Position numbers and translations under genes: made by a program | Part shown: in pieces, positions 1-64,000 of the stretch | Numbering within the stretch: the stretch's first letter is position 1 | How the letters are laid out: each line of letters starts with the position of its first letter | The notes under the pieces: generated by a model | The model's database searches: none | What the model saw: the letters and a program-made list of their open reading frames with translations, nothing else | What the model was told of the DNA's origin: nothing | Assembly (NCBI GenBank): GCA_032622095.1 | Contig: CP136062.1 | Location: 55,161,849-55,225,848 of the forward strand | Length of the DNA stretch: 64,000 nucleotides | Direction: 5' to 3' | From: Siphonodentalium dalli | Lineage: Eukaryota; Mollusca; Scaphopoda; Gadilida; Siphonodentaliidae

Positions 1-2387
1 GCCTGTACAGGCTACAGAGCCAGAGGAGTAGAGGACCCTACAAACTCCCTGTTATTGTTAAAAATGCAGCATGTTTCTTCACCGTGTTTCAGTGTAATGA
101 TATGTTGCAAAGTGTTACAAATAATATAAAGTCCTCATAAGAAAACCGCAGCATATTTTTAAAACTCGTCTCAATGCAGCGATATGTTACGTGTTACGAA
201 CCGTTACGTAAATGATTTCTGAGATCCACAGAGACCGCTCGTAGACAGTTGTTACAAATGATATAAAGTCCCTGTGAGAAAACCGCTGTATATTTTTTCA
301 TATCATCCGAGTGTAGCGATAAGTTATGTTACAAAGTTTTACAAAGCATTACGTTATGTATTTTCTGAGATCCACAGAGACCGCTCATTGATGGGTGTAT
401 GCAAATGATGTAAAGTCCCTATGAGAAAACCGAGGATATTTCTTCAACTCGTCTCAGTGTAGTTACAAAGGTTTATGTGATTTATGAGATTCCACAGAAC
501 GATGTACCTCTCGTAGACAGGTGTTCAAATTATTGTTCAATACAAATGCTAAAAAGTCCCCATGAGATAACAGCAGAATTTTCTGCACCCCATCGCAGTG
601 TAGGCTAGCAACATGTTATTGTTAGAATGCAAACAAATGAATTGACATTAATGACAAGTTGCGGAACATTTTGTGATTTCTGAGATTCCTCATAAACTCA
701 TATTCATGTCTGGACACAAGTGTTTTTAATAATAACTTAAAAAATTTCCAAATATATTAGTTTTTGATAAATAATTCATCTTAAAATAACTTAAATACCA
801 TTATAGTTTATTCTTCTGAAAACTTGTTTGTGTACAACTGTGGAGCGAAAAATTGAATTCGAAAAGTATTTGGCTCATTGCTGACAAATAGGAGAATTCC
901 TGTAAGAAAATGTTCACTAAACTTATTGATTATCGCCTGTTCATGAGTCCTAGTTGACATATGGAGACTAAATGTATTCCAAAATTCTGCTAATAATGTT
1001 TAATTTTCATCCAACGATGGCAAAGTTTATTAATTTTGGTTTCGTCCTTGATATAGCTTCGGGAAAAACCCACTTGATCTATCAATCGATCGATATTATT
1101 CAGACGGAAACGGGGCGAGTTGTCATCGGCTCAAGTCGTATTCGGACAGTGACTCTGTTACGGTCCGTTATTTGAGAACATAGAGTTCCTTGTTTCAACC
1201 GTCTTTTAAGGGCGAAAATGTTTTTAAAATCAATATTTAACAATTAATGGTATAATTATAAGGAATAATCTCAGTTTCCTAATGTAATTACACAGTCTAA
1301 AGGCATATGCCGAATCACAAACGCTTGAGCGATTTATAGGTTTGTGATTCGGCATATGCCTTTAGACTGTGTAATTACATTAGGAAACCGAGATTATTCC
1401 TTAAGTAATGCCTCTTTTCGACTTAGAATTTGCTGATTATTTTCTTGTCCGGAAGATAAATTGAATATGGTATTTGATAGAATTTTATGAAACTTGTTAT
1501 GTGGTCTTCATTTGAGAAAGTCCAGTATGTGGATTAATCAAATGAAAATAAGTTTGAATGGGTTGGTCAGACCATTTCTGACAGAGTTATGCCACTTTTT
1601 GACTCAGAATTTTTTTTTTGTAGCAGAAATATTTTCTTCATGACCAGAAATTTCGACTTTGCCCCTAAAAATAAAATCCACCTCTTTCGTCCGGTCAAAC
1701 ATGTCAACAGAAGACAGTTGGAAGCAAAGTTTGGTTCAATGATTGCTCCCAGAATAAATTTTTTTATTTCTAAAAAAGCCACCGGTCAAATAAAGCCATC
1801 ATATTTGGGGGACATGTGGCCCAGCGGCCTTTCATTTCTGATTTATTAATTTGACATTGTGATTCTGAAATGGCAAGATTTTCAAGTAGTAAATATTTTA
1901 TTTCCATTCTCGCTGTTTGTCAGAATATTAGTCATTCACCCAGTAACTGATTATTATGACAAATGTCTGTGTCTACCAGTCATACCTGAAGCATACAGGT
2001 ATTCAGTTACCGTGGTTACCTAATTGTCAGAACATGAGTCATTTTCACCAGTGAATTCTTCAACAATAATAAACAATGAATAAGCTGTTCTTATCTTTTA
2101 ATTTTAAAATCATAATAAAACAAAAATCAAATATTTAAATGCACACATGAAGTACATGTATCTCACATATTAGACCAGTTCAGCCACCCGTACTTGTAAC
2201 TTGTGTTGCTATGGAGATGCACTTGGTAGTAAAAGTCACATGATTTGTATTTGATCACCCTATCGGAGTGTTTAACATCACTTTAAAGACATAACAGGCA
2301 CTTGTTTCAGTGAATATAACGGCGAGAGTTGTCGCATATATATATTTCATCAGTCCTTTCGCTCAAGAATATTTCTATAGCAACCCA
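1..2387. repeat. Segmental duplication, copy 1
   Basis: Near-identical to 6389-8535 from the first base of the window, so it may extend to the left. The first 700 bp consist of diverged roughly 120-bp subrepeats (AAAGTCCCTGTGAGAAAACCG / CTGAGATCCACAGAGACCGC). 1400-1780 holds old pearl-like units in reverse (GAGTTATGCCAC, TCGACTTAGAATT). No credible gene; short open frames here are not supported by any motif or by conserved frame in copy 2. Confidence 0.93.
1259..1402. repeat. 63-bp-arm inverted repeat (palindrome) unique to copy 1
   Basis: Left arm 1260-1322, right arm 1338-1402, spacer about 15 bp, nearly perfect pairing (GGAATAATCTC.GTTTCCTAA against TTAGGAAACCGAGATTATTCC). Copy 2 of the duplication holds only the right arm (7495-7560). 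Confidence 0.9.
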
Positions 2388-2759
2388 GGAATTAAATGTG
2401 AATTTATTGTCCGGTGAAAAACCGCGAATGTCCAATCGTTTGTATTTGAGCCTCAAATTATATCTGACAGATTTGTGAGTGATTTGTCAGAAATATGGTC
2501 ATTAATTTCATTGGCAAGCTTATCATGGACAATAAACTCGGCAAATAAACCAAAACATTTCATTTTTGTGAAACAGATTATGGAGGAAATGAATGTTAAT
2601 GTAATCAGATTTTCCTGTATTATTAAAAAAAGAAACAGATACTACACAAAAATATTGGTAAAGTTAAATCCGAGGCAGTTGAGAAGAGGAATGCTGATAT
2701 TGTGTAACGTGTTTTGTTACAGGAACTGGAAAATGAATAATTTTTAATCAGTGGTCACA

Positions 2760-2940
2760 TACAGTAATGCCCTAATTAATCGACTCCTTAACAACAGCAG
2801 AATTATGGATAATTTTTCAGGATTTAGTCAGAAATATGGCTTGCTGCCATTCATCGGAAAGCCATATTTCTGACTAAATCCTGAAAAATTACCCATAATT
2901 CTGCTGTGGTTAAGGAGTTGATAATTAGGGCATTACTGTA
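2760..2940. mobile_element. TA-flanked foldback MITE, family A
   Basis: Near-perfect inverted repeat with ends CAGTAATGCCCTAA..TTAGGGCATTACTG bounded by TA on both sides. The CAGT start and TA target suggest a Tc1/mariner-derived MITE. No coding capacity. Confidence 0.88.
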
Positions 2941-3017
2941 AAAATTGTACCTGTAGACCATGGGAGTAAATTCTAGAGCTCTCATCATTTTATGGTACTC
3001 AATCATTTTGATGATTA

Positions 3018-3540
3018 AAACAAGAGGTTACACCACTGGTGCTGGGATACCCACCATGGTGAAAATTAAAATATGGGCAGATCGGAAACCAAATTGTGAA
3101 AAAAATATGATGAACGAACAAATTACTTGACAATTCTAACAAACGATGGACCAAAATTCAACATTTTTAGATAAAGAAAGAGGGATAACTATTGTGGGAA
3201 AATGTGAATGTCAATTAACCCTATTTTGAAAGCCCTCCTGATGCCAAACCTGCACACCAAATTTCATCGAGATCTGATAACCCATGGTTGAGATATATGA
3301 GCGGACAGACAGAAATCCAACATTTTCAGATAAACAAAGATGGATAATTCTTGAATGGAAAATGTGAATGTGAATGAACCCGCTTTTGAAAGCCCCCCTG
3401 ATGACAAACCTGCATACCAAATTTCATTGAGATCTGATCACCCATGGTTGATATATATTAGCATAACATAACAGACAGACAGATGGATGGATTCATGTAA
3501 TCCAGTGTACCCACCATCTTTTGGGATGGGGGTATAATGA
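3018..3540 (+). mobile_element. Pearl-like element (about 160-bp core repeats)
   Basis: Two core units about 160 bp apart (AACATTTT.AGATAAA near 3159 and 3319; CCAAATTTCAT.GAGATCTGA near 3258 and 3417), then a short ACAG microsatellite at 3464-3482, then a terminal hairpin CCACCATCTTTTGGGATGG at about 3512-3530. This is the layout of molluscan pearl/Helentron-associated elements. Confidence 0.65.
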
Positions 3541-3902
3541 AGAGAAAGTAGTGTATGAAGTTAAAATAGTATCCTGTTAAGATAAATCAATATATACGTT
3601 TTCCAGACAGTCATGCATTATTCTGTTTACAATTCCGGAACAAACAAATGGCGTAACAAATATTCGGACCTCAAACATTGTGCTTGAAGTGGAATTTGTT
3701 ATGACTTGAAGGATCTTTCTGGAACATGTTTGTATAAAGTTATTTGAGATGTTTATGGGGCAATTTCGATGTCACTAAATATTCAAAAGTGAATAGTATT
3801 AGGTGTATTTTTTAGGCATGTGGCCTTAAATCCTTATGAAAATCACAAAAACAGAAAGCTAATACTGTGATCAATACACTCACTGGTTTATAAGTTCAAA
3901 TA

Positions 3903-4345
3903 AAAGGTCAGCCGACCACAGTGTCTCCCGACAATGTGGCAAGTCGATGCCGCTTTGTTAAAGAAAATGTTGAAATGGTCTAAGTCGAAAGGGTTAATAA
4001 TTCCGTCAAAAAATATTTTTTCCGTCATCTATATACATGTTGCACATCTCCAATATATGGGTAACAATACTCTGAAGTATCTAGGATGAAAACTATAGGA
4101 GGAGTTGATTACACCATGAAGGTACCCTCATACTGAAAATTATAAAAAATGTTGAAATTTTCTATTTCGAAAAGGGTTAATAACTCCATCAAAAAATAAT
4201 TCTTCCATCATCTGTATACATGTTGCACATCTTCAATATATAGGCAACAATATTCTGAAGTTTCAAATCTCTGGGATGAAATCTGTAGGAGATGATTACA
4301 CCATGAAGGTACTCAAAGGTGTGACGGGCAGATGGACAGAGCCCG
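3903..4345 (+). mobile_element. Pearl-like element, second family, truncated
   Basis: Begins AAAGGTCAGCCGACCACAGT, shared with elements at 38440 and 47895. It has two diverged units (ATCT.TATACATGTTGCACATCT at about 4027 and 4208; ACACCATGAAGGTAC near 4111 and 4299) and ends in GACGGGCAGATGGACAGA. The distal half found in the other copies is missing. Confidence 0.65.
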
Positions 4346-4548
4346 TTTCTGTAGTCCTCCTTTTCTTTCAGAACGTTGGGGGATAATAAATTCACGTTGG
4401 TAGAGAACATGGATTTTCTTTTGAAAATTTTGTTTTGATGGAAGTGTAAAAAATTCCTTTATTAGTATCTTTTCCCACAACATAAACGATTTTCCTTGCA
4501 CTGGATAAGTGTTCTAGGTTTTAAATAAACCCATAAGTTTGAGGATAA

Positions 4549-4752
4549 AAGTAATGCCCTAAATAATCGACTCCTTACCCACAGCAGAATTATGGGTAAT
4601 TTTTCAGGATTTAGAAGGAAATATGGCTTGTTGCCATTCATCGGAAAGAGGTTTCCGATGAATGGCAACAAGCCATATTTCCAACTAAATCCTGAAAAAT
4701 TACCCATAATTCTGCTGTGGGTAAGGAGTCGATTATTTAGGGCATTACTGTA
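4549..4752. mobile_element. Foldback MITE, family A
   Basis: Long inverted repeat with family A arms (GGATTTAG.AGGAAATATGGCTTGTTGCC and its complement). Left end slightly eroded (AAGTAATGCCC); right end GGGCATTACTGTA intact. Confidence 0.86.
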
Positions 4753-4827
4753 ACTTCAATTCTGGATGATTAAGTTTCTGAAAAATTTGCCGTGATCAAT
4801 GTTGAAATTAGCCATCTCTGTGCTACG

Positions 4828-5085
4828 TTAACCCTCCCATGACTGGAGCTTTCTGAAATTTTGTAAAAACCCTGTGCCAATATGTTCACTTATATAATTA
4901 TGTGAGTCTCCAAAAGGGAGCCTCACATATTTAAAAGCCTCATACTAGTATTTAAAAGAGAATACATTTGCTTGACAATATTTATCTTGGCCTAAGCCAG
5001 TGCATTCTCTTACATATACGAGGCTCCCTATGGGAGACTTGCATATATAAGAGAATGCACTGGCGCAGGATCTTTAATGCTGCAC
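4828..5085. mobile_element. TTAA-flanked MITE, family C, eroded
   Basis: Starts TTAACCCTCCCATGACTGGA. It contains two hairpins of the CATTCTCTTATATATGCGAG type (4875-4930 and 5008-5065). The right end is worn (CAGGATCTTTAATGCTGCAC) and its TTAA is not recognisable. Confidence 0.65.
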
Positions 5086-5940
5086 AGTTTAGTTCCCGAC
5101 GTGAACCTCATTAAAGTGTTAATTAATGCATGTTAATCCAGTTTGGCATATGAATGCATTTTATAACTGTTGTATTATAATTACATTTACATTCGCTTTC
5201 CAATAGCTGCATATGAGGACTGTTTATAAATGCTTGTATATTAACATCCATCTGTGATATATGTATTAAAGACACATAAATAAATAAATATCTATATAAT
5301 TTATATATAATTCAATTTTCATATTCTTTTCCCTATTTCAAGGTTTCTCTTAGCACTTTCTATCTGGAACATTGATGTACCATTGATGTCAGAATATTAT
5401 GAAACTTTGTATGTTGGCTTTACATGAGAAACTTCCGATCAAGTTCAGATATGGGTCCGTTTCGACCATCTCTGTTGGAATTATTACACCCACTTCATTC
5501 TCTATAGTAAATTGCCGTTGAGTTTATCAAAGCTAATGTAATTTTATCGGATAATTACATTAGGTCGAGATTTTATCAGTGCAACAAAAACGACCCAAAA
5601 GTACTTAAGAGCGCAATGATATTTGTAGTCCGTTGCATAGTAACTAAGGACGCTACTTTCTCACACTCGCTTCGCAGTACACATTATTTTTTCACGAACG
5701 GTATGAAAGCCAATAAAAGAATAATAAATAAATATCCAAATAAATACAATGCCCCAATGAAATAAACATTCCCAAGCTGATTACAGAGTATAAATTTGGT
5801 CGTATTTGCGACGTTTCATTACGAAATGCATGGCTAAACTTACACAACTTTTTTGATTTCGTTTCATTTATTTACATTTTCACACCGCATAAGGTCGGGT
5901 CGATCATATGCATTATGATTTTGAAAGACCACGGGAGCTA
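5086..5940. other. AT-rich stretch without a gene
   Basis: No supported coding sequence. It holds an AT-rich simple tract (5260-5310), an old pearl-like unit in reverse (5380-5490) and a small hairpin (TAATGTAAT/ATTACATTA, 5534-5562). Confidence 0.6.
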
Positions 5941-6050
5941 GGAACTTGATCAAATTGATCAACCACTGCCTTAATTAGGCTTATTAGCAATGTTTTGGTC
6001 ATAATGCTGGGCCAAAATTTGCTAATTAAGGAAGTTATTAATCAAGTTCC
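5941..6050. repeat. Foldback repeat
   Basis: Inverted ends GGAACTTGAT / ATCAAGTTCC at 5941-5950 and 6041-6050, with further pairing inward (CTTAATTAG / CTAATTAAG). Probably a short MITE. Confidence 0.65.
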
Positions 6051-6206
6051 AAACTCCAATGGTATTGGTAAGACCGTCACAAGTTCATGCATGGTACTGT
6101 ACATTATAATTTTCTGTCATGTCAACAATTTATAAATATATATATACTGTGATGAAATTTTTAATTATTGTTTACAAATATTCCCAAACATTGTACCCCA
6201 GTCCCC

Positions 6207-6275
6207 TAGATCATGCCATGAATCTCTACTCTGGCTGATGCCCGTGTCTACGTCGTCAGCCAGAGTAGAGAGTCA
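6207..6275. repeat. Foldback repeat with arm found again at 25.1 kb
   Basis: Arms TAGATCATGCCATGAATCTC and its complement, near-perfect over about 30 bp each. One arm (CAGAGTAGAGATTCATGGCA) recurs at about 25093-25122 in intron 4 of the phospholipase gene. Confidence 0.75.
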
Positions 6276-6388
6276 TGGCATGATCTACCAGTCCCTGTGA
6301 GAAAACCGCAGCAGATTTTATTCCCCCCATTCGTCTCCGTGTAGCGATATGTTACAAACCTTTACGTGATTTCTGAGATTCCAGAGAC

Positions 6389-8535
6389 TGTCCCTACAGC
6401 CTGTACAGGCTACAGAGCCAGAGGAGTAGAGGACCCTACAAACTCCCTGTTATTGTTAAAAATGCAGCATGTTTCTTCACTGCGTTTCAGTGTAATGATA
6501 TGTTGCAAAGTGTTACAAATAATATAAAGTCCTCATAAGAAAACCGCAGCATATTTTTAAAACTCATCTCAATGCAGCGATATGTTACAACGTGTTACGA
6601 AGCGTTACGTAAATGATTTCTGAGATCCACAGAGACCGCTCGTAGACAGTTGTTACAAATGATATAAAGTCCCTGTGAGAAAACCGCTGTATATTTTTTC
6701 ATATCATCCGAGTGTAGCGATAAGTTATGTTACAAAGTTTTACAAAGCATTACGTTATGTATTTTCTGAGATCCACAGAGACCGCTCATTGATGGGTGTA
6801 TGCAAATGATGTAAAGTCCCTATGAGAAAACCGAGGATATTTCTTCAACTCGTCTCAGTGTAGTTACGAAGGTTTATGTGATTTATGAGATTCCACAGAA
6901 CGATGTACCTCTCGTAGACGGGTGTTCAAATTATTGTTCAATACAAATGCTAAAAAGTCCCCGTGAGATAACAGCAGAATTTTCTGCACCCCATCGCAGT
7001 GTAGGCTAGCAACATGTTATTGTTAGAATGCAAACAAATGAATTGACATTAATGACAAGTTGCGGAACATTTTGTGATTTCTGAGATTCCTCAGAAACTG
7101 GTCATAAACTCATATTCATGTCTGGACACAAGTGTTTTTAATAATAACTTTAAATTTTTCCAAATATATTAGTTTTTGATAAATAATTCATCTTAAAATT
7201 ACTTAAATACCATTATAGTTTATTCTTCTGAAAACTTGTTTGTGTACAACTGTGGAGCGAAAAATCGAATTCGAAAAGTATTTGGCTCAATGCTGACAAA
7301 TAGGAGAATTCCTGTAAGAAAATGTTCACTAAACTTATCGATTATCGCCTGTTCATGAGTCCTAGTTGACATATGGAGACTAAATGTATTCCAAAATTCT
7401 GCTAATAATGTTTAATTTTCATCCAACGATGGCAAAGTTTATTAATTCTGGTTTCGTCCTTGACATAGCTTCGGGAAAAACCCACTCGATCTATAGGTTT
7501 GTGATTCGGCATATGCCTTTAGACTGTGTAATTACATTAGGAAACCGAGATTATTATTTAAGTAATGCCTCTTTTCGACTTAGAATTTGCTGATTATTTT
7601 CTTGTCTGGCAGATAAATTGAAAATGGTATTTGATAGAATTTTATGAAACTTGTTATGTGGTCTTCATTTGAGAAAGTCCAGTATGTGGATTAATCAAAT
7701 GAAAATAAGTTTGAATGGGTTGGTCAGACCATTTCTGACAGAGTTATGCCACTTTTCGACTTTTTTTGTAGCAGAAATATTTTCTTCATGACCAGAAATT
7801 TCGACTTTGCCCCTAAAAATTAAATCCACCTCTTCCGTCCGGTCAAACATGTCAACAGAAGACAGTTGGAAGCAAAGTTTGGTTCAATGATTGCTCCCAG
7901 AATCAAATTTTTTATTTCTAAAAAAGCCACCGATCAAATAAAGCCATCTTATTTGGGGGACATGTGGCCCAGCGGCCTTTCATTTCTGATTTATTAATTT
8001 GACATTGTGATTCTGAAATGGCAAGATTTTCAAGTAGTAAATATTTTATTCCCATTCTCGCTGTTTGTCAGAATATTAGTCATTCACCACAGTAACTGAT
8101 TATTATGACAAATGTCTGTGTCTACCAGTCATACCTGAAGCATACAGGTATTCAGTTACCATGGTTACCTAATTGTCAGAACATGAGTCATTTTCACCAG
8201 TGAATTCTTCAACAATAATAAACAATGAATAAGCTGTTCTTATCTTTAATTTAAAAATCATAATAAAACAAAAATCAAATATTTAAATGCACACATGAAG
8301 TACATGTATTTCACATATTAGACCAGTTCAGCCACCCGTACTTGTAACTTGTGTTGCTATGGAGATGCACTTGGTAGTAAAAGTCACATGATTTGTATTT
8401 GATCACCCTATCAGAGTGTTTAACATCACTTTAAAGACATAACAGGCCCTTGTTTCAGTGAATATAACGGCGAGAGTTGTCGCATATATATATTTCATCA
8501 GTCCTTTCGCTCAAGAATATTTCTATAGCAACCCA
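6389..8535. repeat. Segmental duplication, copy 2
   Basis: Matches 1-2387 with only scattered base changes and small indels; homology stops sharply after CAACCCA at 8535 (2387 in copy 1). It lacks a block of about 250 bp present in copy 1 near 1083-1334. Sequence just left of it (6280-6388) belongs to the same roughly 120-bp subrepeat family. Confidence 0.93.
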
Positions 8536-8577
8536 AGTTTGAAGTTTGCCATTTTACAATCTAAACCTCTGTATTGG

Positions 8578-8722
8578 TACAATAATGCCCTAAGTAATCG
8601 ACTCCTTAACCACAGCAGAGCTTTCCGATGAATGGCAACAAGCCATATTTCCGACTAAATCCTGAAAATTTACCCATAATTCTGCTGTGGTTAAGGAGTC
8701 AATTACTTAGGGCATTACTGTA
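8578..8722. mobile_element. Foldback MITE, family A, left arm deleted
   Basis: Ends TACAATAATGCCCTAAG..CTTAGGGCATTACTGTA. Most of the left arm is missing: the CACAGCAGA of the left arm jumps directly to GCTTTCCGATG of the loop/right arm. Confidence 0.85.
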
Positions 8723-8794
8723 ACTACTTCATATCCAAAACTTCTGGTTAGGCCTGAGCAAGTTTGCGGGGGCCTTTATGGGATCCAGCAATCC

Positions 8795-9842
8795 CATTCT
8801 AAATGGATTATCCCACTCAGTTATAAAAGTATATATTGGAATGGTCTATTATTCTTAGGAAAAATAAGCAGACAAAAGATAATAAAAGTGCAGAAGCAGT
8901 CCTACAGCTATGGTCTAATTAATCGACCCCTTTAATAAGGTTGTAGGCCGGTAATGAACGTGGTCATATGGTATCACCACAAATGCTACCGGTTGACATG
9001 CGGTAATATTTTTAAAAACTGAGGTAGCCAAGTAAATTACTACTGCGTTAATTTTGTTTCAACCGCTGTACACCGCATTAATTTTTCTCATGACCACTGT
9101 ACACCCAGTTAATATTTTCATCAGCGCCATGTACCGCGTTAATTCATTTCCCACAAACACAGCCAATGGCAATCAAAGTATCCGACTCTATCCAAAAGCA
9201 CTTAAGACACATGGGTTGCATACAGTCTCTGAGCAGAAATGCTGTCATAAAACAGAGAGATGTTGTTTACAATCGCAGGGCAAACGATTTGTCATATCCA
9301 AACATATTAAATTGGTATTTTATATAGGAAAATGTTATTTCTACAGTTGTTTTTTTTTGTCCTACATGTAAACATGCATTATAAATTATATTTTCCCCTT
9401 CCTAAAAAGGTCACAGATAAACGAAATCAGATCATAACACTTGGGCAACTGAGATATTTTTCCAGTCAACTTACTATTTATTTTATCACTTAATAAATTT
9501 TAAACAATTATATCAAATATTTATTATATATAGTTTTTTGCAGCGATGAGACTTAGTACACACCAGACATAAACAAAATCTGGTGTGGTTATAATGCAGA
9601 TTTTCATAAAAAAAAATCGCATGGAGAATACGGTCTAACTGCGAAAGCGAGGTGGTAACAAGGTCGGCTGCAGTATAATTGACCATGGCTGATTGTGATC
9701 GAGTACAGTGGTAATACCAGTGGTCAACCTCGTTAAGGATGGTCGATTAATTAAAAGACCATAGCTGTATTTATTGGAGGGAAATTTTCAGATAATAAGT
9801 TGAACTTATTATCTGAATGGAACCTTGGCATCTTCTATAAAA
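8795..9842. mobile_element. TTAA-type MITE interrupted by the 867-bp element
   Basis: 8795-8902 matches the left half of the element at 17986-18236 (CTAAATGGATT.TCCCA, GGAATGGTCTATTATT), and 9770-9842 matches its right half (ATTTATTG.AG, AGATAATAAGTTGAACTTAT). So the 867-bp element landed inside an older MITE. Confidence 0.65.
8903..9769. mobile_element. 867-bp TA-flanked element with 27-40 bp TIRs
   Basis: Left end TACAGCTATGGTCTAATTAA, right end complement, with CGACC and AAGGTTG/CAACCTCG matches further in. Flanked by TA. The TIR part TAATTAATCGAC resembles family A (CTAATTAATCGACTCC), so this may be a longer relative. The interior has diverged 30-bp repeats (CGTTAATTTTG.TTCA / CATTAATTTTTCTCA, 9048-9170). 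A 105-codon open frame at 9054-9371 is made of these repeats and shows no transposase motif. Confidence 0.72.
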
Positions 9843-9924
9843 GGAATTGGCCAGAACCACTGTAATCCTTACTGAAAAGCATTCTAGAATGGTATAAAGT
9901 GGAAAGTGGTCACCAGTACTCTAT

Positions 9925-10176
9925 CAAGCCTTGAAATAGTGTGCCTGTCATTTGCAGAATTAGGTCCCCAGAGGGTGAATTTAGATGCTATCCTGCATAG
10001 CGGGCTAGCATCACCAAATTCACCCTCTGGGAACCTCATTCTGCTGAGGTGTAAGCAGAATGAGGTCCCCAGAGGGTGAATTTGGTGATGCTAGCCCACT
10101 ATACGGGGTAGCATCACTAAATTCACCCTCTGGGGACCTCATTCTGCAAATGACACGCACAGTATTTCAAGGCTTG
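9925..10176. mobile_element. Double-hairpin MITE, family B (hAT-like), 8-bp TSD
   Basis: Ends CAAGCCTTGAAATA / TATTTCAAGGCTTG. Two successive hairpins, each with arms CAGAATGAGGTCCCCAGAGG and complement. The direct repeat TACTCTAT flanks the element on both sides. An 8-bp TSD is typical of hAT transposons. No coding capacity. Confidence 0.9.
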
Positions 10177-10249
10177 TACTCTATATATATAATTTATTTT
10201 CTCCGATTGTCCACACATTTTAACAGTAAAGCAATATAATGAATGAATC

Positions 10250-10530
10250 AAGTCTGCAAATAGTGTGTCTGTCATTTGCAGAATGAGGTCCTCAGAGGGT
10301 GAATTTAGTGACTATCCTGCATGACAAGCTAGCATCACCAAATTCACCATCTGGGACCTCATTCTGCTTAGGCCTCCGTTTCGATATCCCAAAATAGTTG
10401 CAGAAGATAAAATGCATAACCGAGGTCACCAACTTCAACTGTGGAACTTCAATCTCATCCTAGGTCTCCCTCAGCAAGTGAATTTGGTGACACTAACCCG
10501 CAGTGACAGACACACTATTTACAGCCTTAC
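10250..10530. mobile_element. Family B MITE, degenerate long form
   Basis: Left hairpin clear (CATTTGCAGAATGAGGTC..GACCTCATTCTGC); right part decayed (AGCCTTA for GGCTTG). It has the alternative interior also found at 11212, 13042 and 14455. Confidence 0.75.
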
Positions 10531-10708
10531 TATGAATACATTCTTATCATAATATATGGATATTACATGAAATCAGGCCATGAAAACTAAAGATCTGACC
10601 TGTGTTATAATGTGATGAGGGCGGGAGACTTTTTATTTCTTCCCGAATGATAGGATTTCATATGCAATCTACAGAATAGTAATTTCTCACTCTGTTAGCG
10701 TCTGTATG

Positions 10709-10963
10709 CAAGCCTTGAAATAGTGTGTCTGTCATTTGCAGAATGAGATCCCCAGAGGGTGAATTTAGTGATGCTATCGCGCATAGCGGGCTAGCATCAC
10801 CAAATTCACCCTCTGGAGAACCTCATTCTGCTGAGGTGTAAGCAGAATGAGGTCCTCAGAGGGTGAATTTGGTGATGCTAGCCCGCTATGCGGGGTAGCA
10901 TCACTAAATTCACCCTCTGGGGACCTCATTCTGCAAATGACAGGCACACTATTTCAAGGCTTG
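10709..10963. mobile_element. Double-hairpin MITE, family B, 8-bp TSD
   Basis: Full-length family B copy with CAAGCCTTGAAATAG / CTATTTCAAGGCTTG ends and a perfect 8-bp duplication TCTGTATG on both sides. Confidence 0.92.
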
Positions 10964-11211
10964 TCTGTATGTATCTCCAGGATACGGACAGGTATCACAC
11001 ACAGTGTCTTGTCAGTAAGTTAAAGATAAAAAGAATGATGGAAAAATAGAGAGTAATGGAAAAAAGAAGCAGAGAATAAATTTGCAATTAGATAATATTT
11101 ACATCATTCACAAATATAACATGTTGAGCAACAATTCTGTAATTTAACAACAGTGATTTATTATAAAGAACCAACAAACTAAGACATATAACAAATCAGT
11201 TGGATTAGTAC

Positions 11212-11566
11212 CAGGCCTGAGAACAAGGTGCCTGTCATTTACAGAATGAGGTCCCCAGAGGGTGAATTTAGTGACAATATCCCGCATTGCCGGCTAAAAT
11301 CACTAAATTCACCCTCTGGGGACCGTATTCTGTTTTGGCCTCATCTTCCCTGGAAAGTTTCTTTATTAAAAAGTTTCTATAGAAATTGGCATAATCAAGG
11401 TTCTTAATGGGTGTACATCACAATATTCACCATTTGGGAACTTCAATCTGAGTATGTCTCCCATAGCAGGTGAGGCCATGCAGAATGATGTCACCAGATG
11501 ATGAATTTGGTGATGCTAGCCCGCTATGCTCTTCTGCAATTGACAGACACATTAAACTCAGGCTTG
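11212..11566. mobile_element. Long-form family B MITE, 8-bp TSD
   Basis: Ends CAGGCCTGA / TCAGGCTTG, perfect 8-bp duplication ATTAGTAC at 11204-11211 and 11567-11574. The interior between the hairpins is longer (TTTTGGCCTCATCTTCCCTG ... GGGAACTTCAATCTGAGT) than in the 252-bp copies, which may be its deletion derivatives. Confidence 0.88.
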
Positions 11567-11623
11567 ATTAGTACTGTGGAAGAATGGAAGTAATTATTTG
11601 TACACGTTTTCGAGGCGGAGTGC

Positions 11624-11840
11624 TACAGTAATGCTCTAATTAATCGACTCCCTAACCACAGCAGAATTATGGGTAACTTTTCAGGATTTAGTCGGAAATA
11701 TGGCTTGTTGCCATTAATCGGAAAGCACTCGCCGAGAGCTTTCAGATGAATGGCAACAAGCCATATTTCCGACTAAATCCTGAAAAGTTACCCATAATTC
11801 TGCTGTGGTTAAGGAGTCGATTACTTAGGGCATTACTGTA
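11624..11840. mobile_element. Foldback MITE, family A, full length
   Basis: 217 bp including flanking TA. Ends CAGTAATGCTCTAATTAATC and complement; arms pair almost end to end around a 10-bp loop near 11725. Confidence 0.93.
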
Positions 11841-12002
11841 TATACTGTCGGAATAGTGGGTGCCAAACACCCGGTCACCAGGTAACATTTTTTATAACAT
11901 AAATGCCATGCAGATTTCAGCATCTATGTGGGACCCGTGATAACTGAATGATTAATAATAGAGCCCAGGTTCGGTGTGATTTCATGCTGAGACACCGACG
12001 AA

Positions 12003-12211
12003 TACAGTAATGTCCTAAGTAATTGACCCCTTAACCACAGCAGAATTATGGGTAACTTTTCAGGATTTAGTCGGAAATATGGCTTGTTGCCATTCATCGG
12101 AAAGCTCTTGGTGAGATCTTTCCAATGAATGGCAACAAGCCATATTTTCGACTAAATCCTGAAAAGTTACCCATAATTCTGCTGTGGTTAAGGAGTTAGG
12201 GCATTACTGTA
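12003..12211. mobile_element. Foldback MITE, family A
   Basis: TA-flanked, arms as at 11624. About 12 bp of the right arm (TCGATTACT) next to the end are deleted. Confidence 0.9.
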
Positions 12212-12275
12212 GCTGTTGGAAACATATCTTGCTACTCATTTGCATGAAATTAGGATGGTTTCGTTGTTGGACTGT

Positions 12276-12844
12276 TTAAAGGGTTACTGTACGTCATTTT
12301 CAATAAATTCCCGGTGATAACAACGATCTAATATCGATAATATATCGAAAACTAAGTAATTTGAGTCGAAGTTGTATTCTGTAAACGTTCAGGCTAATAG
12401 GTTATCTTAAAATCAAAGTTAATAATTTTATATAATTTAATTTATGGCTGGAACCATCAATTAAATTTTTCCGTGTACAAGACGTAATCAAAATAATTCA
12501 CAGATAGTGGATTGGGCAACGCGTGGCACACATGCTCATGTAAAAAATTATGTTGATACAGGGCGTAAACTCAAGCCACTCACTGACTAGTGACTATACA
12601 ATGACTTAAATGAGTATATGGGACTGGTGTGCATATAATATATAATATTTGACATATTTTCTTGAAAACTGTCCTAAAATTACTCGACAACGACAATTGG
12701 TATTTGCGCATTCCGGCTAATCTGCCATCCGTAACATTACTTCGTACTCAACAGACTTTCAAATATTGGTAATCTGATTACCTTATTCTACGACTCCGAG
12801 ACTATAGAAACCAAAAACAACATTTGAGTACAGTATCCCTTTAA
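12276..12844. mobile_element. TTAA-flanked element with TIR AGGGWTACTGTAC
   Basis: Left TTAAAGGGTTACTGTACGTC, right complement of TTAAAGGGATACTGTACTCA. TTAA on both sides suggests a piggyBac-type target. The interior is AT-rich with no coding signal. Its right TTAA is also the left TTAA of the next element. Confidence 0.72.
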
Positions 12845-13030
12845 CCCTTTCATAACAGGAGCTGCGCTGTGCAACATTAAAGACCCTGTGCCAATGCATT
12901 CTCTTATATATGCGAGTCGACCATAGGTCGCCTCGCATATATAAGAGAATGCATTGGCCTAACAATATTTTATTAATTTTTCTTACATTCTTTAACAATT
13001 TTTATCATTTTTTACAATTTTGTTGTTACA
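12841..13030. mobile_element. TTAA-type MITE, family C, left part
   Basis: TTAACCCTTTCATAACAGGA, then a perfect hairpin CAATGCATTCTCTTATATAT / complement (12893-12957). The right end is not present before the family B sequence at 13042. Confidence 0.75.
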
Positions 13031-13041
13031 TTCCATAAAAA

Positions 13042-13381
13042 TCTGGGGACCTCATTCAGCTTAGGCCTCATCTTCTCTGGAAATTTTCTTTATTACCAAA
13101 TTTCTTCTTCACATAGATTCTATTTCTTTTTTAGTTTAGTTTCTCTATATCCCCAGATTGGCAGACGACACATTGCATAATGAGGTTCCCAATGGGTGTA
13201 CATCACAATATTCACCATTTTTGGGAACTTCAATCCGAGTCTATGTCTCCCTTAGAAGATGAGGCCATGCAGAATGAGGTCCCCAGAGGGTGAATTTAGT
13301 GATGCTGGCCCGCAATGCGGGATAGCGTCACCAAATTCACCCTCTGGGGACCTCATTCTGCAAATGACAGGCACACTAAAT
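13042..13381. mobile_element. Long-form family B MITE, left end missing
   Basis: Starts inside the left hairpin (TGGGGACCTCATTCAGCTTA) and ends with a complete right hairpin (CAGAATGAGGTCCCCAGAGG..CATTCTGCAAATGACAGGCA). Confidence 0.8.
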
Positions 13382-13634
13382 AAGCTTCAATAATTGTTAT
13401 AACTTTGTTATAAATTGTTAAGACTGTAACGATTCATCGTGAATTCAATGTATAGTGATACCCTTTCAAACAATACACATATCATATCGTGTCACATGTA
13501 TGATGTGTATCATGATATAGAAAACCATGTAATTTCTAAAGAATGGCTTGTGTAAATGTTCTCTCAAGTTTACATGTCTATTATATGTACTAGTATTAGA
13601 CTCATCTAGCTAACAATTAAACTGCATTTTAATT

Positions 13635-14035
13635 AAAGGTACTCAATCAGATCCAATTTCTTTGGCTTCGGGGGTAAAAAATATTTGATTCGAGTCAAGG
13701 AACCTACCCATCAACGCTCAGAGTGATCAGATATCGAAGTTTGTTATTTATATTGTTTGTGGCCCAGAAACACGCCGTCAAAAGGATGGTCTCGGTCAAA
13801 ATTGTGGATGAAGATGGATAACTCTAAAATCAAGTGGTACCACTTGATTTTAGAGTTATCCATCTTCATCCGCAATTTGTCCCTTTGACCACGTGTTTCT
13901 GGGCCAATTATTAGTACATATCTCGAGAAATAACAAACTTCAAAAATCAATATCTGATCACTCTGAGCTTTGATGGGCGGGTTCCTCGACTCAAATCAAA
14001 TATTTTTTACCCCGAAAAAAATAAACATGTCGGAT
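13635..14035. mobile_element. Foldback element, family D
   Basis: About 200-bp arms meeting at 13842 (AAAATCAAGTGG|TACCACTTGATTTT) with outer parts ACTCAATCAGATCC and CGGATCC. Paired blocks include GATGAAGATGGATAACTCTA, GATCAGATATCGA and TCGAGTCAAGGAACC. Relatives at 16202, 20126 and 47650. Confidence 0.82.
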
Positions 14036-14036
14036 C

Positions 14037-14187
14037 CAAGCCTTGAAATAGTGTGCCTGTCATTTACAGAATGAGGTCCCCAGAGGGTGAATTTAGTGAT
14101 GCTACCCTGCATAGCAGGCTAGCATCACCAAATTCACCCTCTGGGGACCTCATTCTGCAAATGACAGACACCCTATTTCAAGGCTTG
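14037..14187. mobile_element. Single-hairpin family B MITE
   Basis: 151 bp: CAAGCCTTGAAATAG ends with one hairpin instead of two. It directly abuts family D (13635-14035). Confidence 0.92.
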
Positions 14188-14454
14188 AACAAACACCCAG
14201 CATCCTTTGAATCTGAATGTATCTTTGCACAAGACTGTGCATTGTGAGATGTATTGTATCGTAATCAAGTACCGTGACCCAGTGTATCGTTACAGCCCTA
14301 GTAACTTCAGACAATATATGGAGAGCATCAATGTGGTTAAAGCACTGAAAGAGCACAGGAGAGTGATTGGAAATGTAAATAGCACTAGACATATATGCAG
14401 GCCTATGGTACTGGACATTTGCGTAATTTCAAATTTGTGATAAAATTGCAGAAT

Positions 14455-14797
14455 TTCAATGCATCACAGTGGGCTAGCATCACTAAATTCACCTTCTGGG
14501 GACCTCATTTTTGGCCTCTGGAAAGTATCCTTATTATCAAATGAAAATTTCTTTTCCTTTTTTAGTTTAGTTTCTCTATATCCCCAAATTGGCAGATGAC
14601 ACAATGTATAATCGAAGTGCCCAATGGGTGCATTTCACCATCTGGGATCTCATCTGAGTCTTGGTCTCGCATAGCAGATGAGGTCATGCAGAATGAGGTC
14701 CCCAGAGCATGAATTTGGTATGCGGGGTAGCGTGACTAAATTCACCCTCTGGGGACCTCATTCCGCATTTGTCCAGCACCATATTCTCAGGCCTGTA
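14455..14797. mobile_element. Long-form family B MITE, decayed
   Basis: Same interior as 13042-13381 (TTTTAGTTTAGTTTCTCTAT, GGGTGCATTTCACCATCTGG); ends worn (CTCAGGCCTG at the right). Confidence 0.75.
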
Positions 14798-14807
14798 TGA
14801 AAATACC

Positions 14808-15207
14808 TTAACCCTTTACCCAACAAACCGGCCAAAACCGGCCAAATAAAGCTTCAACAGCCTAAAATATCTTCGGTCTGTCTCAATAGAACCATACAAA
14901 TATGGATATCATTGGAACCGGCTCCTTGACCACATTGTGATAGTTACAGTTATGCCCTGTGGCAATGCATTCTCTTATATATGCGAGTCGACCATAGGTC
15001 GCCTCGCATATATAAGAGAATGCATTGGCCTAAAAAAAATCTTTTTTTAACACTTTTTACCATTTTTTCTTACATTCTTTAACAATTTTATAATTTTTAA
15101 TGTGTTAAGCCAATGCATTCTCTTATATATGCGAGGCGACCTATGGTCGACTCGCATATATAAGAGAATGCATTGGCACAGGGCCCTTCTGTTGGGTAAA
15201 GGGTTAA
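14808..15207. mobile_element. TTAA-flanked MITE, family C2 (two core hairpins)
   Basis: Ends TTAACCCTTTACCCAACA / TGTTGGGTAAAGGGTTAA with TTAA on both sides. It contains two copies of the hairpin CCAATGCATTCTCTTATATA..complement (14963-15029, 15113-15178) around an AT-rich spacer. A near-identical copy in opposite orientation is at 31315-31704. Confidence 0.88.
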
Positions 15208-15229
15208 AGCGTCTCAAATATATGTAGCA

Positions 15230-16100
15230 ATAAATTTTACTGATTTTCTACATTAAAACCAGACATGCCACTTTAAGCACTGAGATAATATGAAGCAACA
15301 TGATTCATTGAGATATTAGACAAATTTGGTCTAGATTTAAAGACACACACAAGTTTTCAGGTGCCTAATTATATTATATCGGATTAAAGGAGGCATTGAC
15401 TCATTATGAGTGTTCATTGCATGAATGTGTGTGAACAAATTCTCATTTCTTATTGAAATGGCCATGTATCAATTGGAATTGCCATTTATTGCACACCCTT
15501 ATTTGTGCGAAATACAGCAAAATACAGAATAATTGAAACGTTCAATATAAAAATGTGTATTGTTCTTGAACAATACAAACTATTATGTCAACAACGTCAC
15601 TGGCGACGTCAACTTTAACAGAAAATCTCTTCGCTAAATTATGGGGTATAATCTACATTAAGCACATGTTTGTTCAATTAAATACAACAATATCGACCTA
15701 AATGTTAGTATGTTACAAGCTGCAATCTTCAGAGTAATAAACATAGAACAACACAGTTGTGTGAACATGTTAACTTTATTGCACTCGTTTGTCGTGCCGC
15801 GAGGTAAAACTCGAACCTCTGGTTCTCGTTTTACCATCGCGTCACAACAAATTCGTGCAATAACGTTAACCAGTTCACACACTTGTGTCGTTATATCTAT
15901 GTATCAATCAGAATGGCACATTTAGGTAAAACTTGAAAATCACTGTCAAGCTGCATTGAGGTATTAAGACAAATTTAGTCTAAATTTAAATGAAACACAA
16001 GTTTTCAAGCTCCTAATTATATTACATATAATATATTATCATATCCATAGTAAAAAGATCAAGCAACAAATATAATTGAGGTACATGTATGAGATAAAAT
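15230..16100. repeat. AT-rich stretch with direct repeat and a large hairpin
   Basis: A direct repeat of about 70 bp (TTAGACAAATTTGGTCTAGA at 15315; TTAAGACAAATTTAGTCTAA at 15963). Between them 15735-15905 is an imperfect foldback (GTGTGAACATGTTAAC against GTTAACCAGTTCACAC) centred on GAACCTCTGGTTC near 15815. No gene seen. Confidence 0.65.
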
Positions 16101-16201
16101 CCACACATGGTGTCCCAAGCAATAAATATATTACATTATGAATACTGTATTTTATTCCACACTCACGAGGCACATGTATTCAACAGAATACCAGCCATTT
16201 A

Positions 16202-16627
16202 AAGGTACTCAATTCGATTTAATGGTCCCCATATCATCAGATTCCAACAGCAACAACATTTTTTGAAAATGCTGCTTCAGTTATCAGTATCGAGTAATTG
16301 CCCAAAAATAATGCAAACAGCAGTCAACTATAGTATAAAATTGCCCAAAACCTGGCATTTATCATCATTTTGTTCAACAAAATTTTGCCAGTTTGTCAAA
16401 TATCCGACACAAAAAAGCCACTTGATTTTAGAGTTATCCATCTTCATCCACAATTTGGTCCGAGACCGTCTTACATCGACTGTTTACAGGGCCACTTAAA
16501 TTATTGTGGTGAAAAATAATAGATTTCAAACAATCTGAGCTTTGATGGTGGGTTCCTCAACTCGAATCAAATATTTTTTACCCCCGAAGCCATAGAAATA
16601 GTAATTTGTGAGTGTTAATTCGGATTT
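16202..16627. mobile_element. Family D element
   Basis: Starts AAAGGTACTCAATTCGATTT; shares GCCACTTGATTTTAGAGTTA, CATCTTCATCC.CAATTTG and GGTTCCTCAACTCGAATCAA with 13635-14035. Internal half differs, giving a non-palindromic form. Confidence 0.78.
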
Positions 16628-16631
16628 ATTT

Positions 16632-16934
16632 ACATCAATTTGAATGGAAAACTACATCACGTCCGAACTGACACTAGGAGTGAGAAAGTAAGACAAAATT
16701 ATTCAGACGTGAACGTAAATGAAACAAAATAGAATTTTTTTAGTGATGTGCTGATGATCGGAAACGACAATCGGAATCGACCGATATTGGCCCATCGGAT
16801 GACAATCGGTATTACCAATTGTCATAAATAATAATCAGCTTCCTGTTTTTCTTCCATAAACTGTGTTAAATATGACGATGTTTTGTTGAATAAATGACCA
16901 GTAAACATAAGGAAAGTGTTACCAAACACAAACT
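16632..16934. mobile_element. hAT-like repeat, inverse copy at 34826-35127
   Basis: About 300 bp matching 34826-35127 in opposite orientation. It contains GTGATGTGCTGATGATCGGA and internal short palindromes (GACAATCGG/CCGATTGTC). Fragments of related sequence at 24080-24120. Confidence 0.8.
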
Positions 16935-17021
16935 TAGTAGTTCGGACTATGCATCTTTTAATACATATATTGTTGTTCACCACCAGTGAAATACAAACCG
17001 CAACTACTTCAAGTTGATGTT

Positions 17022-17171
17022 CAAGCTTTGAATAGTGTGTCTGTCATTTGCAGAATGAGGTCCCTAAAGGGTGAATTTAGTGATGCTAGCCCACTGTTTG
17101 TGATAGCATCACTAAATTCACCCTCTGGGTACCTCATTCTGCAAATGACATACACACTATATCAAGGCTTG
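17022..17171. mobile_element. Single-hairpin family B MITE
   Basis: 150 bp, ends TCAAGCTTTGAATAGTG / CACTATATCAAGGCTTG; loop TTTGTGATAG altered. Confidence 0.9.
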
Positions 17172-17282
17172 CTGACATTGTTTTCAAAGAGCGATCATGC
17201 AATGACGCACATAAAGTAGTTCCGGCATGTATGTTCATTCGTATTCAAACAATTCCATTGAAAAACAATAAATGTGGGCAGC

Positions 17283-17503
17283 TACAGTAATGCTCTAAGT
17301 AATCGACTTCTTAACCACAGCTGAATTATGGGTAACTTTTCAGGATTTAGTCGGAAATATGGCTTGTTGCCATTCATCGGAAAGCTCTCGGAGAGCTTTC
17401 CGATGAATGGCAACAAGCCATATTTCCGACTAAATCCTAAATCCTAAAAGTTACCCATAATTCTGCTGTGGTTAAAGAGTCAATTAATTAGGGCATTACT
17501 GTA
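17283..17503. mobile_element. Foldback MITE, family A
   Basis: TA-flanked, arms CAGTAATGCTCTAAGTAATC..GATTAATTAGGGCATTACTG-like; the right arm carries an 8-bp tandem slip (AAATCCTAAATCCT). Confidence 0.92.
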
Positions 17504-17628
17504 TAAAAGATAACTTCGTCATGAAAAATCTATCCTATGCAGCAGGGACCACATAATCACTTCTCTCTGGGACAATAATAGGGAGAACTGGCACAAATTG
17601 TACAGAAGATATCTCGAGAGTCGCCTTG

Positions 17629-17845
17629 TACAGTAATGCTCTAAATAATCGACTTCTTAACCATAGCAGAATTGTGGGTAACTTTTCAGGATTTAGTCGG
17701 AAATATGGCTTGTTGCCATTCATCGGAAAGCTCTCAGTGAGAGCTTTACGATAAATGGCAACAAGCCATATTTCCAACTAAATCCTGAAAAGTTACCCAT
17801 AATTCTGCTGTGGTTAAGGAGTCGATAATTTATAGCATTACTGTA
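17629..17845. mobile_element. Foldback MITE, family A
   Basis: Full-length TA-flanked copy, 126 bp after the previous one; loop CTCTCAGTGAGAG. Confidence 0.92.
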
Positions 17846-17985
17846 GACTGGTCCCCACACAGATAGAACTTCATGGAAGCATGCACTGCAGATTGTCATC
17901 AGTTCAGATCTGTGCGGGGTCTCATTTGAACCCAAGCGGAAACCCTACTATGGCTGGTATTATAGATCAAGTTAGTTACAAAAAT

Positions 17986-18236
17986 TTAACCCTTTCTATA
18001 CTAAATGGATTCTCCCAGTAAGTTAAAAAGTGTACATCAGAATGGTCTATTATTTATTTGCAGGGATGTATAGGTAGTATAAGAAGACTACAGATAATAA
18101 AAGTACTGACGGATTCCCATTTATTGAGAGAAATGATTAGATAATAAGTTCAACATATGGTCGTTTGTTGAACTTATTATTTGATCATTTCCTTCGCGTA
18201 ACTACCTGTCAATGATGCTTTAGTATAGAAAGAGGA
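17986..18236. mobile_element. TTAA-type MITE, family E
   Basis: Left TTAACCCTTTCTATACTAAA, right TTTAGTATAGAAAGAGG (last bases worn). Central hairpin ATAATAAGTTCAACA / TGTTGAACTTATTAT (18142-18182). Relatives at 8795-9842 and 54920-55010. Confidence 0.75.
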
Positions 18237-18249
18237 AAGAAATCTTCCA

Positions 18250-18455
18250 TTAACCCTTTCAGTGCCAAGTCCGATATTTGTATCAACCCATATTTCCTTG
18301 ATCATTTTTCAAATTTATTGATTATAATAATGTGATACATTGATGGAAAGAGCTCTTTCCATCAATGTATCACATTATTATAATCAATAAATTTGAAAAA
18401 TGATCAAGGAAATATGGGTTGATACAAAAATCGGACTTGGCACTGAAAGGGTTAA
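18250..18455. mobile_element. TTAA-flanked palindromic MITE, family C3
   Basis: TTAACCCTTTCAGTGCCAAG at the left and its complement at the right; arms of about 95 bp pair perfectly over most of their length around GAGCTC at 18350. Confidence 0.92.
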
Positions 18456-19063
18456 TCATAAACCATACAGAGACTCAGTGCCTCACGTACGAAGCTTCAC
18501 AAAAATAGAATCATGCTGTGCTGAGCAGTGTCTGATAGTGTCAAGTAGTGTTCAGACCAGTATGTTACGTTGAATTTGGTTTACAGACAATAACACTAAG
18601 GCATTAAAACGGCTGTGATGTGTCTGTTATGATGTATCCATTAAAGCACACAATGGAGAGATTCTATTTCAACTCAATGTAAGGTGTAATGCATACCTTG
18701 ATATTTCTTGTTTTCAATCGATAAAAGATGGCAGCTGTCTTTGAAGCGAAGGAAAATCGACTTGTATTAATTTTTATGTTAATAAAGTATTTGTTGGGAT
18801 TTTAATTTTTACATTACCTTAGAATTAATTTATTAGATAGATTGATTTGCAATATTGCATTTATTCCAATGTCAAACTTATTAGCTTCAATTATCAACCT
18901 GAAGCTCTGCATTATAATAGCGTATGAACCCATGTGAATGGTTTAACGCACACAACGCAATGTGCAGACCAACACAGCAGACTCATCTGAACACTACTTT
19001 GTCATGGACATTCCTTATAGGTATGATCTAACACTCATGATGCCACCTGTAATGCCCTGTATA
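18456..19063. other. Stretch without recognisable features
   Basis: AT-rich, no coding, RNA or repeat structure that I can support. Confidence 0.5.
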
Positions 19064-19280
19064 TACAGTAATGCCCTAATTAATCGACTCCTTAACTGCA
19101 GCAGAATTATGAGAAATTTTCAGGATTTAGTCGGAAATATGGCTTGTTGTGATTCATCGGAAAGCTCTCAAGTGAGAGCTTTCCGATGAATGGCAACAAG
19201 CCATATTTCCAACTAAATCCTGAAAAGTGACTCATAATTCTGCTGCGGTTAAGGAGTCGATTGTTTAGGGCATTACTGTA
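19064..19280. mobile_element. Foldback MITE, family A
   Basis: Full length, TA-flanked; central palindrome AGCTCTCAAGTGAGAGCT. Confidence 0.92.
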
Positions 19281-19302
19281 ATTGTGGAGTTTGGAGTTTT
19301 AA

Positions 19303-19445
19303 GATCTGTTATTTGCAATCTTCATAAACTAATTATGAACCATGGTGGCTGGTAAAATTCAGCCTGTAAGGGATACAGGCAAGTGTGGAGTTTGAAATTT
19401 TAGATCTGTTATTTAAAACAATCAACTGATTAATATTTGTTCATT
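19303..19445. repeat. Short direct repeat
   Basis: GTGGAGTTTGGAGTTTTAAG and GTGGAGTTTGAAATTTTAGA about 79 bp apart, each followed by ATCTGTTATTT. Confidence 0.5.
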
Positions 19446-19512
19446 GCGGGGAATTTGTTTTTCATTTTTCTATATGAGGTGTTTCATTGGCAATGATGGG
19501 ATCTGCCATCAG

Positions 19513-19766
19513 CAAGCCTTGAAATAGTGTGCCTGTCATTTGCAGAATGAGGTCCCCAGAGGGTGAATTTAGTGATGCTACCCCGCATAGCGGGCTAGCA
19601 TCACCAAATTCACCCTCTGGGGACCTCATTCTGCTTACACCTCAGCAGAATGAGGTCCCCAGAGGGTGAATTTGGTGATGCTAGCCCGCTATGCGGGGTA
19701 GCATCACTAAATTCACCCTCTGGGGACCTCATTCTGCAAATTACAGACACCCTATTTCAAGGCTTG
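19513..19766. mobile_element. Double-hairpin MITE, family B, 8-bp TSD
   Basis: Full length; flanks GCCATCAG / GCTATCAG (one mismatch). Confidence 0.92.
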
Positions 19767-20125
19767 GCTATCAGTCTGACTAAAAGGAGACTAAACAGAA
19801 ACTTCAGTTCTGAATTGACGCTGAATCGATCAAGCATTCTTCCATTGATTAGACTACCTAGGATCTACTAAAGGTGTTTTTGGTACCAAGGATCTCCGAA
19901 AAGTTTATTAGAGAACCCAGGATCTCCAAATCTCGCCCAATCAACATGCCACCTAGAGCTACGAAAAAGACACCAAATAACATGGCTGTGGCCTATTTAA
20001 AACTTTCAATTTTATTTCATTTAGTCCAAGAGGAAACAGATGGATTAAAAACGTCAATGTATTATTATTGCATCCAAAAAAAGGTGTAACCTAAGACTAT
20101 GACGTCACATCTATCAAGCAAGACT

Positions 20126-20535
20126 GTTAGTGTACTCAATCTGATTCGATGGTCCCCATATAATCAGATTCCAACAACAACATTTTTAGAAATACCGCTT
20201 CAGTTATCAGAATCAATTAATTGCCCAAAAATAGCGCTAACCACTGTCAACTGTAGTATAAAATTGCACGAAACGTGTTATTTATCAACAGGTTGTTCGA
20301 CGAAATTTAGTCTTATTATCAATAGAAAGCCTCTGGAGTTATCCATCTTCATCCGCAATTTGGTCTGAAAGCATCGGATCGTCGAGTGTTTACTGGGCCA
20401 CTAATAATTCTCGATGGTGATAAATAATAGATTTCAAAAATTGATATCTAGTCTCTGAGCTTTTTATAGGTTGGTTCCTCGACTCGGATCAATTATTTTT
20501 TACCCCCAAATCCAAATAAATTGTAATTGAGGGGC
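20126..20535. mobile_element. Family D element
   Basis: GTACTCAATCTGATTCGATG at left, GGTTCCTCGACTCGGATCAA and TTTTTTACCCCC at right; shares GGAGTTATCCATCTTCATCC with the other copies. It lies just 3' of the phospholipase stop codon. Confidence 0.75.
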
Positions 20536-20740
20536 GCTTAATCGGATTATGCATCTTGAAGATCAGACTGAGTTTCACAATGAAAATCTTGATCCTAATT
20601 CTCTACATATACCCAATTTTAAGCCTCTACGAGGCAAATTATCCAAATGGAAAGAGCCCCGAGGTCTGTTGATACCAGACGATAAACACATTTTAGATTA
20701 TCTCCCTTTAGTCAGACTGATTGGCTAATCACGACATTAA

Positions 20741-21255
20741 TCAACTGATTAATACTTGTTTGATGTACGCTATGACATCTTTGTTTTTGAGAATAGCGAG
20801 GTGCTCCGATTTTTCGAATATTTTGTGATGCACCGGTTCGTGTTGCTCATTTATCCAGCGCAGACAGCCGAGGAGACTTCGTAGATTCACTGTACCATCT
20901 CCGTCATCGGGAATCACTTCGGGCGGATCGCTGAACCAGGTTTTGTTAGTGAAGCGGAATTTCCCTGGAGTCTCCACTTGGTGGCCATGAAGGCAATGTA
21001 ATTCGACGTCAGGTGGCGTTAAGTTATAAATTAAGTTTTTCGTGTCCTGGTACATGGAGTAACCCGTGTTGTACTGGATGTCATTGAAGTATTCCTTAAA
21101 GTTGTTGATCGAGTAATTTTTATGTGGGCTGATTACGAGGACATCGTCGTCGTGCCAGAATTTATCTGACGGCATCAACCAGGCGGTGCTCGGCATGCTA
21201 CGCTGCTCGGGTCTCGCTCTCAATGGGGAGACAAAAGGAATGTTCAAGTTATCAC
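20741..21255 (-). CDS. PLA2G15: PLA2G15 exon 6 (catalytic Asp and His, C terminus)
   Basis: Last exon; the acceptor TCCATTTGCAG ends at 21256. It encodes residues 234-403, starting DNLNIPFVSPLR, with STAWLMPSDKFW, NYSINNFKEYF, YQDTKNLI, LHCLHG, DDGDGTVNLRSLLGC (Asp352) and KSEHLAILKN (His384), stop TGA at 20743-20741. Asn279 (N-Y-S) corresponds to the human Asn273 sequon; Asn310 and Asn336 are further sequons. The open frame runs on past the acceptor to 21307, but that part reads into an hAT-like MITE and is not coding. About 20 bp separate the acceptor from the MITE target duplication. Confidence 0.95.
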
Positions 21256-23749
21256 CTGCAAATGGACGATGAATCATTAGTATCAACCAGGGTCCGCGCT
21301 GGACCAAAATTCACTCTTGCCATATAATTTGCCAAATGAAAATATTTTTTGTCCAATTATTTTAGCATTTGCCAAATTCTATCCCTGATAGTATCATTTT
21401 CTGCAACCTTAAGTCTTATGTTTCGACACTCGCGGTTTGAACGACTTTTGATATCGATAGAAAAGCAGTTAGTTAATAATTAATTATACTCGCATCTCTA
21501 TTGTGGTGTATCATATAACAATAAGCCAATCACCGAACAATACAATGGTAGAAGGATTGCTTCATCTGAAGGACACATCACAGGAGGATTAGCTATGTAA
21601 ACACCACCACATTAAATAGGGTAATCCCTTCAACCCTCGGTACTACTGCTATGGGATAAACTGCTTCTTAATTTTTCTAAACCTTATAAACACAATTGAT
21701 ATAATTATGTTGTAAGAATTTCCTGAAATGAATGATATTGATTGACCAATATTTTTCAACTTTCTTGAGGAATTAAAAAGTGACTTGCCAAAACTTTTGC
21801 CAAATGAAAATATTTGTTTGCCAAATGTGAATTATTTTTGCCATTGGCAAATTTGGCAAGTGGCAGCGCGAACCCTGGTATCAACAGGGACCAGCCTAGA
21901 GGTTTCAATTTGGGAGAAGTCACTTCTCCCTGTTTTGGTTATTAGGGAGAAGTGGACAGTTATCAGGGAGAAGTAACAGTGGCTGAAGTTCAATTTACAC
22001 CCCAACATCACCCTTCAATAAGTATTATTACACCCCCCAACATCACCCTTCTACGGTCCAATAAGTATTATTACACCCCCCAACATCACCCTTCTACGGT
22101 CCAATAAGTATTATTCAACAAAAGAGCCATTTATAAAACCATTATAGTGAGTACGGGTACCATTATAATCAGTAAGTATTCTTTAAATATGCTGTTGGGA
22201 CATGTGCACACTGGTATATGCAAGCCTGCAAATAGCATGCCTGTCATTTTAGGGAGAAGAGGGCTCCAAAGTCTGGTCCCCGAATATCGACGAACACATT
22301 TCCGGATGTCTCTCTTTGTCTCTATTGGTTTGCCATGTGCACTCAATTGTTTTTAGTTCGATACATATAATTTTTTTCTATTTTCTAAAAAGTAAATTTT
22401 TCGCCGTTGCTTGACTATATGAACGAGAATAGATGATGAAATCATGTGGTCAAGCCTTGAAATAGGGTGTCTGTCATTTGCAGAATGAGGTCCCCAGAGG
22501 GTGAATTTAGTGATGCTATCCCGCATAGCAGGCTAGCATCACCAAATTCACCCTCTGGGGACCTCATTCTGCTTACACCTCAGCAGAATGAGGTTCCCAG
22601 AGGGTGAATTTGGTGATGCTAGCCCACTATGCGGGGTAGCATCACTAAATTCACCCTCTGGGGACCTCATTCTGCAAATGACAGACACCCTATTTCAAGG
22701 CTTGCATGTGGTGATTAGAGTGTATAGATTTTTCTGTAAATTCCGCAGGTCCTGAATGTTCTTAACCCTTTCATGATGGGAGCTGCGCTGGTGCAGCATT
22801 AAAGATCCTATGCCAGTACATTCTCTTATATACGCAAGTCTCCCATAGGATATAAGAGAATGTACTGGCTTACAAGGTCAAGGTAAATATTGTTAGGTTG
22901 TATTCTCTTATATATGCGAGGCTCCCTATGGAAGACTCGCATATATAAGAGAATGCATTGGCATAGGGTTTTCGCAAATTCGAGGAAGCTCTGAAATATT
23001 AACATTATAGAAACGAAAAAAATTGTTCGTCGATGCTAAATTGCTAATACCACCAACAAGCCTGAGTTTAGTGTGCCTGTCATTTGCAGAATGAGGTCCC
23101 CAGAGGGTGAATTTAGTGACACTATCCCGCATAGCAGGCTAGCCTCAACAAACTCACCCTCTCGGGACCTCATTCTGCATAGCGCCATGGGAGACATAGA
23201 CTCAGTTCCTAAAAAGTGAATATATTGATGTACACCCATTGGAAACCTCGAATGCGTGTTATTTACAATGCCAGTAAATTAAGTCAAAGCGTTGCCAGGA
23301 TTCGCATAAAACAGTCAACTGGAATCTTATTTACTATAGATACGGTTAACAGAAAGTTGTTCTGATGCTGTTACGAGTAACCCCATGGAACGTACCCAGA
23401 ATAAAGGATATCTCACTTCATAGCATGTAATGTCGATAAAAAAAGGCTTTTCGTGCAATTTCTTTTTTAATTTTTTTGAGGATTGATTACGATGGAGATA
23501 ATCATACTCGGTTGGGAACCTTACTCGTATTTAAATTCGTGCAATACTATTTTTTGCTCAGTTTTGAATTCGTGCACTTTTAATTCATGCAACATGCTGC
23601 GCGAATTCAAAATTAAAATAAATATTCTCGTAAAAGTCTAACAAGAAACTAAGAAATGAGGTCAGCTCAATCAGCTGTTTAAAGCCTTCTTTCAATCTCT
23701 ATCGTGTCCACGCAATTGAACCGATAACTTCATATTCCACGGCGTATGT

Positions 23750-23785
<36 letters not shown>

Positions 23786-26700
23786 GCATTGTCATGCTCA
23801 TCTACAGTAATGCCCTAAGTAATCGCTTGTTGCTATCGGTAATCTCTCCTGAAAAGTTACCCATAATTCTGCTGTGGTTAAGGAGTCGATTACTTAGGAC
23901 ATTACTGTATATCAGACTATTTGGATGATGCCATTTGCTTCTTATTAGAGTACTATGACTGATTTTTACATTCAATATGGTGGGTTTAGGACATATGTTT
24001 ATAATAGCTTAGATATTTGAAGGAATTTTTTTGGCAATCGGCAAAAGCTGATGTTCAACCGTGAGCTCCCATTGATTATCCGATGGGCTATTATCGGCCA
24101 TTATCGGAACATCACTACATGTACGTCTAATGGAAATTGTTAATTTTAACCCAAAAAAAAAGACTTGAGATAATTCTCTCTAACATGTTAAAATTAATGT
24201 TCCAGGGCCTAATAATAATTATAAGCAATCAACATCTATTTTTGTTGCATTTATAGGCGTATAAAAATTTAAGTGGCCAAACATGTATAATTTTGAGAAC
24301 CAAATATGTTGTTCGGCCACTTTAATATAATACTGATTCCAGTACTAACCTGAGGCGAACAGTCGTAGTGGTTTGACTGCCCCTCCCCACACTCCAGCCA
24401 GAGATATCCAGCTCTGTATATACCTGGCTTTCCATGCTCTAGTCTGTTTGTTAAAGAAGTAGAGCAGCATAGGTGAGCCCATACTGTGCGAGAGTAACAC
24501 GACTTTGGTGTTTTTGTTCAGATAGTATGTATCCTGTACTAACTTCTTCAACTCGATGAAAAAGTCCCCAAGTTCATCTGAAAAGAACAATTATCATCCT
24601 TCAAAATTTGTGAATAAAAACTAATGGCAATACAAAATTTTATCATAATTGAAATTGGTTGTTCACCTCTGATAACACAAAGCCTGGAAATATGAAGTTT
24701 TGCCAGGGAACCTTATAAAGTCGAAAATATTACGCGGGGTGTATATTTCTTAGTTGTTAATATCTTCCTTAATAATGTACTTCACTGTAGGTGAATGTCC
24801 CAACTCAAAATTTCATGATTTTCTCTCACTTTTGTGAGCTGATATCGCAATAAACATCAAATTAATTACTCAGTAGATATTCCAAGCGACGCAAAGCAAA
24901 TCGCTTGCAAATTCACTCAGATCGTGAAAATTGGAACATTCACCTAGAGTGAAGTACATTATTATGGAACAGAAAATAACTAAGAAATATATTTCCCGCG
25001 TTATTTTTTATAGTTTAATATTAGGTTCCCTGTCAAAAATTCATAAAGTTCCAAATTTTTGTACTGGTGGAATTTGATCTCTATGGGTGTTAGCCAGAGT
25101 AGAGATTCATGGCATGATCTAAGAAATATGGTGTCTGACATTTGCAGAATGAGGTAGCCAGAGTGTAAATTTAGTGATGCTATTCCCCACAAAATTTTAT
25201 CTTCTTCAAATTAGGTGATATAGAAACTGAAGAGAAGGGAAAATAACTGAAATAATGTTAATTTAAGACTATAGATACTTCCCAGAAGATGAGGCCTAAG
25301 CAGAATGAGGTCCCCAAAGGGCAGTCAAACTATTTACAGGCTTGCCTATGTATACTTTTATAACTGGGTGGGAGAATCCATTCATCAAAGAAAGAGTTAA
25401 ACTCACTTGCAGCTTTTCTGAAGTCGAACGGTGCACCACGGACAGACACATCTCGTTTGTATCCCCAGCTAACGAGGGCATCAACAATGTGACTGAAATA
25501 TGATGCTGGAAAAAAAATATAATTACATTGCTGTGAAAAAAGCAAAAATAAGATTTATGTTCAGCCAAATTAAAAAAATATTTGTGGTTTGGGTTTCCCT
25601 AACGACCCTAAAGTGTTTTTCATGGTTTTCAACAAAATCTATTAATTTTTTTCTCCAAAAATTTCATAAAACACAAAAAAAATCATTTTAGCATCTCAGA
25701 ATAGGTTGATTTCTAAGTAAAAGTATTAAAATTTACACAAAAATAATCAAAAGTAGTTTTATGTCAATCTTGCAGAGTAAAATACACACAAGAAGTCATA
25801 ATTAAATCAAATTAAAAAAATAAAATTTCAAGCATTGGCAATGGGTATTCGCAAAATTTCAGGAAGCTCCAGTCATGGAAGGGTTAACCCTTTCTATAAT
25901 AACTAACCACTATGCTTATGTCACCCAAAAGCGGTAGAAATTAAAGACGGTTTTAAATTTTTAACTTATGTGATAATTTTCAACATTATACTTATAGATT
26001 GGAAAATAGGCTTAAGAGTTTCTTAATTATTTTGTGGCAAATCAGACTGTGGATCTTTAATTGATGGTACATAAACATTCAAAACTTCAAATTTAAAAAG
26101 ATATAACTATTTTATATTTACACATTTAAATTCTGTCATATAAAAGAAGAGAAAATAGCACAATGTTATGATATTCCCAAATTCATGGGTCCAAAGCATG
26201 GTAATAAACAAGACAGTCAAAGACTGTGGGGTCGCTCACCAGACTACAAAGACTGATAAGACTGGGACTCTGGAGACCACAACAGTCAGAACTTTTCATA
26301 ATCATTTTAAAAGAAGTAGATCTAAACAGGATATGTGGCTAGAGAGGCTTCATGTATGTAGATCGGTGAATATCTACCTTGAATTTACCAACTGTACACT
26401 ACTGATCACCCCACCCCTCCTCCAGCTCAACAAGTCCCCTCCCGACCGGGCTCCAGACTCCCAAGTCTTAGGTTGGAATTTCACAACCGACATCTCAAAC
26501 TTTCTCAATTGTTGGAAATTTCAAATCTCACAAGCGCCTTTTTATAAAACCATTTAGACATGTTTGAAGCCCAATTATCCATGGACCCAAAACACCATAC
26601 ATGTATGTCAGATTAATCAGTCAGGTAGTTCCAAGGTAGATGTTTTAATGAATTTTGTATTTTAATGATTTTATTAGACACAAAAGTGTTAAGTCCCCAT

Positions 26701-29700
26701 AGCCCCGTCATTTCTTAACAGGTTGACCTCATGTTAACAAATCTGAATCTCAGACACTAAAGGATCCTCCATACTATATGTAAGCTAAATAGTCCAACCT
26801 ATCTTGAGAAGACATTTTAAGTATTACTATAGAAACATACAGTTATGTCCCTGGTCCCACCCTATTTAACATGGTGACCCCATCTGAATAAATTTGAATC
26901 CCATACACCAAAGAACCCTTCATACTAAATATCAGTAAAATAGACCTGATGGTCCTTGTGAAGGAAGCATATTAAGAGGAAAACTGTCCTTCGCTTGGCC
27001 CCTATTTGACCAGGTGACCTCATTTGAAAATTACCAACCTGACAACCCCATAAAGTTAAAATTTGTGGCCAATTCTGTCCAACAGTTTAACCTGAAGTAG
27101 GAACATATATGGACTGGTGATTTAAAAACATACATGTTGGAGAATTAAACCAAACTATGAAAACAGTTCCAACCGATTTTTAGTGTGAACATCTAATCTA
27201 CAACTAATGTTGTATCAGGCATGAAATTTTCAACTGTTTTTATTTTTATCAAGGTAGGGGGTCAAAACTCCACCCCCTCTACACTCCCTCCCCATTGCCA
27301 AATGTAAATCCCCAACTATGAGATCAATTCATCTAGTAATATCAATATACCCCCCAATATCCTATATACCCCCACCCCCAAATTTTCTTTGAAAAATAAG
27401 GTCATGTGGTGGTTAAGAAAATAATATTGGAAAATCTACAACTAATGTTGTATCAGGCATGAAATTTTTTGGTGTGAACATCTAATCTACAACTAATGTT
27501 GTATCAGGCATGAAATTTTCAACTGTTTAAATTTTGATTAAAGTAGGGGGCCAAAACTCCACCCCCTCTACACTCACTACCCATTGCCTCAAATGTTGCC
27601 CCCACCCAGGCTGCCTGGAAATCAATATTATTATACCAGTACCAAACAGCATAGAGGAGAGTTAAATCTCTTATCTCTGCCCCTATTAGAACAAATGTGA
27701 ATCCCCATCTATGAGATCCATTTATCTAGTAATATCAATATATACCCCCCAATATTCAATATACCCCCCCCCCCCCATTTTTCTTTGAAAAATAAGGGTA
27801 TGATTTCACCTGGATAAGTGGTGGTTAAGAAAATAATTTTGGCAGCAAGCCTGTATTAAGTGTGTCTGACCTTTGCAGAATGAGGTCCCCAAACGGCGAA
27901 TTTAATGACACTATTCCGCAAGGTGGGCTAGCATCACTGAATTCACCTCACCCTCTGGGGGCCTCTTTTCCTAAAAATGACCCCATTTGAACAAATCTGA
28001 ACCCCGGTCACCCAAGGCCCCTCCATACCAAATATAAACTATATAGGCCCAATGGTTCTTGAGAAGAAATTGTTTTAAAAATTACTATGGCGGGAAACAG
28101 TTATGGTCCTGGCTTTGCACCTACATGTATTTGATCTGATGAACTTATTTGAACAAATCTGATTGTGAGTCACCTAGGGAACATGCACACCAAAATATAT
28201 AAACACATTTGGTCTTTAATATGGAGAAGAAAACAATTGTTGAAAGACAGATGGATAGACATCCCAACAGATAGATGGATAGAAGGACTGCCTGACAGAC
28301 AGAAGACAAATTCAATCCAATATACCCCCCAATTTTTCTTCACCTGGACACCTGGATAAGTGGTGGTTAAGAAAATAATATGAAACAGCCAAGCCTGAAT
28401 TTAGTGTCTGACATTTGCAGAATGAGGTCCCCAAAAGGTGAATTGAATGACACTATTCCGCAAGGCAGGCTAGCATCACTGAATTCACACTCAGTCTGAT
28501 TAGGCCTCAACTGCCATGGGAAACCTAGAAACAGATTGAAGTTCTACTGTTGAAGTTGGTGATTCTAGCCTGCTGTACAGGGTAGCAACACTAAATCACC
28601 CCCTGGGGACCTCATTCTGCAAATGTCAGACACACTAAATTCAGGCTTGAGAAAATAATTTTGTTTTAATTTGATAATAACAACAAGCACCATTGCTAGT
28701 GCAGTGTTTACACAAACCAGTCCAATAACATTCTAATCTCTAATCTGTCATTCTGATCTCAATTAATGACCTGACTGTGTGTCTCTATGAAGCTGAGTCC
28801 TCTTGTAGATATAATATTGGCAGATATAATAACTGCTTCTGGAGAGAGGTAAGTTGTGATATGATATGGGTGAAGGGGCTGTTGGCAGGGTGGGGTCCTG
28901 GGTCATGTGAGGGTGGGGGGTGGGTAATGGAAAGTTTCTGTGATTTCATTGAAGACTGAAGTTTCATAACTCAGAGGATGTTATAATTATGTGAGTTTTT
29001 CAAATTTTATAACATGTTATAAAAAAAATTATTAAAAAATTTTTGTGTGTTAAATTGAGCAAGGAGTTAAATCTGAATATATTTTTTTGGGTTTTTTTTT
29101 TTTTTAGTTATGTCACTGGCTCCGCCAACATTCGACACAGTGACCTCATTTGAACAAATCTGAACCACAGTCACCCAAGGTACCCTCATACCAAATATGA
29201 ACCCATTCGGCCCGACAACTTCAGAAAAGAAGTCGTTTTAAGAATTACTATGTGGAAAAATAGTTATGGTCCTGACATCAAAACTATTTGACTTGGTGAC
29301 CTCATTTGAACAAATCTGAATGAGAGTCACCTAGGGAACATCCACACCAAATATGAACCAATTCGGTATGATGGTTTCAGAGGAGAAGATGCTTTAAAAA
29401 AGTTTGACGGACGGACGGACGGACAGACGGACAGACGAACGCACGGACGGACGACGGACGAGGAGTGATGACTATAGCTCCACCAGAGACTTCGTCTCAG
29501 GTGAGCTAAAAAGCAAATAGTGTTCTTTAACCCTTTGAGTGCCAGGTCCGATTTTTGTATCAACCCTATACCCTGTGTCAATGCATTCTCTTATATATGC
29601 GAGTCGACCATAGGTCGCCTCGCATATATAAGAGAATGCATTGGCCTAACAATTTTTCATCAATTGTTATTATTTTTTACAATTTTTTACAATTTTAATA

Positions 29701-32700
29701 ATTTTTTCTTATATTCTTTAACTCTTTCAGTATTTTGTAGGTTTAGTGCCAGGGAATCTTACGTTTTTCATGGGCATCAAAATTATTACAATGAATAATT
29801 GGTGATAGTTTTGAGTTATTTAAATTGTTTTTAAATTCGCTATAGCATGCTTAAGCATACCCAAAACAAATTTAACCAAAAAAAATCTTTTTATTTATTT
29901 TTTTATTTTTTAGGGCCGATTTTACAGACCGTAAATTAGGGCCGATGAGATCGGCCCCTGACACTGAAAGGTTTAAAATGACTCACTGAACATGTTGTGT
30001 GTAGGATCGAGCCATTCGACTGATGATGTGTTTCCAAATTTAGCTGTCCTTGTTATCACGCCTGGACTGTTCTGTGTCTTGTGGGTTGTGCTGTTGTAAA
30101 CCAGCCTGAAAGTTTAAGTGACAAGAAAATGATAGCACTAGTAACGGTAACTGTTGACACTTTATATGCAATATGGCCACGAGCATCTCTCTCACAGTGT
30201 CACATCCGTTGACATCAACTTCCCCACACCCAACGTGTCCCTTACTATATAGTAATCCATGATGACAACTCGCAAAGGGGAACAAAATGCACACATACAA
30301 ATCTGGAACAATAAACCTCAGCACAGAACCTCAGCGCGCAATTAAATAGAGAGATAGCACGGATCTTCACTCTCCGCGCACCCTACCACTAGTAGGCACT
30401 AACAAGAAGGACTTTTATTAGTCGCCTCCCATATACTTTATGATTAAGTGTCAGAAGACCTAAACTGGAATTTTAGTGGGAAAAAATTTTCTGTCTATCA
30501 AAAATATACAATAACAGCACACAAGTTAAAGATAAGGTAAGCGTTGGTGGTGGGTATTGCATGTTTTACAGTTTGCTTAACCCTTTACCCAACAGAACGG
30601 CCCTGTGCCAATGCATTCTCTTATATATGCGAGTCGACCATAGGTCGCCTTGCATATATAAGAGAATGCATTGGCACAGGGCATAACTGTAACCATCACA
30701 ATGTGGTCAATGAACCGGTTCCAATGATATCCATATTTGTATGGTGTTATTGAGACAGACGGAAGATATTTTAGGCTGTTGAAGCTTTATTTGGGCGATT
30801 TGGCCGTTTTGTTGGGTAAAGGGTTAAAGACTCGGATGGCCTTGGTTATAGGTTATAATTTAGAAATAAAAGTTACCAAATAATGAAAATTTCCCCAAGA
30901 ATATACTAAAAGTATAGTATAATGATAGTATGAATCCAATATTATCCACAAAAAACACTTTGTGTGAGCCAAGAGTTTGTTTATAAACAACGTGCAAAAA
31001 GTGAGCGATAAGCAAAACACTAAACACCATGGCAATTTTTTACGAGAGTGATTCATGGTGACCCATTCAACACCAAAATCCTGAGAGGCAAAGATTAGCG
31101 AGCGCTATACCGGTATGTTGTAAACAACTTGGTGGCATTTCTACTCAAAGTTCACTTAGTGGGGTCTCCCCATTGTTGAGTGTTTTGCTTATCACAAACT
31201 ATTTACAAACTGTTTGTTCACATAACATGGCGTTTGTTTACATAACACAGAGAACTTGACAATAACATGCAATTTAAGCGATATTTATGATTGTATAAGA
31301 ATATAATGGCGGGTTTAACCCTTTACCCAACAGAAGGGCCCTGTGCCAATGCATTCTCTTATATATGCGAGTCGACCATAGGTCGCCTCGCATATATAAG
31401 AGAATGCATTGGCTTAACACATTAAAAATTATAAAATTGTTAAAGAATGTAAGAAAACATGGTTAAAAAAGATTTAGTTTAGGCCAATGCATTCTCTTAT
31501 ATATGCGAGGCGACCTATGGTCGACTCGCATATATAAGAGAATGCATTGGCACAGGGCATAACTGTAACCATCACAATGTGGTCAAGGAGCCGGTTCCAA
31601 TGATATCCATATTTGTATGGTTCTATTGAGACAGACCGAATATATTTTAGGCTGTTGAAGCTTTATTTGGCCGGTTTTGGCCGGTTTGTTGGGTAAAGGG
31701 TTAACAGACAAGTCTAATTTAGGCTGTGCTTTGTTATGGGGATGCCGAGCTCAGGTGTTCTTTTTGGTACTGTATCCTCGAGTTTAGACACGACAGCCCT
31801 GCATGCTCCATGTAATGCATCACAATTAATAAGGAAATGCTCCATCGTCTCAGGTGCTTTTCGACAGAGCTGACAACTTGACAAGAAGGGTCCACTTCAT
31901 TCTTTTTGCAACGCTTTGACAGGAGAGTGTAGGTAATGCCCTAAGTAATCGACTCTTTAACTACAGCAGAATTATGCGTAACTTTTCAGGATTTAGTCGG
32001 AAATATGGCTTGTTGCCATTCATCGGAAAGCTCTCGGTGAGCCATATTTCCGACTAAATCCTGAAAAGTTACCCATAATTCTGCTGTAGTTAAAGAGTCG
32101 ATTACATAGGGCATTATTGTAGGTACCGGTAAGGATTTAAAAAAACTGGTATCGTGTATAATCATGGCTGCTGAGCTGAGAAGTCTGGATGACAGGTTCC
32201 AGTGTGATACATCTTGGAGAGATGGTTGAGTGAGGGATACAGGGAATAGACTTATGCTTACCGTAGCTTTAAGTCTTGTTTGCACTGCATCAGTGCTGTA
32301 GAGTCACACTAGACAAGAGAGCTAATTAACTGAACAAAGAAGGATAATGTACATTGGTACATGTTGACCTAATCAGCCGGTACAAGTATGTCATTTATGC
32401 ATTGAGGGAGATTAATCCGCATTTAATCATCATCAGGATTTCAATAGATGACAGTGGTCCATGTAATTTTTTTAATTTGTATAGCATTTTGCAGCTCTGG
32501 GTATATTTTGTAGGGCATTCCCTACCAATACATGTTTTTTCATTGTAAATTGGTTAGTGCATATCCAGTTAAATCGAGCCCTGGATGACCATAAAAATAA
32601 ACCTTAACCCTTTCAGTGCCAGGGGCCAATCTCATCGGCTCTAATTTACGGTCTGTAAAATCGGCCCTAAAAAAAAAAAAAAAAAAAAAAATTTGTTTAG

Positions 32701-35700
32701 ATTTTTTTGGGTTGAACAAACAAACTGGATAAAACCTTAGGGGCATGTTATAACTCAAATCTATCACCAATTATTCATTGTAATAATTTTGATGCCCATG
32801 AAAAACGTAAGATTCCCTGGCACTAAACCTACAAAATAAGTCTGTTATAAAGAATATAAGAAAAAATTATTAAAATTGTAAAAAATAATAACAAATGATG
32901 AAAAATTGTTAGGCCAATGCATTCTCTTATATATGCGAGGTGACCTATGGTCGATTCGCATATATAAGAGAATGCATTGGCACAGGGTATATGGGTTGAT
33001 ACAAAAATCGGACCTGGCACTCAAAGGGTTAAGTGTTATTTTCATTGTGTAGGGTATTGTTTCTAACTGAACATGCAAAGAATTTATAATTGTTTCTTAT
33101 GATATTTTCCTGACTATTCAGCCCACACAATTGACTACACGGCAATCAGTAATGCCGAAGTCATTTGCTGAAGGGCTGAATATTATACATTAGTTGTAAT
33201 GCTTTTAAGAACATTAAAAATATATTTAGTGAAATAAATACACATAAAAAAAGGTATATTCCAATATTTTGATGCACAACTGCATGATGAAACCTCACCA
33301 AGAAATGTAAAAAAGCTTATTATGTCCTCTTTAAATGATAATCATGATAATTTTGGAAAGAAATCGGATGTAATTGAAAAAAGTAATGGAATTACATATC
33401 TATACATGTATATCCAAGTAATTAATTACTTTCAATTACCTGTAATTGAGAAACGGCCCATTACAAATTACTCTCAATTACATGTACTTGAAAAATGGCA
33501 AACAAGCAGACGCAGACCGCGGTATCCCCCGCCGAATTGTGCAGTTGGGGAAGTGCATTCTCAATAATGTTTGCGTTCTCGGTATGCGCTAAACAAGAGG
33601 TGGGATTTTGTACTGGTCATGGGAACGAATATACCAAAAATCTTTTTAATCCGTTGACATTTGTGAAAATTAGCCCTGTGAAGTCATCCATTTGCACCAA
33701 AAATAATCAACAAAGTCCAATAACACTGCTAAAAATATCCGGCCGGACCTGGTTTGCAAACTCATTCTAGATACTGGTCATGTGAACTCATATACCAAAA
33801 ATCTTTAAAATCCATTGACATTTCTGGAAATGATCCCCGAGACGTCGTCCATTTGCACACAAAAAAATAAACAAAGTCCAATAAGTCCGCTTAAAATATC
33901 CGGCCGGACCTGGTTTGCAAACTCTTTCTAGATACTGGTCAAGTGAACTCATATACCAAATATCTTTGAAATCCGTTGAGATTTGTGGAAATGAGCCCTG
34001 TGACGTCTTCTATTTGTTAAATTCGACAAAAATAATAAACCAAGTCCAATAACTCCGGTAAAAATATCCAGCCGGACCTGGTTTGCGAACTCATTCTAGG
34101 TAATGGTCAGGTAAACTCATATAACAAAAATCTTTGAAATCCGTTGACATTTGTTCAAGTTATGACTCTTACAAATTTGGGACGGACGGAATGACGGACG
34201 GACGGAACCCATTCCTATATCCCCCGCAAATTTCATTTGGCGGGGGATAATTACAATTACCCTATCCATGTCGCCAATAATTGTGGGCTGCAGGGTGTGC
34301 AGAGTGGCTCAAATATGAAATCCCCAAGATGGCCAGTGGCAGCTACACATATTCTCAAAAATACTGTAAGAGTCCATTTTAACGCGGTCCTCAGCCTTTT
34401 ACAAAGCGGTCGTAACAACAACGGAACGCGGTTGTTGCATTTACAATCCATTGAGGGTGCATTGTAACCACGTTATAAATGCTGAGGACTGCATTCAAAT
34501 CAAATGCACTGCCTTGGGAATCAACAAAGTCGCGTTGAAATTTCTTATCAGTGCGCCGAAAAAATAGATAAACGCTGAATTAATCGCCATACATGAGATG
34601 TCCTTTGTGTAAATCACCATGCTAATGAAATAAATTGACTGAAATGACTGTTCCGGTATGCCAATAATTGATCAATTATCAAGATATACACAATCATGTT
34701 AACGTGACATCATCCTCGCTCGAACCCAAGGTGTCACATGCTTCCTCGGTGATCCCCGCTGTAATATACTGTTCAAACACATACCACCAATAATGGTATT
34801 CTGAAGAGGACATGGCTGAAAATCAAGTTTGTGTTTGGTAACACTTTCCCCATGTTTACTGGTCATTTATTCAACAAACATTGTCATATTTAACACAGTT
34901 TATGGAAGAATAACAGGAAGCTGATTATTATTTATGACAATCGGTAATACCGATTGTCATCCGATGGGCCAATATCGGTCGATTCCGATTGTCGTTTCCG
35001 ATCATCAGCACATCACTAAAAAAATTCTATTTTGTTTCATTTACGTTCATGTCTGAATAATTTTGTCTTATTTTCTCACTCCTAGTGTCCGTTCGGACGT
35101 GATGTAGTTTTCCATTCAAATTGATGTTGTAATTGTTTTATATTCACCAAGACATTTGTTTGTGAATAAATAAAGGTAAATGTGTAAAATATTGACAAAT
35201 GCTTAGTTCCGAAATTGCAAAGTAGATCGAGAATGTGGTCGCCTTCCCAAGAACTTTTTAAGGACTTTGCTAACCCAATTTCCCCCAAATTTAATGGAGT
35301 CCAAAATAAAGGTTTATGTTCACTTTTATTAATAACCACAGTAATGAAACCCATGGATGCAACATTTGAAGAGTATAATTCATGGTAGATTATGTTAGAA
35401 ATTCAAAATGTGAAATTTGTAGAAGTTTTAAAAATATATTTTTTCGAACCCAAATTCAACAAACACAAAGATCATATCTAAGAAAAAGACATGGGTATGT
35501 GTACTGAACACTGTGAAGAATGATGAACAATAAAGATATACCCACATTTCTTCAGTTTTATTGAGACTTTTGGCTTGGAAGCAGTTGTTTACAAATGGTA
35601 GATTTCATTGCTCAAAAAAGCTACATGTATTTGGGAACTGAATTTGATGGGTCAAGTTAATGTTCACTCAAGCCAGATGGGATTATGTCCAGCAGGTGCT

Positions 35701-36938
35701 GAATATGAGAATATTATATCCTATTCAGGCTGATTGGTGACATAGTTTCTGGGCTGTGGGGTACCACCAGATTGGGGATTACACAGTTCTTTTGTCAAGA
35801 GATTCACAACACACCACTCTCTACAGATATTAACACTTAACTGTCGCCTCACTACAAGCGATGTCAGGCAAGTTTCTGAATTATTTGTAAACAATTGGTT
35901 CTTAGTAATTTTATCAAAGCATGCTTGATAAATATAAATATTATTTTATTGTTCATCATTCTTCACAGTGTTCAGTACACATTGCCATATTTTTTTCTTT
36001 GACATGGACTTTGTGTTTATTGATTTTGGGTTCGAAAAAATAGATTTTAAAAATCTCTACAATTTTCACATTTCGTATTTCTAACAAATTCCACCATGAA
36101 TTATACTCTTAAAATGTTGCATTCATGGGGTTGGTTACTGTGATTACTAACAAAAGTGAACAGAAACCTTTATTTTGACTCCATCAAATTTGGGGGAAAT
36201 TGGGTTAGCAAAGTCCTTAAGCGCCCTGTATGACTTGACCGACTACATGAGGATCTCAACCAATAAGGACTTTCATACTCAAAAATAAATGTTCACGCAA
36301 TGAATGAATCCCGTTGCCAATTTCTTAATTTATTTTTAAGTAAACAAGACAGATAAAAATCGCCATTATAGGACAATATATCTGGCCGTCATATCGGTTG
36401 ACCAAAACAGGCATGTCAGACCGGCACAAAGACATCACAATGACATATTGCTGGTGGAACCTGAGGCATCGTTCCGTTTACGGTCTCCTCCACTGCGTTA
36501 TGTTGCACCACATTGAGGAACATTGCAACCGCATTGAAGTAACATTGTGACCGCGTTGCGTTAACCCTTTGAGTGCCAAGTCCGATTTTTGTATCAACCC
36601 ATATACCCTGTGCCAATGCATTCTTTTATATATGCGAGGCGACCATAGGTCGCCTCGCATATATAAGAGAATGTATTGGCCTAACAATTTTTCATCATTT
36701 GTTATTATTTTTTACAATTTTTTACAATTTTAATAATTTTTTCTTATATTCTTTAACAGAATTAATTTGTAGGTTTAGTGCCAGGGAATCTTACGTTTTT
36801 CATGGGCATCAAAATTATTACTATGAATACTTGGTGATAGTTTTGAGTTAAAACATGCCCCTAAGGTTTTATCCAGTTTGTTTTTAAATTTGCTATAACA
36901 TGCTTAAGCATACCCAAAAAAAATTCAACCCAAAAAAA

Positions 36939-36975
<37 letters not shown>

Positions 36976-39900
36976 TATTTTTTATTTTTTTTAGGGCCGA
37001 TTTTACTGACCGTAAATTAGGGCCGATCAGATCGGCCCCTGGCACTGAAAGGGTTAACACTAGAATCATGTTGATGGTAATTTTTCAACGCAGTCTCACA
37101 GTGGTTCTAACACGGTCGAGAGAGACACTTATTTTGAGAATATTTTATTCATGTGTATGTTTTTAACAGAATTAAGAAACAACCGTATTAAGCTCTCATC
37201 TAGTGGTCACCCAGAGGATCATTATGAAGATTTGTGATGATCGGAAGAGGGATGTGGCTGTAGGGTGTCCCAAGGATTTAGTTATGCAAAGAGTAAAATC
37301 CAAGATGGCTGCCAGCGGCCATGTTTTTCAATGAAATTCAGAATTGTGGGCTGCAGGGTGTGCCAAAAGATTCAGAAGTGAATTCCAAGATGGCTGCTAG
37401 TGGCCATGTTACCAGTAACAAAATTCTGGAAAAATTATTAGCTCCCGTCTAGAGGTCAACACGAGGATTGATATGAAACTTGGTGACGGTTGGATGAGGG
37501 ATGTGCCACCGATGTGGCCTGTACGGTGTGCCAAAGGAAATTGTTGATGGACGCACGATGGATTCCAACCCGTGACAATAGCTTAAACTTGACTTTGTCA
37601 ATTTGAGCTAACAATATAGGAGTGAAGTAACAAAACAAACCTCATATTGTCCACAAAACAGTCAATCACTAGAGGTGCTAACTCCTCCAAATTGAGCCAT
37701 AAACTGAAGTAATCAGTTGTTTTCTCCGTACAGAAGTAATGTACGACTTTCGTCTTGTTTAGTTTGGCTTCTATTTGACTGCCACCATCACCAGGAACTG
37801 GAAAATTAATACGAGGAATATTGGGTATCCAAATAATATTTCAATATCCAAGTAAGGCAAAACGACAAACCTCATATTGTCCACAAAACAGTCGATCACT
37901 AGAGGTGCGAACTCTTCCAAATTGAGCCATAAACTGAAGTAATCAGTTGTTTTCTTTATACAGAAGTAATGTACGACTTTTGGCTTGTTTAGTTTGGCTT
38001 CTATTTGACTTCCACCATCACCAGGAACTGGAAAATTTAATATGATGAATGCAGGGTATCTAAATTAATATATTAAATGAGAAAAGCAAAGTATCTGAAT
38101 TAATATATTAGTAAATGAGGAATGCATGGTAATTATTAATAAAATTAATAAATTAAATGAGGAATGCATGGTAACTAAATTAATAAATTAAATGAGGAAT
38201 ACATGGAAACAAAATTAATAAATTAAATGAGGAATGCATGGTAACTAAATTAATAAATTAAATTAGGAATGCATGGAACCTAAATTAATAAATTAAACGA
38301 GAATTACAGGGTATCTAAATTAATAATATTAAATGAGGAATGCAGAGTATCTAAATTAATTTATTAATAAATTAAATGAGAATTACAGGGTATCTAAATT
38401 AATAATATTAAATGAGGAATGCAGGGTATCTAAATTAATTAAAGGTCAGCCGACCACAGTGTCCCCCGATAAATGGCAAGTCGATGCTGCTTTGTTAAAG
38501 AAATTGAAAAAAAGTTTTGTTGAAATTTTCTAAGTTGAAAAGGGTTAATAATTTTTCTGTCATCTATATACATGTCGCACATCTCCAATATGTGGGTAAC
38601 AATACTCTGAAGTTTCAAATATCTACGATCAAAACTGTTGGAGGAGTTGATTACGCCATGAAGGTACCCTCATACAGAAAATTATAACAAAAAAATTTAA
38701 GTCGAAAGGCCCATAACTCTGGGAAAGATCATTGGATCAAACTCAAATTCGATCTTGACCTGTATTTTGATATGAACGACCCACAAAAAAACAGAATTTC
38801 CAACTAAACAATCCAAACTTGTGTTATCCTACGGAAACCAAAGAAAAACAAGAATTTTTTTATTTTCTAAGTCGAAAAGCCCATAACTCTGAGAAAAAAT
38901 CATCGAATCAAACTCATATTCGAACTTTACCTGTATTTTTATATCAATGACTCACAAAAAAAATGAATGTTCAATTAAAGGATCCAAACTTGAGATATCA
39001 TCCGGAAACCGAAAAGTGAAAAAAGGGAAATAACTCCATAAAAGAACATCGGATCAAACCCATAATTGCAGAGCACCTGTATTCTTGGTTGAGACACCTA
39101 CATACCAAGTTTCAATCAAATCGGATGATCATTACTGGATTTATAACTCCAGACGGACGGACTGACGCGGCTGATTACATGTACAATAGTCCTAAAATTT
39201 TGGGGAACAATTAAATGAAGACGGCAGGGTATCTAAATTAAATGAGCACTACTGAGGGAAAGGAAGGGGTGCGAAGTACACAACCGAAACAACACCTTTT
39301 GAGTGCATTCAAACATCAAAATCCTTGAAAATAAAAAGACTGGAAACAGCTGCCAGTGCCGGAAAGCAATTTCTTCGGAAATGGTACGAAATTTCCGATT
39401 ATAAATCATGTCTAGTATTTGAAAATTTGGATTGTGCTTAAATTCTATAGGATACAACAAATCTCGACTTATCATGTTCTTCTCAGGGATGTGGCAACAG
39501 GGTTTTGGGGGGGGGGGGGGTGGGTGTCCCACAACCCTCCAAATTTTGTCAAATGTTCAACAGTTGGAAATTTCATAACCTGACACAACATTAGTTGGAA
39601 ATTTCACACCAACAATATGTTGAAATTGTTCTTGTAGTTTGATTTTCAAACAATTTATTAGTAGGAAACTTTTAAGACCAACATTTGCATATTCTCCTAA
39701 ATAATTGACTGAGAATGTCATCAGTTAGAAATTTGCCGACCTTATGTGGGTGTCAGGTAAGGAATTTCCAACACTTGGCAAGCTTGTGTCCTTGTCCCCC
39801 CCCCCCCCTGGCCAGTCAAAAACTGGTAATTATTCAGGGGGGGGGGGGGGGGTCAGGAAAAAAATTACAAATACAAGGTGGAAATTGTGTTTTTCAGTTT

Positions 39901-42900
39901 TGGGGACCCACCACCCCGGGAGCGTGAGTTTTTTCCATCCAGGTCTGGGACACCCACCCCCAAAATTGATGAAAATCTGGTAAATTCTACTAAATAATGT
40001 GTTGTTGGCAGGGTAAGGGTCTCTCATTGTATCTGCACCGGAACTGAGAAAACGCTGATCAAGTACACCCACAAAAAATAAACAAACAAAGCACATGGCT
40101 GAAAAATATGCCAACAAAACCTTTAAAAACCCAAATATTTATGGTTATAAAGGTAAAATACCCACTTTAACAGGATAGTTGTGTCCCTTATTAGCAATAG
40201 GTTAAAATATGTGCATGTGTAAAGTAAAAACACCATCAATTTGATTAAATAAACATTTCCAGTCCTCTCCATGTCGGAAATCACTGGTGAGCAATGAGGA
40301 GCTCCCCTTAAAATCATTCTTGGCGAGTGGCGAGCAGCTCTCCTACAAAATGTATAGGCGAGAAGTATCCCAGCAGGAGATGCTGAAGGCATCTCCCGAA
40401 GGCCTGAGGGGGAAAGAGTACGGGAGGGGGTCAGGGGGCTTCCCCGGAAAATTTTGAAAATTAGATGCTCTGAGATTGAATCTGGAGCCTTTTAATGCTC
40501 CAATCAGTGAACAACACGTTATTTTGTGACTTACGTCACTGTAGTCATGTATCGACATCGACCATGTACTTCGACCACGTGGTCACTGTATTTATCGTTT
40601 ATTCAATATCTTGACTGATATCATTATAATATAAACAAATGAGGCCAATGGTTTTTTGACAGCTGGCCACATTGCTAATAGTACACAAGCAATTATGTTG
40701 GTATATTTGAAATAAAGTTATCTGATATATTACGCACATTTGAAGCATCTGTATTCTGAGTTATCAACAGTATTTTATTGAACCACGTGGTCTCTGTTTG
40801 TTGTGCAGAAATTGTAGTGCCGATGTGAATTGGAATCAGTTCGATTTTGAATTAATTCCTCGATCTATTTTAGTAAATAGCGCATATAATAAAAATACCG
40901 GAATTATCTCATTCGTGGTCACAGTGAGATACTGGAATCATCACTCGTGGCCTTTGTGGCCTAAAAGGCCACTCGTGATGATTCCAGTATCTCACTGTGA
41001 CCACTCTGACATGAGATACTTCCGGTATTCACTCAAAACACGCAGGTATCCTCTATGTATAATAAGTTAAAAAAGCCATGATAAACTATGAGAAAAGATG
41101 AGAATGGATTTTTTTTCATTGCAATTTTTTTCCTCGACCAAAACCGGACCCACCCCATGGTTTCAACTGTTAAAGGGAGAAATTGTGGACAAAAAATTAA
41201 AATATAGAGCCCCCCCCTCACTTGTATAAGGCTATAGCATGCACGACTATATAAATCTGATTGTTTCAATTCATTTTGAAGCTGTAATTTGTCTTAGAAA
41301 TGATTTTGGAAAAAAATTGCATGACATCAGAAAAAATCTGCATTCCGGGCTCGGGGACACCCACCCACCCGGTCCTTGTATCCTGTATTTTTTTTCCGAC
41401 CCCCCCCCCCCCCCCACCCGATTATTTGGAATTTTTCAACCATAGTAGGGAGTGTCAGGTAGGAAAAAGAAGAAATAGAACATGTCAATGTTATGCCTTT
41501 TTTTTTAAATGTTTGATTCTATTTAAATAAAAGCTAAACATGAGGGGTGAAGGAATAGACCTATCAGGCTATTCGACCATCCCAGGGTTCGCCCCCTATA
41601 AACACTACTTCGCAGATATCATAACCAATCTTATAGAATCTTCACAATGTGTCTTACTGGCCTCCGTTACTCTTGTGGAGTGAGTTTGTGTAGTACCGGT
41701 ATTCGATCTTTTAAAGATTGAAATGAATAAATAATGGACACAGTGGACACATTACCAATGGCAATGTGTTCCGATGACGTAACAAGTTTTCAACATGTGG
41801 TCAGCATTTGTTTCACTACTGTGAGAAAAATTGGCACTCCAATATACACCTAATTCACCAACAGTACTAGCAATGCCCTAAGTAATCGACTCCTTAAACA
41901 CAGCAGAATTATGGGTAACTTTTCAGGATTTAGTCGGAAATATGGCTTGTTGCCATTCATCGGAAAGCTCTCGGGGAGAGCTTTCCGATGAATGGCAACA
42001 AGACATATTTCCACCTAAATCCTGAAAGTTACCCATAATTCTACTGTTTTTAAGGAGTCGATTACTTAGGGCATTACTGTATATATAATAAAGCTAACTA
42101 GTGCTCAAAAATATGATGAGAACAATGGATGGTCCTTGCAGAGCTCTGTATTAAAGTGCAGGGAAAAACCAGGACAAAGCAAAAGAAAACGAATGGCAAA
42201 GAAAACAACGACACTCCTTTCAAGTAATGTTTCCAGGACCGGACAGTAAATTAAAACAAAGACTGAAACAATAAAATTTTAAGATATGTATCCAAATAAT
42301 TCTTATTCAATAAAATCTTCCCAAACGAATACCTCAATATCTTGGTTCGCCCCACCTACTCATGTGAAACATATTGAACCTAACTGTAATTTGACCATTT
42401 GGAATCACTTACGTGTACTAGTAATAAAACATAATTAGAAACGATCGCTTATCGTGTGGTGACTATAGAATGAAACTCAAATACTTTGTGTGTGAAATTT
42501 GCTGGGAGGGGCCGACCTTTGTGATTGTTATCCACGCTCTGGAAGTTTGCTGAAACATAGCTTCCTTAACATTAGATTCTCTTTATTAGGCAGTCTGTCG
42601 TGCATTTCTACTTTTACATGTACATGTATATTGTTTTTATGTTTGGCTATTCAGAACACTGAAATTTATCGCTACACTCACAAATACATGTATTATAACA
42701 TGACTATGATGACATCGTTGAGAACTGTGCTCGTATTGAATACATTGTGCTCATTTGACATTACCAGTTGTTTATGGTCCACTTTATTAACGTATTAAAC
42801 AATTACATCACCCGATGCCTGAATCGACCAGCTACAGCAGTTAATCATCACATGGCCAATAGGCCATTTATATAATACAGAATACTTCAACTGGTTTTAT

Positions 42901-45139
42901 TAATATTAGGTACGATTACTGACGACCGATTATCAAAATCAATAATCGGGGCACCTCTAAGTTTGAAAATTATATTGTATAACTTAGTTATATTGTATGT
43001 GTATATTATTACATCAAATAAAAATCAATAAAGTACATCCTAGTTTCCTTAAACATTTCATAATCCCCTCACACCTCCTAATTACAATTATAATTTTTAT
43101 AGCGCCCGCTATACCTAGGGTATACGTATGCGGATATGAGATATACTAATCAACTTTTTCAGCCCAATTTTAAAATAGATTGAACTTATCTAAAATAGAT
43201 AATTTATTCATAACTCAAGGGTCAGCCGAGTCCAAAATTATTGTTGGCGACGGCCGCCATTTTGTATTGATTAATACCCCCTCGAAAAGTGTAATTGGGC
43301 AAAAGGCTCCAGGGCAAAAATAAATAAAAAAACTTTGTTCCGGCAAATGTTAGCTATACTTCATATGTAGGAACAACATGCTCCTAAAGCCAAAGATATT
43401 TAAAAAATTGAATGTAAATTAAACCAAAGCTCTGGTTAACAAAAAAGTGAAATTGCATGAAAAAGTTTTGTTTACATATTTTATAAAATTATTAAAAATA
43501 TTTTCCCCGAAAGAGGAATATAGGGGCCTTACTGGCCGTTTAGATATTATCTTCCATTTTCTAACGGTATTTTCGCCTAAAAGATTGATGAATTATTCTC
43601 AAAGTTCAAGGCCGACACTTAATCTATAAGTTCCGATTGAAAGATCGCAGAGTCCTTTTAAGATAACGTTTTGGAAAACCAGTAAAGGCGTCATGACATC
43701 AAGACGTGCATCATGACGTCACAACCTACATCGGCGCGCAAAACTACCGACACTGAGGACTGCGTCGATGGCCAGACAGCTGAGACACATATTACACGGT
43801 CAGGATAAACGACACATCTGCCAAACATTTACGTTATATGTGATTATTTACATATATATGATTGTCTTGGGTCCCATTACGGTTTATCATCAAATCCTTC
43901 TAAAGATAAAAATTCATCCGATAATCCCATGAACAGTAACATCTGTTTTTCTTACATATTTGAAAACAATTAAGCTCATCGCTCGCCATAATTGCAAAAT
44001 GCCCTCTTAGTGTGTGACTATCAGGTTTGAATCTAATGAAGATACTGCTTTGTTTGAAAAATTGTTGTCCCGATAAATGGGAATCAATACGTTGGAAAAT
44101 TGTACTGATATTGATATCACTCAAATTTTGACAATTATCGACGAACCATTTTGGTAGCCATCTTTGGTAGCCAGTTTTGAACTAACCGATTTGCCGAAGA
44201 CACACGAGGAGGTCCGGAAAACTTCGAGGTACCACCTAGCTAACAGGTGAAATTTTTTTTTTGAAGTGCGATAAAACCTGGAATAAATCAACGAATAGAT
44301 GCTATGCTCGCGGTAAGGTTATATTGTAGATAAATGATTTTTCTAACGAAATATGCCGAAAACCCTGACTGAGAATTATGCTTTTGTTGTTGAAATTCAC
44401 GGGTCGAAGTGAAGAGTTTTGGGGTTACTTCGACAATCGGAGTTGCCATTCTTGACAATTATATACCTAGAACTCCAAAAAAATCTCAAAAAATTGCATA
44501 AAGCGATTAAAGGTCAGTGATTCCAATTTCTGTGCAAACAGTGTCGGCAGCGATTTTCTTTTATTTCCAAAAAAAAAGTAGATGATCTACAATATGCAAA
44601 AGCAGTCAAGTTGAACTTGGTGCACAAAAGCAAAATTGTGTGCCTGATACAAAATCAGGCGCACAATTATAATTGACAATAAACTGCGCACCTGGCGTAC
44701 CAACGTTTTTCAAAATCGAAGGACAACATCGGAGTCCCGACTATTTTCTTCAACATTTCAACAACATTTCCGAGATCAAAGTTTTATTTAAAAACTCACC
44801 TAGGATTACTGGATTAAGATGCTTAGCGTGTACATACAACGAGGGACATAACACTGTCAATAAAATGAATAAACAGCATCGAAATGTTGTCATTTTGACT
44901 TTTGTTGACCGAGTAAAATGCGCTACTGTTTCCGGTTCCTTATTCAATCACGTGCAGGCACACGTGCGCAGACATCAGGACTAAAAATAGATTTATATTT
45001 CTGCTTGTTTTTCCCCACAAATGAAAGTTTACATTAAAAACTAACCTATGATTACTGGATTGAGATTCTTAGCGTGCACGTACAGCGAGAGGCACAACAC
45101 TGTCAATAAAATGAATAAACATGATCGAAATGTTGTCAT
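20741..45139 (-). CDS. PLA2G15: Group XV (lysosomal) phospholipase A2, whole gene: 6 exons, exons 1 and 2 duplicated
   Basis: LCAT-family alpha/beta hydrolase. Known family role: acid phospholipase A/acyltransferase of the lysosome lumen, acting on phospholipids and N-acylsphingosine. Seen: secretory leader, PGDGG oxyanion loop (Asp35), Cys54/Cys78 (24 apart, as in human Cys65/Cys89), SHSMG nucleophile elbow (Ser188), DGDGTVN (Asp352) and SEH (His384). The Asp-His spacing of 32 equals human Asp360-His392. Exon lengths 94+157+119+99+228+515 give 1212 nt, 404 codons including the stop, with no frame conflict. Intron phases in order are 1, 2, 1, 1, 1. All introns are GT..AG. PLA2G15 fits better than LCAT because of HSMG (LCAT has HSLG). 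The gene spans 24.4 kb. Introns hold many transposons but no exon is interrupted. Exons 1 and 2 are each present twice in tandem. No AATAAA was seen within about 700 nt after the stop; the nearest clear one is at 19904-19909. Confidence 0.93.
21288..21877. mobile_element. hAT-like MITE in intron 5 of PLA2G15, 8-bp TSD
   Basis: TIR CAGGGTCCGCGCTGGACC.. / ..GGCAGCGCGAACCCTG; perfect 8-bp duplication GTATCAAC at 21280-21287 and 21878-21885. Subterminal TTTGCCAAATGAAAATATTT repeats at both ends. Same family as 50778-52242 but without its interior. Confidence 0.9.
22000..22114 (+). repeat. 49-bp tandem repeat, about 2.5 units
   Basis: Unit CACCCCCCAACATCACCCTT + CTACGGTCCAATAAGTATTATTA; the first unit lacks the CTACGGTC part. 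Confidence 0.85.
22451..22704. mobile_element. Double-hairpin MITE, family B, 8-bp TSD
   Basis: Full length, in intron 5 of PLA2G15. Perfect duplication CATGTGGT on both sides. Confidence 0.93.
22762..23002. mobile_element. TTAA-type MITE, family C4
   Basis: TTAACCCTTTCATGATGGGA, hairpins at 22810-22870 and 22900-22962 (CATTCTCTTATATA type), right end GAAGCTCTGAAATATTAA worn. Same subfamily as 4828, 58702 and 63012. Confidence 0.75.
23057..23275. mobile_element. Family B MITE, long form, right half decayed
   Basis: CAAGCCTGAGTTTAGTGTGC, one clear hairpin (23090-23177), then the long-form interior (CATGGGAGACATAGACTCAG) in decay. Confidence 0.72.
23751..23784 (+). repeat. Poly-G run (34 bp)
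   Basis: Uninterrupted G tract in intron 5 of PLA2G15, about 20 bp before a family A fragment. Length is likely uncertain in any assembly. Confidence 0.95.
23803..23909. mobile_element. Foldback MITE, family A, internally deleted
   Basis: TA-flanked; both ends present but most of the left arm and loop are gone (107 bp against 217). Confidence 0.88.
24350..24577 (-). CDS. PLA2G15: PLA2G15 exon 5 (catalytic serine)
   Basis: 228-nt exon, acceptor TTCTTTTCAG, donor GTTAGT. It encodes residues 158-232, ELGDFFIELKKLVQDTYYL, then VVLLSHSMGSPMLLYFFNKQ, then AWKARYI..SWISLAGVWGG..KPLRLFAS. SHSMG is the nucleophile elbow with Ser188; Met189 is the second oxyanion-hole position in the human enzyme. 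The last base joins GT of exon 6 to make Gly233, restoring the family ASGDN junction. Confidence 0.95.
24699..25034. mobile_element. Foldback element in intron 4 of PLA2G15
   Basis: Ends CAGGGAACCTTATAAAG / TATTAGGTTCCCTG, with paired blocks CGCGGG.TATATTTCTTAGTT and TAATGTACTTCAC..GTGAATGT around a loop near 24850. No clear target duplication. Confidence 0.7.
25120..25347. mobile_element. Family B MITE, decayed
   Basis: TGACATTTGCAGAATGAGGT near 25136 and AGCAGAATGAGGTCCCCAAA near 25299, ending CAGGCTTG at 25338-25345; middle lost. Confidence 0.65.
25407..25505 (-). CDS. PLA2G15: PLA2G15 exon 4
   Basis: 99-nt exon, acceptor TTTTTCCAG, donor GTGAGT. Two bases complete Thr124, then SYFSHIVDALVSWGYKRD and VSVRGAPFDFRKAA, then the first base of Asn157. 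It matches human SYFHTMVESLVGWGYTRG and the VRGAPYDWRRAPN block of the alpha/beta hydrolase core. The split Asn codon (A|AT) restores the family AN-E junction into exon 5. Confidence 0.94.
25510..26690. other. Intron 3 sequence without a gene
   Basis: AT-rich. It holds a right-end fragment of the family C4 MITE (about 25835-25888, AGGAAGCTCCAGTCATGGAA then GGGTTAA). A 129-codon open frame at 26168-26557 has no recognisable motif, and I do not call it a gene. Confidence 0.5.
26690..27090. repeat. Pearl-like core repeats, third family
   Basis: Units of about 155 bp (GTTGACCTCATGTTAACAAA / GGTGACCCCATCTGAATAAA / GGTGACCTCATTTGAAAATT). More units at 27961-28250 and 29100-29400. Confidence 0.65.
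27180..27840 (+). repeat. Imperfect direct duplication (about 290-bp offset)
   Basis: CATCTAATCTACAACTAATG at 27189 and 27478, both followed by TTGTATCAGGCATGAAATTT, ACTCCACCCCCTCTACACTC and, further on, ATCTAGTAATATCAATATA. The second copy carries an extra block of about 100 bp (27595-27700). Confidence 0.78.
27846..27968. mobile_element. Family B MITE, left half
   Basis: CAAGCCTGTATTAAGTGTGT with one hairpin; the rest is replaced by pearl-like sequence. Confidence 0.72.
28390..28649. mobile_element. Family B MITE, long form
   Basis: CAAGCCTGAATTTAGTG ... CACTAAATTCAGGCTTG ends; two diverged hairpins. Confidence 0.85.
29080..29513 (+). mobile_element. Pearl-like element, third family, with ACGG microsatellite
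   Basis: Two core units (GTGACCTCATTTGAACAAAT at about 29140 and 29300), then a GACGGACGGACGGACAGACG microsatellite (29405-29460), then terminal hairpin AGACTTCGTCT (29490) and GGTGAGCTAAAAA. The terminal CTCCACCAGAGACTTCGTCT is a common molluscan repeat end. Confidence 0.75.
29527..29976. mobile_element. TTAA-flanked MITE, family C5, next to exon 3
   Basis: TTAACCCTTTGAGTGCCAGG at left, CTGACACTGAAAGGTTTAA at right. The left half holds the core hairpin (29583-29645). The right TTAA ends 10 bp from the exon 3 donor. Confidence 0.85.
29987..30105 (-). CDS. PLA2G15: PLA2G15 exon 3
   Basis: 119-nt exon. The acceptor AACTTTCAG ends at 30106 and the donor GTGAGT starts at 29986. One base completes Arg84, then 39 codons: LVYNSTTHKTQNSPGVITR, TAKFGNTSSVEWLDPTHNMF, then the first base of Thr124. 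This matches the human stretch LVYN..(T)..PGV..RVPGFG.T...E(F/W)LDPS. Asn88 (N-S-T) corresponds to the human Asn99 glycosylation site; Asn109 (N-T-S) is a further sequon. The human PGFG turn reads AKFG here. A TTAA-flanked MITE ends about 10 bp inside the downstream intron. Confidence 0.92.
30577..30827. mobile_element. TTAA-flanked MITE, family C2, single core hairpin
   Basis: TTAACCCTTTACCCAACAGA / TTGTTGGGTAAAGGGTTAA; one hairpin (30613-30676) instead of the two at 31315. Confidence 0.9.
31315..31704. mobile_element. TTAA-flanked MITE, family C2, two core hairpins
   Basis: Inverse-orientation twin of 14808-15207. Hairpins at 31346-31412 and 31484-31550. Confidence 0.92.
31930..32121. mobile_element. 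Foldback MITE, family A
   Basis: Ends TAGGTAATGCCCTAAG / CATAGGGCATTATTGTA; the right inner arm (GCTTTCCGATGAATGGC) is deleted. Confidence 0.87.
32604..33032. mobile_element. TTAA-flanked MITE, family C5
   Basis: Inverse-orientation relative of 29527-29976 and 36561-37057: TTAACCCTTTCAGTGCCAGG..CCTGGCACTCAAAGGGTTAA. The core hairpin is at 32914-32976. A poly-A/T run lies at 32668-32690. Confidence 0.9.
33517..34247 (+). mobile_element. Pearl-like element with four 160-bp core repeats
   Basis: Starts GCGGTATCCCCCGCCGAATT. Four core units (TACTGGTCATGGGAACGAAT at 33611, TACTGGTCATGTGAACTCAT at 33772, TACTGGTCAAGTGAACTCAT at 33933, TAATGGTCAGGTAAACTCAT at 34100), each with AAAATATCC.GCCGGACCTGG. 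Then GACGGACGGAATGACGGACG and terminal hairpin TATCCCCCGC / GCGGGGGATA (34217-34247). The 5' end repeats part of the 3' hairpin. Confidence 0.8.
34826..35127. mobile_element. hAT-like repeat, inverse of 16632-16934
   Basis: Matches that copy in reverse complement along its length (TTGTGTTTGGTAACACTTTC, CCGATTGTCATCCGATGGGC). Confidence 0.82.
35259..36220. mobile_element. 962-bp TTAA-flanked foldback element with about 290-bp arms
   Basis: TTAAGGACTTTGCTAACCCA at left, TGGGTTAGCAAAGTCCTTAA at right. Arms 35259-35545 and 35935-36220 pair with about 85-90% match by eye; the 390-bp loop is single-copy. No transposase motif in the loop. Confidence 0.88.
36561..37057. mobile_element. TTAA-flanked MITE, family C5, longest form
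   Basis: TTAACCCTTTGAGTGCCAAG..CTGGCACTGAAAGGGTTAA. Core hairpin 36612-36678, A-run at 36944-36969. Confidence 0.92.
37185..37600. repeat. Two diverged repeat units of about 250 bp
   Basis: AGCTCTCATCTAGTGGTCAC at 37191 and AGCTCCCGTCTAGAGGTCAA at 37440; CCAAGATGGCTGCCAGCGGC at 37299 and CCAAGATGGCTGCTAGTGGC at 37386. A related fragment is at 34280-34350. Type unknown, perhaps pearl-like. Confidence 0.6.
37641..37797 (-). CDS. PLA2G15: PLA2G15 exon 2a (alternative copy)
   Basis: 157-nt exon exactly 230 bp from copy 2b, with the same acceptor (TTTTCCAG) and donor (GTTTGT). It encodes residues 33-83: PGDGGSQIEAKLNKTK, VVHYFCTEKTTDYF, WLNLEELAPLVIDCFVDNM. Thr47 creates an N-K-T glycosylation sequon at Asn45 that copy 2b lacks (Pro47). 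The Cys54-Thr55-Glu56 loop is acidic here and basic in 2b (Ile55-Lys56). Three of the nine base differences are silent and the reading frame and splice sites are intact in both copies, so neither looks like a dead exon. Because 157 is not a multiple of 3, using both copies together would shift the frame. Confidence 0.9.
37871..38027 (-). CDS. PLA2G15: PLA2G15 exon 2b (alternative copy)
   Basis: 157-nt exon with acceptor TTTTCCAG and donor GTTTGT. It encodes residues 33-83, starting PGDGGSQIEAKLNKPK, then VVHYFCIKKTTDYF and WLNLEEFAPLVIDCFVDNM, and finishes with AG of Arg84. It carries oxyanion Asp35 and both cysteines of the conserved disulfide. It differs from copy 2a by 9 of 157 bases and 4 residues: Pro47, Ile55, Lys56, Phe71. 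Pro47 matches the family (human KLDKP), so this copy looks closer to the ancestral form. It lies just 3' of an AT-rich minisatellite in intron 1. Confidence 0.9.
38040..38440. repeat. AT-rich minisatellite beside exon 2b
   Basis: About ten degenerate units of 30-45 bp built on ATGAGGAATGCAGGGTATCT and AAATTAATAAATTAA. The unit is the same sequence that flanks both exon 2 copies, so the array looks like an expansion of the intron flank. One more unit sits at 39211-39240, beyond a pearl-like insertion (38440-39210). Confidence 0.8.
38440..39210 (+). mobile_element. Pearl-like element, second family
   Basis: AAAGGTCAGCCGACCACAGT start, core units (GGCCCATAACTCTGGGAAAG 38708; AGCCCATAACTCTGAGAAAA 38878; GGAAATAACTCCATAAAAGA 39026), GACGGACGGACTGACGCGG, end TTTTGGGGAACAATT. 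It sits inside the exon-2-flank minisatellite. Confidence 0.78.
39300..40890. other. Intron 1 stretch with G/C homopolymers
   Basis: G14 at 39507-39520, C-run near 39796-39808, G-run near 39837-39851, with GTCC.CACCCAC motifs related to 41350-41420. The rest shows no gene or recognised repeat. Confidence 0.55.
40895..41029. repeat. Foldback repeat (about 60-bp arms)
   Basis: AATACCGGAA / TTCCGGTATT ends and a perfect inner stem GTGGTCACAGTGAGATACTG around GGCCTAAAAGGCC. Confidence 0.85.
41868..42081. mobile_element. Foldback MITE, family A
   Basis: TA-flanked; left end GCAATGCCCTAAGTAATC slightly worn, right end intact. Confidence 0.9.
42082..44778. other. Intron 1 stretch without a supported gene
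   Basis: No exon or repeat that I can support. Two spots stand out: GACGGCCGCCATTTTG at about 43249-43264 (YY1-like motif) and CATCATGACGTCAC near 43707 (CRE-like core). 43680-44250 is less AT-rich than its surroundings. Confidence 0.45.
44800..44893 (-). CDS. PLA2G15: PLA2G15 alternative first exon 1a (signal peptide)
   Basis: Second copy of the first coding exon, about 246 bp 3' of copy 1b. ATG at 44893-44891 (context AAAATGA). It encodes MTTFRCC, a hydrophobic core (LFILLTVLCPSLYV), HA, then KHLNPVIL, and ends in G before a strong GTGAGT donor at 44799. An in-frame upstream extension exists only from a non-ATG codon, so this ATG is taken as the start. The family counterpart is the short PPVVLVPG strand that precedes the oxyanion loop in human PLA2G15. 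The donor matches the consensus better than that of copy 1b (GTTAGT), so 1a may be the dominant form; that is inference. Confidence 0.86.
44930..45024 (-). promoter_or_regulatory. Putative promoter of exon 1a (two E-boxes, ETS core)
   Basis: Paralogue of the exon 1b promoter. ETS core at 44930-44935 and two CACGTG E-boxes at 44949-44954 and 44961-44966. CACGTG is the core of the CLEAR element bound by TFEB/MITF factors in vertebrate lysosomal genes. The sites here match the core only, not the full ten-base consensus, so regulation by such factors is inference. Confidence 0.4.
45046..45139 (-). CDS. PLA2G15: PLA2G15 alternative first exon 1b (signal peptide)
   Basis: Upstream (5') copy of the first coding exon. 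ATG at 45139-45137. It encodes 31 residues plus one base: MTTFRSC, then a hydrophobic core (LFILLTVLCLSLYV) ending HA at residues 22-23, a typical signal peptide with likely cleavage after Ala23. Then KNLNPVII. The donor GTTAGT follows at 45045. The last base G joins TT of exon 2 to give Val32 before PGDGG. Compared with copy 1a it has Ser6 for Cys, Leu17 for Pro, Asn25 for His and Ile31 for Leu. Length and phase are identical to 1a, so either can splice to exon 2. The start is chosen because it opens the leader and aligns in both copies. Confidence 0.82.
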
Positions 45140-45184
45140 TTCGGTTTGTGTTGAGTCTGTTGACCGAGTAAAATCCGCTACTGT

Positions 45185-45270
45185 TTCCGGTAACTTATTC
45201 GCAAGTGCACGTGTCCAGTGGCATCAGAACTAAAAATAGATATCTCTCCTGCTTGTTGGTGTTTCCCCCT
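45185..45270 (-). promoter_or_regulatory. Putative promoter of exon 1b (E-box, ETS core)
   Basis: Sequence 5' of the exon 1b ATG. It holds an ETS-type core (minus strand ACCGGAAAC, 45185-45190) and a CACGTG E-box at 45208-45213. The same two motifs occur in the same order in front of exon 1a, so the promoter was copied with the exon. No TATA box was seen. Promoter function is inferred from position and from conservation between copies. Confidence 0.4.
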
Positions 45271-45425
45271 TGTTGTTAACCCCTTTCGAACAATATTTTT
45301 AGATCATGGTGGGAGTTAAGGAGATCTCAAAATTTCCCTGGAGGAAATTGAAAATGCACATCTTTTGCAGTCCTACATGTACATGTACTCAACTGAACTG
45401 AAGTGATTTTTATTGGTAATCCAAA

Positions 45426-45681
45426 GTATGCATGAGGCCCCCACCCCCCTTTTTCGTACGCTGTATTCCATGCCCTGTTATGAGGTACGCCGTATTCCGG
45501 CCCCTCTGTTAGGAGGTATTCGGTATTCCAAAAATACCGGTATTCGTACGCCGACCTTCCAAAAAATGAAGTTTTCATATATTTTTATGTATTCCATATG
45601 GCTGTTAACTGGTATTCCGTATTCCACCCTCTGTGTTAAGTGGTATTCCGTATTCAATGGGGGTGGGGTCCTCATGCATAT
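45426..45681. mobile_element. Foldback element upstream of exon 1b
   Basis: Ends TATGCATGAGGCCCCCACCC / GGGTGGGGTCCTCATGCATA with internal GTATTCC repeats and AAAATACCGGTATT near 45530. It begins about 290 bp 5' of the exon 1b ATG. Confidence 0.75.
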
Positions 45682-46317
45682 GATACACAATAACAGGGCT
45701 CTATAGAATGCATGGCTTATGCGCCAGAGCCCTATAATAGCATGATAAATACAATAATGAATATAACTGAGTGCAGGTATAGGTGCAAGGATTTGGGAGA
45801 GAGTTGGGTCTGAGGGGGGGGGGGTGGGAGGATGCGAGATTACATGGTGTGCATAATAATTTATTAATATGTTGGGGGGGGGGGGTGCTCATAAAGTATA
45901 TAAATTAATTTAAATCCATGAACAATAATTAATATGTTTTAAGTGAATATCTAAGGATGTGGCTGTATAATCAGTGGACCTCATTTAGGTTGAGATATGT
46001 GAGAGTTTAGATTATGCTTACCAATTTAAATTATTTGAGTACCGTAGGTCGTTGATATACGGCTGAATTTAATTATTATACTCATTTTCTAATAAAGTAA
46101 TCCTTTATATATTTGAGGTATTTTGGGCTACTAATTTTAATGCGTAGTGTGCAGTCTGCGTGGAGGCTATTCCATAATTTTCGGGCTTTGTTTGAGCCAG
46201 ATTGCACTTTTTGAGTTTTTAGTCCTTTTGAATTCATGATAAAGATTATATTTAGTTTTTGCACGGGTATTATAGTTATGGATATCCGCAATATGTGTGA
46301 ATAATTTTAATAATCAT

Positions 46318-47260
46318 TCATGATGAATCAGGTAGTGAATGCATATGATAATAATGTAGTATTCTAATGAGCTGCATGTTACCAATATCATCAAATATTA
46401 GTAGTCTGTTTAGTTTACAAGTCAAAATATCACTTGTATCATTTGAGAAAATTTTGAGGGCAATCTTCTGATTTTCAATGGTTAGGTTTTTTTTGGTAGT
46501 CGAGCTCCATATTGTGTTACAGTAGGTCAAGTAGGGGATAATTAGTGATAAGTACAAGGTTTTCAATGTGTTTGCAGGAACAAAATCACTGATTTTCCTC
46601 AGGATTCCAACATTACTGGCAAGTTTAGAGCATAATGAATTTATGTGTTTGTCCCAGGATAAATTGTCTTCAATAGTTACGCCTAAAAATTTGGTATTTG
46701 CCACTCTATTAACGTTTTTATTGTTTATAGTTAGGACTGGTAATACCTCAGGTAGTGAACTATTAGTGAAGAGCATGTAATTTGTTTTATCAATGTTCAA
46801 TGATAATTTATTATCAGCAAACCACTGACTCATATAATCCAGTTCAGTGTTAACTCTGTTAAATAATTTGTGGATATCTCTATCAGAACAGAAGGCATTT
46901 GTGTCATCTGCAAAAAGTATAAATTTAGCATCCTTACATATACTTGGTAAGTCATTCATAAGGTTAAAAATAAGAGAGGCCCTAAGATGAGCCTTGTGGG
47001 ACACCACAGGTAATTTCAATGATTTCTATATATGGCCATCATATTGGACGCATTGCTTTCTAGGAGTAAGATAATCATTGAACCAGTTCAGTGCAACCCC
47101 TCGACATCCATAGTGCTCTAGTTTTTGAAGCATCATTCTATGATTTATTGTATCAAATGCCTCAGATAGGTCGAGGAACACTCCAATTGTGTGTTCATGA
47201 TTGTCTAAGGCACCAGTTATTTCTCTATAAGGTCAGTCAAAGCTAGGATTGTGGAATGAT
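46318..47260 (-). pseudogene. Reverse transcriptase remnant of the LINE
   Basis: Palm and thumb region of a jockey/CR1-type reverse transcriptase. Motifs in order: YGFRKNHST, FLDLSEAFDTINH (catalytic Asp of motif A; Ser for the usual Lys), YGCRGVALNWF, then a stop codon at about 47027-47031 and a damaged VPQGS region (VVSHKAHLRA), LMNDLPS, FILFADDTNAF (catalytic Asp pair of motif C), WFADNKLSLNIDKTNYMLF, TKFLGVTIEDNLSWDKHI, LIIPYLTYCNTIW. A 233-codon open frame (46318-47019) holds the part from the damaged VPQGS block on. With the in-frame stop, frameshifts and missing 5' half, it is not functional. Assignment to a named clade is uncertain. Confidence 0.9.
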
Positions 47261-47281
47261 TCTTCCTAAAGCCATACTAGC

Positions 47282-47601
47282 GCTGAAGGGGTCACTCGCC
47301 AAAAAAAGTGCTGAAGGGTACACAGGATTTTCAAAATGTGCTGAAGGGTACACAGGGTTGAAATGCGGTTATAAAGGACATTAAGTTTTCGTATCTGCCA
47401 TGATTTCTGTTAGAGAATAATTGTTTACGTTCCAATGAATATTAAAATGTACTGAAAACAAACTGCTAATGGGCGCCAGCCTTTCCTAAACACAATTTAA
47501 GTAAGTGTTCGTGCCGATCACAAACTCTGTGTACCCTTCAGCACATTTTCAAACCCTGTGTACCCTTCAGCACTTTTGTTGGTGAGAGTGACCCCTTCAG
47601 C
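47282..47601. mobile_element. 320-bp foldback MITE with 9-bp TSD inside the LINE
   Basis: Ends GCTGAAGGGGTCACTC / GAGTGACCCCTTCAGC, subterminal repeats GTGCTGAAGGGTACACAGG twice at each end. Perfect 9-bp duplication CATACTAGC at 47273-47281 and 47602-47610. A 9-bp TSD is typical of Mutator-like elements; the superfamily is not otherwise shown. Confidence 0.9.
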
Positions 47602-47649
47602 CATACTAGCTGCTGTATAAAATCTTGTGTTTTTCTAAGGATTTATTTA

Positions 47650-47878
47650 AGGGTACTCAATCTGATTAAGCACCCCTAAATTACTATTTCTTTGGCTTCG
47701 GGGGTAAAACATTTTTGATTCGAGTCGAGGAACCCACCCTTCAAAGCTCAGAGTGATCAGATATTGATTTTTGAAGTTTGTTAATTTTTGGAGATGTGGT
47801 CCACTTCCACATGCTCAAACAGACAAATTGCGGTTGTAAGATGGATATAAACTCGAAAATCAAGTGGTTACTATTAAC
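47650..47878. mobile_element. Family D fragment
   Basis: GGGTACTCAATCTGATTAAG, TTTGGCTTCGGGGGTAAAA, GAGTCGAGGAACCCACCC, ending AAAATCAAGTGG at the midpoint of the foldback seen at 13842. Confidence 0.75.
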
Positions 47879-47894
47879 AATAATAACCATAATA

Positions 47895-48702
47895 AAAGGT
47901 CGGCCGACCACAGTGTCCCGCGACAACGTGGCAAGTCGATGCCGCTTTGTTAAAGAAATTTAAAAAAATGTTGAAAGGGTTAATAATTCTGTAAAAATAT
48001 AATTTTTCCGTCATCTACCGTATATATACATGTTGCACATATGTGGGTAACAATACTCTGAAGTTTCAAATATCTACGATCAAAACTGTAAGAGGAGTTG
48101 ATTACACCATGAAGGTACCCTCATACAGAAAATTATAAAAAATGTTTTTCAAAGTCGAAAGGTCCATAACTCTGGGAAAAAAACATTGGATCAAACTCAA
48201 ATTCGAACTTGACGTGTATTTTGATATGAACGACCCACAAAAAAAAAAACAGAATTTCCAATTAAACAATCCAAACTTGAGTTATCATCCGGAAATCAAA
48301 GAAACAACAAGAAAAATTGAATTTTCTAAGTCGAAAAAAGTCCACAACTCTAGGAAAAATCATCGGATCAAACTCAAATTCGAACTCAACCTGTATATTG
48401 ATATGACTGAATGAAAACGGTATTTGCAATTAAAGGATCCAAACTTGAGATATCATCCGGAAACCGAAAAAGTGAGAAATTTTCTAAGTAAAACAAAAGT
48501 TGAAAAAGGGAAATAACTCCATAAAAGAACATCGGATCAAACCCAGAATTGCAGAGCACCTTTGTTCTTGGTTGAGACACATACATACCAAGTTTCAATA
48601 AAATCGGATGATCATTACTGGAGTTATAACTCCGGACAGAAGGACGGGGCTGATTACAATAGTCCCCCCCCCCCCCCAAAATAAATATTTCGGGGGACAA
48701 TA
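47895..48702 (+). mobile_element. Pearl-like element, second family, full length
   Basis: AAAGGTCGGCCGACCACAGT start, core units (GGTCCATAACTCTGGGAAAA 48160; AGTCCACAACTCTAGGAAAA 48339; GGAAATAACTCCATAAAAGA 48507), C-run 48665-48677, terminal CGGGGGACAA. The flanking sequence CAATAATAACCATAATA is present on both sides. Confidence 0.8.
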
Positions 48703-48709
48703 ATAACCA

Positions 48710-50278
48710 TAATAATAACGAGTGTCAAAATTCTTTCCAAATTCTCAGACAAGATTGACAGTAATACCGTATAGTTAGGATATTTGATTATATGTTAATT
48801 TGGCTGGCAATACACAAAGTGTCAACCTATCATCACTGAGAACTGAGATAATCTTACTGAAATCAGATGATATTCAAGCAGATGCCTGAAATAAACACGC
48901 CCCGATATATATATTAATTATAAATTAATAACGATAATTAAAGTGATGTGAAACACTCCGGTTGGGTGATCAAATAGAAATGGAGAATAACCTTGCTGAA
49001 AGTAGTTACTTTTATTAATATTAACCCAAATTTAAAACACATACCGTCAGTCTTATATATTTATTAAATGCAATGAGTATAGATTGCGAAATCATTTGCG
49101 TTAATTTATTGTCGATTGTTGTGTCCCGAATCGAGATGTAAATATTTACAATTGAGCGTAGTTCGGGTGGTGTTTTCTATGGGTTTGTGTGGTCAATTTC
49201 TTTGAGATTTTGGGCTATGTTAGTAGAATGCTACATTCCCCCAGTTGACATAGCGCCTGAGTACTAATTTATCAGTTTCACGCACCCGAACAAGTCCATA
49301 ATATGTCATTAATGTTTGAGAATGGCGCTGAACAAACCATTGTCAAGATAATTCCATTGTTTCAAACCCCATAAAAATAGTTTTGATTGAAAACTAAACT
49401 GACTGAAACAGCGACATCCCAGGTCATTCATGGGACATTTCCACCAATCAGGCAACCAATTTCTTATTCAGCACTGTCAAAGTTTCGTGACAATAAACAC
49501 AATTTTGCTTTTAATAGGGTTTAACAAACATAAAATCTACCCAAATCAAGGAAATCCATTTCAACCCTTCAATCCCCATATTGCATCAATTAGCGACCCC
49601 TGCATTTTTCCTCCGCTAGGCATTTTTAACAGTGTTATATTCAAATGTTACAATTGTTTAGTTAGAGTATAATCATTACCAGTGGATTTTGACATTCCCT
49701 GCATGTCACCTCCATAAACCCTCTCTGCATAGCCCCTCCCCAATATACATGGACGTAACGCTAACAAGCACACCCCCCCCCCCCCCCCCCCCCCACAGAA
49801 GGTCACTACAAGGATTAGCAAGTGATCTAATTAGTTGTATATAAATAGTACATTGTGCAGTAGACAAAGACCATCCATACAAATATGATTATTAATTGAC
49901 CATCGGAAACAATTTTGTGTGAGTCTAACATCACAGCATTTATTGATCTAACCGAAATTAGGATATATGAACAACACGAGTTAGTCTAGCAAAAAAAAAA
50001 AATTTAATTTACTTATTCCCGGTTTAATTCAGACTTCAATTAACCCGACGCCAGAGGATCATAATATAGCAAATCCAGTTAATAAAATAACAATTCAAAT
50101 ACGAAGAGATAATTTTATCATAGATGCAAATGATCAAATGTAAGCTACGCATTGCTTTCTGCAGAAACGTCGGGGAAACTCTATACAAATTAGCATTTTG
50201 CACCCATAGCAAACATGATTTCCCAATATATGTAAATATATTTTTAATTTCCGTCTGATCAATGGAATTATTAAGTAA
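48710..50278. other. Stretch without a gene
   Basis: AT-rich; the only structure seen is a C22 run at 49773-49794 and a short A-run near 49990. Confidence 0.5.
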
Positions 50279-50279
50279 A

Positions 50280-50372
50280 GGATAATGACCTCGTGGAGTG
50301 TCTGAGGCCAAATAATCACCCAAGGCCGCGGGTGATTATTTGGTCTCAAGACACTTCATGAGGTCATTATCA
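50280..50372. repeat. Foldback repeat
   Basis: GATAATGACCTCGTGGAGTG / CACTTCATGAGGTCATTATC arms, inner CCAAATAATCACC / GGTGATTATTTGG around GGCCGCGG. Confidence 0.88.
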
Positions 50373-50777
50373 GACTTAAAACCCACACACCGATGTGCAC
50401 ACCCATATACGAATGTGTAATGTATAAGCTGAATGCTCATGTTAGCCAAAGTGCCGCTTTGCTGAACGGCCATTAAAACCTACAATCCAATAATGTTATT
50501 GGTTTGGCCTATACATCGCTGACCTGACAGCGAGCGGTTGGCAACTGTGCGTGTGATATCTTAACACAAGCTGCAATCATCACCTTTCACGGTCTGAATG
50601 CAAGTTATCATCAATCACGAAAAAGTACGGTATTGTTCGACACCTCATACTTTTGGACTGGCTTCCCCATTCAGAATCCAGACCCGCAAGTTAAGAGTCA
50701 TGCTATCGTACTGTCGTATGCATGCGAGATAAATTTTTTCATTTTGATCTATTTCAGCCTTTTTTCTTACATGTATA

Positions 50778-52242
50778 CAGTGTTCGCGCTGGACCGAAAA
50801 AAACTTTAGCCAAAAGTTTAGCCAAATGAAAATTATATTAGCCAAATGAAAAAAACTTTAGCCAAATGTTAATGTTTTTTGGTCAAATTAAAAAAAACTA
50901 TGGCCAAATTAAATCATCGTTTTCTGGTCGGTTCACAATTAATGACTAAATCGTCAAATCTAACAGACACAGGTAAAACACACAATAATTTAACTGATTT
51001 TGATGAACTGAACATATTTATATATATATCATTTATTAAACATTTATTAATCTTTATGTGAAAGAACGATTTGGGGGGGGGGGGGGGGGGGGGGGGGGGT
51101 AACCCGGGATTGTCCTTTTTAATGTCATTTTTTTTATATCAATATCTTTTTGTAAATCATTAAATATTAATCATCCTTGCGAAAATATCTAAGTGACATC
51201 TTGAAACTAATAACTTAAAGGCACGTGAGGCCTTAGTTGTCGAAAATATTCATATTTGTTCCAATCACCGTAAACAGAAAAACATTAAAACGCATACGGT
51301 TTCGTTCATATATACCATGACCATCGCGTAAACAGCATGTTTTCATAAAGATTTACTATATTTTACCTAAGCAAGAGCCTGATTGTGTTACAGAAGACAG
51401 CACAATGCTGCTGGATAATCACACACAAATGGCATAAACGCTCTTTGTTCGTTCCATATCAGGAATTCACCAACAAAGAACGCTCTTTATGTTTACCATC
51501 ATAATATAAACAAACACCAGAAAAGTAACTTTTTATGATTTTGTTTACATAACAATGGTCAAAGATATGACAATAACATACTGTTTAAGCGATATTTCTT
51601 ATTTGTATACGGACAAAGTCTGTCTACATTTTGTTGTTCTTTCTGTTTGTGGCGGTTTTTGACGGGTGGAAATATTTTCACAGGATACCCACCGCCAAGG
51701 CCAACCGTACCTTTAATATTGTTACGCCATTATCAAATTACAATCTGTCGTAAAAGCATGCATATTATTTTGAATGCATCGGTATAAACGACAAATAGCC
51801 ACAAAATATATGTCGTGATTCACATTGGCTGATTAAGCTATTGTCTTACAATAGGTGCTCATAAACCTTGACCGTCATAAATACAATGTCACCATAAACA
51901 TGCCTTGTGCAGGAGCCCTGTCAGTGACCAGACAGACAATGTGGGATTAGCGGATTAAATGTAAAACAATGACCTTTTGCTGTTTCGTGCAGAGTGACGG
52001 GTTTTACTTTGTACTGTCCGCGATCGGGTTTCCCTTTGTACAGTCGGCGATATATTCCAACTTACGATGTTTTCGGACTAGATCGTTCACAACGAAAACC
52101 CACTTGCCAAAAAATCATGCTGTCAGTCTCCATTTGGGGTCAAAAAAGTTTAGCCAAAAGTTTAGCCAAATGAAATTTTTATTAGCCAAATTCGAAAAAG
52201 ATTAGCCATTGGCTAATTTGGCTACCGACAGCGCGAACACTG
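50778..52242. mobile_element. 1465-bp hAT-like element with perfect 8-bp TSD
   Basis: TIR CAGTGTTCGCGCTG..GACC / CAGCGCGAACACTG; duplication CATGTATA at 50770-50777 and 52243-52250. Subterminal repeats TTTAGCCAAATGAAA at both ends (50805-50890, 52145-52215). The interior shows no intact transposase; it holds G27 at 51073-51099 and a hairpin of the type CAAAGAACGCTCTTTATG / CATAAACGCTCTTTGTT (51432-51500). Part of the interior (51505-51605) resembles 31175-31300. Confidence 0.9.
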
Positions 52243-52250
52243 CATGTATA

Positions 52251-53230
52251 TGATTTCATATTCAATCATTATTTGTTGAGCGATTACTAGCTTGAATTTC
52301 AATAACCCCCATTTGGTCAAAGAAGGGACGTGGTTTCATAGCTTCAAGCTTCTTAGTTTTAATTGCACCCCCTGCATTTTGCAAACTGTCCTGCATCCCT
52401 TTTCGGGTTATCAACTTAGCATTCTTCTACTGGATTTCTTGTTTTCTCTTATTTTTCTGTTTTGCCCGTCCATTTTATGTTTGATGTTGGGTGCATTTTA
52501 ATCGTTATTTTAGAGTAGACTCGATTACATCTTGAAACTCATAATTATCGTTCTTCACATTCTATTATTCGTAGAACTTTCTTTTAGTTTACCTTGATTT
52601 AATTTAGAGATAGACCGATAAATTATTTCTATAATATGACTGTGGGGGTTGGGGTGGGAAACCGTTGGTTGGTCAAACTTATCATACATGACGATCTGTT
52701 TCATCTAAGGTTTCTATGTACATATACAAACTTTATTTTGCTTGGCAATCAACATGTTATATTTAAATATTGATGTGGAAATGTGATCTGTTTGGGTATG
52801 TCCAACTATGAATTTCCAACTGCATTTGTAACCAAACAAAATCTGAAAAATTCTATTTGTGCTGCAAGTATACAACTGGTATACCTCAAGCTTTCCAATT
52901 GTTGTATATATATCTTGCCAAACATCCGCTGTGGTGGTAATTTTTCCAAATTATGACGCTTTTAGTAAATTAAAAAAAAATTCAGCAAATGTAAGAACAA
53001 TTTAATTTTAACATTAGATAAATGTAAACTTATTGTTATTTAAACAATTGATTTGTCATTGACTCATTGATATTTCCAACTATTGAATATTTTGATAAAA
53101 GTTTCTTGCGAAACCATCTCAATTCACTGTCCTTGTCTGGCATTTTTCGCAAATTTGGAATTCATAGTAGCACCCATCAGCATTAAAGCAGGACCACTTA
53201 ACCAGGAGTGTTTATTGCTCTCCGAGGTGG
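52251..53230. other. Stretch without a gene
   Basis: No coding or repeat structure that I can support. Confidence 0.5.
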
Positions 53231-53231
53231 T

Positions 53232-53312
53232 CATTATTTTGCTGGTCATTATTTAGATAATGCACAGTTGAGCTAATAATGACTCGCAAAATAATTACCA
53301 CCTCGGTGAGCT
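53232..53312. repeat. Foldback repeat
   Basis: CTCCGAGGTGGTCATTATTT / AAATAATTACCACCTCGGTGAG-type arms. A short flank, GGACCACTTAACCAGG.GTG, recurs inverted at 63617-63633. Confidence 0.7.
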
Positions 53313-53884
53313 AACACCTCGGCGTCTTCTCTGGAAAACATTCATCGGGATAATGCTCAAGCGACAACAATAGGTAGATGCGCAAGTAGGTTTTAAGTGT
53401 TAATAAGTTGCACGAAATTGTAAATTACATGAGCAAGCCAATAATCACAAGAGATTACTCATGTTTTATCAATGTTAAATTCTCATTAAAATTCTATAAT
53501 ACGTGATACATGTAGTTGACAATATTTATATTTCATACCTGTATTTATGCATCTTATTTCAGTTTTGTTACCTTGAACACTGTATGTGTTCACTTATTGT
53601 TTGTTGCCTCCTTCATTAAATCATATCTATCTATAATCATGACATTTTAGTTAATTGGCTTAGAATATCAGTTATCACACTGAGTAATTTAACTCAATAA
53701 TAAACTATATAAATTCCCAATTTTGATCAACTCTTCCACTCTGCTGGAAAAAAATTGAATTTTGGCCGGGTGCAAATATTTGAAAATTAGGGCGAGGAGT
53801 AGTGATACGTAAAATATACCCCCTACCAGTAACATCCCTGAACGCACAGAATGTTTTGGTTATCGCAACATGCATAAATTCTAA

Positions 53885-54510
53885 GTCGAAAAACCCAATT
53901 TCTAATTCTATCAGATAATTTGTTTTTGAGTTATTGCAGCATGCATGAATTCTAAGTCGAAGACGGGCCATAACTCCATACAAAAAAAAAAACTGATCAA
54001 ACCCATATTCAAATTCAATCTGTATTTTGGGCTGAGAAACTCGTACAAAATTTAGTTCCGATCGGATAGAAAATGTTTTGAATTATCACACCATCTGGAC
54101 AAAGTACAGACATTTTAGACATAGTATGGTACACATAGTGTCGCCATCTGGTTAGACCATTTGTCGTTCGTCCGTCCGCCTGTTTCACACTTGACGCATG
54201 GTGCTATAACTCAAAAATTTTCTATCTGAACATAAACAAATTTTATATGATATGAGTTTCTCAGCCCAAAATACAGATTGAGTTCAGATATGGGTTTGAT
54301 CCGATTTTTAAAAACAGAGTTAATGCCCTTTTTCGACTTAGAATTGACACATACTTTGTTAAATAAACAATTTTTCATCTGATAGTAACCAAATTTGGTA
54401 TGAGTTTCTCAACTAAAAATACAGAGAGTTCCAATATGGGTTAGATCCAATTTTTTATACCGAGTTATGGCCCTTTTTCAACTAAGAATTAACAGATTTG
54501 ATGTTTGATA
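53885..54510. repeat. Pearl-like core repeats in two orientations
   Basis: TAAGTCGAA..GGGCCATAACTCCA on the plus strand (53940-54060), then the same unit inverted twice (TTCTATCTGAACATAAACAA 54220; CATCTGATAGTAACCAAATT 54378). Between them GTCGTTCGTCCGTCCGCC (54164-54181). Confidence 0.65.
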
Positions 54511-54527
54511 ACCTAAGTAGCTTACAA

Positions 54528-54783
54528 TTAACCCTTTGAGTGCCAGGGGCCGATATTATCGGCCCTAAACCTACACAATAAGTCTGTTAAAGAATATAAT
54601 AAAATATATTAAAATTGTAAAAAATTGTAAAAAAAAATAAAAAAAACAAAAAAAAATTGTTAAGCCAATGCATTCTCTTATATATGCGAGGCGACCTATG
54701 GTCGACTCGCATATATAAGAGAATGCATTGGCACAGGGTATATGGGTTGATACAAAAATCGGACCTGGCACTCAAAGGGTTAA
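54528..54783. mobile_element. TTAA-flanked MITE, family C5, shortened
   Basis: TTAACCCTTTGAGTGCCAGG..CCTGGCACTCAAAGGGTTAA; core hairpin 54666-54730. Confidence 0.9.
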
Positions 54784-55540
54784 TTACCTGTAATACCAGC
54801 TTAGCTACAAGAGACACTACAGTTGATGTGGGTTGATGAATTAGAGATATTTTTTAGCCATCATCGTTGGCCCTATATAATATATTTCACAGCACAGCAG
54901 TGTAAGCTGTATGTAACCCAATCATGATTCGATGGACTCTCCCATTCACTTCTAAAAGTATAAATTGGAATCGGGATGCTCTCAGAATTTGAGCAGACAG
55001 AAAACTCAATTTAGTAGCACTATTTTTTTTTTTTTTATAAAGTTTCAGTCCTATAATTGATGTGCTATTAATCGGATGCTCACAGCTCACTGTACTGCAG
55101 AAATGGCTTTAATAGCTATTGTTAATTACATTTCCATAGCGTGTGGACAGTGGTTGCCCAGAGTTTATCAACTCCCACATAGGTCTCTGCTATTTACAGA
55201 CATGTATCTCTCCAATGATAGCCTGTCAATGCAATATTTAAGTGACATACCTGATACAGTCCCCTAATTTTATAGAGTTAACATTATTAACCTGGTCATC
55301 AATTTTATGTTTCTTTTTATAATTTTCATTTAATCATTCTCCTATTATATCTCCAGGTTTCTCCTCCTTCACTTGCATGGATTGTTGTAGATAACCCTTC
55401 TCAACATTCCTGATACTGTAACACTGGCATAAATTCCTTTCATCTTATATATCTCATTTTATATTGGATTATTTTGACCCTATTGAATGATTAATTTATT
55501 TTGATCATGTGCAGTTTTTGTGTGCACCCATACCACAGTA
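54784..55540. other. Stretch without a gene
   Basis: Contains a weak fragment of family E (CGATGGACTCTCCCATTCAC at 54932) and otherwise nothing recognised. Confidence 0.45.
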
Positions 55541-55890
55541 TGGTACACATAATGTCGACGTCTGGATTGACCATTCATCGTTCGTCCATCTGAAGACACT
55601 TTACACATGGGCGATAACTCAAACATTTTTTAATCGATCAGAACCAAATTTTTATCAGCCCAAAATACAGATAGAGTTCGAATACGGGTTTCATCAGAGT
55701 TTTTTTTTATGGAGTTATGGCCCTTCTTCGACTTAGAATTCATGCTGCAATAACTCCCAAAACAATTTATCTCATCGAAACCAAATTTGGTATGTGAGTT
55801 TCTAGGGCCCAGAATACAGATAGAATTCAAATTTGGGTTTGATCTGATTTTTTGTAACGGAGTTATGGCTTATGGATTTTAGCATCCAAG
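55541..55890 (-). repeat. Pearl-like element in reverse
   Basis: TATGGTACACATAATGTCGA, TCGTTCGTCCATCTGAAGAC, then two inverted core units (ATCAGCCCAAAATACAGATA 55656; AGGGCCCAGAATACAGATAG 55803). Same family as 54110-54500. Confidence 0.68.
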
Positions 55891-56232
55891 CTGAAAATAG
55901 CTAATCACTATCGGCAAGGTATGGGTTAAACATCTGCTTATCGTGATCGGCCTCTCGTTGCATGTACTTGTTGATAGTTGTTTACAGACTTGTATAAAAT
56001 TTATGTCATTTCACATGAACCCACTTTAAAGGCCTTTAGTCCCTTTAATGGGCTATCTTTTTGCGGTTATTTCCCTTAACACCAGCGGCCGCTACGGGGC
56101 GCACCAACAGATATATCAATTTCCGGTTAAGTCAATGGCTATTCACTTCCGCATTGGATTTACAACGAAGGAGATGTATTACACCTGATTATTATTAATA
56201 TCTAGCTATCTGCAACTAAATATTCACAGAAA

Positions 56233-56456
56233 ATGCCAGGACAATGTTGTGCAATGTACTGCAACAATCGCGGTGGACATTTTATTTCCAAAAGCTGCCA
56301 ATGAAGCTACTTTACAGCTTCGTGAGAAATGGATAATCGCCATTCGACGGAGTAACGTGCCAATCAAGAGAAATGACAAATGGGAACCTGTTGAATTTGC
56401 CGTTGTTTGTGCCATACATTTCACTGATGACCAATTTTTAGCCAGATATGACAAAA
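56233..56456 (+). pseudogene. THAP-domain exon of the transposase, frameshifted
   Basis: Starts MPGQCCAMYCNNRGG at 56233, the N terminus of a THAP C2CH zinc finger (Cys5-x4-Cys10). The continuation lies one frame away: FPKAANEATLQLREKW, IIAIRRSNVPIKRNDKWEP, VVCAIHFTDDQFLARYDK (Cys-x2-His-Phe, invariant Trp in REKW). So the finger is complete apart from one frameshift between about 56262 and 56275. A good donor (AAAA|GTATGT) follows at 56457. THAP domains bind DNA in transposases and in host THAP genes; placement inside AT-flanked TIRs favours a transposase. A sequencing error could explain the frameshift. Confidence 0.78.
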
Positions 56457-57028
56457 GTATGTTTTTTTTTAATGAAAACATATAAACTGTTAAATATGGA
56501 AACGTATGTGTGAGTTAAAATTTGGCTTGCATGATATATATATTTTGACTATATCTGTGGATCTGCCGATTGATGACACTGATGTTATTGACACAGGACT
56601 ACATGTATTATCATCATTCAGTTAAATTTCATGTGACATGACTCTTAACCTCGAATCATTTGAATCGATATTCTCTTTAAAATAAGTAATTTACATAACC
56701 ATATGCATTTGTAAATATCCAACTAACAATGTAACATTATACCGGTATATAACCAAAAACATTCATTTACCTATCTGCATTTCATATTTTCGCTATTTCA
56801 AGAATTCATAAATTATTAATAAACATTGTAATGAAGCCGTACTGGACAATGCTAATGAAATAATTAACGCTCTTTATTGATTTTGCTTAATAACTGATCT
56901 AATGTAATACAAGTTCAATTCCTCTATATTGAAGTACATGTAGCTTGATATGTGCTATACTGATTTAAATACTGTTCAGTTCATTTCGTAAATTCAAGCG
57001 AGTTTTCATAACATAACGTAGAAGTTCT

Positions 57029-57190
57029 ATATCTGTGGATCTGCCGACTGATGACACCGATGTTATTGACACAGGACTACATGTATTATCATTCAGTGCC
57101 ACAGCCCAAACAGAGGAATCTTCATTCAAGAAAGTGCCGTCTTTCAGTATTCATAAATTCAAGGACAATCCTTCAGCAGTGCATTTTTAT
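57029..57190 (+). pseudogene. Second transposase exon remnant
   Basis: Open frame reading SVDLPTDDTDVIDTGLHVL, FSATAQTEESSFKK, FKDNPSAVHFY. The last part resembles the K.(N/D)P.AV.FYTGF segment that precedes the DDE domain in THAP-containing transposases; the TGF is lost and the frame then degrades. The first 70 bp are a duplicate of 56550-56622, where the copy ends in a stop. Confidence 0.5.
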
Positions 57191-57940
57191 ATAAACTTAT
57201 CATCTCTTTTAATATTGATCACTTTGAAGTCAATAAATGTGTATACGATAAAATCACATTCTTTCCTCCCCTACACAACAACTGACCCTGTACCCGGTAG
57301 AAATATTTATCGGAGATTTTCAAAGACAATTTCTTATTAACATTTTAAATGTAGTTAACTGTTTCTGGCGAAATCGTGCAGAATAGGGGCATTTAAGTTA
57401 ACTTCAACTACTTTCGAAGCACTAACTATTCAATCTGGACTGCTGGCTAAAAATGGATGGCTTTTACATATAAAAGTGCCACATTCCGAAACAACATCCT
57501 TCAAGTTTTGCCAGACGGTATATTTTACGGCATTACATGGGTTAACAGCCTGATTTAATAATAATGTAAAGCCACATGGCGGTTTGCGCTTCAACATACA
57601 CAAAATATTATTAGCTTTTGAATTTTACTCGTATCGGAATAGGTCGATACATATCTTAACTACTTTTCTACGGGCATCATGTAACCACAAAAGATGCATT
57701 GAAAAAAAACAGCCATTCGCACGACATGGACCAAAAAAGGGTGTTCCTCATTCTATTCCTGATATGGCAGCAACAAAGAGCGTTTGTCTTATTTCGGGAG
57801 AAAATTTATATTTTTTTTGCACACAAAATTAAATGTTTTACTCAATATTCTCTCTTTTTCATTAAACTTCGTAAAATCATTTAAATTGTGAATATTTTTA
57901 CAAATGATATTATTTTGGTATATTTGCAACAAAAAAGACT

Positions 57941-58050
57941 TTAGTCCCGGTCAACTAGTTCATGTTTACGACTAGACAGTTTTCCATTTCTTTTTCGCAG
58001 TTCTTCCTTCAGTTGTTTGAGTGTATAATCGTCGTATTTTGGAGCAGATT
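57941..58050 (-). CDS. SAP-domain exon
   Basis: Minus-strand exon after acceptor CACGATTTCAG. It reads SAPKYDDYTLKQLKEELRK then RNGKLSSRKHELVDRD and stops at TAA (57943-57941). (Y)TLKQLKEEL.KR..KLS.RK.ELV.R is the two-helix SAP motif, a DNA-binding module. A stop straight after the motif suggests that the rest of the protein was lost in the deletion that made this copy. Confidence 0.72.
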
Positions 58051-58255
58051 CTGAAATCGTGAATGGTTCATTTTATAGTTCTCTATGCAATAAATTCGTG
58101 TTAGTATATTCTGTCCTCGGGCTTAGTAAACACAAACTCTTTAGCCGTGAATACGATTTTGTCTGTTCCCGGCGGAATCTAGCGCCTATTGTTTCACGAC
58201 TCATATTTCGTGTTTACTGATCGCAATTTCCGCTATATCCTTGAACAGCAATCAC

Positions 58256-58367
58256 CGTTTATATAATAACACACGCAACTCCCACAAAGGGGTGGTATTT
58301 TCGCACATAAACTCGCCGACACAACAGTGTCAACACCCTGATATTTGTCTAGAACAGCAGTATCCAT
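58256..58367 (-). CDS. Possible first exon of the SAP protein
   Basis: ATG at 58367-58365, 37 codons (MDTAVLDKYQGVDTVVSASL ... CVCYYIN) and one base, then donor GTGATT. The phase fits the SAP exon exactly (G|AA makes Glu). The start lies 72 bp inside the right TIR. No domain is recognised, so this rests on splice phase and position only. Confidence 0.45.
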
Positions 58368-58701
58368 TGTAAGCGAGACTCTACCGGAAGTGTCCTGGGC
58401 TGATGACCACGAGTTACGTCCCCGGAATGAGATAGCCCATTATATGCATCCTGACAAACATGATGCCACAAATAAATGGAGTAGTGTGATAACTATGATT
58501 TATTATTTGACATAATATCCACAATAAAGCTCTATAATATATATATATACAAAGAAGCAGTAACGTACCAATAAAGTGTTCTCAAGCAAAATAAACAAAC
58601 ATTTATATGAATTTGAAATGATGTAGCAAAACTAAATACAATCCAAAAACAACATAAGAAGCACTGCACAGGGGAACAGTCAGAATTAATCATAGGGTCC
58701 A

Positions 58702-58974
58702 TTCACCCTCCCATGACTGGAACTTCTTGAGATTTTACAAAAACCCTGTGTCAATGTATTCTCTTATATATGCGAGTCTCCCACAGGGAGCCTCACATAT
58801 ATAAGAGAATACATTTGCTTAACAATATTTACCTCGACTTTGCAAGACAGTGCAATCTCTTGTAAAATGTCAGGCTCCCTATGGCAGACTCGCATAGATA
58901 AGAAAATGCACTGGCACCTGCTGGCACAGGATTTTTAATGCTGCACCAGCACAATCCCATCATGAAAGGGTTAA
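58702..58974. mobile_element. TTAA-type MITE, family C4
   Basis: Right end CATCATGAAAGGGTTAA intact, left TTCACCCTCCCATGACTGGA (TTAA mutated to TTCA). Two hairpins (58753-58815 and 58850-58910). Confidence 0.8.
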
Positions 58975-59050
58975 AGATGCCCGGTCTGATCTGACACCAA
59001 ATATGTAAGAATTTCCTAAGCCAAGAAAACGAAAAATACTTATATCACCA

Positions 59051-59216
59051 TACAGTAATGCCCGAAGTATATGACTCTTTAACCACAGCAGAATTATGGG
59101 AAATTTTCGGGATTTAGTCGGAAATATGGCTTGTTGCCATTCATCGGAAAACTCTCACCGATTTTTTCCATAATTCTGCTCTGGTTTAGGAGTCGATTAT
59201 TTAGGACATTACTGTA
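59051..59216. mobile_element. Foldback MITE, family A, right arm deleted
   Basis: TA-flanked; left arm complete, right arm cut to TTTCCATAATTCTGCTCTGG..GGACATTACTG. Confidence 0.87.
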
Positions 59217-60104
59217 CATGTGTAACTCGTATCACACAGACAACGCACAAATCAACTTAAATCATCCATAAATAATATGTCGTGAACAATCACAAAAGCC
59301 CATAATCGCTAACACTGTTTATTATCTGCCCGGTACATCGGAAGAATAGATGCTCTTTGTAATAAATGATAATTTGAAAAATTCAAAATGTGCTAAAACT
59401 TCCAGTTTTGAAATGGTGTTGAATCGGACAAGGCATCTTTAGAAGTCGATTATGCACACAGCTGATCAAGCTCTCATACACCGTTGATAACCTCTCTCGA
59501 TTAGTGACGCTGCACAAATAGCATAATTCACAAGATACGTGTAAATTGGAGAAAATGCGTGTTCAATAATGATTTTGTCACCGACGAGACAGATTCATCA
59601 CAAAATACCAGAATCGTGTCCAAATATGTCCATAAATGATGAGTTTCCCAAATAAATGCCACATTTGTGTGGGACTGTTTTGTCTACCTATACCATATAA
59701 GATTTTATTACAAGATCCTACCCTTATTCCATTCAATAAACCCATTCTATAAATTGTGATATTAAACGTTCAGTTAATAACAGGAAATAGTGCCAGGTGA
59801 CCTTTGACTTCCGGTTTGTCGTCTGTTTAAATTGCAATACGTTAAGTCTCAAAAATACTAGGGCTTCCCATATTTTTTCCAATGAACTCTAATGAATGAA
59901 GAGGTTGAAAAGTTATTTCATTAAATATATGCCATTAAATACAACAAAGGGTCTTTATTTATATGGTACTATTAGTTTAAGCGGACAAACCACGCATAAT
60001 TAAGTAAAACGTTATCGAATGTCTTTAGAAGCCGTTTTAGTTTCGCATCCCGTTTGTTGATTTAAGTATGTTTTGTTGAGGTTTTGGATCATGTAATAAA
60101 TAGA
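59217..60104. other. Stretch without a gene
   Basis: No coding or repeat structure that I can support. Confidence 0.5.
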
Positions 60105-60239
60105 ATCTACAACTCGTCCCCAGTTTATAGTGGAATTTACAAAACTCGTCCAGTAAATTAGGTCTGGACCGAGCCTTCAGACCTTATTTACTGGACTCGT
60201 TTTGTAAATTCCGCTATAAACTGAGGACTTGTTGTAGAT
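60105..60239. repeat. Foldback repeat (about 60-bp arms)
   Basis: GAATCTACAACTCGTCCCCA / TGAGGACTTGTTGTAGATC, inner TGGAATTTACAAAACTCGTC and complement. Confidence 0.88.
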
Positions 60240-60258
60240 CCTCTATGGTGGTAAATAG

Positions 60259-60345
60259 TTAACCCTTTCAGTGCCAAGTCCGATTTTTGTATCGACCCAT
60301 ATTTCCTTGATCATTTTTCAAATAAAATTGATTATAAAATAACCC
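60259..60345. mobile_element. Family C3 MITE, left half
   Basis: TTAACCCTTTCAGTGCCAAG then ATTTCCTTGATCATTTTTCA, truncated at about 60345. Confidence 0.75.
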
Positions 60346-60486
60346 AAATCTTTTTTATTGTCCAGTTAACTACCCAGACTATGGCTCAATATTTAATGTT
60401 TCACATTGTTGCAGCAGGCTATGGACATAACACGACACTGAGAGCTTTACATTCACCTTCACACTTGTGTGTTACTGGCTATCAGT

Positions 60487-60617
60487 TTAACCCTTTCAGT
60501 GCCAAGTCCGATTTTTGTATCAAACCATATTTCCTTGATCATTTTTCAAATTTATTGATTATAATAATGTGATACATTGATGGAAAGCTCTAGGAGACTT
60601 GGCACTGAAAGGGTTAA
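60487..60617. mobile_element. TTAA-flanked MITE, family C3, right arm deleted
   Basis: TTAACCCTTTCAGTGCCAAG left arm complete; the right arm is reduced to GAGACTTGGCACTGAAAGGG and TTAA. Confidence 0.9.
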
Positions 60618-60783
60618 AGAGCATTCTCAATTATGAGCTTTTGTACTTGCTTTCACCACACCACTGATGGATGCATTGTGTATTTTCACGATTCATGTGC
60701 CGTGAAAACGATTGGTGATGTTTTTCACTTGCTTGCCAAGCCAAAAATTAACTAGAGGTGTGACTGTCCCAATGGGACTAAGG

Positions 60784-61378
60784 ATATATTGGGCAAGTCT
60801 GCATGGTTTTAGTGATATGATTGTACAAGCATCTGGATATATTTGGCCAGTCTGCATGGTTTTAGTGATATGACTGTACAAGGATCTGGATATATTGGGC
60901 CAGTCTGCATGGTTTTAGTGATATGATTGTACAAGCATCTGGATATATTTGGCCAGTCTGCATGGTTTTAGTGATATGATTGTACAAGGATCTGGATATA
61001 TTGGGCCAGTCTGCATGGTTTTAGTGACATGATTGTACAGCATCTGGATATATTTGGCCAGTCTGCATGGTTTTAGTGATATGACTGTACAAGCATCTGG
61101 ATATATTGGGCAAGTCTGCATGGTTTTAGTGACATGATTGTACAGCATCTGGATATATTTGGCCAGTCTGCATGGTTTTAGTGACATGATTGTACAGCAT
61201 CTGGATATATTTGGCCAGTCTGCATGGTTTTAGTGACATGATTGTACAGCATCTGGATATATTTGGCCAGTCTGCATGGTTTTAGTGATATGATTGTACA
61301 CAGGATCTGGATATATTGGGTCAGTCTGCATGGTTTTAGTGATATGATTGTACACATGATCTGGATATATTGGGCCAG
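60784..61378. repeat. 53-bp minisatellite, about 11 copies
   Basis: Unit ATATATTTGGCCAGTCTGCA + TGGTTTTAGTGATATGATTG + TACAAGCATCTGG, 51-55 bp. Variants alternate between GGGCCAG/TTGGCCAG/GGGCAAG and between GATATGA/GACATGA. An apparent minus-strand reading frame (SLKPCR.A.YIQM) is only a by-product of the repeat. Confidence 0.95.
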
Positions 61379-61529
61379 ATAAACAAAGTTGTTTGATTCT
61401 CAATATATTTTTCAAAATAACAGAGGCCGATATTTTTATTTCTTATTTCATTCAAATTATTTTTGTGAGGAAGCAGTTATTTATATATATATTAAAGGCC
61501 AAAAAAAAGAAAGGATTTTGGTTCTCAGG

Positions 61530-62375
61530 CCCCGCCGCATTGAATAACAAGAGCCACGCTGGGCGTGCAAAATACGCCCTCTCTGGGGAAAATTGGCGGA
61601 TGGAACCCAAATTCGAACTTGACCTGTGTTTTGGTGTGAGAAAGTAATATACCAAATTATCATTGAATCCGATAAGCTCTAGTAAAGTTATCATCCGTAC
61701 AACAAATTCGAACTTGAGCTGTCTTTTCTCCTAATAAACCCACATACCAAATTTGATTGAAATCGGTTCACTCTAACTAAAGTTATCATCTGGACAACAA
61801 ATTTCAGGGATTTTCCAAGTCAAATTACGTCAAAAAAGGGGCCATAACTCTCGCAAAAATTATCGGATTAAAACGAAATTCGGACTTGAGCTGTATTTCG
61901 ATATATGTAATCCACAAAAAAACTGATTTTGCGTATAAACATTCCAAAATCGAGTTATCATCCGGAAACCAAAAAACATAAGAAAAACTGAATTTTCGGA
62001 GTCAAAAAAGGGGCATAACTCTGCCAAAAATGGTCGGACAGAACCCAAGTTGGAACTTGACCTGTGTTTTGGTGGGAGAAAGTAATATACCAATTTGGAT
62101 TCATTCCGATAAACTATACTAAAGTTATCATCCGGACAACACATTTCAAGGATTTTCTAAGTAAAAAAACGTCAAATAAGGGGCATAACTCCGGTGAAAA
62201 TTGGCGGGCGGAACCCAAATTCGAACTTGAACTTACTTTTCGGCTAATAAACCCACATACCAAATTTTATTAAATTTGGTTCACTCTAACTAAAGTTATC
62301 ATCCGGAAACCAGGTTAACGGACGCCCAGACGGACCAATATTATAATACGGCCGTTTTTTCAAACGGGCGTATAA
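61530..62375 (+). mobile_element. Pearl-like element, fourth family
   Basis: Starts GCCCCGCCGCATTGAATAAC; core units about 165 bp apart (GGGGCCATAACTCTCGCAAA 61838; GGGGCATAACTCTGCCAAAA 62009; GGGGCATAACTCCGGTGAAA 62170); then ACGGACGCCCAGACGGACC; terminal hairpin TACGGCCGTTTTTTCAAACG near 62347 and GGGCGTATAAAAAG. Confidence 0.75.
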
Positions 62376-63011
62376 AAAGGGCCACATTAGGCCTTTTTAT
62401 TGCAATGCCTGATGTTATGACAAAAAAACTTACTAATTTTTTTTTTATATTAATAACATGTCCATAGTAGATATGTGTTGAATATTAGTGTGCATTGAGC
62501 TCTAACATGTAATGTGTTAAAAAGTGACTTGCAGGCTTACAACATGAAGTAGATGACTACAATTAAGAAAATGATTAGCTGATCCTCATGCTCTTCTTAC
62601 AATTAGTCATTGTGAAGTAACTTACACTAATTGTAACTCCATACAATTGAAAGGCACAGGATTACATTCAGGATCACATATTAGAATGGGGAGGTATCAG
62701 TTTTTAGACAACAATAGTGAATGTCAGGGGCTTTATATAATGTTAGGTAATCCCAGTCATAGACTGGTAGTAAAATGTCATTTTTATATAAGATTAAATG
62801 AGTTTATATGCATAACAGTTCCCTCTACATGTCTTGTTATTACTAGACAGATGAAGGTATCTTTGTCCATGCTTACTATGTGCAGAAAAAAATAAAAAAT
62901 AAAACCCTCCCTCCCTTATTGATTTGAAGACAAAAAATTGCCCCGACAACCAAAACGCTCTTTTTTTTTTGGCCTAGAATAATGTGGGTCAGATGATAGT
63001 AAACAGATATT
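62376..63011. other. Stretch without a gene
   Basis: AT-rich, no supported feature. Confidence 0.5.
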
Positions 63012-63289
63012 TTAACCATTTCATGACTTGAGTTGCACTGGTGCAGCATTAATATACTTTGCCAGTGCATTCTCTTATATATGTGAGTCTCCCATAGGGA
63101 ACCTCACACATATAAGATAATGCACTGGCTATCAATGTCAAGGTAACTATTGTAAGGCTAATGTATTCTCTTATACCGGTATATGTGAGGCGCCCCATGG
63201 GAGACTCCTATATATATATATATATAAGAGAATGTAATGGCACAGGGTTTTCACAAAATTTCAGGAAGCTCCAGTTCTGGAAAGGTTAA
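63012..63289. mobile_element. TTAA-flanked MITE, family C4
   Basis: TTAACCATTTCATGACTTGA..TCAGGAAGCTCCAGTTCTGG then AAAGGTTAA. Two hairpins (63063-63128, 63160-63240) with a TA-repeat expansion at about 63210-63226. Confidence 0.85.
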
Positions 63290-64000
63290 TAGTGGCCTTG
63301 GGACCTCAAATTCTAACTTGAATCTGCTATAATTAGGCGAAATTCTTATTTTGGATGGAAAATAATGATCTTACCAGAACTACTTATGCTAGCATATTTC
63401 CCAATAAATTCTTTCTCGTTTCCAGCTCCAATTATTTTGTTTTATTCTCCGATTTAACAGAAATACAAATATATATTAAACTTCCCAGATTTCTTGTACG
63501 ATTTGAGGATCCTGGTTACAGAAATGAAACATTTGCAGGTACTTTGAAAACTAATAAACAAAACCATGTCAACTTGACCAATTCTTAATTCCATGGATTA
63601 TTTAGTCAACATACTCCCCCTGGTTAAGTGGTCCTGCTATTTTCTTAAAATGCTGGTGGGTCCTGCTGAAATTATATGATGCTGGTAGAGAAAACTGATG
63701 CTGTCAAGAAAATGTACTGTTATTTTTTTCTAAAGTTGTCATGTTCAGTCTGGCTAATCTGAACGAATCAAGGAAGACGTCATATGTACAGAACATTAAA
63801 AAACATGTATATTGTTGTGATATATTTCAATAGTGGCCGCGTTAGTTATTGCAAACTGACCATTATTGATATATCTATTCCTGTCATTATACAAAGACCA
63901 GCGCAGCCATTATTAAAATTAGACAAGTTCTTGAATGTTTCATGCAGACACTGGTTTTTTCTTAAATCACTGCAAAATTTACAACTTCAGAAAAAATAAC
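63290..64000. other. Stretch without a gene
   Basis: No supported feature; contains the inverted fragment CCTGGTTAAGTGGTCC at 63618-63633 shared with 53207-53222. Confidence 0.5.

Follow-up and report, generated by a model that had tools for sequence, protein, structure and literature searches.

Tandem copies of coding exon 2 in a scaphopod PLA2G15 gene are candidates for mutually exclusive use

We identified two adjacent copies of coding exon 2, here called 2a and 2b, in the PLA2G15 (lysosomal phospholipase A2) gene of the scaphopod Siphonodentalium dalli. They are probably the product of a real and old tandem duplication, with both copies kept by selection as alternative exons and one of them used per transcript. 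The gene is complete, with six coding exons on the minus strand of the window, by which we mean the whole 64,000-nucleotide stretch of DNA analyzed; the genome containing it is a 2.23-Gb assembly of 9 contigs. Coordinates are collected in Table 1.

Table 1. Positions in the window of the PLA2G15 coding exons and of the intron features around the two exon 2 copies
Feature	Position	Strand	Description
Coding exon 1	44800..44893	-	ATG; open frame MTTFRCC...NPVIL; donor TAG/GTGAGT; phase 1 at end
Upstream intron flank of 2a	38028..38090	-	homologous to 2b flank: 58 aligned sites, 11 substitutions, 4 indel events
Exon 2a	37871..38027	-	157 nt; P47, I55, K56, F71
Intron between 2a and 2b	37798..37870	-	73 nt; no internal AG
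Exon 2b	37641..37797	-	157 nt; T47, T55, E56, L71; N45-K-T sequon
Coding exon 3	29987..30105	-	conceptual coding sequence
Coding exon 4	25407..25505	-	conceptual coding sequence
Coding exon 5	24350..24577	-	SHSMG motif, which aligns with the catalytic serine region of LPLA2
Coding exon 6	20741..21255	-	last exon; includes the stop codon

Introns of the exon model have AG and GT at their ends, with consistent phases throughout. Coding exon 1 splices in frame to 2a or 2b alike, and the conceptual coding sequence specifies 403 amino acids with either; its N terminus, judged by eye, resembles a signal peptide. The PF02450 (LCAT family) profile scored 251.3 bits for the 2a form and 250.9 bits for the 2b form (positions 1-391/392 covered). 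The closest solved relative was human group XV phospholipase A2 (LPLA2), at 391.5 bits for the 2a form and 388.9 bits for the 2b form; LCAT scored well below this (304.6 and 296.6 bits, respectively). On these scores the gene is assigned to group XV phospholipase A2 (PLA2G15/LPLA2) within the LCAT family PF02450. The initial annotation had named the gene PLA2G15, and the identification holds, with LPLA2 as the best solved relative and a PF02450 match of nearly full length. It had also placed exon 2 at the oxyanion-hole loop and the neighboring disulfide, and alignment agrees: D35 and the conserved cysteines C54 and C78, which are present in both isoforms, correspond to human mature residues 13, 32, and 56. 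Asp13 of LPLA2 (Cys31 in LCAT) is reported to adjoin the oxyanion hole (PMC6027918), and LCAT is reported to have a Cys50-Cys74 disulfide (PMC6277198).

A genome search with PF02450 gave 2 matches, both inside PLA2G15, making this the sole LCAT-family gene detected; the same search skipped exons 2 to 4 of PLA2G15, so that a paralogue with short exons could escape likewise. No other LCAT-family gene that might serve as an outgroup was found in the genome by this search, which is insensitive to short exons, and the ancestral state was judged from human LPLA2 and LCAT alone.

The two copies are identical at 148 of 157 nt, a resemblance far beyond chance. The 9 differing sites fall in seven codons and give four residue changes from 2a to 2b (P47T, I55T, K56E, and F71L). 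Start-to-start spacing is 230 nt, and each copy has TTTTCCAG on its acceptor side and GTTTGT on its donor side. The two 157-nt copies 230 bp apart that were described at the outset, with their shared acceptor and donor, open frame, and 9 base differences, were thus all reproduced at the coordinates in Table 1, and the residue numbering is exact with coding exon 1 as placed there. A genome search with the exon 2 peptide listed 4 matches: the two copies themselves and two further ones with chance-level E values (2.78 and 5.9); a missing match in this search is not proof of absence. The resemblance extends into the upstream intron flanks, where the local alignment score was 24.5, compared to a maximum of 16.5 in 2000 single-base shuffles (the 58-site alignment leaves out the last CAG). 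Downstream of the donors, homology was not above that of shuffles (P = 0.30). Since the upstream flank is homologous and the downstream flank is not, the copied unit would consist mainly of upstream intron and exon. The aligned upstream stretch takes up 64 of the 73 nt available, with exon 2a lying beyond, and the 230-nt spacing fits a unit made up of at least about 64 nt of upstream intron and the exon plus a few bases of the donor.

A 35-nt minisatellite of 10.9 copies (38037 to 38439) runs into the acceptor flank of 2a, and its units resemble that flank; one diverged unit is found in the 2b flank (37806 to 37837) and another at 39215 to 39238.

We compared the divergence of the exon copies with that of the upstream flank, the only stretch used as a yardstick. 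Synonymous sites differ by 4.5 changes per 32 sites (about 14%), and nonsynonymous sites differ by 4.5 changes per 121 sites (3.7%), for a dN/dS of 0.24, with zero indels in the exon; the flank is 19% substituted, with 4 indel events. In Fisher tests, which used 5 and 4 whole changes, synonymous divergence was indistinguishable from that of the flank (P = 0.78), whereas nonsynonymous divergence was lower than that of the flank (P = 0.0009) and, more narrowly, than synonymous divergence alone (P = 0.02). If one copy had escaped constraint from the duplication onward, the expectation would be 10.4 to 11.5 nonsynonymous changes, with a P value of 0.018 to 0.008 for 4 or fewer, and about 5.4 indels, where 0 were observed (P = 0.0045). 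Because the flank and synonymous sites have diverged to a similar extent, nonsynonymous change is slow, and indels are absent from the exon, neither an assembly artefact nor a copy dead since the duplication is likely. These results favor selection on both copies over a copy dead since the duplication, which we consider unlikely; the totals involved are low (9 differences over 157 nt), and a copy silenced only recently would satisfy these tests as well.

The strongest rival to alternative use starts from that last point: one copy, probably 2a, would be normally spliced, and the other would be a functionless duplicate, either silenced recently or used only rarely. Consistent with this, 2b departs at two positions where human LPLA2 and LCAT have the same or a similar residue (mature residue 25, Pro in both, and residue 34, Lys and Arg), and an open frame across 157 nt after nine changes is probably not rare by itself. 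Nevertheless, the shortage of nonsynonymous changes and indels is at odds with a copy dead since the duplication, and the splice sites of 2a and 2b are both intact. We regard a functionless second copy as unlikely, if still the most credible of the alternatives.

We next consider why a transcript would carry one copy. The initial annotation had argued that, with 157 nt not being a multiple of 3, a transcript with both copies would be frameshifted. Conceptual translation bears this out: joining 2a to 2b shifts the frame and brings a TGA three codons into 2b, and skipping both copies likewise shifts the frame and leads to an early stop. The further claim of mutually exclusive use drew on the same reasoning; the frame logic, the splice sites, and the 73-nt intron all speak for it, and the exclusive splicing itself is what we infer from them. 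The remaining introns of PLA2G15, from exon coordinates, are 829 to 7535 nt long. As a yardstick from the same genome, 58 adjacent exon-match pairs of the CCT family (PF00118) had a smallest gap of 491 nt and a median gap of 4701 nt; this yardstick covers 73 of 76 listed matches of a single family, with boundaries taken from profile matches. An internal AG is absent from the 73-nt intron, as it is from 480 (3.4%) of the 14123 stretches in introns 1 and 2. Two branch-point-like adenines are 18 and 37 nt away from the 2a donor; a third motif-like adenine lies only 8 nt from the acceptor. The motif used is loose (T at -2 and a pyrimidine at +1), and these are guessed rather than mapped branch points. 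Mutual exclusion of exons 4a/4b in vertebrate OGDH is reported to be enforced by branch points 25 to 41 nt from the donor, the limit being about 50 nt (PMC7969005). In PLA2G15, adenines outside the motif have distances to the 2a donor of 49, 50, and 52 nt, right at this limit, and the block need not hold there. The geometry of the 73-nt intron thus favors a steric block without proving it. We think that a steric block backed by decay is the likeliest mechanism. In this mechanism, the 2b branch point would lie within about 50 nt of the 2a donor, so that the copies would rarely be joined, and any 2a-2b or exon-skipped products would be removed by nonsense-mediated decay. Frame, decay, and probably steric block all point to mutually exclusive use of 2a and 2b.

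The same frameshift, with its TGA three codons into 2b, could instead serve as a poison-exon switch, in which joining 2a to 2b lowers the level of the enzyme and no choice between proteins is made. However, a poison exon need not conserve amino acids, and 2a and 2b have conserved theirs; moreover, the 73-nt intron between them is unusually short by the CCT yardstick. We therefore consider this switch very unlikely.

Two other marks of alternative exons gave little. Following the idea of RNA docking sites described in PMC6071210, we ran 4 scans for a single intronic site pairing with the flanks of both copies (introns 1 and 2, each with both upstream or both downstream flanks), with 30 shuffles each. 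In three of them, 2, 9, and 16 of the 30 shuffles were equally good. The fourth, with the downstream flanks in intron 1, was equaled by none of the 30; its site, at about 39.8 kb, contains C and G homopolymer runs, and we do not count it. A docking-site/selector mechanism is thus not convincingly supported. Donor scores against U1 were -6.1 for both 2a and 2b, close to those of exons 3 and 4 (-5.7), with -10.6 for exon 1 and -9.6 for exon 5, and they give no clear argument that weak donors mark 2a and 2b as alternative exons.

With a single assembly, the second copy might be taken for a copy-number polymorphism carried only by some individuals or haplotypes. The 14 to 19% divergence of synonymous and flank sites instead suggests an old duplication rather than a young polymorphism, and we give this possibility very little credence. 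An assembly artefact, with haplotype copies laid out in tandem, is the least credible reading of all: neighboring exon-match sets with equal or near-equal scores, which could be unpurged haplotypes, do occur elsewhere in the assembly for CCT, but the substitutions and 4 indels of the flank and the divergence at synonymous sites appear to exceed usual allelic divergence, and homology downstream of the donor does not go beyond shuffles. The paired CCT (PF00118) sets are about 37 to 174 kb apart (C7, 133.43/133.49 Mb; C1, 54.08/54.25 Mb; C1, 68.35/68.53 Mb; C8, 26.61/26.65 Mb). Judged on scores, they would be recent tandem duplications or unpurged haplotypes.

Under the preferred reading, that both copies serve as alternative exons, the outcome would be two forms of the enzyme distinguished by four residues within or close to the membrane-binding domain. 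In an ungapped alignment to LPLA2, residues 47, 55, 56, and 71 correspond to human mature residues 25, 33, 34, and 49. Site 25 is Pro in human LPLA2, LCAT, and 2a and Thr in 2b, where this Thr47 completes an N45-K-T N-glycosylation sequon that 2a lacks. The gain of a sequon is not significant: 7 of 348 nonsynonymous single changes would produce one, or about 8% for four changes. Site 33 is Ser in LPLA2, Tyr51 in LCAT, Ile in 2a, and Thr in 2b; it is reported to belong to the activator pocket of the membrane-binding domain, which takes in the LCAT disulfide, and the S33Y substitution is reported to have lowered the Tm of LPLA2 (PMC6277198). Beside it, site 34 is Lys in LPLA2 and 2a, Arg in LCAT, and Glu in 2b, a charge reversal (K34E). 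At site 49, LPLA2 and 2b have Leu, and LCAT and 2a have Phe. L49F is described among the substitutions that give LPLA2 an LCAT-like active site, where it was tested only in combination (PMC6027918), and the corresponding LCAT residue, 67, is within the stretch 67 to 72 of the membrane-binding domain (PMC6277198). Sites 33 and 49 lie in the membrane-binding domain of LPLA2/LCAT, with site 34 adjoining site 33. The 2a form would keep Pro25 and Lys34, and the 2b form would have the extra sequon, K34E, and Leu for Phe at site 49.

Asp13 and the cysteine positions are unchanged between 2a and 2b, and both forms should therefore be active; they may differ in how they contact membranes, in surface charge and glycosylation, and in acyl-chain fit. 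The 2b product is barely further than the 2a product from human LPLA2 (388.9 versus 391.5 bits), so the forms may hardly differ. Over 51 positions, identity to LPLA2 is 32 for 2a and 31 for 2b, and identity to LCAT is 27 and 25, a slight edge that does not make 2a clearly the more conservative copy. Nor are the changed sites significantly enriched at positions where LPLA2 and LCAT differ (3 of 4, compared to 17 of 51 positions; P = 0.10). A more ambitious scheme, which we hold to be doubtful, is a splicing switch between a family-typical lysosomal enzyme (2a) and a form (2b) that bears one more N-glycan and whose membrane-binding face is altered. Such a switch would shift the site or pH of action and the acyl chains used, as a single-gene counterpart of the vertebrate split between LPLA2 and LCAT.

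Mutually exclusive exons that arose by tandem duplication are already well known, and PLA2G15 would be an addition predicted from sequence. Published criteria for such exons are similar length, splice-site and frame compatibility, and homology (PMC3228551), and 2a and 2b agree in all three; in X-chromosome genes of the fly, 90 of 16180 non-mutually-exclusive exons are reported to show these features (PMC3228551). One of the closest likenesses is to exons 4a/4b of vertebrate OGDH, as described in PMC7969005: a metabolic enzyme, a combined exon length that is not a multiple of 3, and a size-restricted intervening intron whose branch points come closer than about 50 nt to the upstream donor. OGDH is a different enzyme, and its branch points and splicing were mapped experimentally, whereas the branch points of PLA2G15 are motif guesses. 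Homologous exons in an enzyme gene are also found in coq-2 (exons 6a/6e) of nematodes, annelids, and molluscs; coq-2 encodes a quinone-synthesis enzyme, and its mutually exclusive exons alter a part thought to guide the substrate to the active site (PMC7434440). That pair spans several phyla and changes two core helices (PMC7434440), whereas the PLA2G15 pair differs at four residues and comes from one genome. As an internal control, we looked for the coq-2 exon pair in this genome; there was no evident tandem pair among the 7 PF01040 matches. Exon 10 of the oyster alternative oxidase is likewise a tandem exon copy in a single-copy mollusc enzyme gene, with one conservative copy and the other altered near functional sites (PMC5589949). 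In contrast to the internal, frame-incompatible copies of PLA2G15, the oyster copies are terminal exons, each with a stop of its own, and a single mRNA contains both (PMC5589949). The 236 events of tandem duplicated exon substitution described in humans also involve homologous exons used singly, with mostly conservative changes (PMC9741552); the main text of that study has no mention of PLA2G15, phospholipase, or lipase. In a literature search that left most subscription journals outside its reach, we found no report of exon duplication or mutually exclusive exons in PLA2G15/lysosomal phospholipase A2. If both forms are made, they would be a natural LPLA2 pair set apart by only four sites within or close to the membrane-binding domain, of which sites 33 and 49 (human numbering) have already been mutated in laboratories probing LPLA2 and LCAT (PMC6277198, PMC6027918). 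The question of substrate and membrane binding would then become a comparison of two proteins, and a lysosomal lipase would join the metabolic enzymes with exon choice.

Other repeats were seen in the introns of this gene. Tandem repeats comprise a 161-nt unit in 3.3 copies (33611 to 34154) and a 171-nt unit in 1.8 copies (38698 to 39010). A palindromic stretch with ATATATGCGAGGC-like arms, 94% complementary, lies at 36612 to 36680, and a similar ATATATGCGAGGC-like palindrome was noted by eye at about 22810 to 22970; such palindromes recur in the introns and are perhaps a mobile hairpin element.
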